Below the pieces are notes generated by a model that was not told where the DNA came from, ran no database searches, and saw nothing but the letters and a program-made list of their open reading frames with translations. From Acidobacteriaceae bacterium (GTDB taxonomy: Bacteria > Acidobacteriota > Terriglobia > Terriglobales > Acidobacteriaceae), in NCBI GenBank assembly GCA_027307045.1, contig DAHUXR010000042.1, positions 1 through 37,745 of the forward strand: 37,745 nucleotides of DNA. Reading direction: 5' to 3'. The position numbers and the translations under genes were made by a program. The first letter of the stretch is position 1; each line of letters opens with the position of its first letter. Of the stretch, positions 1-37,745 are shown in pieces.

Positions 1-2
1 AG

Positions 3-359
3 CAGCAATCCCCCAGCCAGCGGCTGGAAGGCGTGAGCTGGACTACCCGCCTTCCCGAGCCGGATCCCAAAGTGATGGGCGCTTTGATGCACACGGTGCG
101 TTTTGATAGCAATGTGGACGTGCGGCTGGCTGCCCTGGATGCGGTGAGCCGCTATGATGACCGTCCTGAAGTGCGCCGCGAATTAGTGGACGTGCTGCAA
201 ACCACGCAGTCTCCCATGGTACAGATGGCATTGATTGATTTGCTTGTAGACCTGCATGACAAAAGCGCAGTGCCGCAGTTCAGAAAATTTCAGCAAGACC
301 CGAATATCAATCCCACGGTAAAAAAGCGCGTGGATTGGGGAATCCAGCAGTTGAACTAG
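3..359 (+). CDS. HEAT-repeat protein, C-terminal part (5' end outside window)
   Basis: The reading frame is open to the first bases of the window, so the gene starts upstream; the GTG at 33 is an internal codon. About 118 residues are visible. They form two to three helical HEAT-like units (pattern DPKVMGALMHTV, then NVDVRLAALDAV, then SPMVQMALIDLLVDL) ending in KKRVDWGIQQLN. In Acidobacteriota this type of C-terminus usually follows an N-terminal zinc-finger (zf-HC2) anti-sigma region, with an ECF sigma factor gene upstream. That part is family knowledge and is not visible here. The next gene starts 57 bp downstream on the same strand, so an operon with the DUF4097 genes is likely. Confidence 0.75.
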   Translation, partial: QQSPSQRLEGVSWTTRLPEPDPKVMGALMHTVRFDSNVDVRLAALDAVSRYDDRPEVRRELVDVLQTTQSPMVQMALIDLLVDLHDKSAVPQFRKFQQDPNINPTVKKRVDWGIQQLN

Positions 360-415
360 CTTTTGTCCCAAGAGTTGCGAGGGATCGCTATTTCTGAAAA
401 GAACTGGAGGGAACC

Positions 416-1330
416 GTGATTCAACAAAAGTTTCGTGCATTCATTCTGATGTGTTCCGTGGGTTTGGTGTTCTTGCCCACATTCGCCGGCCCGCTTCATG
501 CAGTCGGCGATGACGATGATTCGGATTCAAGCATGCGGTTGCAGGAGAAAGAAACGATTCGCAAGACATTCAATCTCACCGCCGCCCACAAGATCCTGGA
601 GATCGACAACATCTTTGGCTCAATCGAAGTCACAGGCGGCCAGGGAGATCAGGTTCAACTGGTGGTCAATAAGACGATCTCCGCAGAGTCCAAAGACCGC
701 ATGGAAGCCGCCAAAAAAGAAGTGACGCTCGACATCACCGATCAGCCGGATTTCCTAAAGCTTTACGTGAACGGCCCCTTCCGCTGCAAGTGTGAGAACG
801 GCAATGATGGATGCACGAACTGGCATGGTGATCGCGGTTACAAGGTGAAGATGGATTTCCAGCTTCAGGTGCCGCGGAACATTGAAGTCAAGCTCAAGAC
901 CGTCAACTCAGGCCACGTGAGCGTACAGGATGTGACCGGCGACTTTTCCGTCCACAACGTGAATGGCGGCATTGATATGAAGAGTATCGCCGGCTCAGGA
1001 GTGGCTAAAACCGTCAACGGTCCTGTGACGGTTTCATTCCGCGAAAACCCGCGCGAAAAATCTGACTTCGCCACCATCAACGGCAACGTGGAGCTGTATT
1101 TTGTACGTGGGCTGGCCGGCGATTTCCGCTTTAAGACGATGAACGGCGCGGTGTATAGCGATTTTGAAATGACTTCACTGCCGGCCCAGCCTGTGAGCAG
1201 CGAGCGGCACGGCACAAAGTTTGTGTTCAGGTCAGACCGATTTACCGGAGGCCGCGTAGGCCCCGGCGGCCCGGAAATCAAAGCGGAAAATTTAAATGGC
1301 GACATACGCGTTCTGGAACGCCATGAGTAA
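416..1330 (+). CDS. Exported DUF4097 family beta-repeat protein (first of a pair)
   Basis: The gene encodes 304 residues from a GTG start with a good ribosome binding site (CTGGAGGG, about 5 bp upstream). Residues 1-30 form a signal peptide (hydrophobic stretch FILMCSVGLVFLPTFAG). An acidic linker (DDDDSDSS) follows, then a repetitive beta-strand region with recurring NG turns (VNGGIDMKSI, TVNGPVTV, TINGNVELYF, TMNGAVYSDF). This is the DUF4097 'putative adhesin' fold, a right-handed beta structure of unknown biochemical function. A three-cysteine cluster (FRCKCENGNDGC) sits before the repeats. It lies between the HEAT-repeat gene and a second DUF4097 gene, which fits a sigma/anti-sigma-linked envelope locus. 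The molecular role is unknown. Confidence 0.8.
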   Translation: MIQQKFRAFILMCSVGLVFLPTFAGPLHAVGDDDDSDSSMRLQEKETIRKTFNLTAAHKILEIDNIFGSIEVTGGQGDQVQLVVNKTISAESKDRMEAAKKEVTLDITDQPDFLKLYVNGPFRCKCENGNDGCTNWHGDRGYKVKMDFQLQVPRNIEVKLKTVNSGHVSVQDVTGDFSVHNVNGGIDMKSIAGSGVAKTVNGPVTVSFRENPREKSDFATINGNVELYFVRGLAGDFRFKTMNGAVYSDFEMTSLPAQPVSSERHGTKFVFRSDRFTGGRVGPGGPEIKAENLNGDIRVLERHE

Positions 1331-1349
1331 ACCAAGGAAAACTACACAT

Positions 1350-2195
1350 ATGAACTATTATTTTAAGTTTCATAGATACATTATTTCGATTGCAGCAGCA
1401 GCGTTGCTTACATTAGCGCAGCCCCTGTGCGCGCAGTCCGACAATAAAGTCACCGTCCCACTTACTGATCCTTCGCGTCCGGTGACGCTACGCGCTCACC
1501 TGGTGAGTGGCAGCATCACCGTGAAGGGCGCGGACGTAAAAGAGGTGGTGGTGGAAGCACGAGCACGAGGCGATGAGGCCCATACCGGCGGTCGGGCTGA
1601 AGGCATGAAGCGTATTCCCATGACTTCCACTGGCCTGAACATTGAAGCGGAAAACAACAATGTGCGGGTGAGCACAGATTCCTACCAGCGGACCGTGGAT
1701 CTTACAATCACGGTTCCAATCCATACCTCGGTCTCTTTGCATACCGTGAATGACGGCAACATTCTGGTGAGCGGAGTTGACGGCGAATTGGATATCAACG
1801 ATGTGAATGGCGAAGTAGACTTAAAAAATATTGGCGGCAGTGTAGTAGCTCATGCGTTGAACGGCCATGTTGTGGCGACGTTTAATCGCATCGATCCGCA
1901 GAAGCCCATGGCTTTCAGTTCGCTCAATGGCGATATCGACGTGACCTTCCCGGCCGACCTGAAAGCCAATGTAAGCATGCGTACGGACAATGGCGAAGTT
2001 TACAGCGATTTTGATGTGAAAGTGCAACCGACCGCGCCGCAACAGACCGTGGAAGATAATCGCGGCAAAGGCGGGAAATACAAAGTGAAGATCGATAAGA
2101 ATGTCCGCGGGACAATCAATGGCGGCGGCCAGGAAATCCAGTTCAAGAATTTCAACGGCAACATCTACATCAGGAAGGCCGGGGCAAAGCAGTAA
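1350..2195 (+). CDS. Exported DUF4097 family beta-repeat protein (second of a pair)
   Basis: The gene encodes 281 residues from the ATG at 1350. The frame is open back to 1296 inside the previous gene, but only the 1350 start puts a classic signal peptide at the N-terminus (MNYYFKFHRYIISIAAAALL, cleavage after LCAQ), and AAGGAA lies upstream. The mature part repeats NG-containing strands (VNDGNILVSGVDG, DINDVNGEVDLKNIGG, ALNGHVVATF, SLNGDIDVTF), as in its upstream neighbour, so the two are probably an old tandem duplication. The gap between the genes is 19 bp, indicating co-transcription. It lacks the cysteine cluster of the first copy. It is likely periplasmic or surface exposed; no enzymatic motif is visible. 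Confidence 0.8.
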   Translation: MNYYFKFHRYIISIAAAALLTLAQPLCAQSDNKVTVPLTDPSRPVTLRAHLVSGSITVKGADVKEVVVEARARGDEAHTGGRAEGMKRIPMTSTGLNIEAENNNVRVSTDSYQRTVDLTITVPIHTSVSLHTVNDGNILVSGVDGELDINDVNGEVDLKNIGGSVVAHALNGHVVATFNRIDPQKPMAFSSLNGDIDVTFPADLKANVSMRTDNGEVYSDFDVKVQPTAPQQTVEDNRGKGGKYKVKIDKNVRGTINGGGQEIQFKNFNGNIYIRKAGAKQ

Positions 2196-2216
2196 AACAA
2201 TCTGAGCATGTCCGTG

Positions 2217-2251
2217 ATCCGGTTATAACTTTGGCGGAGTTGTAACCGGAT
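2217..2251. promoter_or_regulatory. 13-bp stem-loop / palindrome before the toxin-antitoxin pair
   Basis: ATCCGGTTATAAC (2217-2229) pairs fully with GTTGTAACCGGAT (2239-2251), allowing one U-G wobble, around a 9-nt loop. No T-run follows, so a classic terminator is unlikely. It lies 22 bp after the DUF4097 stop and 26 bp before the DUF433 ATG. A terminator-like hairpin for the upstream genes or an operator for the downstream pair are both possible. Confidence 0.5.
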
Positions 2252-2276
2252 TCATCTTTAGCATAGGATAACTGCC

Positions 2277-2490
2277 ATGGCTAGCCGGATTGTTACCGTC
2301 TCTCCGGAGATACTCGGGGGAACCCCCAGTGTTCGCAGGGACGCGTGTTCCGGTGCAAGCCTTCATCGAATATATAAAGGCGGGAGAGTCCATCGAAGCC
2401 TTTTTGGAGGGCTTTCCTTCAGTAACCAGGGAACAGTTGCTCGAGTTTTTGGATGAAGCTAAGGACCTTGTCGTCGCGAGTGTTCACTGA
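2277..2490 (+). pseudogene. DUF433 family antitoxin-like gene with an apparent +1 frameshift
   Basis: The ATG at 2277 opens with the hallmark DUF433 N-terminus (SRIVTVSPEILGGTP). The second half of the motif (PVFAGTRVPVQAFIEYIKAG) lies in the next frame and runs on to the stop at 2490. The switch falls at a run of five C (2323-2327); removing one C joins the halves into an uninterrupted family-typical motif, GGTPVFAGTRVPV. As read, only a shorter product from the TTG at 2290 would be made, with a non-homologous first 11 residues. DUF433 proteins are small helix-turn-helix-like proteins commonly paired with DUF5615 toxins, as here. A base-calling or assembly error, a true mutation and slippage are all possible. 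Confidence 0.75.
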
Positions 2491-2492
2491 CA

Positions 2493-2822
2493 GTGAAAAT
2501 CCTGTTTGATGAGTGTGTTGATCAACGTTTTCGTAGGGACCTTGTTGGCCACGATGTTGCGACTGTTCAGGAATCTGGGTGGGCAGGCAAGAAAAATGGT
2601 GAGATCCTGGCCTTAGCGGCGAAGACCTACCAGGTCTTCATCACTGTTGACCGCAATCTTTATTTTCAGCAGAATTTCTCAGATTTCAATATTGCGGTGC
2701 TTGTGTTGGTAGCGAGCACAAACAGGCCCGCCGACTTAAAACCGTTGGCTAAGGAAGTATCGTCGGAGTTTCCACTGTTGAAACCTGGGCAAGTTCCGCT
2801 AATTCCCAAGAAGTCGAGCTGA
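2493..2822 (+). CDS. DUF5615 family PIN-like toxin
   Basis: The gene encodes 109 residues from a GTG start, 2 bp after the stop of the DUF433 gene, so the two are translationally linked. It opens with the family signature MKILFDECVDQRFRRDL (acidic residues D6, E7, D10), continues with GHDVATVQESGWAGKKNGEI, and has a second acidic motif FITVDRN in the middle. This matches the PIN-like nuclease fold of DUF5615 (Mut7-C/VapC-like), in which the clustered acids would bind a metal and cut RNA. Cleavage activity is inferred from the fold. If the preceding frameshift is real, the toxin would lack a normal partner, which raises the question of whether it is active. Confidence 0.8.
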   Translation: MKILFDECVDQRFRRDLVGHDVATVQESGWAGKKNGEILALAAKTYQVFITVDRNLYFQQNFSDFNIAVLVLVASTNRPADLKPLAKEVSSEFPLLKPGQVPLIPKKSS

Positions 2823-2825
2823 AAT

Positions 2826-4298
2826 CTATTTCTTCTTTGTCTTCACCATCGCATCCAGCACTGACTCATCCACCTTTTCAGCTTTAAGCTGCGTCCGTCG
2901 CTCTGGCGTCAATTCAAAATTTACGCCGTGCTGCCTGATGCGGACCATCAATTGCGATGAGCTCACGCGGTTTCCAATCATCAGTTCAATATCCTCAAAG
3001 CTCAGCGCATCAGATTCTTTGCGCTCGGCCTGGAGCCGTTTGGCTGTGGCCTCAACTTCACGCATCACGCGCATAAAGTTTCCGCCTAAAATTTTGAGGA
3101 TCTGCTCGCGCGTATAGCCGCGCTGATATAAAGCCTGCGTGATCTTGGGTAAATCCGCCACGGAATCAATGCCTTCAGGCAGGGAAGTAACGCCATCAAA
3201 ATCCGATCCCAGTCCCACGTGGTCTATCCCCGCCACTTTGGCGACGTGATCTATGTGATCGATTAACGACTTCAGCGGCGGACGCGGAAGTTGCGCTGCC
3301 CACCTCTTCTCGATGCCCGCGGTTTCATCGTACGTTACCGGACTTCCATCAGGATGCGGATGGGCTTTCTTGTAGGCCTCCACTTCGGCATCGCGCTGCT
3401 TGACCTTCTCGGGATCGGAAGACGCTTTGCGGTAATTTTCGTCGATAAATGCAGAATAGAAATTCACCATCACCACGCCGCCATTGTTTGTCATGGCGCG
3501 GAGCATGTCATCGGTCATGTTGCGGGGCTGGTTGGTCAGCTCACGCGATGAAGAATGCGATGCGATCACCGGCGCCTGGCTAACCAGCAGCGCCTGGTAA
3601 TACGTAGCGTCAGAAACGTGAGAAATGTCCACGATCATGCCCAGCCGGTTCATCTCGCGGACCACATCATTGCCAAAGTCCGTCATGCCATTGTGGTGTT
3701 TGACGTTCGGATCCTGAATATCGCCGGAAGAGTCTGCCCATTCATTAGTGTTGGACCATGTGAGAGTCATGTAGCGGACACCGACGCGGTAGAAATCGCG
3801 CAGCAGCCGCATGTCATTTTCAATGGCATGGCCGCCTTCAATACCCATCAGCGCGGCGAATTTATGTTGATCGTGCGCGTGGGCGATATCGTCGGCTGAG
3901 AACGCCATCGTCATTTTGTCAGGATGCCGGGCCGCCTGCTGGTACACGCTGTCAATCAGTTCCATGGCGCGTTGGGCATAATGGCCCTTGAATTCCGGCT
4001 CGACCCAAATGGAGAAAAACTCCGCTCCCAGGTTGCCCTGCTTGATCTTGTCCAGATCGATATGGCCTTCTGTTACAGGCGTGTTTGAGCCCAGGTCGAA
4101 GTTTTCGTCCAGGAAGCGTTGTGGCGTGTCAGCGTGGGTGTCCACGATGAGGGCAGACTGATGAATGGCCAAAACTGGATCAGCCTTAGGCCGCGTTGCA
4201 GGCGCGGCCCTGTCAGGTTTCTTATGTGGAGCTGGATGTTGTGCGAGCGTTAAACCTGAAAGCAGGAAAAAGCATGCCAGCGAATGTTTTAGGATCAT
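2826..4298 (-). CDS. Membrane dipeptidase (peptidase M19) with an extra C-terminal domain
   Basis: This is a 490-residue exported zinc peptidase. A signal peptide (MILKHSLACFFLLSGLTLAQ) is followed by the M19 metal motifs: VDTHADTP near residue 55, the bridging glutamate in MGIEGGHAIEND, and histidines in VDISHVSDATYYQ and VIASHSSSREL, then GLGSDFDGV near 345. M19 enzymes are TIM-barrel dipeptidases that hydrolyse dipeptides, often including D-residues at the C-terminal side. The last 65 or so residues (from LSFEDIELMIGN) are not part of the M19 barrel. Their pattern, a short helical unit ending in FELTPERRTQLKAEKVDESV, resembles small C-terminal units seen in other acidobacterial proteins. 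The start overlaps the upstream gene by 4 bp (ATGA), so the two are co-translated. Confidence 0.9.
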   Translation of the reverse strand: MILKHSLACFFLLSGLTLAQHPAPHKKPDRAAPATRPKADPVLAIHQSALIVDTHADTPQRFLDENFDLGSNTPVTEGHIDLDKIKQGNLGAEFFSIWVEPEFKGHYAQRAMELIDSVYQQAARHPDKMTMAFSADDIAHAHDQHKFAALMGIEGGHAIENDMRLLRDFYRVGVRYMTLTWSNTNEWADSSGDIQDPNVKHHNGMTDFGNDVVREMNRLGMIVDISHVSDATYYQALLVSQAPVIASHSSSRELTNQPRNMTDDMLRAMTNNGGVVMVNFYSAFIDENYRKASSDPEKVKQRDAEVEAYKKAHPHPDGSPVTYDETAGIEKRWAAQLPRPPLKSLIDHIDHVAKVAGIDHVGLGSDFDGVTSLPEGIDSVADLPKITQALYQRGYTREQILKILGGNFMRVMREVEATAKRLQAERKESDALSFEDIELMIGNRVSSSQLMVRIRQHGVNFELTPERRTQLKAEKVDESVLDAMVKTKKK

Positions 4299-4993
4299 TC
4301 TCTGGCAATTTTATCAGCCAGTTGATTCGCTTCACGCCATTCGGTATATCGATCTGAAACCATAACGTGGAAGCAAGCCTGACGGCGCTCTTCCGCGGCT
4401 TCCACCAGTCCCTGATCACGCAGGTTTTTGAGGTATTCTTCAATCCATGCATGCTGGGCGCGCGTCAGTCCGCGCTTGGCCAGATCAACAGTGATGCCGG
4501 CCAGGTGGGAAGAAGCATGTTCGCCCACTTCCGGCGCCGCATTGCCATTGTGGCGGCGGAGCTTCTGCTGCTGTTCCATGGTGCGCACCGCGGAATTTAC
4601 CTGTAGCGGCGTGCGGAATTCTTTGAAGTACGCTTCGCTCATGTCCTGCAGAAACTGATTGCACCAGGGGCGGCAATATTTCTTGTCAGCCTGAAGGGAC
4701 GGGCTCACGTGCAACGCGCGAGTCTCCTGAATCGGCACCAGTTCCTGCGTGCGTTCCAGTTCCAAAAGCTGGTCATTGTCCGCGATGCGCGGAAGCTGCA
4801 GGCGGTCAATTTCTTCATTCTGGCGGACCATGGAATCCATGGACCCTTTTAGAACGGGGTTCCACGCAACGCGACGAATGTGTCCGCGATGGTGACGGGT
4901 GCTGGTATAGCGGCTGGCGGCAGTAGCCGGCACTGTGGCGCCTAGCGCCATCAGGAAAATCGACGAAGTGATTAAAATCTTCTTAGCGCTCAT
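4295..4993 (-). CDS. DUF5715 family exported protein with M15-like peptidase motifs
   Basis: The gene encodes 232 residues from the ATG at 4993, preferred to the upstream ATG at 5026 because AGGA lies in front and a signal peptide follows directly (KKILITSSIFLMALGATVPA). The C-terminal domain holds LQVNSAVRTMEQQQKL, then SSHLAGITVDLAKRGL, and later CFHVMVSD. The order S-x-H-(6)-D followed by a late H matches the zinc ligands of M15 D-alanyl-D-alanine carboxypeptidases (VanY/VanX/DacB type). I therefore predict a periplasmic D,D- or L,D-carboxypeptidase; this is inference from the motif. The gene overlaps the M19 dipeptidase by 4 bp, suggesting joint processing of peptidoglycan peptides. The N-terminal 100 residues are charged and not assignable. 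Confidence 0.7.
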   Translation of the reverse strand: MSAKKILITSSIFLMALGATVPATAASRYTSTRHHRGHIRRVAWNPVLKGSMDSMVRQNEEIDRLQLPRIADNDQLLELERTQELVPIQETRALHVSPSLQADKKYCRPWCNQFLQDMSEAYFKEFRTPLQVNSAVRTMEQQQKLRRHNGNAAPEVGEHASSHLAGITVDLAKRGLTRAQHAWIEEYLKNLRDQGLVEAAEERRQACFHVMVSDRYTEWREANQLADKIARE

Positions 4994-5743
4994 CGGGTCC
5001 TGTTTCGGTGCAGATGTCAGACACATACAACATCGGCATTAGATGACAAAGTTTAAACCAGAGCTGCCGCATCTGTACCCAGCTATTTACCTGAATTTTC
5101 ATAAATTTACGGAACCCTTGGCCATTTGCATGCAGAGACTTTGGTAATCAACAGTTTAGGGTGTCTGACAAAATTTGCTAGTTTCCAACCCTGTTCGCCT
5201 AAATTTTTTTCGACCGATGATCGTTCCCTCCCAATAGCCCAAATTGCGTCTCTCTTTGAGACAAAAACGCGCATTTTACCGACCGATCCTATCTGTCGCC
5301 CCACGGGGAACCGCATGCTTGTTGATGAATTTGCGCATGCCCTTAGCGCCCATTCCGGATGCGGAAATAGATCATCGAAACGATGGCGCTCAGCACCGAC
5401 GCAAATACTTCCAGCCGATAAGCGTAAGCTGGTCCGACACAGGTCGCCAGATTTGCAGGCGGGCTTGACCATGTCAGCCATCAAGCGCGACCGCGCGTTA
5501 AGGATTTTGGAAGCACCATTGAAGGCCACGGCGGAATTTAGGACCGCATGGACTCGATCTGCTTCTCCGCGCCTCTTTATCTTTCATCTCGCGCGATGGA
5601 TATTTGCATCTCCGCGTTCCATCTGGTTTCATTGATGACGAGCTCTCTGCGCCAAGGTGAAACGATGTGTTATTCTCCGGCACTATCCTGATGATCGATG
5701 TCCGGCACATTCCAAGTCTCGCCACAGAAAGGCTGCTACGACC
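4994..5743. other. Intergenic stretch without a recognisable gene
   Basis: About 750 bp separate the DUF5715 gene (minus) from the next gene (plus). Open frames exist on both strands (5126-5635 plus, 5107-5529 minus), but their translations are low-complexity R/S/P mixtures without family features, and they overlap each other. The part nearest 4994 presumably holds the promoter of the DUF5715-M19 pair. The stretch around 5560-5650, with repeated TCTCCGCG and CTCGCGCG, looks like decayed repeat DNA. I see no tRNA, ncRNA or terminator here. Confidence 0.5.
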
Positions 5744-6514
5744 ATGACGCTTAGATTCCCGATTTTGCTTTTGCTGGCCATTCCAGGACCGGTGGCCCTG
5801 GCCATGCAAGCGGCTCCGGCTTTGCACCTGCACACAATCCGCGTAAATCCTGAAGCACAGGCGGCGCAGAACCAGGCTGTGGATGCCCGCAAGCGTCTCT
5901 TGCTTGTCAATGAAAACGTGCAGCAGGCAATTGCAAAAGCGGAGACGGACAAAAGCCCGGCGGCCCAGGCAGATGCTGCCAAGGCACAGCAGCAGGTTGC
6001 CTCCGCGCAAAATGCCGCTGACGATGCACAGAAAAAGGCAAGTTCAGTGCAGTCACAACCTGTGACGGACCAGGACTGGAAGCAGATACAAAGTGTATTG
6101 CAGACTTACAAAAACCGTTATGAGAGCAGCATGAACCATTACGGCGCCCTTGCCACAACGCTGCTTCTGGCCGGCATACTACTGGCCGCGGCTTCTGCTA
6201 TTGCCGGATTCATGCGCAAAAGCATCGCTGCCGGTATCGTCTCTATTATTGTTACATGTGTGGTCGGGGTTCCCAAGGTCATTCCGATCAACCAGCGCGC
6301 TGACTATTACCGTGCCCTGTTCGGTCAGAGCTCCACCCTGCTTGTTCGAGCACAATTGCGGCTGCATCCCACCACCACCGACTATAACGAATTTGTAGAT
6401 GATATTAACGTGCTCTCTGATTATGAGACGAATAAATTTCCATCCGGCGGAGATGTGGCGGCAAACACAGAGAGCCTGATCAAAGACATTGCAGCAACAT
6501 CAGTCACGCAATAA
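5744..6514 (+). CDS. Unknown membrane protein with coiled coil and two membrane segments
   Basis: The gene encodes 256 residues from the ATG at 5744 (AAAGG about 11 bp upstream). The frame is open further back to a GTG at 5657, but that extension is rich in R/H/C and precedes a proper signal peptide (MTLRFPILLLLAIPGPVALA). Residues 30-110 are Ala/Gln/Lys-rich and predicted coiled coil (AKAQQQVASAQNAADDAQKK). Two membrane helices follow at about 132-152 (ALATTLLLAGILLAAASAIA) and 157-175 (GIVSIIVTCVVGV), and the C-terminal 80 residues are polar. I do not recognise a family. It converges on sdhB with 20 bp between the stops and appears to be a single-gene unit. Confidence 0.65.
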   Translation: MTLRFPILLLLAIPGPVALAMQAAPALHLHTIRVNPEAQAAQNQAVDARKRLLLVNENVQQAIAKAETDKSPAAQADAAKAQQQVASAQNAADDAQKKASSVQSQPVTDQDWKQIQSVLQTYKNRYESSMNHYGALATTLLLAGILLAAASAIAGFMRKSIAAGIVSIIVTCVVGVPKVIPINQRADYYRALFGQSSTLLVRAQLRLHPTTTDYNEFVDDINVLSDYETNKFPSGGDVAANTESLIKDIAATSVTQ

Positions 6515-6534
6515 TAAATTCGTTATTTTGACAG

Positions 6535-7293
6535 TTAGCCGCGGAAGAAATCTTTAATCGCTTGCTTCATGACCTCGCGGCCCGTGTCCGCGATGGCCTT
6601 GGTGAGCGGAATGTCCTTGGGGCAGACCTCAACGCAGTTCTGGGCAAAACCGCACTCCTGAATGCCACCGTCACCCATTAATGCCTGCAGGCGCTCATGC
6701 TTCAGGGCTTTACCCGTGGGATGTTGGTTGAAGAGCCGGACTTGCGCGATGGTCGCCGCGCCAACAAAGCCCGTGCTCTCGTTAAACTGCGGACAAGCTT
6801 CCATACAGCAGCAGCAGGAGATGCAGCGCGAGACCGGGTAAGCCTCTTCCTGCTCGGTAGGAGAGATACGCAGACCTGCCCCGAGATCATAGGTGCCATC
6901 AATCGGTACCCAGGCTTTGACGGCTTTCAGGTTCTCAAAGATCACGCTGCGGTCAACGGCTAGATCGCGGACGACAGGAAACTTGCTGAAGGGCTCCAAG
7001 CGGATCGGCTGCTCCAGTTTATCAACCAGCGCGGAGCATGCCATGCGGGCCCTGCCATTGATCAGCATGGCGCAGGAGCCACAGACCTCTTCCAGGCAAT
7101 TGGAATCGTAAGTGATGGGAGTTGTTGTCTTGCCGTCGCGCGTCACGGGATTGGCGGCGATTTCCATCATGGCCGAAATCACGTTCATTCCCGGCTTCCA
7201 GGTGAGATCGAATTCCTCCCAGCGCGGGCTGGATTTGGGATTCTCCTGGCGTTTGATCTTGAGAATGACGGTCTTTGTGCCGGATGGGGCCAT
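6535..7293 (-). CDS. sdhB: Succinate dehydrogenase / fumarate reductase iron-sulfur subunit
   Basis: The gene encodes 252 residues from the ATG at 7293, which overlaps the stop of the small ORF upstream by one base (TAATG). It is the electron-transfer subunit of respiratory complex II. The [2Fe-2S] cysteines are C66, C71, C74 and C86 (CLEEVCGSCAML, then RMAC). The ligands of the [4Fe-4S] and [3Fe-4S] centres lie in SRCISCCCCMEACPQ and in CGFAQNCVEVCPKDIPLTK. The run of four cysteines in a row is longer than the usual CxxCxxC. Length and motif order are normal. It is the last gene of the sdh operon. Confidence 0.95.
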   Translation of the reverse strand: MAPSGTKTVILKIKRQENPKSSPRWEEFDLTWKPGMNVISAMMEIAANPVTRDGKTTTPITYDSNCLEEVCGSCAMLINGRARMACSALVDKLEQPIRLEPFSKFPVVRDLAVDRSVIFENLKAVKAWVPIDGTYDLGAGLRISPTEQEEAYPVSRCISCCCCMEACPQFNESTGFVGAATIAQVRLFNQHPTGKALKHERLQALMGDGGIQECGFAQNCVEVCPKDIPLTKAIADTGREVMKQAIKDFFRG

Positions 7294-7490
7294 TATTGTT
7301 TTGTCTCCCGTAACGAAATAAGCTTCAACGTGGTCATCAGGGCATTCAGGAACGTGATTCCCGCAAACGCGCCTAAGACCCAATCATGGCGCGCAAATGC
7401 CTGCCAGACCAGAATGCAGCCGATTACAAAGAACAGAATCGCGGCGTTCTTGTAAAACTTCGGCGATGTGCCTTTCTGTTGCTGATCCAT
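7293..7490 (-). CDS. Small two-helix membrane protein inside the sdh operon
   Basis: The gene encodes 65 residues from the ATG at 7490. A longer frame reaches back to 7517, but MDQQQKGTSPKFYKN is the natural hydrophilic start. Two hydrophobic segments follow: AAILFFVIGCILVWQAF and VLGAFAGITFLNALMTTL. Its stop overlaps the sdhB start by one base, so translation of the two is coupled. The complex already has a full-size cytochrome b subunit (sdhC), so this is not a canonical anchor. It might be an accessory subunit or assembly factor of complex II (inference from position only). No family is recognised. Confidence 0.7.
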   Translation of the reverse strand: MDQQQKGTSPKFYKNAAILFFVIGCILVWQAFARHDWVLGAFAGITFLNALMTTLKLISLRETKQ

Positions 7491-7506
7491 TACAAAACCC
7501 TTAACC

Positions 7507-7602
7507 ACAAAGGACACGAAGTATCACAAAGGTTTTGGCTTTTAGTGATTTCATATTTATTGTGGCTATTTTTTAAACTTCGTGTTCCTTTGTGTCCTTT
7601 GT
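7507..7602. repeat. Inverted intergenic repeat (ACAAAGGACACGAAG type)
   Basis: ACAAAGGACACGAAG (7507-7521) is mirrored by CTTCGTGTTCCTTTG and the following TGTCCTTTGT (7578-7602). It sits in the 173-bp gap between sdhA and the small membrane ORF, so the sdh mRNA could fold into a long stem here. The 'ACAAAGGACAC' unit also recurs tandemly within the right arm. It is a dispersed, non-coding palindromic repeat. Confidence 0.65.
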
Positions 7603-7663
7603 CATCTAGGGCCTTCGGCCCGCGCAAGCTCGTGAAAATCGGTTTTTCGACCTTGTGTTTAAC

Positions 7664-9454
7664 CTATTTAGCCATGTCATACCGTCTCGGCCTCGGCGGC
7701 AACAGAGAAATATCCACCGGCTCAAATTCAAACCGCGGCTCGTCGGCGTCCGGAGCGAAATAAGCTTTGGTGGTCTTTAAGAAGTTCTTGTCATCGCGAT
7801 CAGGAAAATCCGGCTTGTAGTGCGCGCCGCGTGATTCGTTCCTCATGGCCGCGCCCTGGGCAATCACACGCGAGAGCTGCAGCATGTTGTAAAGCTGCCG
7901 CGTAAAGACGAAGGACGTATTGGCCCACTGGCTCTTGTCGCTCAGGTTGATGTGATTGAAGCGTTCCAGGAACTCGACCAGTTTGGCGTCCGTCTGCTGC
8001 AGGTTCTTGTTGTAACGGATAACGGTGCAGTTGCGCGTCATTAGTTCGCCCAGTTCGCGCCACAAGCGGAATGGGTTCTCCGTGCCATTGGAGTTAATCA
8101 AGCTCGCATTGGCCTCTTCCTGCCGCTTGCGCTCGGAATCAAACACCGTGCTGCTCACGCCATCGGTGGATTTGCTGTTGTTCTTGGCGTAAAGCATTGC
8201 CTGCGGGCCCGCCACAAAGCCGCCATAGATACACGAAACCAGAGAGTTCGCTCCCAGCCGATTTGCGCCGTGATAGCCGTACTCGCATTCACCGGCGGCA
8301 AAGATGCCTTTGATGTTCGTGGCCTGATTGAAGTCAACCCAGAGTCCGCCCATGGTGTAATGCATGCCGGGGAAAATCTTCATCGGGACGTCGCGCGGAT
8401 CGTCGCCAACGAACTTTTCGTAAATCTCCAGAATGCCTTCCAGCTTGCGGTTCAGAGTCTCGCGATCGATGTGGGTCAGATCGAGGTAGACCATCGGCTG
8501 GCCGTCAATGCCCAAGTCATATTCGTAGACCACTTTGTGAATAGCGCGTGTGGCAACGTCGCGCGGAACCAGGTTGCCGTATTTCGGATACCACTCTTCC
8601 AGAAAGTACCAGCGCTCGGACTCGGGAATACTTTTCCATTCGCGCTTGTCGCCTTTGGTCCTGGGCACCCAGACGCGACCGCCTTCACCGCGCGCCGACT
8701 CCGACATCAGCCGCAGCTTGTCTTCGCCGGGGATCGATGTGGGATGGACCTGGATGAATTCGCCGTTGGCGTAATAGCAGCCCTGCTGGTAGAGCGCGGA
8801 CTGTGCCGATCCGGTGCAGACAACGGAGTTGGTCGACTTGCCAAAGATTGCGCCGATACCGCCGGTGGCCATGATAATGGCGTCAGCCGGGAAGGTGCGG
8901 ACTTCCATGCTGCGCAGATCCATGGCGCATATGCCGCGGCACACGCGATTTGTGTCCAAGACCCCGCTCAGGAACTCCCAATGCTCATATTTGGTGACCC
9001 GGCCTTCAGCTTCATACCGGCGAACCTGCTCGTCCAGCGCGTAAAGAAGCTGTTGACCAGTGGTAGCGCCGGCAAATGCGGTGCGATTGAAAAGGGTGCC
9101 GCCAAATCGCCGGAAATCGAGCAGACCCTCTGGCGTCCGATTAAAGGTAACGCCCATACGGTCCAGCAGATCGATAATGCCCGGCGCAGCTTCGCACATG
9201 GCTTTAACCGGAGGCTGGTTGGCGAGGAAGTCGCCGCCGTAGATCGTATCGTCAAAGTGCTGCCAGGGCGTATCGCCTTCACCCTTGAGATTTTTGGCTG
9301 CGTTAATGCCTCCCTGAGCGCAGACTGAATGCGATCGTTTGACCGGGACGATCGAGAAAAGATCAACGTGACCGCCGGCTTCTGCAATCTTGATGGTGGC
9401 TGCCAGCCCCGCCAGCCCGCCGCCTACCACGATAATTTTTGGATTCGTTGCCAT
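7664..9454 (-). CDS. sdhA: Succinate dehydrogenase / fumarate reductase flavoprotein subunit
   Basis: The gene encodes 596 residues from the ATG at 9454. The frame continues upstream to 9556, but that extension is translated repeat DNA. The Rossmann FAD motif is at residues 8-19 (IVVGGGLAGLAA). The histidine that normally binds FAD covalently is H42 in KRSHSVCAQGGINAA. The substrate-site arginine region SESARGEGG and the HPTSIPG motif are present. It oxidises succinate to fumarate and passes electrons to SdhB. Length and motifs resemble the Bacillus/Wolinella type (about 590-650 residues). It lies in the order sdhC-sdhA-small ORF-sdhB, with repeat-filled gaps on both sides. I see no clear ribosome binding site before the start. 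Confidence 0.95.
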   Translation of the reverse strand: MATNPKIIVVGGGLAGLAATIKIAEAGGHVDLFSIVPVKRSHSVCAQGGINAAKNLKGEGDTPWQHFDDTIYGGDFLANQPPVKAMCEAAPGIIDLLDRMGVTFNRTPEGLLDFRRFGGTLFNRTAFAGATTGQQLLYALDEQVRRYEAEGRVTKYEHWEFLSGVLDTNRVCRGICAMDLRSMEVRTFPADAIIMATGGIGAIFGKSTNSVVCTGSAQSALYQQGCYYANGEFIQVHPTSIPGEDKLRLMSESARGEGGRVWVPRTKGDKREWKSIPESERWYFLEEWYPKYGNLVPRDVATRAIHKVVYEYDLGIDGQPMVYLDLTHIDRETLNRKLEGILEIYEKFVGDDPRDVPMKIFPGMHYTMGGLWVDFNQATNIKGIFAAGECEYGYHGANRLGANSLVSCIYGGFVAGPQAMLYAKNNSKSTDGVSSTVFDSERKRQEEANASLINSNGTENPFRLWRELGELMTRNCTVIRYNKNLQQTDAKLVEFLERFNHINLSDKSQWANTSFVFTRQLYNMLQLSRVIAQGAAMRNESRGAHYKPDFPDRDDKNFLKTTKAYFAPDADEPRFEFEPVDISLLPPRPRRYDMAK

Positions 9455-9462
9455 GATGTCTG

Positions 9463-9584
9463 ATTTGGTAATTGGGTAATTTGGTAATCGGGTAATTTGG
9501 CAGGCCGGAAACGATTCGCCGAGCGCGAAAGAAATTTTCGCACTTCCAATTACCAAATTGCCAAATTACTCATTTACCAAATTC
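9463..9584. repeat. Inverted repeat of ATTTGGTAAT units between sdhC and sdhA
   Basis: The left arm (9463-9501) is built of tandem ATTTGGTAAT / GGGTAATTTGG units. The right arm (9546-9582) carries the complementary CCAATTACCAAATTGCC units, so the whole folds into a long imperfect hairpin. It occupies almost the entire 140-bp sdhC-sdhA gap. The sequence is very AT-rich compared with its neighbours and is a dispersed intergenic repeat type, not a terminator with a T-run. Confidence 0.7.
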
Positions 9585-9594
9585 CGCGAATCCT

Positions 9595-10332
9595 TCATTT
9601 CGCGTTGTCGTTCATCGTATGCTGTTCCGTCGCCGGTGGATTTTTCCAGTGGTCTCTCCACTGCGGACGGAAGAACGCCGCCATCGTTAGCCATCCAACC
9701 AGGATCAAAGTAAGCGCCAACACCGTGCACGCGCGTCCAGACCACTTGCGTGACCTCTCACTTACGGTGATGCCCCACTTGGCGCAGAAAAGATATATGC
9801 CGTAAGAGAAGTGCCACGACGCGGCAATGATCCCGACCAGATAAAACACCCCGGCCCACCAGTGCTGAAGCTCCGTCTGCACCTTGTCAAAGGCCGCATC
9901 AGGATGTGTGAGCAGGTGTGTGCCGGTGAAGCGCATCGTATACGTATGCCAGATGATGTAGACAAAGGCGATGGCGCCGGTCCAGCGCTGCGCGGCATAC
10001 ATGAAGTTTCCCGCCCAGGGATAGTCGCTTACGTTCGATTCGCCACGAAACCAGATGTAAAAGCCGTAGAGCGCGTGATACAGCAGCGGAATATAGATGC
10101 CGACAATTTCAAGGACCAACACAAAGGGCAGTCCGGTAAGAAACTTTACCTGCGCGCCATACGCATTGGGGCCGTTGGTGGCAAAGGCGTTGGAGATGAA
10201 ATGTTCAAGCAGGAAAGCGCCAACAGGGATGATCCCGCTTAACGAATGCAGGCGACGAAGGAGGAACGAGTGGCCTTTACCGGCACGAATCGGGGGGACT
10301 CCGCGCTCGACAGGCGAGGCAACGCTAGCCAT
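9595..10332 (-). CDS. sdhC: Succinate dehydrogenase cytochrome b558-type membrane anchor
   Basis: The gene encodes 245 residues from the ATG at 10332. It has about five membrane helices and histidines in the positions expected for a di-heme b558 subunit (H29 in RRLHSLSG, H44 in LLEHFISN, then YHALYGF, WHTYTMRF and SWHFSYGIY). It is homologous to the single-subunit anchors of Bacillus and Wolinella, so no separate SdhD is needed. It anchors the SdhAB catalytic pair and passes electrons to quinone. As the first gene of the operon it follows a strong promoter and a CRP/FNR-type palindrome. A short hydrophilic N-terminal segment precedes the first helix. Confidence 0.93.
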   Translation of the reverse strand: MASVASPVERGVPPIRAGKGHSFLLRRLHSLSGIIPVGAFLLEHFISNAFATNGPNAYGAQVKFLTGLPFVLVLEIVGIYIPLLYHALYGFYIWFRGESNVSDYPWAGNFMYAAQRWTGAIAFVYIIWHTYTMRFTGTHLLTHPDAAFDKVQTELQHWWAGVFYLVGIIAASWHFSYGIYLFCAKWGITVSERSRKWSGRACTVLALTLILVGWLTMAAFFRPQWRDHWKNPPATEQHTMNDNAK

Positions 10333-10373
10333 GTACTGCTATGCTCCGATCAGATTTGCTAGGCAAACTCTAT

Positions 10374-10402
10374 ATTATGAAACCTGAATTTCGCCCCGTC
10401 AA
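10374..10402 (-). promoter_or_regulatory. Predicted sigma70-type promoter of the sdh operon
   Basis: On the minus strand, TTGACG (10397-10402) is followed after exactly 17 bp by CATAAT (10374-10379). Each box matches the housekeeping consensus at five of six positions. Transcription would begin near 10367, giving a leader of about 35 nt before the sdhC ATG. Confidence 0.75.
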
Positions 10403-10404
10403 AC

Positions 10405-10420
10405 TGTGAGCGTGATCACA
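10405..10420. promoter_or_regulatory. CRP/FNR-family palindrome upstream of sdhC
   Basis: TGTGAGCGTGATCACA is a perfect TGTGA-N6-TCACA site, extended by one more base pair on each side (C...G). It lies 2 bp upstream of the predicted -35 box of the sdh promoter. Its centre is about 45 bp before the predicted start, close to the spacing used by class II activators. That a CRP-like protein binds here is inference. Confidence 0.65.
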
Positions 10421-10459
10421 GATGAAAGAATGCGCGTGCGCGCCCGGGCTAAATCGCGT

Positions 10460-10496
10460 GAAAAACAATTCGCGGCACCCAAAAAGTGCCGCGAAC
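10460..10496 (-). terminator. Rho-independent terminator of the phosphoesterase gene
   Basis: On the minus strand a perfect 10-bp stem (TTCGCGGCAC with GTGCCGCGAA, 10469-10495) has a 7-nt loop and is followed by a T-rich tract (TTGTTTTTC). It lies 65 bp after the phosphoesterase stop and ahead of the sdh promoter, insulating the two units. Confidence 0.75.
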
Positions 10497-10560
10497 AACT
10501 TCGCCCAAGATTCCATGATCAGCTTTTGCGACCTCTGATCACTTCGGCAAATCGGTGACC

Positions 10561-11964
10561 TCATCCTATCGGCACGCCGAAGGTGCAAGGCATGTTTGTT
10601 GGCTGCGTTGGAGGAGAGGGCGGCGTGGCCCAGGGCCCTGTGTCTGTAGTGAAATCGAAAAACTCAGTCATGTCGGGCATGGCCTTGTCCCTCTGTGTGA
10701 GAGCCGGCAAATTGAAGCGGGTTTCAATCAGTTTGAGCGCGGCGGTGTAATCCATTGGGGTGTGAGATACAAAATTCTTCTTGGAAAATGGCGAGATCAC
10801 CATCAGCGGCACCCGGAATCCGGTCAGGGTAAAGTCGCCCTGCTGGTTCGTGGATGGCATGATCGGCGCTATTCCGTCCGGACTGGGAACGGGGATTGGC
10901 GGGACGTGATCATAAAGTCCGCCTCCTTCGTCAAATGTCTCGATCATCGCGGTATCTTTCCACGAGGGGCTGTTCATGAGCGCGTTGACAAGTTTCGCGG
11001 CGAATTGCGCGCCCAATTGAATATTGCTCTTCGGGTGCTCATCGACGCCGCTGCTGCTGGTGTCGTTCACCTCAATTCCAGTTTCTATGTAGGCGACTTG
11101 GGGCAGCGTGCCGTTTTGCACGTCAGTAAAGTATTGGCTCAACGGGACCACATTTGCGTGATGCGCGTTGAAGTAAGTGAAATAAGAGAAGTACGTGTGC
11201 CCATCCGTCGTATAGATCTTCCACGAGATATGGTTGTTGTCCATCACCTCAAAGATCGTCTTGGCCGTTATTTGCTGGGGTGGAGGTACGACAAAGCCTT
11301 GCGAGGTGGCCGCCATCCAGTAAAAGCGGTTCGGATGCGTGCGCGTGGGAGCTGGAGAAAACCAGCGGTCAGAGGTCGCGAAATTCGATGCGATGAAGTA
11401 GTAAAAAGGCAAATTGCTGTCGTCGTAAAAACCCATGGCGCGCTTGCCCGTAAAATCGGTAAAGTTGGGGACGCCATTCATGAATTCGTCATGGGCAAAC
11501 TTTCCCTCAATGAATGCAAAACCATCCATGGTGAAAACGCCGCTTCCGGTATGAAACAGGTTCCAGATGCGGTGGGTCTCATTCCAGGAAGGTGTCAGGT
11601 TCTCTGAGCATGCGCTTTGCATGTGGAACGCCTTAATCGGCGGTCCCGCCTGCCCGGTATTCGGATCATAGCCCGGAGTTGAAACATTTGCCGGTGTCTT
11701 GTCCGTTCCGGAAGTCCATGTGTCGACGTCTTGGGGCAGCGGAGGGGTCTGTTTTGCCCGATATGCATTCAATTGACCGAAATAGGAATCGAAGGAACGG
11801 TTTTCCTGCATGAAAAGGACAATGTGGTTGATCGAATTCAAACTCCCTGCCGGTGTAGGCGTGGGAGTAGGCGCGGAATTGCCGCCGCCAAGACCCTGGC
11901 ATGCGCACATCAACAAGGAAAGAAAAACTACAGAGCAACATCCCGCAGTACGACGATACGACAT
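10561..11964 (-). CDS. Secreted phospholipase C / acid phosphatase-like phosphoesterase, probable lipoprotein
   Basis: The gene encodes 467 residues from the ATG at 11964 (AGGAG 6 bp upstream), chosen over an in-frame start at 12003 because the signal sequence begins here. The N-terminus (VVFLSLLMCACQ) suggests a lipoprotein cleavage site, followed by a TPTPTPTPA linker. The catalytic domain opens with NHIVLFMQENRSFDSYFG, the metal/nucleophile motif of the phosphoesterase (AcpA/PLC) branch of the alkaline phosphatase superfamily. DEHP and ETFDEGGGLYDHVPP supply further metal ligands near residues 305 and 345. It probably hydrolyses phosphomonoesters or phospholipids outside the cytoplasm; the substrate is not predictable. 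It forms a single-gene unit with its own terminator. Confidence 0.85.
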   Translation of the reverse strand: MSYRRTAGCCSVVFLSLLMCACQGLGGGNSAPTPTPTPAGSLNSINHIVLFMQENRSFDSYFGQLNAYRAKQTPPLPQDVDTWTSGTDKTPANVSTPGYDPNTGQAGPPIKAFHMQSACSENLTPSWNETHRIWNLFHTGSGVFTMDGFAFIEGKFAHDEFMNGVPNFTDFTGKRAMGFYDDSNLPFYYFIASNFATSDRWFSPAPTRTHPNRFYWMAATSQGFVVPPPQQITAKTIFEVMDNNHISWKIYTTDGHTYFSYFTYFNAHHANVVPLSQYFTDVQNGTLPQVAYIETGIEVNDTSSSGVDEHPKSNIQLGAQFAAKLVNALMNSPSWKDTAMIETFDEGGGLYDHVPPIPVPSPDGIAPIMPSTNQQGDFTLTGFRVPLMVISPFSKKNFVSHTPMDYTAALKLIETRFNLPALTQRDKAMPDMTEFFDFTTDTGPWATPPSPPTQPTNMPCTFGVPIG

Positions 11965-12201
11965 GGACAACTCCTGGGCACCGAAGCCTACGCGCAGGCA
12001 CACGGAAGGCCTTATCTGAGGAATGTGATAGCTGCTGCTGAAAGCAGGTTGCCCCAGCTATTCTGATTCAGCAGTTTCCCTCTGAAATCAAGGCATTGCA
12101 AATATTTGCCGGGCAACGCAGAAGGCCTTAGTACGGAGCTGGATTAAACTTGGATAGTCCTGTTTTGAATCGGAACGCAGGAAGATGGAGTAAGACCGCT
12201 T

Positions 12202-12399
12202 ATGTCCACGTTGCTTCATGAAATCAACTATGCCGTGCGCAAGCTACAGAATGCCCCGGCTTTTGCTGCGCTCGCGGTATTGACGTTGGCAATGGGAATC
12301 GGGGCGAACACCGCTATGTTCACCGTGATTGAATTTCGCGCTCCGCTGCGCTGCGCGCGGGCCTTCGGCAGAGCGGAAGAAACTCAATTTCGTGCTTAA
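12202..12399 (+). pseudogene. Truncated N-terminus of an ADOP-type FtsX/MacB-like permease
   Basis: The ATG at 12202 (GGAG in front) opens with LLHEINYAVRKLQNAPAFAA and LAVLTLAMGIGANTAMFTVI. This is the characteristic N-terminus of the acidobacterial duplicated orphan permeases, which are normally about 800 residues. Homology stops at about 12330. The frame then runs through palindromic repeat sequence for 23 unrelated residues and ends at 12399. No permease remainder is found downstream. The gene is therefore a remnant cut off by a repeat insertion or deletion and is presumably not functional. Confidence 0.75.
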
Positions 12400-12560
12400 C
12401 GGCACGGATAAATCCGTGCCCTGACACTTGTGTCGCATGGCGGACGGGCAAAGGCTAAAAGCACAGGATGTTCCGTTCTAGAGGCGGCACGTGGCGGGTG
12501 CCGTTCAACTTTTGGCCATGGCCGAATTCGCGAGGGCGCTTGTGCAAGCGCACGCGACAT
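12331..12560. repeat. Cluster of short palindromes following the permease remnant
   Basis: Several hairpin-forming sequences are packed together: GGCACGGATAAATCCGTGCC (12401-12420), CGGCAC/GTGCCG (12485-12490 with 12498-12503), GGCCATGGCC (12513-12522) and GCGCTTGTGCAAGCGC (12536-12551). The first is of the 'GGCACG...CGTGCC' dispersed-repeat type. No gene is supported between 12400 and 12624 on either strand. Confidence 0.65.
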
Positions 12561-12624
12561 TGCGGCGGATGGAAAGACAAGATCGGCGAAAACGGACGGC
12601 GCGGCGGGAAATTGTTCAATGTCC

Positions 12625-13089
12625 TTATTCGCTCTTTCTTTCCTGCAGCAGGCACTCCACGGACTCTTCATAGCTTAGTTCGAAGGCGTAAAATTGCTTC
12701 TGTTTGGCAAAGCAGCGAATCGCGCGATGAGTTCCGTCCAGCAGGATGGGAGCGCCAAAACGGCGGGTGAAAATTCCCGGACGGGAGAGGTCGACATGCA
12801 GCATATGATCGAGATCGAATTCGTTCATCCCGGCAAAAGCGCGGAGCATTTCTTGTGATACCTGCTGCGGGGCCCTTCCATCGGCCACGATTTTCTTGGC
12901 CGTATCGATTTTAAAAATATAGGTATCGACTTCGTCGGAAAATTGAAAGATTTCCACAGTGGCCTGCTGGCGGCGGGCTTCACAAATGGCGCAGCGCTCT
13001 CCGCGTGACTGCTGTTCGCCTGTTCGCCGCGCCAATTCGTTCTCTCCTGCGTTCGGGAATCTGACACATGGTACACACCGCCATGTCAC
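12625..13089 (-). CDS. Unknown protein with two CxxC pairs
   Basis: The gene encodes 154 residues from a GTG start at 13089. The N-terminal third has CVPC (residues 5-8) and CAIC about 25 residues later, which would fit a small zinc-binding knuckle. The rest is mixed alpha/beta with a striking conserved-looking segment APILLDGTHRAIRCFAKQKQ, followed by FYAFELSYEES. A 'DGTHR' motif in this setting is reminiscent of ParB/sulfiredoxin-like nucleotide-binding proteins, but I cannot assign it. It lies in an accessory patch between palindromes and the GIY-YIG element, and is convergent with the permease remnant. The start is uncertain because the N-terminal Arg-rich stretch is poorly constrained. 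Confidence 0.55.
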   Translation of the reverse strand: MTWRCVPCVRFPNAGENELARRTGEQQSRGERCAICEARRQQATVEIFQFSDEVDTYIFKIDTAKKIVADGRAPQQVSQEMLRAFAGMNEFDLDHMLHVDLSRPGIFTRRFGAPILLDGTHRAIRCFAKQKQFYAFELSYEESVECLLQERKSE

Positions 13090-13198
13090 CCTGGCAAGGC
13101 CGTGGTTGCCAATACGACTAAGCTCCCCCCAGGGAATAAAGCCACGATTCCTTAAATGGTTACCGAAAATTTTCCGTTTGAAGACAAACCATTTCCAC

Positions 13199-13772
13199 TG
13201 TCATGGTGAGCGAAGCCCGAACGACCCTGAGCGTGCGAAGGGGAGCAAGGGCGAGTCGAACCATCCCGAGGATGTGTCCTTTGCGATGCTGCTTCAGGGA
13301 GTTCTCTTTGAGAATCGTTGTGCTACCACCCTTGCCCATGCGTGATGGCTCTTATTACGAGTTCTGGGTTTATATCCTCACCAGCCGCACCGGCACGCTT
13401 TACGTCGGGGTGACCGGTTACTTAGGCCCGCGCATCATGCAGCACAAAATCGATTCCATCGAAGGCTTTACCAAAAAGTACAAGGTCCATCGGCTTGTTT
13501 ATTATGAGAGTTATGAGCATGTGATGACCGCCATCCGCCGCGAAAAGCAGTTGAAGGGCTGGCGTCGGGAGAAGAAGATCGTACTGATCGAGAAGATGAA
13601 TCCACGCTGGCAGGACTTGGCCGAGAACTGGGGCCGGGAAATGCGCTTCCGGGGACAATCTCTCAAGAGAACGCCTTGAATCAGCATGGCAAGGAAACAT
13701 TCTCGGGATCCTTCGACTCGCCCTTAGCTCCCTTCGCCGGCTCAGGGGCTTGCGGGCGGCCCAGGATGACAA
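13199..13772. mobile_element. Inverted-repeat element carrying a GIY-YIG nuclease gene
   Basis: Two arms of about 115 bp in opposite orientation (13199-13315 and 13656-13772) enclose the GIY-YIG gene. Read in the same direction, both contain GCGAAGGG, AAGGGCGAGTCGAA, ATCCCGAG and GTTCTCTT in the same order and spacing, and both begin with TGTCAT. The right arm overlaps the last codons of the nuclease gene. A related unit without a gene lies at 25189-25424. Mobility is inferred from the architecture and from the second copy. I see no target-site duplication. Confidence 0.65.
13338..13679 (+). CDS. GIY-YIG nuclease family protein
   Basis: The gene encodes 113 residues from the ATG at 13338; the frame is open upstream into the repeat arm, where the translation has no homology. 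The GIY-YIG core is seen as EFWVYILTSRTGTLYVGVTG (residues 7-26), with VYI and YVGVTG in place of the literal GIY and YIG. The expected downstream arginine/glutamate features follow in YKVHRLVYYES and AIRREKQLKGWRREKK. Length and layout fit the small single-domain YhbQ/UPF0213-like members. It would be a metal-dependent endonuclease. Its enclosure between long inverted repeats suggests that it is the mobility or maintenance gene of that element, not a repair gene; this is inference. Confidence 0.85.
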   Translation: MRDGSYYEFWVYILTSRTGTLYVGVTGYLGPRIMQHKIDSIEGFTKKYKVHRLVYYESYEHVMTAIRREKQLKGWRREKKIVLIEKMNPRWQDLAENWGREMRFRGQSLKRTP

Positions 13773-13887
13773 GGTAGAAACAGTTTTTACCAAACTGACA
13801 CTCCGGACGCTTCGGAGCATCTGTCATTGCGAGGGTTTCTGGTAAAATAAAAACTTACTCGCAAGCAGCAGTCACCACAAAGCGCCG

Positions 13888-13962
13888 GGGCGCTTAACTC
13901 AGCGGTAGAGTGCCATCTTCACACGGTGGAAGTCATAGGTTCGAATCCTATAGCGCCCACCA
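13888..13962 (+). tRNA. tRNA-Val (anticodon CAC), CCA encoded
   Basis: The cloverleaf is complete. The acceptor stem is GGGCGCT/AGCGCCC, the D stem ACTC/GAGT, the anticodon stem CCATC/GGTGG with loop TTCACAC (anticodon CAC), and the T stem ATAGG/CCTAT with loop TTCGAAT. The discriminator is A, followed by a genomically encoded CCA. It lies 115 bp after the GIY-YIG element, but I see no duplicated 3' end that would mark an attachment site. Confidence 0.95.
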
Positions 13963-14251
13963 CTCATCAGAATCCAGGGGCAGTCAAAAAAGGTTGTGGA
14001 ATTCTGTTGGGTGGAAATTTACAAGTTTTTGCTTGCGTCAGGACACGTTCGTGGTAACATCACGGAGTCTTCAGTAGCCGCCCGTTCCGGTGCGACGTTT
14101 CGCGCAAAGTGATTTTAAGAATAGCGCAGATAGAACGAAGATTTTCCGAAACTTAGCCGACTGACTTCCAGCCAGACCCTGAGGATTTCGCTTACAGCGG
14201 GTCACCACATTTGGAAGTCCGGCAGATAGATCAAAGCTCACAGGTATACGA
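13963..14251. other. Long leader region before the receiver-like gene
   Basis: Almost 290 bp lie between tRNA-Val and the next start codon. There is no good promoter consensus; TAACAT near 14056 with a weak upstream box is the best candidate, and it would give a leader of about 190 nt. No ribosome binding site of standard form precedes the ATG at 14252 (nearest: CACAGG). I recognise no riboswitch motif. Confidence 0.35.
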
Positions 14252-14992
14252 ATGAATGAAGGATTGAACCAACCGCAGAATCCGCAGAACCCGCGCAATC
14301 GCAAGTCGCGGCGGCGGAGACGGAACTTTGGCTCGCAGAACCCGGGCCAGAACAGCCAGAATAGCCAAAACAGCCAAAATGGGTCCAGCAACCAGGGACG
14401 CCCCGGCGGGCAGAACCGCCAAAACCGCAACAATCGTGGCGGCGGACAGCGTCGCGGCGGGCCGGGCTTTGTGGGACCAATGGACCATAGCTATCGCAAC
14501 CAGGGCAACGGCAACAGCATGCAGGGAGCGCGTTTCCACAATGGCGCGCAGGCCGCGCCCAACATGGAGCCGCTTACCCAGCGCGTGGACGCTCCGACAA
14601 AGATTTTTGCCTTTGTCGACGATCTTTTCTTCGTGGCCAAGATCCAGGAAGTTTCGCGCAAGCTCAACGTTAAGGTCGAGTTCGTTAAGACGGACAAGGA
14701 CATCGCGGAAAAAACCGAGGGTTCAGAAGAAAAGCCGTCTCTGATTATCGTTGACCTCAACAGCAATGGCATCAAGACGTTGCCGGTCATCACCAAGATG
14801 CGCTCCAAGTACAAAAAAGCCACATCGATTGTTGGCTTTGTCTCCCATGTTCAGGGTGATCTCAAGGTCAAGGCCGTGGAAGCCGGCTGTGATGTGGTTA
14901 TGCCACGCTCGGCATTCTCGCAGAATCTGGTGAGCATTCTCCGCCGCCACGGCGCCGATGACGATACGGACGACAACTTCAATCGCGTTTAG
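14252..14992 (+). CDS. R/N/Q/G-rich disordered protein with C-terminal receiver-like domain
   Basis: The gene encodes 246 residues. Residues 1 to about 105 are almost free of acidic residues and consist of Asn, Gln, Arg and Gly, with a poly-Arg block (SRRRRRNFG), tandem QNS units and RGG-like motifs (NNRGGGQRRGGPGF). This is a predicted disordered, nucleic-acid-binding type segment. Residues 113-235 resemble a CheY-like receiver: IFAFVDDLFF (acidic pair), LIIVDLN (position of the phospho-acceptor Asp), IVGFVSH, and VVMPRSAF where a Lys-Pro is usual. The last motif is degenerate, so phosphorylation is doubtful. The acidic tail (DDDTDDN) contrasts with the basic head. It is monocistronic, and the function is unknown. 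Confidence 0.75.
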   Translation: MNEGLNQPQNPQNPRNRKSRRRRRNFGSQNPGQNSQNSQNSQNGSSNQGRPGGQNRQNRNNRGGGQRRGGPGFVGPMDHSYRNQGNGNSMQGARFHNGAQAAPNMEPLTQRVDAPTKIFAFVDDLFFVAKIQEVSRKLNVKVEFVKTDKDIAEKTEGSEEKPSLIIVDLNSNGIKTLPVITKMRSKYKKATSIVGFVSHVQGDLKVKAVEAGCDVVMPRSAFSQNLVSILRRHGADDDTDDNFNRV

Positions 14993-15167
14993 ATCAGCGG
15001 TTAGGACTGTGAATCATCAGTGGTACCAGCCTGCCCGCAATTCCTGGATCATTGAATCCAGCGAAAATCCGTTCTAATTATTCACGCAGAGCTCGAATGC
15101 GGACACCATCCGGGCTATTGAAATTTAGCTTGCCACAAGTTTCTAAATTGCTCAGACATGGGCCTTT

Positions 15168-15211
15168 TAAATTTGGGTTCTTTGGCAATTCCGGCGATTT
15201 TGGCAATCTTA
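15168..15211. repeat. TTGGCAAT-type dispersed repeat, copy 1
   Basis: The sequence from AAATTTGGGTTCTTTGGCAA to TTTTGGCAATCTTA is closely similar to 19373-19414, sharing AATTTGG, TTTCT/GTTCT, GGCAATT and TGGCAATCTT in order. It abuts, and includes, the stop codon of the small secreted protein on the minus strand. Confidence 0.5.
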
Positions 15212-15634
15212 TTTCTTCTTCTTGTCCATCACAATGTCATGCTTGGCCTGGCATTCCGTGGCGGGATCCATGGTGGCCACGCCGACGAGGTCATCTTTTT
15301 TGGCGTTGAACTCGACCGGCGGCTTGCGGACTTTGATGGGGATACCAATAAATTTAGCTTTGCCCCGATCGTTGGTGTAAACGCCCATATCGAGCTTGTG
15401 CGCGCCAAATGCGCCATATGCCAGATGAACGTCGATTCGCGCCGCGTAGACCGGCTTGCCGTCTGAGTCAGTGACGGAGAACTCAATGGAGCAAGGCCCG
15501 GAGGTTCCGTCGGTTACGGGAATATCATCAGACTTCGGTGACGGCGCGGGTTGCTGTGATTGCGCGGCAAGCGCGAGAGACATACCGATCATCGGGAATG
15601 TGCAGGCAAGAATGACGTGAAAAGCTCTTTTCAT
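15209..15634 (-). CDS. Small exported protein with a carboxypeptidase-regulatory-like beta domain
   Basis: The gene encodes 141 residues from the ATG at 15634. The signal peptide is MKRAFHVILACTFPMIGMSL, ending around ALAAQ, followed by a Q/P/S linker. The mature domain (about 48-125) has the pattern IEFSVTDSDGKPVYAARIDV, later YTNDRGKAKFIGIPI. This is typical of the transthyretin-like/Ig-like 'carboxypeptidase regulatory' fold used for binding or as a spacer in envelope proteins. The tail is KKKK. Two cysteines (PCSIEF and ATECQA) could form a disulphide. It is monocistronic, and its exact role is unknown. Confidence 0.65.
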   Translation of the reverse strand: MKRAFHVILACTFPMIGMSLALAAQSQQPAPSPKSDDIPVTDGTSGPCSIEFSVTDSDGKPVYAARIDVHLAYGAFGAHKLDMGVYTNDRGKAKFIGIPIKVRKPPVEFNAKKDDLVGVATMDPATECQAKHDIVMDKKKK

Positions 15635-15715
15635 AAGCTGCTCTGATTATAAGGGCATCGCCCTGCGAGTCCCCCAAACTATCAAGTCAAACAGGAGAGC
15701 TTGATGCCCGACGAA

Positions 15716-16570
15716 TCAGTGGGCCGCGACGCTCTTAGCGCTATGCAATAATTCCTGCATCGCGGCAGTCACCGCGTCCGGCGTTTCCAGACAGCTGCTG
15801 TGGCCTGCGCCGGGAATATTGACCAGCCGAGCGCCGCGAATGCCGGCGGCCATGCTTTTTGAGTTGGCTGGCGGCTGCGCCGTGTCATCCTCACCGGTGA
15901 TGATCAGCGTGGGACAGCGGATGGCGGCCAGTTCGTCGGCACGGAACTCACGGCGATTCATTACAGCCAGCAATGATGGAGCGATGTTGCGTGGACGCGC
16001 CCGCAGTTTTCCTGTCCATTGTTCCAGCATCGCTCGACGTTCCGCGCTCCTGCGTGTGGTCTGGCCGAAAAGTTCTTTGACGGCAATCGAAGTAAAGGGC
16101 GCGGGACTGAAAATCTTTACCATCTGGGCCAGAAAAGCATACTTAGCGCGGTTCAGCGGCTTTTCTTTGGTCGCGGTGGTATTCATCAGCGTGAGCGTGC
16201 GGACCAGTTCGGGATGGTGCGCGGCCAGGCGCATGCCCACAAAGCCTCCCATGGAAAGGCCGGCGAAGTGGCAGGGAGCGGCATGCAAGGCCTTGATGAG
16301 CGCTGCCGCGTCATCGGCGAGCGTGTCCATATCATAGCCAAACTGCAAATCTGGCGAATGACTTCCGGCGGAGCCGTAGCCTGGATCGTCGGATAGGCCC
16401 TGCGCGCGATGGTCATAGGCGATCACGCGATATTGCTTTTCAAAGACGGCGCGTTGCGGCTCAAACATGGTGTGGTCCATCAGCAGGCCGTGCGAGAAGA
16501 CGATTGTTTCCGGGCCGCTGCCGGACTCTTTGTAGAAGAGGTTGACGCCGTTGACCTGGATTGTGGGCAT
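15716..16570 (-). CDS. Alpha/beta hydrolase fold protein
   Basis: The gene encodes 284 residues from the ATG at 16570. The family landmarks are in order: oxyanion loop FSHGLLMD (residues 26-33), AYDHRAQGLSDDP, nucleophile elbow GLSMGG (Ser106), the acid in IITGEDDTAQ, and the histidine in PGAGHSSCLE near the C-terminus. There is no signal peptide, so it is cytoplasmic. It resembles the 3-oxoadipate enol-lactonase/haloperoxidase/esterase branch, but the substrate cannot be told. It is divergent from polX, and its upstream region shares a 35-bp mirrored sequence with that of polX. Confidence 0.85.
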   Translation of the reverse strand: MPTIQVNGVNLFYKESGSGPETIVFSHGLLMDHTMFEPQRAVFEKQYRVIAYDHRAQGLSDDPGYGSAGSHSPDLQFGYDMDTLADDAAALIKALHAAPCHFAGLSMGGFVGMRLAAHHPELVRTLTLMNTTATKEKPLNRAKYAFLAQMVKIFSPAPFTSIAVKELFGQTTRRSAERRAMLEQWTGKLRARPRNIAPSLLAVMNRREFRADELAAIRCPTLIITGEDDTAQPPANSKSMAAGIRGARLVNIPGAGHSSCLETPDAVTAAMQELLHSAKSVAAH

Positions 16571-16580
16571 TTTGTTTTAA

Positions 16581-16782
16581 ATCTCGAGCGGAGCGAGAGA
16601 TCGCTATTGTAACGAATAATTCTTTGGACACCATAGCCGCTTTTCGTTAGCGGTTCAGAATCTCAACTTGTCGAAGTGGGAGATCCCTATCATCGTTCGG
16701 ACTTTTCAGGTTTATCGATGATCGCTTCTGCACAAGCCTTCCCGCTATCGTTACAATAGGGTTCTCTCGCTACGCTCGAGAT
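16581..16782. promoter_or_regulatory. Mirrored 35-bp arms between the hydrolase gene and polX (likely divergent promoters)
   Basis: TCGTTACAATAG followed by CTCTCGCTNCGCTCGAGAT is present at 16748-16782 (plus) and, in reverse complement, at 16581-16615, with 3 mismatches in 35. Each arm contains TACAAT, a good -10 box pointing outward toward its gene, and an internal CTCG...CGAG hairpin in the would-be 5' leader. For polX a TGCACA box lies 17 bp upstream of TACAAT; the other arm has no clear -35. Confidence 0.6.
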
Positions 16783-16790
16783 GTTACTTC

Positions 16791-18548
16791 ATGGACAACA
16801 AAGCCATCGCCAATATCTTTTATGAAACCGCTGACCTGATGAAGGTCGCCAATGAAGACGGGTTTCGCATCCGCTCGTATGAGCGCGCGGCGGAGGCGCT
16901 GGAAGGCTGGCCGCAACAGGTTTCGACGATGGCGGAGAAGGAGTTGCTGGAGATTCCCGGGATCGGGAAAAGCATGGCGGCGAACATCCGCCAGCTGAAC
17001 ACGACCGGCAAACTCGACTTCCACCAGCAGATGCTCGAGAAATTCCACCCGTCGATGCTGGACCTGCTCAAGATTTCTGGCCTGGGCCCGAAGACCATTG
17101 CGCTGATCTGGGATGCATTTCAAATTTGCGACGTGGAAGGCGTGGCCAAGCTGGCCAGCGAAGGCAAACTGCGCACCTTGCCGCGCCTGAGCGAAAAGTC
17201 AGAACAGAAGATACTGAAGTCGATTGAGAACTACCGCCAGCTCACCGGGCGATTTCTGCTCAATACCGCAGACGAAATTGCCACCAAGATGACAGAGTTC
17301 CTGGCGGGATTGCCGGGCGTGGAAAAAGTTACGCCTGCGGGATCGCTGCGTCGCGGCCGTGAAACCGTGGGCGATCTGGATCTGCTCGTCACGGGCAAAT
17401 GCTGCGATACGGATTCGCAGCGCAATGCCGTCATCGAGCGCATTGTCAGCTTTCCGGGAATTCTTGAGGTTCTGGCCAAGGGCGAGAACAAAGTCAGCTT
17501 TAAGCTGCGCAGCGGCATGCAGGTGGATGTGCGCCTGCTTCCGCCGGATTCTTTTGGCGCTGCGATGCAATACTTTACCGGTTCCAAAAACCATAACGTG
17601 CAGCTGCGCCAGCGCGCAATCAAGCAGGGCTACACGCTCAATGAATACGGGCTGGTGCGCGTGGAAGACAACAAGCGCGTGGCGGGAAAAACGGAAGAAG
17701 AAATTTACAGGAAGCTGGGCCTGAAATTTATTCCACCGGAGCTGCGCGAAGATTGCGGCGAAATACAGGCCGCGGCAGAGGACAAGCTGCCGGAGTTGAT
17801 AACACAGGCTGATATCCAGGGCGACGTGCACATGCATACCGTGGAGACGGACGGCAAATGCACCATTGAAGAGATGGCGCTGGCGGCGCGGGAGCGCGGC
17901 TATAAATACATGGCCATTACCGACCACTCGAAGAACCTGGCGTTCGCCAACGGGCTGGATGACAAGCGCGCCGAAGCCCACATCAAGAAGATACGCGCGG
18001 CGTCGAAGCAGATCGAAGGCATCACAATTTTTGCCGGCATTGAAGTTGACATACTGGCCGATGGCGAACTTGATCTTTCCGACCCGGTGCTCGAGCAGAT
18101 GGATATCGTGATCGCCAGCGTGCATTCACACTTCAACCAGGAGCCGGCGCAGATGACCGACCGCCTGCTGCGCGTGATTGCGAACCCCAACACATCGTTG
18201 ATGGGACATCCCACAGGACGAATGCTGCTGCGGCGTGAAGGCTTCAGCTTTGATTACGACAAAGTGTTCACCGCCGCTGCCAAAGCGGGCGTGGCCATGG
18301 AGCAGAATGCGTATCCTGACCGGCTCGACCTGCGTGACCAGCATCTGCGCATGGCCAAAGCCAAGGGCGTGAAATTCATCATTAATACTGACGCGCATCA
18401 CACCTCGCACATGGAGAAAATCCGCTATGGTGTTTTGCAGCTTCGCCGCGCGTGGCTGACGAAGCAGGACGTGCTGAATACGCTGCCGTCGGCAGAGTTC
18501 GCAAAGATCGTGCGCAGGGGCAGGCCGGTACTGGCGGAAATTGCTTAG
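16791..18548 (+). CDS. polX: DNA polymerase X family protein with PHP domain
   Basis: The gene encodes 585 residues from the ATG at 16791. The N-terminal helix-hairpin-helix region includes IPGIGKSMA (55-63) and ISGLGPKTI (95-103). The nucleotidyltransferase palm carries GSLRRGRETVGDLDLLV (184-200), with catalytic D195 and D197 and a third Asp in MQVDVRLL (D246). A PHP phosphoesterase domain runs from GDVHMHTVETDG (344-355) through AITDHS to the C-terminus, with further ligands in FAGIEVDIL, IASVHSHF and NTDAHH. This is the standard bacterial PolX layout of gap-filling polymerase plus 3'-5' exonuclease, used in base excision and end repair. All visible metal ligands are kept, so it should be active. 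Confidence 0.95.
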   Translation: MDNKAIANIFYETADLMKVANEDGFRIRSYERAAEALEGWPQQVSTMAEKELLEIPGIGKSMAANIRQLNTTGKLDFHQQMLEKFHPSMLDLLKISGLGPKTIALIWDAFQICDVEGVAKLASEGKLRTLPRLSEKSEQKILKSIENYRQLTGRFLLNTADEIATKMTEFLAGLPGVEKVTPAGSLRRGRETVGDLDLLVTGKCCDTDSQRNAVIERIVSFPGILEVLAKGENKVSFKLRSGMQVDVRLLPPDSFGAAMQYFTGSKNHNVQLRQRAIKQGYTLNEYGLVRVEDNKRVAGKTEEEIYRKLGLKFIPPELREDCGEIQAAAEDKLPELITQADIQGDVHMHTVETDGKCTIEEMALAARERGYKYMAITDHSKNLAFANGLDDKRAEAHIKKIRAASKQIEGITIFAGIEVDILADGELDLSDPVLEQMDIVIASVHSHFNQEPAQMTDRLLRVIANPNTSLMGHPTGRMLLRREGFSFDYDKVFTAAAKAGVAMEQNAYPDRLDLRDQHLRMAKAKGVKFIINTDAHHTSHMEKIRYGVLQLRRAWLTKQDVLNTLPSAEFAKIVRRGRPVLAEIA

Positions 18549-18623
18549 TGCAGCGCCTTCTCTATGTTGCGTTGGCCGTGATTTCAGCATCTCACAAGAG
18601 TATGCTGTTCCCGGAGCAACTCT

Positions 18624-19256
18624 ATGCCTGACGAGACTAAGCCCACACCGCCGCCGCCCAGCAATCCACCCAATGCCAAGGCACCCGCGAAGGCCAAGCC
18701 CGCCGAAGCACCCGACCTGGGACACATCCCCATTACAGAAGAGATGGACAGCGCCAAGTGGACGCTCCCGCCCATTGTGCCGCTGCTCATAGCCGCGGTC
18801 GTCGTGGGAATTCTGGTGGCGGTGGTGGCGCTCTCAAACCGGACGAAGCCGAGCGCAGCGCTGGCCATTACCAAGGTGGTTTCAGCCGCGCAGGAAAGCA
18901 ATACCATGGTGGCCATCCAGATCAAGCTGGATAACCAGGTTGAAGGCCCACTGTGGATCAAGCAAATCCAGGCCGAGGTAGAGACGCCGGACGGCAGGAA
19001 ATATAGCGACAACGCGGCCCCGGCAGTGGATGCACCGCGCTACGTCGAGGCGTTCCCCGCGCTGGGCGAGGCAAAGGCCGATTGGCTGAAGGAAGAGCTG
19101 AAGATTCCCACCAAAACCTCTTTCAATGGCGTGGGGATTTTTTCTTTTCCCGTGGACAAGGCGGCGTTTGACAAGCGCAAACAGGTAACGATCCGCATAC
19201 AACTTTATGACCGGCCAACGCTGGTAGCGACGAACACGCCCACCCCGGCGCCCTGA
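18624..19256 (+). CDS. Unknown membrane-anchored protein with proline-rich N-terminus
   Basis: The gene encodes 210 residues from the ATG at 18624 (GGAG about 8 bp upstream). The first 45 residues are Pro/Ala/Lys-rich and cytoplasmic (TPPPPSNPPNAKAPAKAK). One membrane helix spans residues 51-70 (IVPLLIAAVVVGILVAVVAL). The C-terminal domain of about 130 residues is predicted beta-rich and exported (MVAIQIKLDNQVEGPLWIKQ, TIRIQLYDRPTLVATNTP). It resembles small single-pass proteins with an immunoglobulin-like external domain, without a nameable family. It is 75 bp downstream of polX on the same strand and may be co-transcribed. Confidence 0.65.
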   Translation: MPDETKPTPPPPSNPPNAKAPAKAKPAEAPDLGHIPITEEMDSAKWTLPPIVPLLIAAVVVGILVAVVALSNRTKPSAALAITKVVSAAQESNTMVAIQIKLDNQVEGPLWIKQIQAEVETPDGRKYSDNAAPAVDAPRYVEAFPALGEAKADWLKEELKIPTKTSFNGVGIFSFPVDKAAFDKRKQVTIRIQLYDRPTLVATNTPTPAP

Positions 19257-19372
19257 GGTTCCCCCAAAGGCCCACGAGCCTGCGGGTCCAATCGCAGCGG
19301 CGTGCTTAACTCTGGCATGGCAAGCAGCACCAACTGGATTTAAGCCTGCGCGCTTTGAAGTTGCCGGTTTTC

Positions 19373-19414
19373 AATTTGGATTTCTGGGGGCAATTTTGGC
19401 ATTTCTGGCAATCT
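19373..19414. repeat. TTGGCAAT-type dispersed repeat, copy 2
   Basis: The sequence from AATTTGGATTTCTGGGGG to TTCTGGCAATCTT is the partner of the copy at 15168-15211, in the same orientation and 4.2 kb away. It lies in the leader region of dnaE. Confidence 0.5.
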
Positions 19415-19435
19415 TTTCCACATTCTTACCTGAAA

Positions 19436-19463
19436 TCCACAGCACAAAATAAGCGACTATAAT
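19436..19463 (+). promoter_or_regulatory. Predicted promoter of the dnaE-accA-kinase operon
   Basis: A perfect TATAAT (19458-19463) follows TCCACA (19436-19441, four of six consensus bases) with a 16-bp spacer. Transcription would start about 10 bp before the dnaE ATG, giving a very short leader. Confidence 0.5.
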
Positions 19464-19480
19464 TGTGTATAACGCTTCCC

Positions 19481-22400
19481 ATGTCTGAATTCGTCCATCT
19501 CCATCTACATACCGATTACTCCTTGCTGGACGGGGCCTGCGGTGTCGATGGCCTGATCAAACGTGTCGCCGATATCGGCCAGACGGCCGTGGCCATGACC
19601 GACCATGGGAATATTTACGGCACAGTGGAATTTGTGGAGGCGGCGCAGAAGAAGAACATCAAGCCGATCGTCGGCTGCGAACTTTACGTCTGCAAAAAAG
19701 ACGACCACCGCGCTCCGCCTGAAGGCGATACCTATAACCATCTGCTGGTGCTGGCCGAAAATGAAGAAGGCTATCGCAACCTGATCAAGATCACCTCGGA
19801 AGCCAGCATGCACGGCTTCTATTACAAGCCGCGTATCAGCAAAAAGTTTCTGGCGGAACATTCTTCCGGTCTTATCGGCCTGAGTGGCTGCCTGGCCGGC
19901 GAGGTCTGCGAAAATCTGCTGGAAGGGAAGTACGACGCCGCTCGCGGCGCTGCCAGCTTTTATCGTGAGATATTCGGCAAAGACAACTTCTTCATCGAGA
20001 TACAGGACCAGGGCCTGCCGGAAGAGCACCGCATCCATGCCGACCTGATGCGAATAGAAAAAGAGCTCGGTATTCCCATGGTGGCCACCAATGACAGCCA
20101 CTATCTCTGTGAAGATGACGCCCACGCGCAGGACGTGCTGGTCTGCGTGCAGACGGGCAAGTCCGTCAATGACACGAACCGCCTTAAGTTCCACGGCAAC
20201 CAGTTTTTTGTGAAGACCGCGGACGAAATGAAGCAGCTCTTCAATGGCCGTGAAGATGTGCTGAAGCAATCGCTGGCCATTGCCGAACGCTGCAATTTCA
20301 AGCTGAACAAGGTCAAGAATCCTTTTCCGGAATTCACGGTCCCTGACGGTTTCACCCTGGACAGCTACTTTGAGCACGTGGCGCGTGAAGGTTTTGCCCG
20401 GAGATGGGAAAGCCTGGGGTTGATTGAAGCTGCGGGCCGTTTGAAGAAGTCGCGTACCGATTATGACCAGCGACTGGCGCGCGAGATCGCCATCATCCAG
20501 CAAATGAAGTTCTCAGGATATTTTCTGATCGTCTGGGACTTCATCCGCTACGCGCGTGAGCATTCCATTCCTGTTGGCCCAGGCCGCGGATCGGCCGCCG
20601 GAGCTCTAGTCGCTTACGCCATGGGCATCACGGACATTGATCCTCTGCAGCATGAGCTGCTGTTTGAGCGCTTCCTGAATCCTGAGCGCGTGTCTTTGCC
20701 TGATATCGATATCGATTTCTGCATGAACCGACGCGGAGAGGTCATCAACTACGTCACGCAGAAATACGGGCGTGAGAACGTGGCGCAGATCATCACCTTT
20801 GGCACCATGGCGGCCAAAGCGGCTATTAAAGACGTGGGTCGCGCCATGGACATTCCTTATGCCGACGTTGACCGCATTGCCAAGATGGTGCCCAACACCA
20901 TTGGGATCACGCTGCCGCAGGTGCTTGATGACCCCGGCCCGCTTCAGGAAGCCTACGAAAAAGAAATTCAGGTGCGTGAGCTGATTGACACCGCGCTCAA
21001 GCTGGAAGGTCTGGTGCGAAACTCCGGCGTGCACGCCGCGGGCGTGGTGATCTCTCCCAAGCCGCTCACTGAACTGGTTCCGCTGCACAAGACCAAGAAC
21101 GACGAAATCGTGACCGCCTATGACATGAAGGCGATCGAGAAAATGGGCCTGCTCAAGATGGACTTTTTGGGGCTCACCACGCTCACTATCGTCGATGATG
21201 CATTGAAGCTGATTGCGCAGCGCGGCACGGCCATTGATCTGGAAAAGATTCCGCTAGACGATCCCAAGACCTACGAAAGCGTTTTTCACACCGGACTTAC
21301 CTCCGGCATCTTTCAGTTTGAATCCGGCGGCATGACGGACGTGCTGCGGCGTTACAAGCCCAGTTCGATTGATGACCTTACGGCGCTCAACGCGCTCTAT
21401 CGCCCCGGCCCAATTCAGGGCGGCATGATTGACGACTTTATTGATCGCAAGTGGGGACGAAAAAAAGTCGAGTACGAGCTGCCGCAGTTGGAACAGCTGC
21501 TGAAAGAGACGCTCGGCGTCATTGTCTACCAGGAACAGGTCATGCAGATCGCCAACGTGCTGGCCGGCTATTCACTGGGTGAAGCCGACCTGCTGCGGCG
21601 GGCGATGGGAAAGAAAAACCCTGAAGAAATGGCGGCGCAGCGCCAGCGCTTTGTACAAGGCGCGGTGGAGCGCGGCTTCCCGGAAAAGAAGATCGTCAAG
21701 ATCTTTGATCTCATGGAGCAGTTCGCCGGATACGGTTTCAACAAGTCGCACTCCGCGGCCTATGCGCTGCTGGCTTACCAGACCGCCTATCTCAAAACGC
21801 ATTATCCGGTGGAATTCATGGCTGCCTTGCTGACCTCGCAGATGGGCAACACGGACAACGTGGTCAAGTACATCAACGAATGCCGTGAGATGGAAATTCC
21901 AGTTGAGCCGCCCAACATCAACGTGAGCGACGCCTATTTCACGCCGCACGACAATGCTATCCGTTTTGGACTTGCGGCAGTCAAGAACGTTGGACGCAAC
22001 GCTATTGAATCGATCACCACAGCGCGCAAAGAGCTTGGCCGGTTCAGCTCGATCTTTGAATTTTGCGAGAAGGTCGATCTTCGTCTGCTGAACAAGCGCG
22101 TACTGGAATCTTTGAACAAAGCCGGCGCGCTCGATGATTTTGGCTATCGCGCCCAGATCATGGCCGTATTGGACAAAGCCATGGAGCGCGCGCAGAAGAC
22201 GCAGCACGACGCAGCAATGGGTCAGCACGGACTCTTTGGCGTCTTTCAGGAAGAAGAATCGAACGGTTCCGGCGAAAAGCTCCCCAACGTTCCTGAATGG
22301 GACGAACACCAGCGCCTTGCCAACGAAAAAGAAGTGCTGGGCTTCTTTATTACCGGCCATCCGCTGGAAAAGTATAAGGACAAGCTGGAAGACTTCAGGG

Positions 22401-22948
22401 CGTTGTCGGTCGAAACCATCAGCGCCATGACCAAGGGCACTGACCGCGATGAGATCAACACCGCCGGCATGGTTTCCAATGTGCGCGTGCTGAAGTCGCG
22501 CAAGGGCGATCTGTACGCCCAAGCGGTGCTGGAAGATATGACTGGCACCATTGAAGCCGTCGTCTTCCCCGACGCCTACAAACGGCTGGCGACGATCCTT
22601 AAGCAGGAGATTCCCATGCTGGTGCGCGCCAGCGTGCGGGTGGAAGAAGGCTCGAATCCCAAGGTTATCATCACCGGGCTGACGCCGCTGGAAGAAGCCA
22701 AGCCCAAACTACCTCGCTCCATCCGCATCCGCGTGCCGCTGGATACCGCTACGGAAGCCACGGTTGACGCCCTGCACGCCATTTGTGACGAGCGCAAAGG
22801 CGAGGCCAAGGTGTTGTTTGACGTGGAACGTACCGGCGACTTCATGGTAGTGATGGAAGCGGAAAGATATAATATTTGTCCAGACCGCAGTTTTATTGCC
22901 CGGGTCGAAGAATTGATGGGGCGCGGAGCGGTCAGGGTCATAGATTGA
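19481..22948 (+). CDS. dnaE: DNA polymerase III alpha subunit
   Basis: The gene encodes 1155 residues from the ATG at 19481; the frame extends to 19463, but MSEFVHLHLHTDYS is the family start. The domain order is standard: PHP domain (HLHTDYSLLDG at 6-16, AMTDHGN), polymerase palm with PGRGSAAGALVAY and the catalytic triad in LPDIDIDF (about 406-413), thumb/fingers, helix-hairpin-helix region, and an OB fold at about 990-1070 (TAGMVSNVRVL, AVVFPDAYKR). It is the replicative polymerase of the DnaE1 type. It ends 13 bp before accA, a dnaE-accA order also found in Escherichia coli. No truncation is seen. Confidence 0.97.
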   Translation: MSEFVHLHLHTDYSLLDGACGVDGLIKRVADIGQTAVAMTDHGNIYGTVEFVEAAQKKNIKPIVGCELYVCKKDDHRAPPEGDTYNHLLVLAENEEGYRNLIKITSEASMHGFYYKPRISKKFLAEHSSGLIGLSGCLAGEVCENLLEGKYDAARGAASFYREIFGKDNFFIEIQDQGLPEEHRIHADLMRIEKELGIPMVATNDSHYLCEDDAHAQDVLVCVQTGKSVNDTNRLKFHGNQFFVKTADEMKQLFNGREDVLKQSLAIAERCNFKLNKVKNPFPEFTVPDGFTLDSYFEHVAREGFARRWESLGLIEAAGRLKKSRTDYDQRLAREIAIIQQMKFSGYFLIVWDFIRYAREHSIPVGPGRGSAAGALVAYAMGITDIDPLQHELLFERFLNPERVSLPDIDIDFCMNRRGEVINYVTQKYGRENVAQIITFGTMAAKAAIKDVGRAMDIPYADVDRIAKMVPNTIGITLPQVLDDPGPLQEAYEKEIQVRELIDTALKLEGLVRNSGVHAAGVVISPKPLTELVPLHKTKNDEIVTAYDMKAIEKMGLLKMDFLGLTTLTIVDDALKLIAQRGTAIDLEKIPLDDPKTYESVFHTGLTSGIFQFESGGMTDVLRRYKPSSIDDLTALNALYRPGPIQGGMIDDFIDRKWGRKKVEYELPQLEQLLKETLGVIVYQEQVMQIANVLAGYSLGEADLLRRAMGKKNPEEMAAQRQRFVQGAVERGFPEKKIVKIFDLMEQFAGYGFNKSHSAAYALLAYQTAYLKTHYPVEFMAALLTSQMGNTDNVVKYINECREMEIPVEPPNINVSDAYFTPHDNAIRFGLAAVKNVGRNAIESITTARKELGRFSSIFEFCEKVDLRLLNKRVLESLNKAGALDDFGYRAQIMAVLDKAMERAQKTQHDAAMGQHGLFGVFQEEESNGSGEKLPNVPEWDEHQRLANEKEVLGFFITGHPLEKYKDKLEDFRALSVETISAMTKGTDRDEINTAGMVSNVRVLKSRKGDLYAQAVLEDMTGTIEAVVFPDAYKRLATILKQEIPMLVRASVRVEEGSNPKVIITGLTPLEEAKPKLPRSIRIRVPLDTATEATVDALHAICDERKGEAKVLFDVERTGDFMVVMEAERYNICPDRSFIARVEELMGRGAVRVID

Positions 22949-22961
22949 GCAGGAGCTTTTT

Positions 22962-23915
22962 TTGGATCCAGCAGTGAAAGCGCAGCGCCAGTTAGAGGTC
23001 ATTGAAGGGCAGGTTGCCCAGCTAGAAACGCGCGCCGGCGCTGACCATGAAGCTCGCCTGCAATTGAAGCACCTGCAACACCAGATCAATTTTCTTCGCG
23101 AACAGATTCGCCTCCACATCAATGCCTGGCAAAAGACTGAGCTGGCGCGGCACTCCCAGCGCCCGTTCACCATGGACTACGTGGAGCGCCTTTTCACCGA
23201 CTGGAGTGAGATCCACGGCGATCGCGGCTTTGGCGACGACGTGGCCATCATGTGCGGCATGGCACGTTATCGCGGCGAAAACGTAATGGTCATTGGCCAC
23301 CAGAAAGGCCGTGATACCAAGCAGCGCGTTTACCGTAACTTTGGCCAGGCCAATCCGGAAGGCTATCGCAAGGCGCTGCGCTGCATGAAGATGGCGGAAA
23401 AATTTGGCCGTCCTATCTTCACCTTCGTCGATACTCCGGGCGCGTATCCCGGTTTAGGCGCGGAAGAGCGCGGCCAGGCGGAAGCCATTGCGCGCAACCT
23501 GCGGGAGATGGCGCGGATTGAAGTGCCGATCATCACCACTATCACGGGCGAAGGCGGCAGCGGCGGCGCGCTGGCCATTGCCGTGGCTGATCGCGTGTTC
23601 ATGATGGAGAATTCGGTGTATTCCGTCATTTCGCCCGAAGGCTGCGCTTCCATCATGTGGCGCGACGCGTCCAAGAAAGAGATCGCGGCGCAGGCATTGC
23701 GCATTACGGCCCCCGATCTGAAGGAAATGGCAATCATCGACGAGATCATTCCCGAGCCTGACGGCGGCGCGCACCTTGACCATGACGCCGCGGCAGCCAT
23801 GGTGGATGAAGTCCTTCTCAAGCACTTTAACGAGCTGAAACACCAGCCGGTGCGGCAGCTCCTTGACGGCCGTTACAACAAGTTCCGCCAGATGGCCCAG
23901 TTTTATACGGAATAA
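22962..23915 (+). CDS. accA: Acetyl-CoA carboxylase carboxyltransferase subunit alpha
   Basis: The gene encodes 317 residues from a TTG start (AGGAG 6 bp upstream; no earlier ATG fits). It has the expected coiled N-terminus (ERRAGADHEARLQL-like helices, about 1-60) and the crotonase-fold body: HGDRGFGDDVAIMCG, GHQKGRDTKQRVYRNFG, FVDTPGAYPGLGAEERGQAE, GEGGSGGALAI and SPEGCASIMWRD. With AccD it transfers the carboxyl group from biotin to acetyl-CoA, the committed step of fatty acid synthesis. It lies between dnaE and a GHMP kinase with gaps of 13 and 2 bp, so the three are one operon. Confidence 0.96.
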   Translation: MDPAVKAQRQLEVIEGQVAQLETRAGADHEARLQLKHLQHQINFLREQIRLHINAWQKTELARHSQRPFTMDYVERLFTDWSEIHGDRGFGDDVAIMCGMARYRGENVMVIGHQKGRDTKQRVYRNFGQANPEGYRKALRCMKMAEKFGRPIFTFVDTPGAYPGLGAEERGQAEAIARNLREMARIEVPIITTITGEGGSGGALAIAVADRVFMMENSVYSVISPEGCASIMWRDASKKEIAAQALRITAPDLKEMAIIDEIIPEPDGGAHLDHDAAAAMVDEVLLKHFNELKHQPVRQLLDGRYNKFRQMAQFYTE

Positions 23916-23917
23916 AT

Positions 23918-24949
23918 TTGCCTCCTCCCGGTACGATCGTTGCGCACGCGCCCTGCCGGGTTGACCTGGCAGGCGGCACGCTCGACCTGTGGCCGCTTTA
24001 CCTCTTTCATCCCGGCGCGGTCACCGTAAATTTTGCCGTCAACATACTCACCCGCTGCAAAGTCACTCGCCTCACTGACGACAAAATCCGCTTAAAGTCG
24101 CTGGACACAAAGGTAGAAGAAGAATTCCGCAATTTTGGCGAGCTGTGCGCCGCACATAGGTTCAAACATCCTCTCGCCGGATACCTGGCGCGCTTCTTTG
24201 CCCCCGACGGCGGCTTTGAAATCGAGACACACTCTGAATCTCCGGCGGGAGCGGGTATTTCCGGCTCGTCCGCGCTGATGATCGCCACCACGGCCGCGCT
24301 GGCCAAGTACACCGGCAAAAAGCTGGACCGGGAACAGATTCGCGTGATCGCGCAAAACATTGAAGCCCAACTCATCAAAGTCCCCACCGGATGCCAGGAT
24401 TACTATCCGGCCTTGTATGGCGGCGTGAGCGCCATCCATCTCGATCCCGACGGGATACATCATGCGGCGGTGCGCGTTGCCCCGGAAGAGCTGGACCGCC
24501 GTTTTGTGCTGGTCTATACGGGAGCGCCGCGCAAATCGGGCATCAACAATTGGGAAGTATTCAAGGCGCACATCAACGGCGACAAGAAAATCTTCCACAA
24601 CTTTGAACGGATCGGCGAAATTGCGCGGGCGATGCATCATGCGCTTTCCATGGCCGACTGGAAACAGGTGGCCAAGCTGATCCGAGAAGAATGGAAGCTG
24701 CGCAAGACCAACGCCCCCAGGATCAGTACGCCGATGATCGAAAAGCTCATTGCCGTGGCCCTGCGGCAGGGCGCGCTGGCAGCCAAGGTGTGCGGCGCTG
24801 GCGGCGGCGGCTGCGTGGTTTTTCTTACGGAACCGGAGAACCGCGAGCATATCTCGGCGGCCATCCGCAGCTATGGCGGCCATGTTCTGCCCGCCATGGT
24901 AGCCAGGGACGGATTGACCGTGAGCGGCCGGTCTTTGGGGGCGGAGTAG
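23918..24949 (+). CDS. GHMP family sugar kinase (HddA/galactokinase-like)
   Basis: The gene encodes 343 residues from a TTG start only 2 bp after the accA stop, so translation is coupled. The GHMP motifs are present: substrate-binding APCRVDLAGGTLD (11-23), the ATP-binding glycine-rich loop SPAGAGISGSSAL (108-120), PTGCQDYYPALYGGV, and the C-terminal GAGGGGCVVFL. The closest kinds are D-glycero-D-manno-heptose 7-phosphate kinase-like and fucokinase-like enzymes. The actual sugar is not predictable from the sequence, and no LPS heptose genes are nearby. Length is normal for the family. Confidence 0.85.
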   Translation: MPPPGTIVAHAPCRVDLAGGTLDLWPLYLFHPGAVTVNFAVNILTRCKVTRLTDDKIRLKSLDTKVEEEFRNFGELCAAHRFKHPLAGYLARFFAPDGGFEIETHSESPAGAGISGSSALMIATTAALAKYTGKKLDREQIRVIAQNIEAQLIKVPTGCQDYYPALYGGVSAIHLDPDGIHHAAVRVAPEELDRRFVLVYTGAPRKSGINNWEVFKAHINGDKKIFHNFERIGEIARAMHHALSMADWKQVAKLIREEWKLRKTNAPRISTPMIEKLIAVALRQGALAAKVCGAGGGGCVVFLTEPENREHISAAIRSYGGHVLPAMVARDGLTVSGRSLGAE

Positions 24950-24963
24950 GAAGTCCTGGTTCC

Positions 24964-25042
24964 GATCAGCGTCATCAGCGTCATCAGCGTTAATCAGCGG
25001 TATGGTTTTGACTCTTCCGATCACCGGATTCCCCGATCACCC
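24964..25042. repeat. ATCAGCGTC tandem repeat plus GGTGATCGG-type repeat
   Basis: 24964-25002 holds three to four copies of a 9-mer (ATCAGCGTC) ending in TTAATCAGCGGTA. 25015-25042 holds CCGATCACC units, which in reverse complement match GGGTGATC-GG units at 25830-25868. The first family recurs at 25973-26003 (inverted), 26082-26118 and 30212-30243. Confidence 0.7.
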
Positions 25043-25188
25043 ACGTCCTCTGTCACAAAGCTCCACCCCGTGGGGGACACGGCAATCTTCTAAGACGGCG
25101 TAGAAGCGAGGGGTCCCTGACGATTTCGTCGCGAAGGAGCGAGAAATCCGCTCCGGTAGTGGGTTGTTTGAAAATTACAGCATCCGCT

Positions 25189-25424
25189 TGTCATGGGGAG
25201 CGAGTCGAATCATCCCGAGAATGCATCCCTTGCTAATGCCGCGTCAAGAAATTCTCTCCGGCTTTTTCCCGGTTATGTCCGTGCTACCGCGGGACAATAA
25301 GTTGCGGAGAAAAATGTTATTAAGAGAACTCCCTGCCACGGCATGGGCAGGAATACATTCTCGGGATGCTTCGACTTGCGCTCATACCGGCTTCGCCGGA
25401 ACGCGCGCGACGCTCAGCACGACA
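25189..25424. mobile_element. Gene-less relative of the GIY-YIG inverted-repeat element
   Basis: The left arm (25189-25257) and inverted right arm (25321-25424) both contain GTCGAA, CATCCCGAGAATG, CC(T)TTGC/CCTGCC and a TTCTCT motif in the order seen at 13199-13315. The start TGTCATGG and the internal GTGCTACC (25281-25288) are also shared with that element, whose copy of GTGCTACC is at 13319-13326. The central 60 bp hold no gene. It looks like an internal-deletion (MITE-like) derivative. Confidence 0.6.
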
Positions 25425-25829
25425 GTTCAGAAGGAGCTTCGTCAAACTGAGACACAATCATAATCTGGCTTTTTTCATTGACTCTAGGGCGAATAAATGG
25501 TAGAGTTAGATATTCGGCTCTAGGTTGAAGTGTGTCCTGGGCTCGATCTTTGACAATTTAATCTACTAGCTCCTAGCTGCTGGCTACCAGCAAAGGCTGG
25601 GACTAACGACCAAGTCAGTTGCATGGGCTTGCGACCCTCTGCCGACCGAACAGTAAAAACGGAAAAGAAGGCTGAAATTGGGCCGGATTCGACCGCTGAA
25701 AAACGCGAAAAAAGGCTTTCGACCGGTCGGTCACCGTTCGGTCGAAGTGAGGTTTGACCTTTATTTTCAATAAAAGTGTCTATGGGGGGTGGGGGTCTGG
25801 CTGAGGGACGCAGGCAGAGGGCTGCAAAA

Positions 25830-25868
25830 TCGGGTGATCCGGTGATCGGGAAATCGGGTGATCGGAAA
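25830..25868. repeat. Tandem GGGTGATC / CGGTGATCGGG repeat
   Basis: Three near-copies of CGG(G)TGATC occur in tandem (25830-25868). A further GTGATCGGAAAAAC unit lies at 25951-25965, and the complement at 25015-25042. All are in non-coding DNA. Confidence 0.65.
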
Positions 25869-25972
25869 AACACAAGCCTGTCAACTCCACACTGAGGGGC
25901 GCGGGAGGCGCGCCTTATCGCCGTGATCGCCGCGATCGCCGACATCGCGCGTGATCGGAAAAACAAAAGCTC

Positions 25973-26118
25973 ACCACTGATTAACACTGATAACACTGAT
26001 CGGAAGATGTTGCTCAAGACCACGCCAATCTCTGCCCGTCCACGCGAAAGGCGTGCGTGGCCATTTGAACGTTTTGGATCCGTGTAAATCAGTGTGATCA
26101 GCGTCATCCGTGGTAAGG
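25973..26118. repeat. Inverted pair of ATCAGTGTTAATCAGTGG-type repeats
   Basis: ACCACTGATTAACACTGATA (from 25973) faces GTGTAAATCAGTGTGATCAG (from 26082) across about 78 bp. Together they can form a long hairpin. The unit is the same family as 24964-25002. CACGCG-type palindromic sequence lies in the centre (near 26040). Confidence 0.65.
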
Positions 26119-26267
26119 GTTGGTTCTTGCCCGCTCTGGGACGAAATGCACGGGAAAATTGCACGGTTCCGCTCGGTTTGGCATCTAATCCAAGTGGCTG
26201 CTAAATAGGTTGAAAATTCGCGCAAATTAGCGAATCATAGAAGGAGACAGCAGCCATAGGTGCTCTC

Positions 26268-27488
26268 ATGCTACGCAGTGCCTCATCCGCTTTTTTCCTG
26301 GTTTTAATTGCCTGCAGCGTTGCTGTGTGCCAGTCCCCGATTACCGTTAACCCCGGCAGCCCATTGGATCCACGGACCCCAAAGCCTGACGCCCAAACGC
26401 CACAGGCGGCGGATACCACCCCACACTTGAAGCCACTTGACCTGGACGGCCGGCAAAACCTGAGCGACCTCACCAAAATGCAGCTGATTCGGGTGATGGA
26501 CGCCGAGTTTGTTCACGTGCGCAAGAATTTTCCTCTGGGCGAAAAGAACATGGTCATAGCGCCTGATGGACTGGTAAAGCCCGGCGACGCGCAGCTCTAC
26601 AGGATGGCCCAGACTTACGGCGCCGCCGCCAAGGTCGGTGATCGCGTCCAGATTACCAACATCGTTTTCAAAGAGAAGTCAATTTACTTTGAAATCAACG
26701 GCGGGCCAAAAAAGAAAACCAAGTGGTACCAGCACATTGAGGTTTCCGGGATGGGTGGCAGCACGGGTGGCGTCGATCCTAACCAGGCCCAGCCCACCGG
26801 CGCAGCCGTGACCCTGGAATTCAAAAAGCACGTTCCGGAGATGACTGGCGCGGAATTGAAGCAGATGCTCACTCCCGTGCTGGACTTTTCCGTGAAGACC
26901 GCCGCGGAAGTCTTTGTCGATACGCTACCGCCCAAGATCAGGGAAGCCGTGAAGCGGCATGAAGTTCTGGTCGGCATGAATCATGACATGGTAGTCATGG
27001 CCAAAGACCGTCCGGAACAAAAGGTCCGCGAGAAAGACGATAAGGGCAAAGAGTACGAAGAATGGATTTACGGCGCTCCTCCAAAGGACGTGGTGTTTGT
27101 CCGCTTTTCCGGCGATGAAGTGGTCCAGGTAAAGACCGCGAAAATTGGCGGTCAGATCACGGTGAAAACCGAGAAAGAAGTTGACGTAAAAGACGGGGTG
27201 CCAACGCTGGCCGCGCTGAAGTCAAGCGACAATCCGCAAGACGTGAGCGGTGCGCCACAGCAGGAGCAGCCTACTCATAAGCCGACATTGAAACGCCCGG
27301 ACGAGCAGCCTGATCCCATGACCCAGCAGGCCGGGGGCGCTTCACCCGCCAAACCGTTGCCCACGCCCCAGGATGAGCCGCAGTGGGGCACCAATGGCAA
27401 ACAAACAAGCTCCAGCGGCACTGAGCAGCAGCCGGCGGAGGGCCCGGAGAAGCCTCCGCAGGACCCAGTGAAGACGCCTCCGCTGTGA
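26268..27488 (+). CDS. Exported protein of unknown function, proline/glutamine-rich tail
   Basis: The gene encodes 406 residues from the ATG at 26268. The signal peptide is MLRSASSAFFLVLIACSVAV with cleavage near VCQS, followed by a P/D/T-rich linker. A central domain (about 70-310) has mixed alpha/beta character: VGDRVQITNIVFKEKSIYFE, KKKTKWYQHIEV, LKQMLTPVLDF, VLVGMNHDMVVMAKDRPEQK. The tail (310-406) is low complexity, rich in Pro, Gln, Ser and Gly. I recognise no catalytic motif; similar secreted proteins of unknown function are common in Acidobacteriota. It lies 41 bp before nadE on the same strand. Confidence 0.7.
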   Translation: MLRSASSAFFLVLIACSVAVCQSPITVNPGSPLDPRTPKPDAQTPQAADTTPHLKPLDLDGRQNLSDLTKMQLIRVMDAEFVHVRKNFPLGEKNMVIAPDGLVKPGDAQLYRMAQTYGAAAKVGDRVQITNIVFKEKSIYFEINGGPKKKTKWYQHIEVSGMGGSTGGVDPNQAQPTGAAVTLEFKKHVPEMTGAELKQMLTPVLDFSVKTAAEVFVDTLPPKIREAVKRHEVLVGMNHDMVVMAKDRPEQKVREKDDKGKEYEEWIYGAPPKDVVFVRFSGDEVVQVKTAKIGGQITVKTEKEVDVKDGVPTLAALKSSDNPQDVSGAPQQEQPTHKPTLKRPDEQPDPMTQQAGGASPAKPLPTPQDEPQWGTNGKQTSSSGTEQQPAEGPEKPPQDPVKTPPL

Positions 27489-27529
27489 GAGGGCTGACGC
27501 AAATCAAAGCAGCGGTTTAAACTAGAAGA

Positions 27530-29170
27530 GTGAAGATTGCTCTCGGGCAGATCAACCCAACAATTGGTGATTTCACCGGTAATTCCAAAAAGATCATAGA
27601 GTCTTCCCGCCAGGCCCTTGCGCTGGGCGCGGAGATGGTTCTCTTTCCTGAACTGGCTGTCTGTGGCTATCCCCCGCGCGACCTGCTGGAGAAACCCGCG
27701 TTTGTCGAGCGCAACCAGCAGGTGATAAAGGAGATTGCCCAGGCCGTACCGCAAATCACCATCGTCTGCGGCTTTGTATCGCCGGCAAAGGTGGAAACCG
27801 GCAAGTCTGTGATGAATTCCGCCGCGGTGCTGCGGCAGGGTGCGGTGCAATTTGTGCAGTCGAAAATGCTGCTGCCCACCTACGATGTTTTTGACGAGAT
27901 GCGTTACTTTGATCCCGCTGAATCGCAAAAGCTGCTTCCGCTCGCAGATAAGAAATTCGCACTCACCATTTGTGAAGACGCGTGGAATGATAAGCATTTC
28001 TGGCATCGCCGCCTTTACCGCGTGGATCCCGTGGACGAACTTCTGCATGCGGGCGGCAATATGGTGTTGAACATTTCCGCCTCGCCTTTCCATCTGGGGA
28101 AACGCGAGCTGCGCCGCCAGATGCTGGCCACCATCGCCCGCGACAACAAAGTGCCGGTCCTTTTCGTGAATCAGGTTGGAGGGAATGACAGCCTAATCTT
28201 TGATGGGTCCAGCATGGTCATTGCGCCGAGCGGCGAGATTGTGGCCCAGGCAAAATCCTTTGAGGAAGATCTGGTCATTTTCGATTCTGAAACCATGCAG
28301 GGGCAGATGCATGAGCAGGTCCCTGTGGGCATGCCAAGCGCCTACGCCGGTCTTGCGCTGGGGACTCGGGATTATGTCCGCAAGTGCGGCTTCAGTAAAG
28401 TTGTGATCGGCCTGAGCGGAGGCATTGATTCAGCCCTTACGGCCGCGATCGCCGTGGAGGCGCTGGGCAAAGAGAACGTTACCGGAATCGCCATGCCCAG
28501 CCAGTACTCTTCCGAGCACAGCATTAAGGATGCGCGTGAGCTGGCGTGCAAACTGGGAATCCGCTTTGAGGTGATTGCCATCGGTGACATTTTTGACGGT
28601 TACCGCAAGGCCCTGGCGCCGTTGTTTGCCGGCAAACCGGAAGATGTTGCGGAAGAGAACATTCAGTCGCGCATTCGCGGCAACATCCTCATGGCGTTTT
28701 CCAACAAGTTCGGCGCGCTGGTGCTGACCACCGGAAATAAGTCTGAAGTGGGAGTCGGCTACTGCACGCTTTATGGCGATATGGTGGGCGGACTTGGCGT
28801 GATTTCGGATGTCCCCAAGACCATGGTTTACGAACTGAGCCGTTACGTGAACTCGCTGAAGCCGGTCATTCCGCAATCGACCATTGACAAAGCTCCGTCC
28901 GCCGAACTGCGTCCCGGCCAGAAGGACTCTGATACACTGCCGCCGTACGAAGTTCTGGACAACATTCTTGAGGATTACGTTGAGGATTACCACACCGCTG
29001 AACAGATTGCAGCCGATCGCGGCTACGACGTTCGAGAGGTGCGCGACGTGATTCGCATGATCGAGCGCAGTGAATACAAGCGCCAGCAGGCCGCCCCAGG
29101 ATTAAAAATTACTCCAAAGGCCTTTGGCCTTGGCCGCCGTTTTCCAATCGCACAAAAATCGGAAGTCTAA
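27530..29170 (+). CDS. nadE: Glutamine-dependent NAD+ synthetase
   Basis: The gene encodes 546 residues from a GTG start (AGAAG immediately upstream). The N-terminal nitrilase-type glutaminase has the catalytic triad E41 (FPELAVCGYP), K112 (SKMLLPTYD) and C148 (LTICEDAWND). The C-terminal synthetase has the PP-loop SGGIDSALTAA (296-306), TTGNKSEVGVGYCTLYGD and the C-terminal KAPSAELRPGQKD. It makes NAD+ from deamido-NAD+ using ammonia channelled from glutamine. All key residues are kept, and the length is normal for the two-domain form. Confidence 0.96.
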   Translation: MKIALGQINPTIGDFTGNSKKIIESSRQALALGAEMVLFPELAVCGYPPRDLLEKPAFVERNQQVIKEIAQAVPQITIVCGFVSPAKVETGKSVMNSAAVLRQGAVQFVQSKMLLPTYDVFDEMRYFDPAESQKLLPLADKKFALTICEDAWNDKHFWHRRLYRVDPVDELLHAGGNMVLNISASPFHLGKRELRRQMLATIARDNKVPVLFVNQVGGNDSLIFDGSSMVIAPSGEIVAQAKSFEEDLVIFDSETMQGQMHEQVPVGMPSAYAGLALGTRDYVRKCGFSKVVIGLSGGIDSALTAAIAVEALGKENVTGIAMPSQYSSEHSIKDARELACKLGIRFEVIAIGDIFDGYRKALAPLFAGKPEDVAEENIQSRIRGNILMAFSNKFGALVLTTGNKSEVGVGYCTLYGDMVGGLGVISDVPKTMVYELSRYVNSLKPVIPQSTIDKAPSAELRPGQKDSDTLPPYEVLDNILEDYVEDYHTAEQIAADRGYDVREVRDVIRMIERSEYKRQQAAPGLKITPKAFGLGRRFPIAQKSEV

Positions 29171-29180
29171 AAAAAATACG

Positions 29181-30149
29181 ATGAAATCCATGATTGAAAT
29201 AACGCCCAAATTAATGACCACAGCTCTCTTAACCTTGATTCTTTTCTCTTTCGGCATCGTGAACGCGCAAACCGCTCCCGCAAAGAAGCAAACCGCTTCG
29301 CCGAAAAAGCCCGCACCCCAAACCGCTGGCGCCTCTGCCTCTCCGCAAAGCGCGCAACAGAAAGCCGCCCTGCCCACCGTTGAGGAAGTCGAGACCTCAA
29401 TGAAAAGGAGCTTCGGCTACGATCCGGGCGTTACGTGGCAGGTCCTCGATATCCGCGAATCCAGTATTCCAGGGCTTGCGGAAATTCTGGTGTCCATGAA
29501 CAAGCAGCAGCCGGTGCATCTCTATCTGGCTTCCGGAACCCAGACCGCCATCGCGGGTCAGATGATTCCTTTTGGCCCCGATCCGTTTGCCGCTGCGCGC
29601 GCCAACCTGAAAGGCGCGTTTGGCCCCAGCCGTGGAGGCCAAAATCCACCAATCGAGATTATAGAGTTCAGTGATCTGGAATGTCCGCATTGCAAAGTGG
29701 CACAGCCCGTGCTGGCAAAGCTTTTCGCGGATTTTCCCCAGGCCCGCTTCATCTTCCAGGAGTTTCCTCTGCCTGCCAGCCTGCATCCGTGGGCGTTGAA
29801 GGCAGCGCAGTACGCCGACTGCGCAGGACAAATGGACAAAGATGCGTTTTGGAAATATGTTGACTCAATATTCGAAAATCAGGGCGGGATTGCGTTGGCC
29901 ACAGCCGACGACAAATTGAAAGAACTCGCTACTGCCGCCGGCTACGATGCGCAAAAAATTTCTACCTGCGCTGCTTCACCGGAGACGGATGCTCGCATCA
30001 AGAAATCACAAGCGCTGGGCGCGACCCTGGACGTCAACGAGACGCCAACGGTTTTCATCAATGGCCGCAGGGTTCCGGGTATCGCCAACATTCCGTATGA
30101 CAATCTGAAACAGCTGGTGCAGTTTGAGATCGATCACGCCGGAAGGTAG
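29181..30149 (+). CDS. Exported thiol oxidoreductase: DsbC-like N-domain plus DsbA-like thioredoxin domain
   Basis: The gene encodes 322 residues from the ATG at 29181, 10 bp after nadE; the frame extends back into nadE, but the signal peptide (LMTTALLTLILFSFGIVNAQ) fixes the start. A K/P/A linker follows. Residues 64-135 resemble the DsbC/DsbG dimerisation domain (VLDIRESSIPGLAEILVSMN, YLASGTQTAIAGQMIPF). The thioredoxin-fold domain holds the active site CPHC (C168-C171) in FSDLECPHCKVAQ, and the cis-Pro motif NETPTVFINGRRVPG near the C-terminus. It should catalyse disulphide formation or isomerisation in the periplasm. No membrane reductase partner is nearby. Confidence 0.85.
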   Translation: MKSMIEITPKLMTTALLTLILFSFGIVNAQTAPAKKQTASPKKPAPQTAGASASPQSAQQKAALPTVEEVETSMKRSFGYDPGVTWQVLDIRESSIPGLAEILVSMNKQQPVHLYLASGTQTAIAGQMIPFGPDPFAAARANLKGAFGPSRGGQNPPIEIIEFSDLECPHCKVAQPVLAKLFADFPQARFIFQEFPLPASLHPWALKAAQYADCAGQMDKDAFWKYVDSIFENQGGIALATADDKLKELATAAGYDAQKISTCAASPETDARIKKSQALGATLDVNETPTVFINGRRVPGIANIPYDNLKQLVQFEIDHAGR

Positions 30150-30211
30150 CGCGCGGCCAGGTCGGAACCTATAGCCATGGAGCCGGTAACCCGTTAGGTT
30201 GAAAGTTTTTC

Positions 30212-30243
30212 CAGCAGTGTCATCAGTGAAAATCGTGGTAAGG
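30212..30243. repeat. Copy of the CAGTGTCATCAGTG / CGTGGTAAGG repeat
   Basis: CAGCAGTGTCATCAGTGAAA followed by ATCGTGGTAAGG matches the family at 26082-26118 (CAGCGTCATCCGTGGTAAGG). It fills the gap between the convergent oxidoreductase and secretin genes. Confidence 0.6.
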
Positions 30244-30255
30244 CCGTTCGTTCTT

Positions 30256-32034
30256 TTACGGCCCCACGTTCCAGAAAACGCTGCTGCCTCGATCATGGAA
30301 AGGTTTGCGCACCACGTGCGGCGTAACCACGATCAGTATTTCATTGTGGATGCGCTCTTTCGAGGTCGAGCTCAGCACATTTTTCAAGCCCGGCAGATTG
30401 CCAAGTATGGGAAGTCCCTCAACGGACCGCAACTCCTGCTCACTCAGCAATCCCGTGATCACGGATTGTTCGCCATCGTGCACCGTGATTGTCCCAACGT
30501 AAGACCGGCTGGTAATGTCCGGAATGCTGTTGATCTGCTGCGTGCCCAGTCCTTCGATTTTAAGGTCCATGGCCAGGGTTATGTCGCCATTGGCGTGGTA
30601 ATGCGGCGTCGCCTTCAAGGTGATTCCCAGGTCTTCATAGGTGAACTGCGGTGTATTTCCCACTTGCACCTGGCCGCGTGTACTGAGCGCCACATTGCTG
30701 AAAGTGCTGCTAACGATAGGAAATTTTGTGCCGATACGAAACGTGGCCGCCTCACCGTCAATGGCGCGTAGCGTCATCGCTTCCAGATTGGTAGCGATAG
30801 ATGAATTAAATGCCAGCTTGGCGGTGATTGGAGGTGCGGTGATTCCCGTCAATCCATTGCCTTTGCCGAAAATCAGAAACGGCCCCAGCAGTGGAGATCC
30901 AGCGAGGTTGGCAAGCGACGACGGTGAGATGGTGCTGGGATCAATCGTTCCTGTGCGATTTAGCTGGTCAATCACGCTTTGAGCGTCCGGCCCCAGCACC
31001 CGCCTGATTTCTGAAGGGATGTTGAATACCTGAAAGCTGGTAGGCAAGTTCAAGCCCATGTCACGCAGGCGGTCGGTATCGATTTCGTATTCCGTCACCT
31101 CAAGCGACATCTCAGGTTTCGCATCCATCAGGTTATCAAGCAGGCTCGCCGCTTCTTCCACTTGCTCCCGGGGGGCGCGCACGGTGATCGTATTTTGGCC
31201 CGGCTGAATGCTGACAAACTTTATGTCCAGGATAGTGCGCATCACGTTGACAAGATCATTCAGGTCAGTCTGCGCTGACAGATTGCCAATATAAAAAGTA
31301 CGCAATGCCAGCCGCTCATATTGCTTTCTTGTTTCCACGGTATCACTGGCCACCATGGCGTCATGACTGGAAACGGGCGACCAGAAAGACTTCGTCATCA
31401 TGCCCGCAATGTCAGTTGCAGTGTAGAAATCAACGTTATCCAGGTCAAAGCGAATGACCCGGCTGGCCAGGCTCTGGTCAAATTGCATGGAGATGCCAAA
31501 AGCGGCGCCAATCTGCGTATAGAGCTGCCGGGTATCGCCCTGAAGGTGAAAACTCTTCCTTCCCGGTGCGGGTTGCAGGTTGATCTGGTCCACTGAGGCC
31601 AGCAATTGCAATACGTGTTTGTGCTCGGCGTCTCCGTCCAGCGGCTCCACGTCACGCAGGCGCTGGGAGGCATAAGCATTCTGCGGATCAACAGCCAGCG
31701 CCATGCGAAAGCGCTGTGCGGCGCCCACAGGATCGCCCGCCGCGGCCAGATGGTTGCCTGCCTCCATGTGGTCGCCCACGATCTGCTGCCGCAGCATCTC
31801 GCCCATGGTCATAAATTCAACGTTGCCGGGCATGAGTTCCTGAGCTTTAAGTATTGCTATGAGCGCTTCGTCCGGCTTGCCTGCCCGCTGCAGGTCCTGC
31901 GCATTCTTGAATTCTTTTTCCGCGTTTTTTTTATCTTCTTTGGAGACCAGGGGAGTCGCAACGGACGTGGGTTTATCCGCGGCCATGCAGGCCACGCAGA
32001 AGAACAAAGACAAGATGGCGAACCAGATTTTCAT
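30256..32034 (-). CDS. Secretin (type II/III secretion or type IV pilus-like) with N-terminal TPR region
   Basis: The gene encodes 592 residues from the ATG at 32034. The signal peptide is MKIWFAILSLFFCVACMAA. Residues 35-130 look like TPR helices (AQDLQRAGKPDEALIAILKA, AGDPVGAAQRFRMALAVDPQ). A secretin N-terminal (STN/N0-like) region lies at about 160-215 and an N1-like region at 240-300 (FYIGNLSAQTDLNDLVNVMR). The secretin pore domain is at about 400-580, with the typical VTGLLSEQE-like and LPILGNLPGLKNVL motifs and the end IHNEILIVVTPHVVR. It would form an outer-membrane multimeric channel. No other secretion or pilus genes are adjacent, so it is an orphan here. The TPR-secretin fusion is known in Acidobacteriota. 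Confidence 0.87.
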   Translation of the reverse strand: MKIWFAILSLFFCVACMAADKPTSVATPLVSKEDKKNAEKEFKNAQDLQRAGKPDEALIAILKAQELMPGNVEFMTMGEMLRQQIVGDHMEAGNHLAAAGDPVGAAQRFRMALAVDPQNAYASQRLRDVEPLDGDAEHKHVLQLLASVDQINLQPAPGRKSFHLQGDTRQLYTQIGAAFGISMQFDQSLASRVIRFDLDNVDFYTATDIAGMMTKSFWSPVSSHDAMVASDTVETRKQYERLALRTFYIGNLSAQTDLNDLVNVMRTILDIKFVSIQPGQNTITVRAPREQVEEAASLLDNLMDAKPEMSLEVTEYEIDTDRLRDMGLNLPTSFQVFNIPSEIRRVLGPDAQSVIDQLNRTGTIDPSTISPSSLANLAGSPLLGPFLIFGKGNGLTGITAPPITAKLAFNSSIATNLEAMTLRAIDGEAATFRIGTKFPIVSSTFSNVALSTRGQVQVGNTPQFTYEDLGITLKATPHYHANGDITLAMDLKIEGLGTQQINSIPDITSRSYVGTITVHDGEQSVITGLLSEQELRSVEGLPILGNLPGLKNVLSSTSKERIHNEILIVVTPHVVRKPFHDRGSSVFWNVGP

Positions 32035-32113
32035 GCGGGAAACATCATTGTACCGTTATTAAGAACGATTCTTGGCAGGAATATTGCACCCAATTACTGA
32101 AGTTTGTGAAGCA

Positions 32114-32845
32114 TCAACCGCTAAACGCCAGCAAATCAGTGCCGCAGGCAAAACATGCGTCTGGATCATGGGCCTGAAGCTGCTCAAAAGAGTAGATTCC
32201 AGTCGCCAGCGCAATCACCGGCGCGCCCACCGTGCGTGCTGCGTCAATATCGGACGGTGTGTCTCCGACAACAGTCACAGAAGCATTTCCGCCCAGGCGT
32301 TGGCGCGCGAGGTCAATTCCGTGCTGAAAGATCTCAGCACGCAATTCTCGCGGAAAAGAAAATGACGCGAAAGCGAACATCGGCCTTAAGCCGGCTTTTT
32401 CCAGCTTAAGCCAACCTACGGTTTCAAGATTCCCTGAAGCCGCTCCCAGCAGCTTGCCCCGGCCTTGAAGATAGTTGATCAGTTCCAGAATCGATGGGCA
32501 AAGCTCAGGATTCAGCTGCGTCCGGTTCTGCTGTACCTCGGCGCACATCCGGGCCACGATCTGTGGCATATGCTTGTCAATGGCACGGTCACGCAGGCCT
32601 GCGCGTTGCAGTACGGCCCGCAGGATTCCTACGTCAGTATTGCCGTGAACGGGCACGCCTTCAATACTGGCTTCAATCCCAAGGACGTCGCGTATGGCCG
32701 TGCGGAAGGCAAAATAGTGGACCGCGTCGCGGCTGTTGAGCAGCGTGCCGTCAATATCGAAGAGAAAAGCGTCGGCGCTGTCCCAGTGGAATCCGGGACG
32801 CACAAACGCTCTTTCTCCCTCGGGATCTGGAGCCAGGTTTGACAC
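32114..32845 (-). CDS. HAD family hydrolase (phosphoglycolate phosphatase-like)
   Basis: The gene encodes 243 residues from a GTG start. Motif I is FLFDIDGTLLNS (about 27-38, nucleophile Asp). A helical cap follows (VHYFAFRTAIRDVLGI). Motif II is probably in LLGAASGN, motif III is a Lys near KLEKAGL, and motif IV is VVGDTPSDIDAAR near 200. It is a cytoplasmic phosphatase of the Gph/beta-phosphoglucomutase-like subfamily I; the substrate is unknown. I see no obvious ribosome binding site before the GTG. It lies 35 bp after the Fis-like gene on the same strand. Confidence 0.85.
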   Translation of the reverse strand: MSNLAPDPEGERAFVRPGFHWDSADAFLFDIDGTLLNSRDAVHYFAFRTAIRDVLGIEASIEGVPVHGNTDVGILRAVLQRAGLRDRAIDKHMPQIVARMCAEVQQNRTQLNPELCPSILELINYLQGRGKLLGAASGNLETVGWLKLEKAGLRPMFAFASFSFPRELRAEIFQHGIDLARQRLGGNASVTVVGDTPSDIDAARTVGAPVIALATGIYSFEQLQAHDPDACFACGTDLLAFSG

Positions 32846-32880
32846 GTTAAGTTGGATTCAATTGCAGGGAGAGCCGCGTG

Positions 32881-33162
32881 CTAGCGGACCAGCTTTTGTT
32901 TGTCCAATAGCGGGGGCTTTTCGCTTCGTACAGGCCGCCGCCCGCCGTCGCGCAGCTGGCGGACATCCAGCTTCAACTCAGCGATCGTCCGGCTGAGCGT
33001 GTTACGGTGCATGCCCAATTCACGGGCAGCTTTGCACTGGTTTCCCCGGTTCTGCTGCAGGACGTTCACGATGAAGCGCTTCTTAAATTCACGCACGGCT
33101 TCAGAGTAGAGAATGCCGCTGCTATACATTTGCGCTACGAGTGCTTCGAGCTGGTCCTTCAC
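32881..33162 (-). CDS. Small Fis-type helix-turn-helix protein
   Basis: The gene encodes 93 residues from a GTG start with an excellent ribosome binding site (GAGGAG, 5 bp upstream). The central region has EFKKRFIVNVLQQNRGNQCK followed by AARELGMHRNTLSRTI, the Fis/NtrC C-terminal DNA-binding helix-turn-helix (about 43-63). The tail is basic (RDGGRRPVRSEKP). It lacks the ATPase and receiver domains of NtrC-like activators, so it resembles a stand-alone nucleoid or regulatory protein. The gene lies between HAD and cvpA, all on the minus strand. Confidence 0.8.
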   Translation of the reverse strand: MKDQLEALVAQMYSSGILYSEAVREFKKRFIVNVLQQNRGNQCKAARELGMHRNTLSRTIAELKLDVRQLRDGGRRPVRSEKPPLLDKQKLVR

Positions 33163-33299
33163 AGAGTCTCCTCACTTTCCAGATGCGCCAATCTTTTGTT
33201 TTTGTCGCTTTGCTCCAAACCGCCACGCAGCTTGCTCCGGCCGCAGATGTCTTGCACCTGCTGCAGGACGCTTGGCGCGTGTTCGGCCTCGCGGCTTAT

Positions 33300-33833
33300 T
33301 CACTTATGTGTCGCTCCCGGACTGGGCCCTCCGCGGAGTTTGATGATCCCGGCGCGAAACTTCTCGCGGACATCGGAAGGCGCCAGCCAGCTTGCGCCAC
33401 GTCCCGCCACCAGAAAGTAACTTGCCAGTTGTGAGCCAGACAGCTCTGTTGACTCAGGTACAAAGGCCGTGATCGCCATTAACCCGGCGGTCACAATCAC
33501 CATGCCGCGAACAAAACCAAACGCTGCTCCCAGCGCGCGATCAACCGATCGGAGCCCTGCTTCGTGCACCATCCAACGGGCTATCCTTGCAAGAGCGCCC
33601 GCCAGCAGGACCACTGACACAAAAATCGTAAGAAAGCCCGCCAAGTCGGCAAACGCCGGCAACTTGACGTACTGCAAATACCACGGGGAAAGCTTGCCGT
33701 ACCCCCACGCTGCCAGCAAATACCCCACCACCGCGCCTGCCAGGCAAATAACTTCAAAAAAGAATCCCTGGGCCGCCGCCAGAAGCGCCGATAAGAGCAT
33801 GATCACGAGGATGATCCAATCAAGCGCGTTCAT
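33300..33833 (-). CDS. CvpA family membrane protein
   Basis: The gene encodes 177 residues from the ATG at 33833. The N-terminal four-helix membrane region begins with MNALDWIILVIMLLSALLAA, the standard CvpA opening (n-x-x-D-x-I-I), and continues with FFFEVICLAGAVVGYLLAAW, LAGFLTIFVSVVLLAGALA and GFVRGMVIVTAGLMAI. CvpA proteins are inner-membrane proteins linked to colicin V production, purine metabolism and envelope stress. It starts 12 bp downstream of purC, so the two are co-transcribed, which fits the known cvpA-pur association. Confidence 0.88.
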   Translation of the reverse strand: MNALDWIILVIMLLSALLAAAQGFFFEVICLAGAVVGYLLAAWGYGKLSPWYLQYVKLPAFADLAGFLTIFVSVVLLAGALARIARWMVHEAGLRSVDRALGAAFGFVRGMVIVTAGLMAITAFVPESTELSGSQLASYFLVAGRGASWLAPSDVREKFRAGIIKLRGGPSPGATHK

Positions 33834-33845
33834 GCCATCGGCTTC

Positions 33846-34760
33846 TCAACCTGCGGGCAACTCGCGTCCCGCCAGAATCCTGTATGCCTCTATGTACTTC
33901 TCGCTGGTCTTGCGTGCAACATCTTCCGGCAATGAAGGCGCAGGAGGTTGCTTGTTCCACTTGATCGCTTCCAGATAGTCGCGAACAAACTGTTTGTCGA
34001 ATGATTCCTGCGCTTTGCCCGGCTGATATTTATCCGCAGGCCAGAAACGCGACGAATCCGGCGTAAGGACTTCATCAGCCAGGATGAGGCCCTGCGATGT
34101 CTGGCCGAACTCAAATTTGGTATCGGCAATTATGATGCCGCGTCCGGCTGCGTAGTCGGCTGCCGTCTTATAAATCTTTAACGTTAAATCGCGCAGTTTC
34201 TCTGCCAGCTCTTTTCCCGTGCGCTTGGCCATTTCTTCGATCGAAATATTTTCGTCGTGGCCGGTCAGTGCTTTCGTGGCCGGCGTAAAGATAGGTTCGG
34301 GCAGCTTGTCGGATTCTCTAAGTCCCGCCGGGAGTTTGATGCCGCAAACCGCGCCGGTCTGCTGGTACTCTTTCCATCCCGATCCGGAAAGATATCCGCG
34401 CGCGACGCATTCAATGTCAATCATCTGCGCTTTCGTCACCAGCATGGAGCGGCCGCGCAGATCGTCAGCATACTTTTTTAGAGGAGCAGGGTACTGGTCC
34501 ACGTCGGCCGTGATCAGATGGTTCTTGACCACGTCTTTCAGGAAATCAAACCAGAAAAGCGAGAGCTGCGTAAGCACGCGGCCCTTTTCCGGGATTCCAG
34601 TGGCAAGAACATAATCGAAAGCTGAGATGCGGTCTGTGGCGACGAACAGAAGTTGTTCGTTCAGGCTGTATAAATCGCGTACCTTGCCGCGAGCATGGAG
34701 TGTGAGCTCCGGGAAATCAGTTTGCAGAAGAATTCGGCTTTGGGCGCTTTGACTTGTCAT
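33846..34760 (-). CDS. purC: Phosphoribosylaminoimidazole-succinocarboxamide synthase
   Basis: The gene encodes 304 residues from the ATG at 34760. The motifs are the nucleotide-binding [20 protein letters not shown] with [36 protein letters not shown], and [12 protein letters not shown] towards the C-terminus, with [14 protein letters not shown]. It joins aspartate to CAIR in purine synthesis. At about 300 residues it is the longer bacterial/yeast-like form rather than the 240-residue E. coli form. It is preceded by a near-consensus promoter and followed by cvpA. Confidence 0.96.
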
Positions 34761-34785
34761 GGCAGAAATACGTAGGCGAGGACGT

Positions 34786-34813
34786 ATTCTAGCCTCTCAA
34801 CTATTTTTGTCAA
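34786..34813 (-). promoter_or_regulatory. Predicted sigma70-type promoter of purC-cvpA
   Basis: On the minus strand a perfect TTGACA (34808-34813) and TAGAAT (34786-34791) are 16 bp apart. Transcription would begin about 20 nt before the purC ATG. No purine-operator or riboswitch motif is visible in so short a leader. Confidence 0.75.
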
Positions 34814-35108
34814 CCATGGAAATTGAAAATTTAAGACGTGCAAACAAATGCATCGTATGAAAAAGCCCCGGGAATTTCACAAGCCATGGAACCCGCATGA
34901 ATCAAGGATTTTCTCGCATTGATTTTCACGGGACTTTGTAGTACCGGTTACTAAAACTTAAACCTCGCCCGAAAAATATTTTTTCAAAACTGCAAAAATA
35001 TCGGCGTCCGGAATTTCGCAACGCATCCGGAGGCGGACTGCAACTGAATGCCGGTTCAGGGAATGCGCTTGACGAAGAAAAAAATCTTTGAATGAGATCT
35101 AAAGAAAA
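34814..35108. other. AT-rich intergenic region between purC and the L,D-transpeptidase gene
   Basis: About 295 bp hold no gene on either strand. On the minus strand, just after the transpeptidase stop, TCTTT...AAAGA followed by seven T (35072-35101) could be a weak terminator. The centre (34970-34996, AAAAATATTTTTTC) is strongly AT-rich. Confidence 0.4.
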
Positions 35109-35606
35109 CTACGGGCGGATCTCAACCCTTGTTCCCACCGGAACCAGCTTCCAGATTTCTTCAATCTCAGCGTTGGTTACGGCGATGCAGCCATCGGTCC
35201 AGTCGGTTTGGCGGTGCAGAGGTCCCAGATAAGCAAAAGGCCTGGCCAGTCCATGAATCATGATTGCGCCGCCGGGCCGTGCACCGAGGCTGCGCGCTCT
35301 TTGTTGATCTGCCGCGCTGGGATAGGAGATGTGCAGCGACAAATGGAATTGGCTATGCTGATTTTTTGAGTCGATTACGTACTCGCCCTCGGGCGTCTTG
35401 TGATCGCCTTCAACCTGCTTCGGGCCCACAGGGACTGATCCAAGAGCCACTTTATAGGTCTTGAGAACCTTGCTGCCGCTGAACAGCGTCATGCTGTGAG
35501 CAGATTTCAAGATGACTATCTTATCCGCCTGAATCGGGGCAGCAGCCGCTCCGCAGCTTAGTGCCAGGATGAGGACAACCGTGAGTTGAATGCGGCCATC
35601 GCGCAT
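35109..35606 (-). CDS. L,D-transpeptidase (YkuD/ErfK family)
   Basis: The gene encodes 165 residues from the ATG at 35606 (AGG 8 bp upstream). The upstream in-frame ATG at 35660 would overlap smc and lacks a signal sequence. The signal peptide is RIQLTVVLILALSCGAAAA. The YkuD domain follows, with GDHKTPEGEYVID (68-80), the histidine of MIHGLA (H119), and the catalytic cysteine in TDGCIAVTN (C140). It cross-links peptidoglycan or attaches proteins to it, using a cysteine instead of a penicillin-binding serine. It lies 13 bp after smc, so it is probably co-transcribed. Confidence 0.88.
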   Translation of the reverse strand: MRDGRIQLTVVLILALSCGAAAAPIQADKIVILKSAHSMTLFSGSKVLKTYKVALGSVPVGPKQVEGDHKTPEGEYVIDSKNQHSQFHLSLHISYPSAADQQRARSLGARPGGAIMIHGLARPFAYLGPLHRQTDWTDGCIAVTNAEIEEIWKLVPVGTRVEIRP

Positions 35607-35619
35607 ATCGCCTGGACGT

Positions 35620-37745
35620 TTAAGCTGAAGCTGCCCGCGGCATTCCGCTTTCCGCGCCAAACTTCACGGAGACGATCTTCGATACACCCGGCTCCTGCAT
35701 GGTCACGCCATACATGACCGGCGCAATCGACATCGTCTTTTTGCTGTGCGTGATGATGATGAACTGCGTTTGCACGGCCATTTCCCTGATTAGTTCTGTA
35801 AAGCGCCCGATGTTGGCTTCGTCCAGCGGCGCGTCCACTTCGTCCAGGATGCAGAACGGGCTGGGCTGATACTGGAAGATGCCGACCAGCAATGACAGCG
35901 CCGTGAGGGCCTTTTCTCCGCCGGAAAGCAGAAGCACGTTTTGTAGCTTTTTGCCCGGAGGCGAAGCCACCACGTCGATGCCGCTTTCTGCCGTGTTCTG
36001 CTCGTCTGTCAGGCGCATGAAGGCCTGGCCGCCGCCAAACAACTTGCGGAAGGTGAACTGGAAATTCTCATTGATTCGGTCAAACGCTTCCTGGAACTTC
36101 TGCCGTGAGAATTCGTCGATCTCCTTGATTGTGGCCTGCGTGTTTTCGATGGACTCCAGCAGGTCCTTGCGCTGCGTTTCCAGAAACTGGTGGCGCGTCT
36201 CAGTCTCCTTGAATTCCTCCAGGGCCATCATGTTGACCGGGCCCATGTTGTCCAGCTTCGTGCGCATCTCGCGGTAAGCGTTTTCATCCAGCGCCAGCTG
36301 CTCACCTTCAACCAACGGAATTTCTGTGTTCGCGCGCAGGTCATCGGCGCTGATTCCTAGCTCGTTCAAGCAGGATTCAGCCATGTGCGCCAGGTCAGAC
36401 TGCAACTTCGCCAGCAGCGTGCCAATCTCGCTCTTGCGCTCGCGCGCGGCATCCAACTCAAGGCGCGCGCCTTTCAGTTCCTGATCGATTTCCGCAATGC
36501 GGGCGCGGACCTGATCAGACTCGTGTTGTAGCTGTACTCCGGTGGCTTCGGCCGCGGATTTCTCGGCGCTCAGTGCTTCCAGCCGGTCAGCGATCTGCAT
36601 GTTCTCCGCTTCGCGCTGGACTTTTTCTGCTGCCGCAGAATGGATCTGCGTTTGCAACGACTCCACTCGCTGCTTGGCTTCTGCCGCAAGCGCCTCGATC
36701 CGTTCCAGTGCAGATGCCGCTGTGCGGCGACGCTCTTCCACCACGGCCAAATGCGCCGCAGCCTGGGAAGCTGTCTGCGCCGCTTCGTCGCGCGCAGTCT
36801 TCAGCGAGACTACGCGCTGCTGCGCTACTTTCATCTCGTCTTCCAGCGCCTGCCGCTTCTGTTCCAGCCCTTCCGCCTGCTCGCGCTTTTCCGCAACAAC
36901 AAGTTCTTTTTCGTTGCGGGCAGAGCGTGTACGCTCAATCTCCAAACGATACGTATTCAGGCGCTGCTCCGTGCGTGCCAGATCGGACTCCATCTGCTTG
37001 AGCGCATGCCCTGAGGTAAGTGCCTGCTTTTCCGCTTCACGGCGTTCTTCTTCCAGCGTGCTGAGCAGCTTGCTCAATTCTGTAAGTTCACGGCCCAGCG
37101 TCTGCACGCGCGCCTGCTCGTTCCGGATGGCTGCTTCCAGGTCAGAAGCAATCTTGCCAATCTCGCGCAGTTCGCGCTTCAGTGAAAGAGGGCCTTCTTT
37201 GCGCTGCTTGCCGCCGGTAACGGTCACGTTGTGGAAACACTCGCCGGTGGCGGAGAGGAAATAGGCATCAGGATTTTCCAGCGCCAGATTGCGGGCGATG
37301 CTGGCGTCTGCCGTAATGTAACCATCCCGCAGCTTGGGCAGCACAACTTCAAGCGAACGGCCAAAGCCATCGAGAACGCGAATGCAGTTCTTCAGCGAGA
37401 CCAGCTCTTCGTGCCGCTCTGAAGTCGGCGCCGGAGCGTCACTGGCGACAAACGAAAACCGCGCCTGCGCGTCTTCAGGATGGACAAGGAAAGTCGCGCG
37501 GCCATCAACATCGGACTGCAGCAGCCGCATGCCTTCATTGGCCGAATCCCATGACTTGACCACGACGTAATTCAACTCATCGCGAAGGAATTCTTCCACC
37601 ACGCCTTCATAGCGCGTCTCGACCTCAAGAAAATCTGCCAGCACTCCAGCCGGCGTGAAGCCGTGGCCCATGGCGTTCGACTGGAACAGCCGCTTCACTG
37701 ACTCAGTGGAGTAGCCGTGTTCATTAATGACAGACTCCAGCGAAC
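35620..37745 (-). CDS. smc: Chromosome segregation protein SMC, C-terminal part (5' end outside window)
   Basis: About 707 residues are visible, and the frame is open to the window edge; the GTG at 37698 is internal. The visible part begins in the hinge (VKRLFQSNAMGHGFTPAGVL), followed by a long coiled coil rich in Glu, Arg, Gln and Ala (about 190-540 of the visible part). It ends in the ABC-type head, with signature motif LLSGGEKALTALSLLVG, Walker B in FCILDEVDAPLDEANIGRF and the D-loop/H-switch region IITHSKKTM. The Walker A part of the head is upstream of the window. It condenses and segregates the chromosome with ScpA/ScpB, which are not seen here. Confidence 0.95.
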   Translation of the reverse strand, partial: SLESVINEHGYSTESVKRLFQSNAMGHGFTPAGVLADFLEVETRYEGVVEEFLRDELNYVVVKSWDSANEGMRLLQSDVDGRATFLVHPEDAQARFSFVASDAPAPTSERHEELVSLKNCIRVLDGFGRSLEVVLPKLRDGYITADASIARNLALENPDAYFLSATGECFHNVTVTGGKQRKEGPLSLKRELREIGKIASDLEAAIRNEQARVQTLGRELTELSKLLSTLEEERREAEKQALTSGHALKQMESDLARTEQRLNTYRLEIERTRSARNEKELVVAEKREQAEGLEQKRQALEDEMKVAQQRVVSLKTARDEAAQTASQAAAHLAVVEERRRTAASALERIEALAAEAKQRVESLQTQIHSAAAEKVQREAENMQIADRLEALSAEKSAAEATGVQLQHESDQVRARIAEIDQELKGARLELDAARERKSEIGTLLAKLQSDLAHMAESCLNELGISADDLRANTEIPLVEGEQLALDENAYREMRTKLDNMGPVNMMALEEFKETETRHQFLETQRKDLLESIENTQATIKEIDEFSRQKFQEAFDRINENFQFTFRKLFGGGQAFMRLTDEQNTAESGIDVVASPPGKKLQNVLLLSGGEKALTALSLLVGIFQYQPSPFCILDEVDAPLDEANIGRFTELIREMAVQTQFIIITHSKKTMSIAPVMYGVTMQEPGVSKIVSVKFGAESGMPRAASA

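Follow-up and report, generated by a model that had tools for sequence, protein, structure and literature searches.

A nuclease gene boxed by facing copies of a dispersed repeat

The window, by which we mean the whole stretch of 37,745 nucleotides that was analysed, comes from a contig of an Acidobacteriaceae bacterium and carries a small GIY-YIG nuclease gene between two facing arms, a tRNA gene and, elsewhere, a facing pair of the same repeat that encloses no gene. The features are as follows.

13198-13306, + strand: left arm (repeat copy), R1 match of 95.9 bits; its inverted match with the right arm extends to 13313
13338-13679, + strand: GIY-YIG nuclease gene, 113 amino acids plus TGA, PF01541 match
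13667-13772, - strand: right arm (facing repeat copy), R1 match of 78 bits; hairpin to 13770
13888-13962, + strand: tRNA-Val, on the downstream side of the unit; it served to locate the unoccupied site in relatives
25188-25256, + strand: copy of the arm repeat, the left half of a facing pair that encloses no gene, R1 match of 47.7 bits
25324-25425, - strand: right half of this gene-less pair, R1 match of 82 bits

R1 is a covariance model of the repeat with 98 positions, which was built from 20 copies, both window arms among them, and which fits both arms at full length. A local comparison aligned 13215-13313 with 13661-13757 at 83% inverted identity over about 100 bp (E about 1.5e-20) and, together with a Pfam match of the gene product (PF01541, E 7.7e-12), confirmed an earlier sequence-only reading of this DNA, according to which facing arms surround a 113-residue GIY-YIG gene. 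An inverted repeat arising by chance was ruled out by this arm similarity and by the matches of the repeat model across the own genome. The left arm has a TGTC tag at 13199-13202, where its hairpin also starts, an outer stem ATGGT/ACCAT, a CCC tail and, after the tail, a conserved 3' extension of about 40 nt that ends with GGGAGTTCTC; the right arm has the tag as its complement GACA at 13769-13772 and again a CCC tail. These tags form the outer ends of the unit and coincide with its limits in the sequence-only reading, 13199 and 13772. The right arm enters the 3' end of the coding sequence, as had also been claimed, and covers the last 10 coding nucleotides and the stop codon TGA. A longer open reading frame from 13203 would give 158 amino acids; the shorter start is favoured by the (M/V)RDG that three relatives (L115, L118 and L136) have in common there. 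Known structured RNAs were also considered as an identity for the arms, and only the tRNA was matched in the window (Rfam, gathering threshold).

The Pfam match covers residues 9-80 with 45.8 bits against a cut-off of 22.6 and assigns the protein to the GIY-YIG superfamily; no transposase family was found in the same scan of the gene, and no annotated subfamily was matched in NCBIfam. Catalytic roles in GIY-YIG enzymes belong to conserved Tyr, Tyr, Arg and Glu residues. In the alignment with 64 relatives, Y12, R32, H36, F44, Y48, E69, K73, R77, K80 and N88 are unchanged, and Y22 and G24, which are present in the window protein, are conserved at 90% or more. Because the residues expected for GIY-YIG catalysis are present, the nuclease is probably active, as judged from its sequence. 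Its AlphaFold2 model (pLDDT 81.4, pTM 0.75) found UPF0213 1zg2 (BH0048) as the best Foldseek match in the PDB (E 3.2e-4), followed by Slx1 (E 0.023) and weaker ones. A solved close relative was sought by a sequence search of the PDB, which gave 1zg2 alone, at E 0.008.

The own genome, a 4.99-Mb draft in 356 contigs, has four GIY-YIG matches besides the window gene: a 652-aa frame, taken to be UvrC on the basis of its length, and L013 (diverged), L009 (distant) and L143 (broken). The three non-UvrC paralogues have neither tagged arms nor R1 arms, and around them we found short inverted matches alone, with scores of 9.0-14.5 (the 99th percentile of the controls is 14.0). L143, at C133:12985-13242, is broken by an in-frame TGA, and its tree neighbours L129 and L140 are likewise without GTCAT-tagged arms. 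Another genome, G051, contains seven GIY-YIG matches of the nuclease family, including two on contig C11 that are separated by about 600 bp, and a recent amplification is possible there.

An initial DNA search gave 36 matches in the own genome, counting the unit itself and arm-against-arm, and R1 gave at least 37 when 150 of 1807 candidates were scored. Of the 37 counted matches, 35 do not flank the window's nuclease gene. The sequence-only reading would have been refuted if the arms were scattered independently of GIY-YIG genes and if orthologous genes lacked them; the first is what we see, as it would be for REPs, and the second is not so, because close orthologues in the genus have arms.

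For the alignment we used 20 own-genome copies, omitting six further ones (of 26) with odd 5' parts. In the alignment the TGTC tag, invariant in all 20, precedes an outer stem of 5 bp; a variable inner part comes next, then a conserved stretch resembling GTCGAAGGATCCC, and finally the extension. In the outer stem 86.4% of the cells are paired, 10 cells are changed on both sides (shuffled mean, 2.3) and the covariation score is 0.274 against 0.122 in shuffled alignments; each of these three values was reached in 0 of 500 shuffles and all six slid versions were lower, and two of the five pair measures were unremarkable, namely pairs changed on both sides (43/500) and further pair types (161/500). 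The first stem pair A-T occurs as AU in 7 copies and GU in 2 and is unpaired in 11, and the stem letters GGT/ACC of the window's left arm stand against CCT/AGG in most copies. Folding of whole arms was no better than that of shuffles (z from -1.22 to 0.51, all eight arms folded), and a strong hairpin across the whole arm is not supported.

Among the 37 matches are two facing pairs that enclose no gene; their halves are 55 and 67 bp apart, and the latter distance is that of the pair at 25188-25425. Beside this pair, within 25080-25480, there is a further stretch that resembles a hairpin, of the type GATTTCGTCGC...GAGAAATCC. At 12335-12440 the window also contains a second dispersed repeat, a GGCACGGAT/ATCCGTGCC hairpin unlike the arms in sequence, which has dozens of matches in the own and other genomes of the genus.

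The unit within the genus

R1 was detected in all nine genomes of the genus, with counts from at least 9 to at least 115; here as in the own genome, up to 150 candidates were scored per genome and the counts are lower bounds. All seven near-full-length loci of the window's nuclease clade in the genus (L114-L118, L135 and L136) are boxed by facing copies, including two with broken nuclease frames (L118 and L136) and one with an extra repeat copy between the gene and the outer arm (L115). In L142, a gene fragment, the 3' end adjoins a copy and no copy lies on the opposite side within the stretch examined, and two nuclease remnants (G008 C81 and G007 C24) adjoin repeat copies by position. The overlap of gene end and arm is conserved: in the seven loci where residue 113 was matched (the window, L115, L116, L117, L118, L135 and L142), the 10-nt overlap is identical and TGA is the next codon.

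Two observations concern the limits of the unit and its sites. When L118 and L136, which belong to different genomes, were compared, about 550 bp aligned with ends within 2 bp of both tags, and no flank match over 60 bp was found. At the window's own site beside tRNA-Val, 789 bases lie between flanks that match G005, where the same flanks are separated by 80 bases; both flanks were matched in G005 only, and the tRNA side only in the seven other genus genomes. In none of these eight genomes was an arm match (E 0.1) or a nuclease match (E 1) found in at least 1.5 kb upstream of tRNA-Val. Either the lineage of the window therefore acquired the unit or all the other genus genomes lost it, and a gain is simpler. 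The exact insertion point is unreadable because the spacer has diverged. A second unoccupied site, that of the unit of G005, was not counted: the matched flanks in G006, where no nuclease was found, are about 270 bp apart with other repeats there, and the own-genome contigs break nearby. The unit resembles an insertion sequence in that inverted terminal repeats bound it and that one genome has it at a site where others lack it; it differs from one in that inspection by eye of the ends of seven units revealed no target-site duplication and that its gene matches no transposase family.

The unoccupied site bears on a homing-like route, in which the nuclease would cut a gene-less pair and repair from a boxed unit would copy the gene in. 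Gene-less facing pairs such as that at 25188-25425 would offer targets of this kind, and homing endonucleases occur among GIY-YIG enzymes according to the cited part of PMC1564403. The flank at the unoccupied tRNA-Val site, however, shows no repeat match in any of the eight other genus genomes, and we regard this route as distinctly unlikely.

An intact clade nuclease was found in four of the nine genus genomes, G000 (the window's own), G002, G004 and G005, with at least 37, 115, 62 and 30 matches, respectively. None was found in G001, G003, G006 (81% complete), G007 and G008, which keep at least 44, 34, 12, 60 and 9 matches. By analogy with REPs, the repeats seem to outlast the enzyme.

Tagged hairpins beside related nucleases in many phyla

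One scan of genome contigs gave 92 relatives of the nuclease, and we took the best 80, which come from many phyla. In a plain inverted-repeat test, 41 of 79 relatives (one locus was excluded as too short) lay beyond the 99th percentile of the control set, which comprised 1155 places, and 13 exceeded the highest control. A more specific search concerned facing pairs of GTCAT-tagged hairpins, which occur at 47/80 relatives and at 5/256 other ORFs of the same loci (Fisher p 6e-30), where L054, L068 and L083 depend on a doubtful second hairpin and the control ORFs exclude direct nuclease neighbours and any ORF lying 300 bp or less from the end of its locus. One or more hairpins in the proper orientation occur at 65/80 relatives against 44/256 of these other ORFs; when a 4-bp stem is required, 27/80 relatives have a facing pair and 43/80 have one or more properly oriented copies. 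With ten alternative five-letter tags, facing pairs were found in just 0-3 of the 80. The density of GTCAT hairpins is 4.37/kb within 300 bp of the gene and 0.41/kb elsewhere, where nested hairpins may be counted more than once. Their orientation is asymmetric, with 64 on the + and 31 on the - strand upstream and 33 and 78, respectively, downstream.

Fifteen relatives have neither a pair nor a copy under this tag; at L079, L087, L100, L101 and L104 the arms are clear and it is the tag or the closing pair that deviates, and others have no arms. Twenty further loci from the same bacterial family gave six facing pairs and 11 cases with at least one copy. The tails of 142 correctly turned copies near the 80 relatives are CCA in 46, CTA in 24, CTC in 23 and CCC in 12. 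Unusually long hairpins (about 60 and 74 nt) were noted beside two GIY-YIG relatives, one from a KSB1 MAG and one from a Bacteroidetes MAG: in L108 at 193-260 and 713-779, and in L106 upstream of the gene.

These results bear on the view that the arms are merely transcription terminators or mRNA-stabilising hairpins, shared through inverted duplication. The covarying stem would form in RNA too, and REPs are found predominantly downstream of coding regions according to the cited part of PMC3733652. Against this stand copies on both sides of the gene, mostly tag-outward (64/95 upstream and 78/111 downstream), as well as the enrichment of GTCAT near the gene and the scarcity of pairs with other tags, and this view appears very improbable to us.

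Two recurring classes of repeat were recognised beside the nucleases: class P consists of perfect hairpins of the TTCCCGC kind, and class G comprises the NNNGAGCGA kinds, which have a 3-bp stem beyond AT and to which the window's repeat belongs; for the internal loop of class G, a form akin to a kink-turn was considered. We observed that the repeat class follows the nuclease phylogeny. On a tree of 108 rows, 76 of which were labelled by the analyst after the repeats had been viewed, the class changes five times, against a shuffled mean of 25.7 and a lowest value of 17 in 300 shuffles; this count omits 32 rows of no clear class as well as L034 and L036, which duplicate L117 and L136. The number of changes is rough, since the tree was built on few columns and leaves 60 of 105 inner branches open, and the shuffles are still far off. 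Among the 22 CPR-named rows there are three changes against a shuffled mean of 7.2, a value as low being reached in 2 of 1000 shuffles. When the unlabelled rows were treated as a third group, G changed 19 and P 15 times (shuffled means, 31.7 and 30.8; 0/500 each).

Co-occurrence of R1 and the nuclease clade across genera is weak. In a census of the family with one genome per genus, where up to 99 candidates were scored per genome and the counts are lower bounds, six of 41 genomes had any R1 match at E 1e-6, and more than four matches were found only in the window's genome (at least 34) and in G053 (at least 49). The nuclease of G053, L172, lies between R1 copies, of which one is weak (26.5 bits), and is by path length the nearest nuclease found outside the genus. 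It was nested in the window's clade (SH-aLRT 91) before L131 and L142 joined the tree; with these two added it falls only in a wider clade (SH-aLRT 98), which also has rows from G012, G013, G046, G051 and G055. The same census counted at least one R1 match in G012 and none in the other four; weak R1 matches (23-43 bits) lie beside the genes of G012, G013, G046 and G051, as would be the case for diverged versions of the repeat.

A further explanation is that another enzyme spreads the repeats, with the nuclease gene standing between copies by chance or as cargo. Such hitchhiking would suit the 35 own-genome matches that do not flank the gene, the five genus genomes that keep matches with no intact clade nuclease found, and the lack of arms in some homologues. 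It is opposed by the contrast in facing pairs between the relatives and the other ORFs and by the tracking of nuclease clade by repeat class, and we consider it quite improbable. It appears that the gene and the repeat have shared their evolution and their movements. The sequence-only idea that they form one unit holds as far as the scattered copies with shared ends, the genes boxed by facing copies and the class-clade relation are concerned; its expectation that GIY-YIG genes always lie inside complete copies fails at the three own-genome non-UvrC paralogues and at the 33/80 relatives with no facing pair of GTCAT hairpins.

A probable nuclease-repeat pair and its known counterparts

A homologue in Neisseria gonorrhoeae, 52% identical over 92 residues (E 8e-27), lies amid dRS3-type CGTCATTCCCGC repeats and is, presumably, Ssn itself. 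Ssn, as Chenal et al. are said to have described in 2025, is a GIY-YIG nuclease that cuts single strands site-specifically at a Neisseria repeat (NTS) and influences transformation; its homologues reportedly number in the thousands and have sequences of their own. The homologue comes from a N. gonorrhoeae record filed among plasmids; NZ_CP119140.1 and NZ_CP119142.1, which are so filed, are about 2.17 Mb long and look like whole chromosomes. The window's unit has two traits of the Ssn type, namely the homology to a Neisseria protein standing among dRS3-type repeats and a many-copy repeat that also adjoins the gene, and we infer that this repeat is the substrate of the nuclease.

A control of recombination or DNA uptake might be the role of such a pair: the nuclease would cut incoming or transient single-stranded DNA at the repeats and shape transformation, the repeats would be host sites, and the unit would spread passively by homologous recombination between repeats. 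The closest characterised kin, Ssn, is said to act in this way, the Neisseria homologue sits within dRS3-type arrays, and the repeats are numerous and scattered in the own and genus genomes. The flank at the unit's site, however, shows no repeat match in the eight other genus genomes, so simple exchange between pre-existing repeats fails to explain the insertion there. We regard this explanation as possible, with the odds leaning somewhat against it.

The reading that we prefer, with a probability of roughly two in three on the basis of sequence comparisons, is a functional nuclease-repeat pair that works by site-specific cutting. The direct results concern the anatomy and the dispersal, the covarying stem, the orientation of the copies, the limits of the unit, the polymorphism at one site and the joint phylogeny of repeat class and nuclease. 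The unit would be a gene for a single-domain, Ssn-type GIY-YIG endonuclease between hairpin repeats that the enzyme recognises, with the tags outward. When a repeat becomes single-stranded during replication, transformation or recombination, the tagged strand would fold (TGTC, an AT-NNN stem, NNN-AT and a CCY tail), and the nuclease, for which we suppose a preference for single strands, would nick adjacent to the hairpin. Cuts at both arms would release or expose the unit or a repeat, and such nuclease-driven movement or copying would be completed by host polymerase, ligase and recombination. GIY-YIG enzymes are known to cut DNA and are not known to rejoin it, and transposition would therefore require host partners. 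Solitary copies and short gene-less facing pairs may be the non-autonomous relatives of the unit, as REPs and REPINs are to RAYTs.

The sequence-only reading knew of no description of such a system, and in this it falls short, since Ssn with its Neisseria repeat is reportedly a described case. Among the matches listed in a search of the open literature (abstract openings), no paper tied GIY-YIG enzymes to REPs or RAYTs. Tagged REPs of the corresponding kind are in print, however: the cited part of Di Nocera et al. (2013, PMC3733652) describes CGTC/TGTC-tagged REPs with AT first stem pairs and a CCA-like tail, dRS3 of Neisseria being one, and the CGTC-tagged REPs are apparently left there with no dedicated transposase. 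A GIY-YIG nuclease is now linked to them by position, orientation and shared phylogeny in many phyla and, in one acidobacterial genus, by a site at which one genome carries the whole boxed unit and it was not found in eight. The broader proposal that the GIY-YIG family provides the missing mobilising enzymes of these REPs throughout bacteria, by hairpin-guided single-strand cutting plus host repair, is in our estimation rather unlikely. If it were true, a chemistry besides HUH and DDE would spread a transposon-like unit and its non-autonomous hairpin relatives. The link becomes directly testable, and pairs of nuclease and repeat class allow comparison of specificity in vitro.

Compared with CGTC/TGTC-tagged REPs, the window arms share TGTC, AT first pairs, a short C-rich tail and pairs in opposite orientation. 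They differ in that the CGTC-tagged REPs have a stem of 8-9 bp and a loop of 4-5 nt, whereas the arms have a 5-bp outer stem, only 3 bp of it beyond AT, then an internal loop, a long inner part and the extension. The tail agrees roughly, being mostly CCA in these REPs and CCC in both arms. The class P repeats of the relatives are a good fit to these REPs.

As to the protein, the model of the window nuclease shares the GIY-YIG fold with UPF0213 (BH0048, 1zg2) and Slx1, and differs from both in sequence, with identities of 27% or less in the Foldseek alignments. Slx1 is a eukaryotic repair nuclease carrying an extra domain. Like Ssn, the window protein is a small single-domain GIY-YIG enzyme, and a tagged hairpin repeat occurs in many genomic copies, some beside the gene. 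Unlike the hairpins of Ssn, which are about 27 nt long, the arms are about 100 nt long and carry a 40-nt extension, the gene takes its stop codon from the right arm, and the unit is seen as a discrete, site-polymorphic entity.

The analogy with RAYTs, which the sequence-only reading had drawn, is a good one, because the repeat and the nuclease form a unit comparable to that of REPs and RAYTs: an enzyme gene is flanked by copies of a dispersed palindromic repeat, and short gene-less pairs occur elsewhere. The enzyme differs, being GIY-YIG and not HUH tyrosine according to Pfam, and so does the tag, TGTC in place of GTAG. The unit is thus best filed as a variant of the Ssn-type GIY-YIG enzymes with tagged REPs that works like RAYT/REPIN. 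The nuclease-repeat partnership as a kind has reportedly been described already and is not new; what is new is the long-armed acidobacterial variant, together with the evidence for the boxed unit as a discrete entity that is polymorphic at its site.
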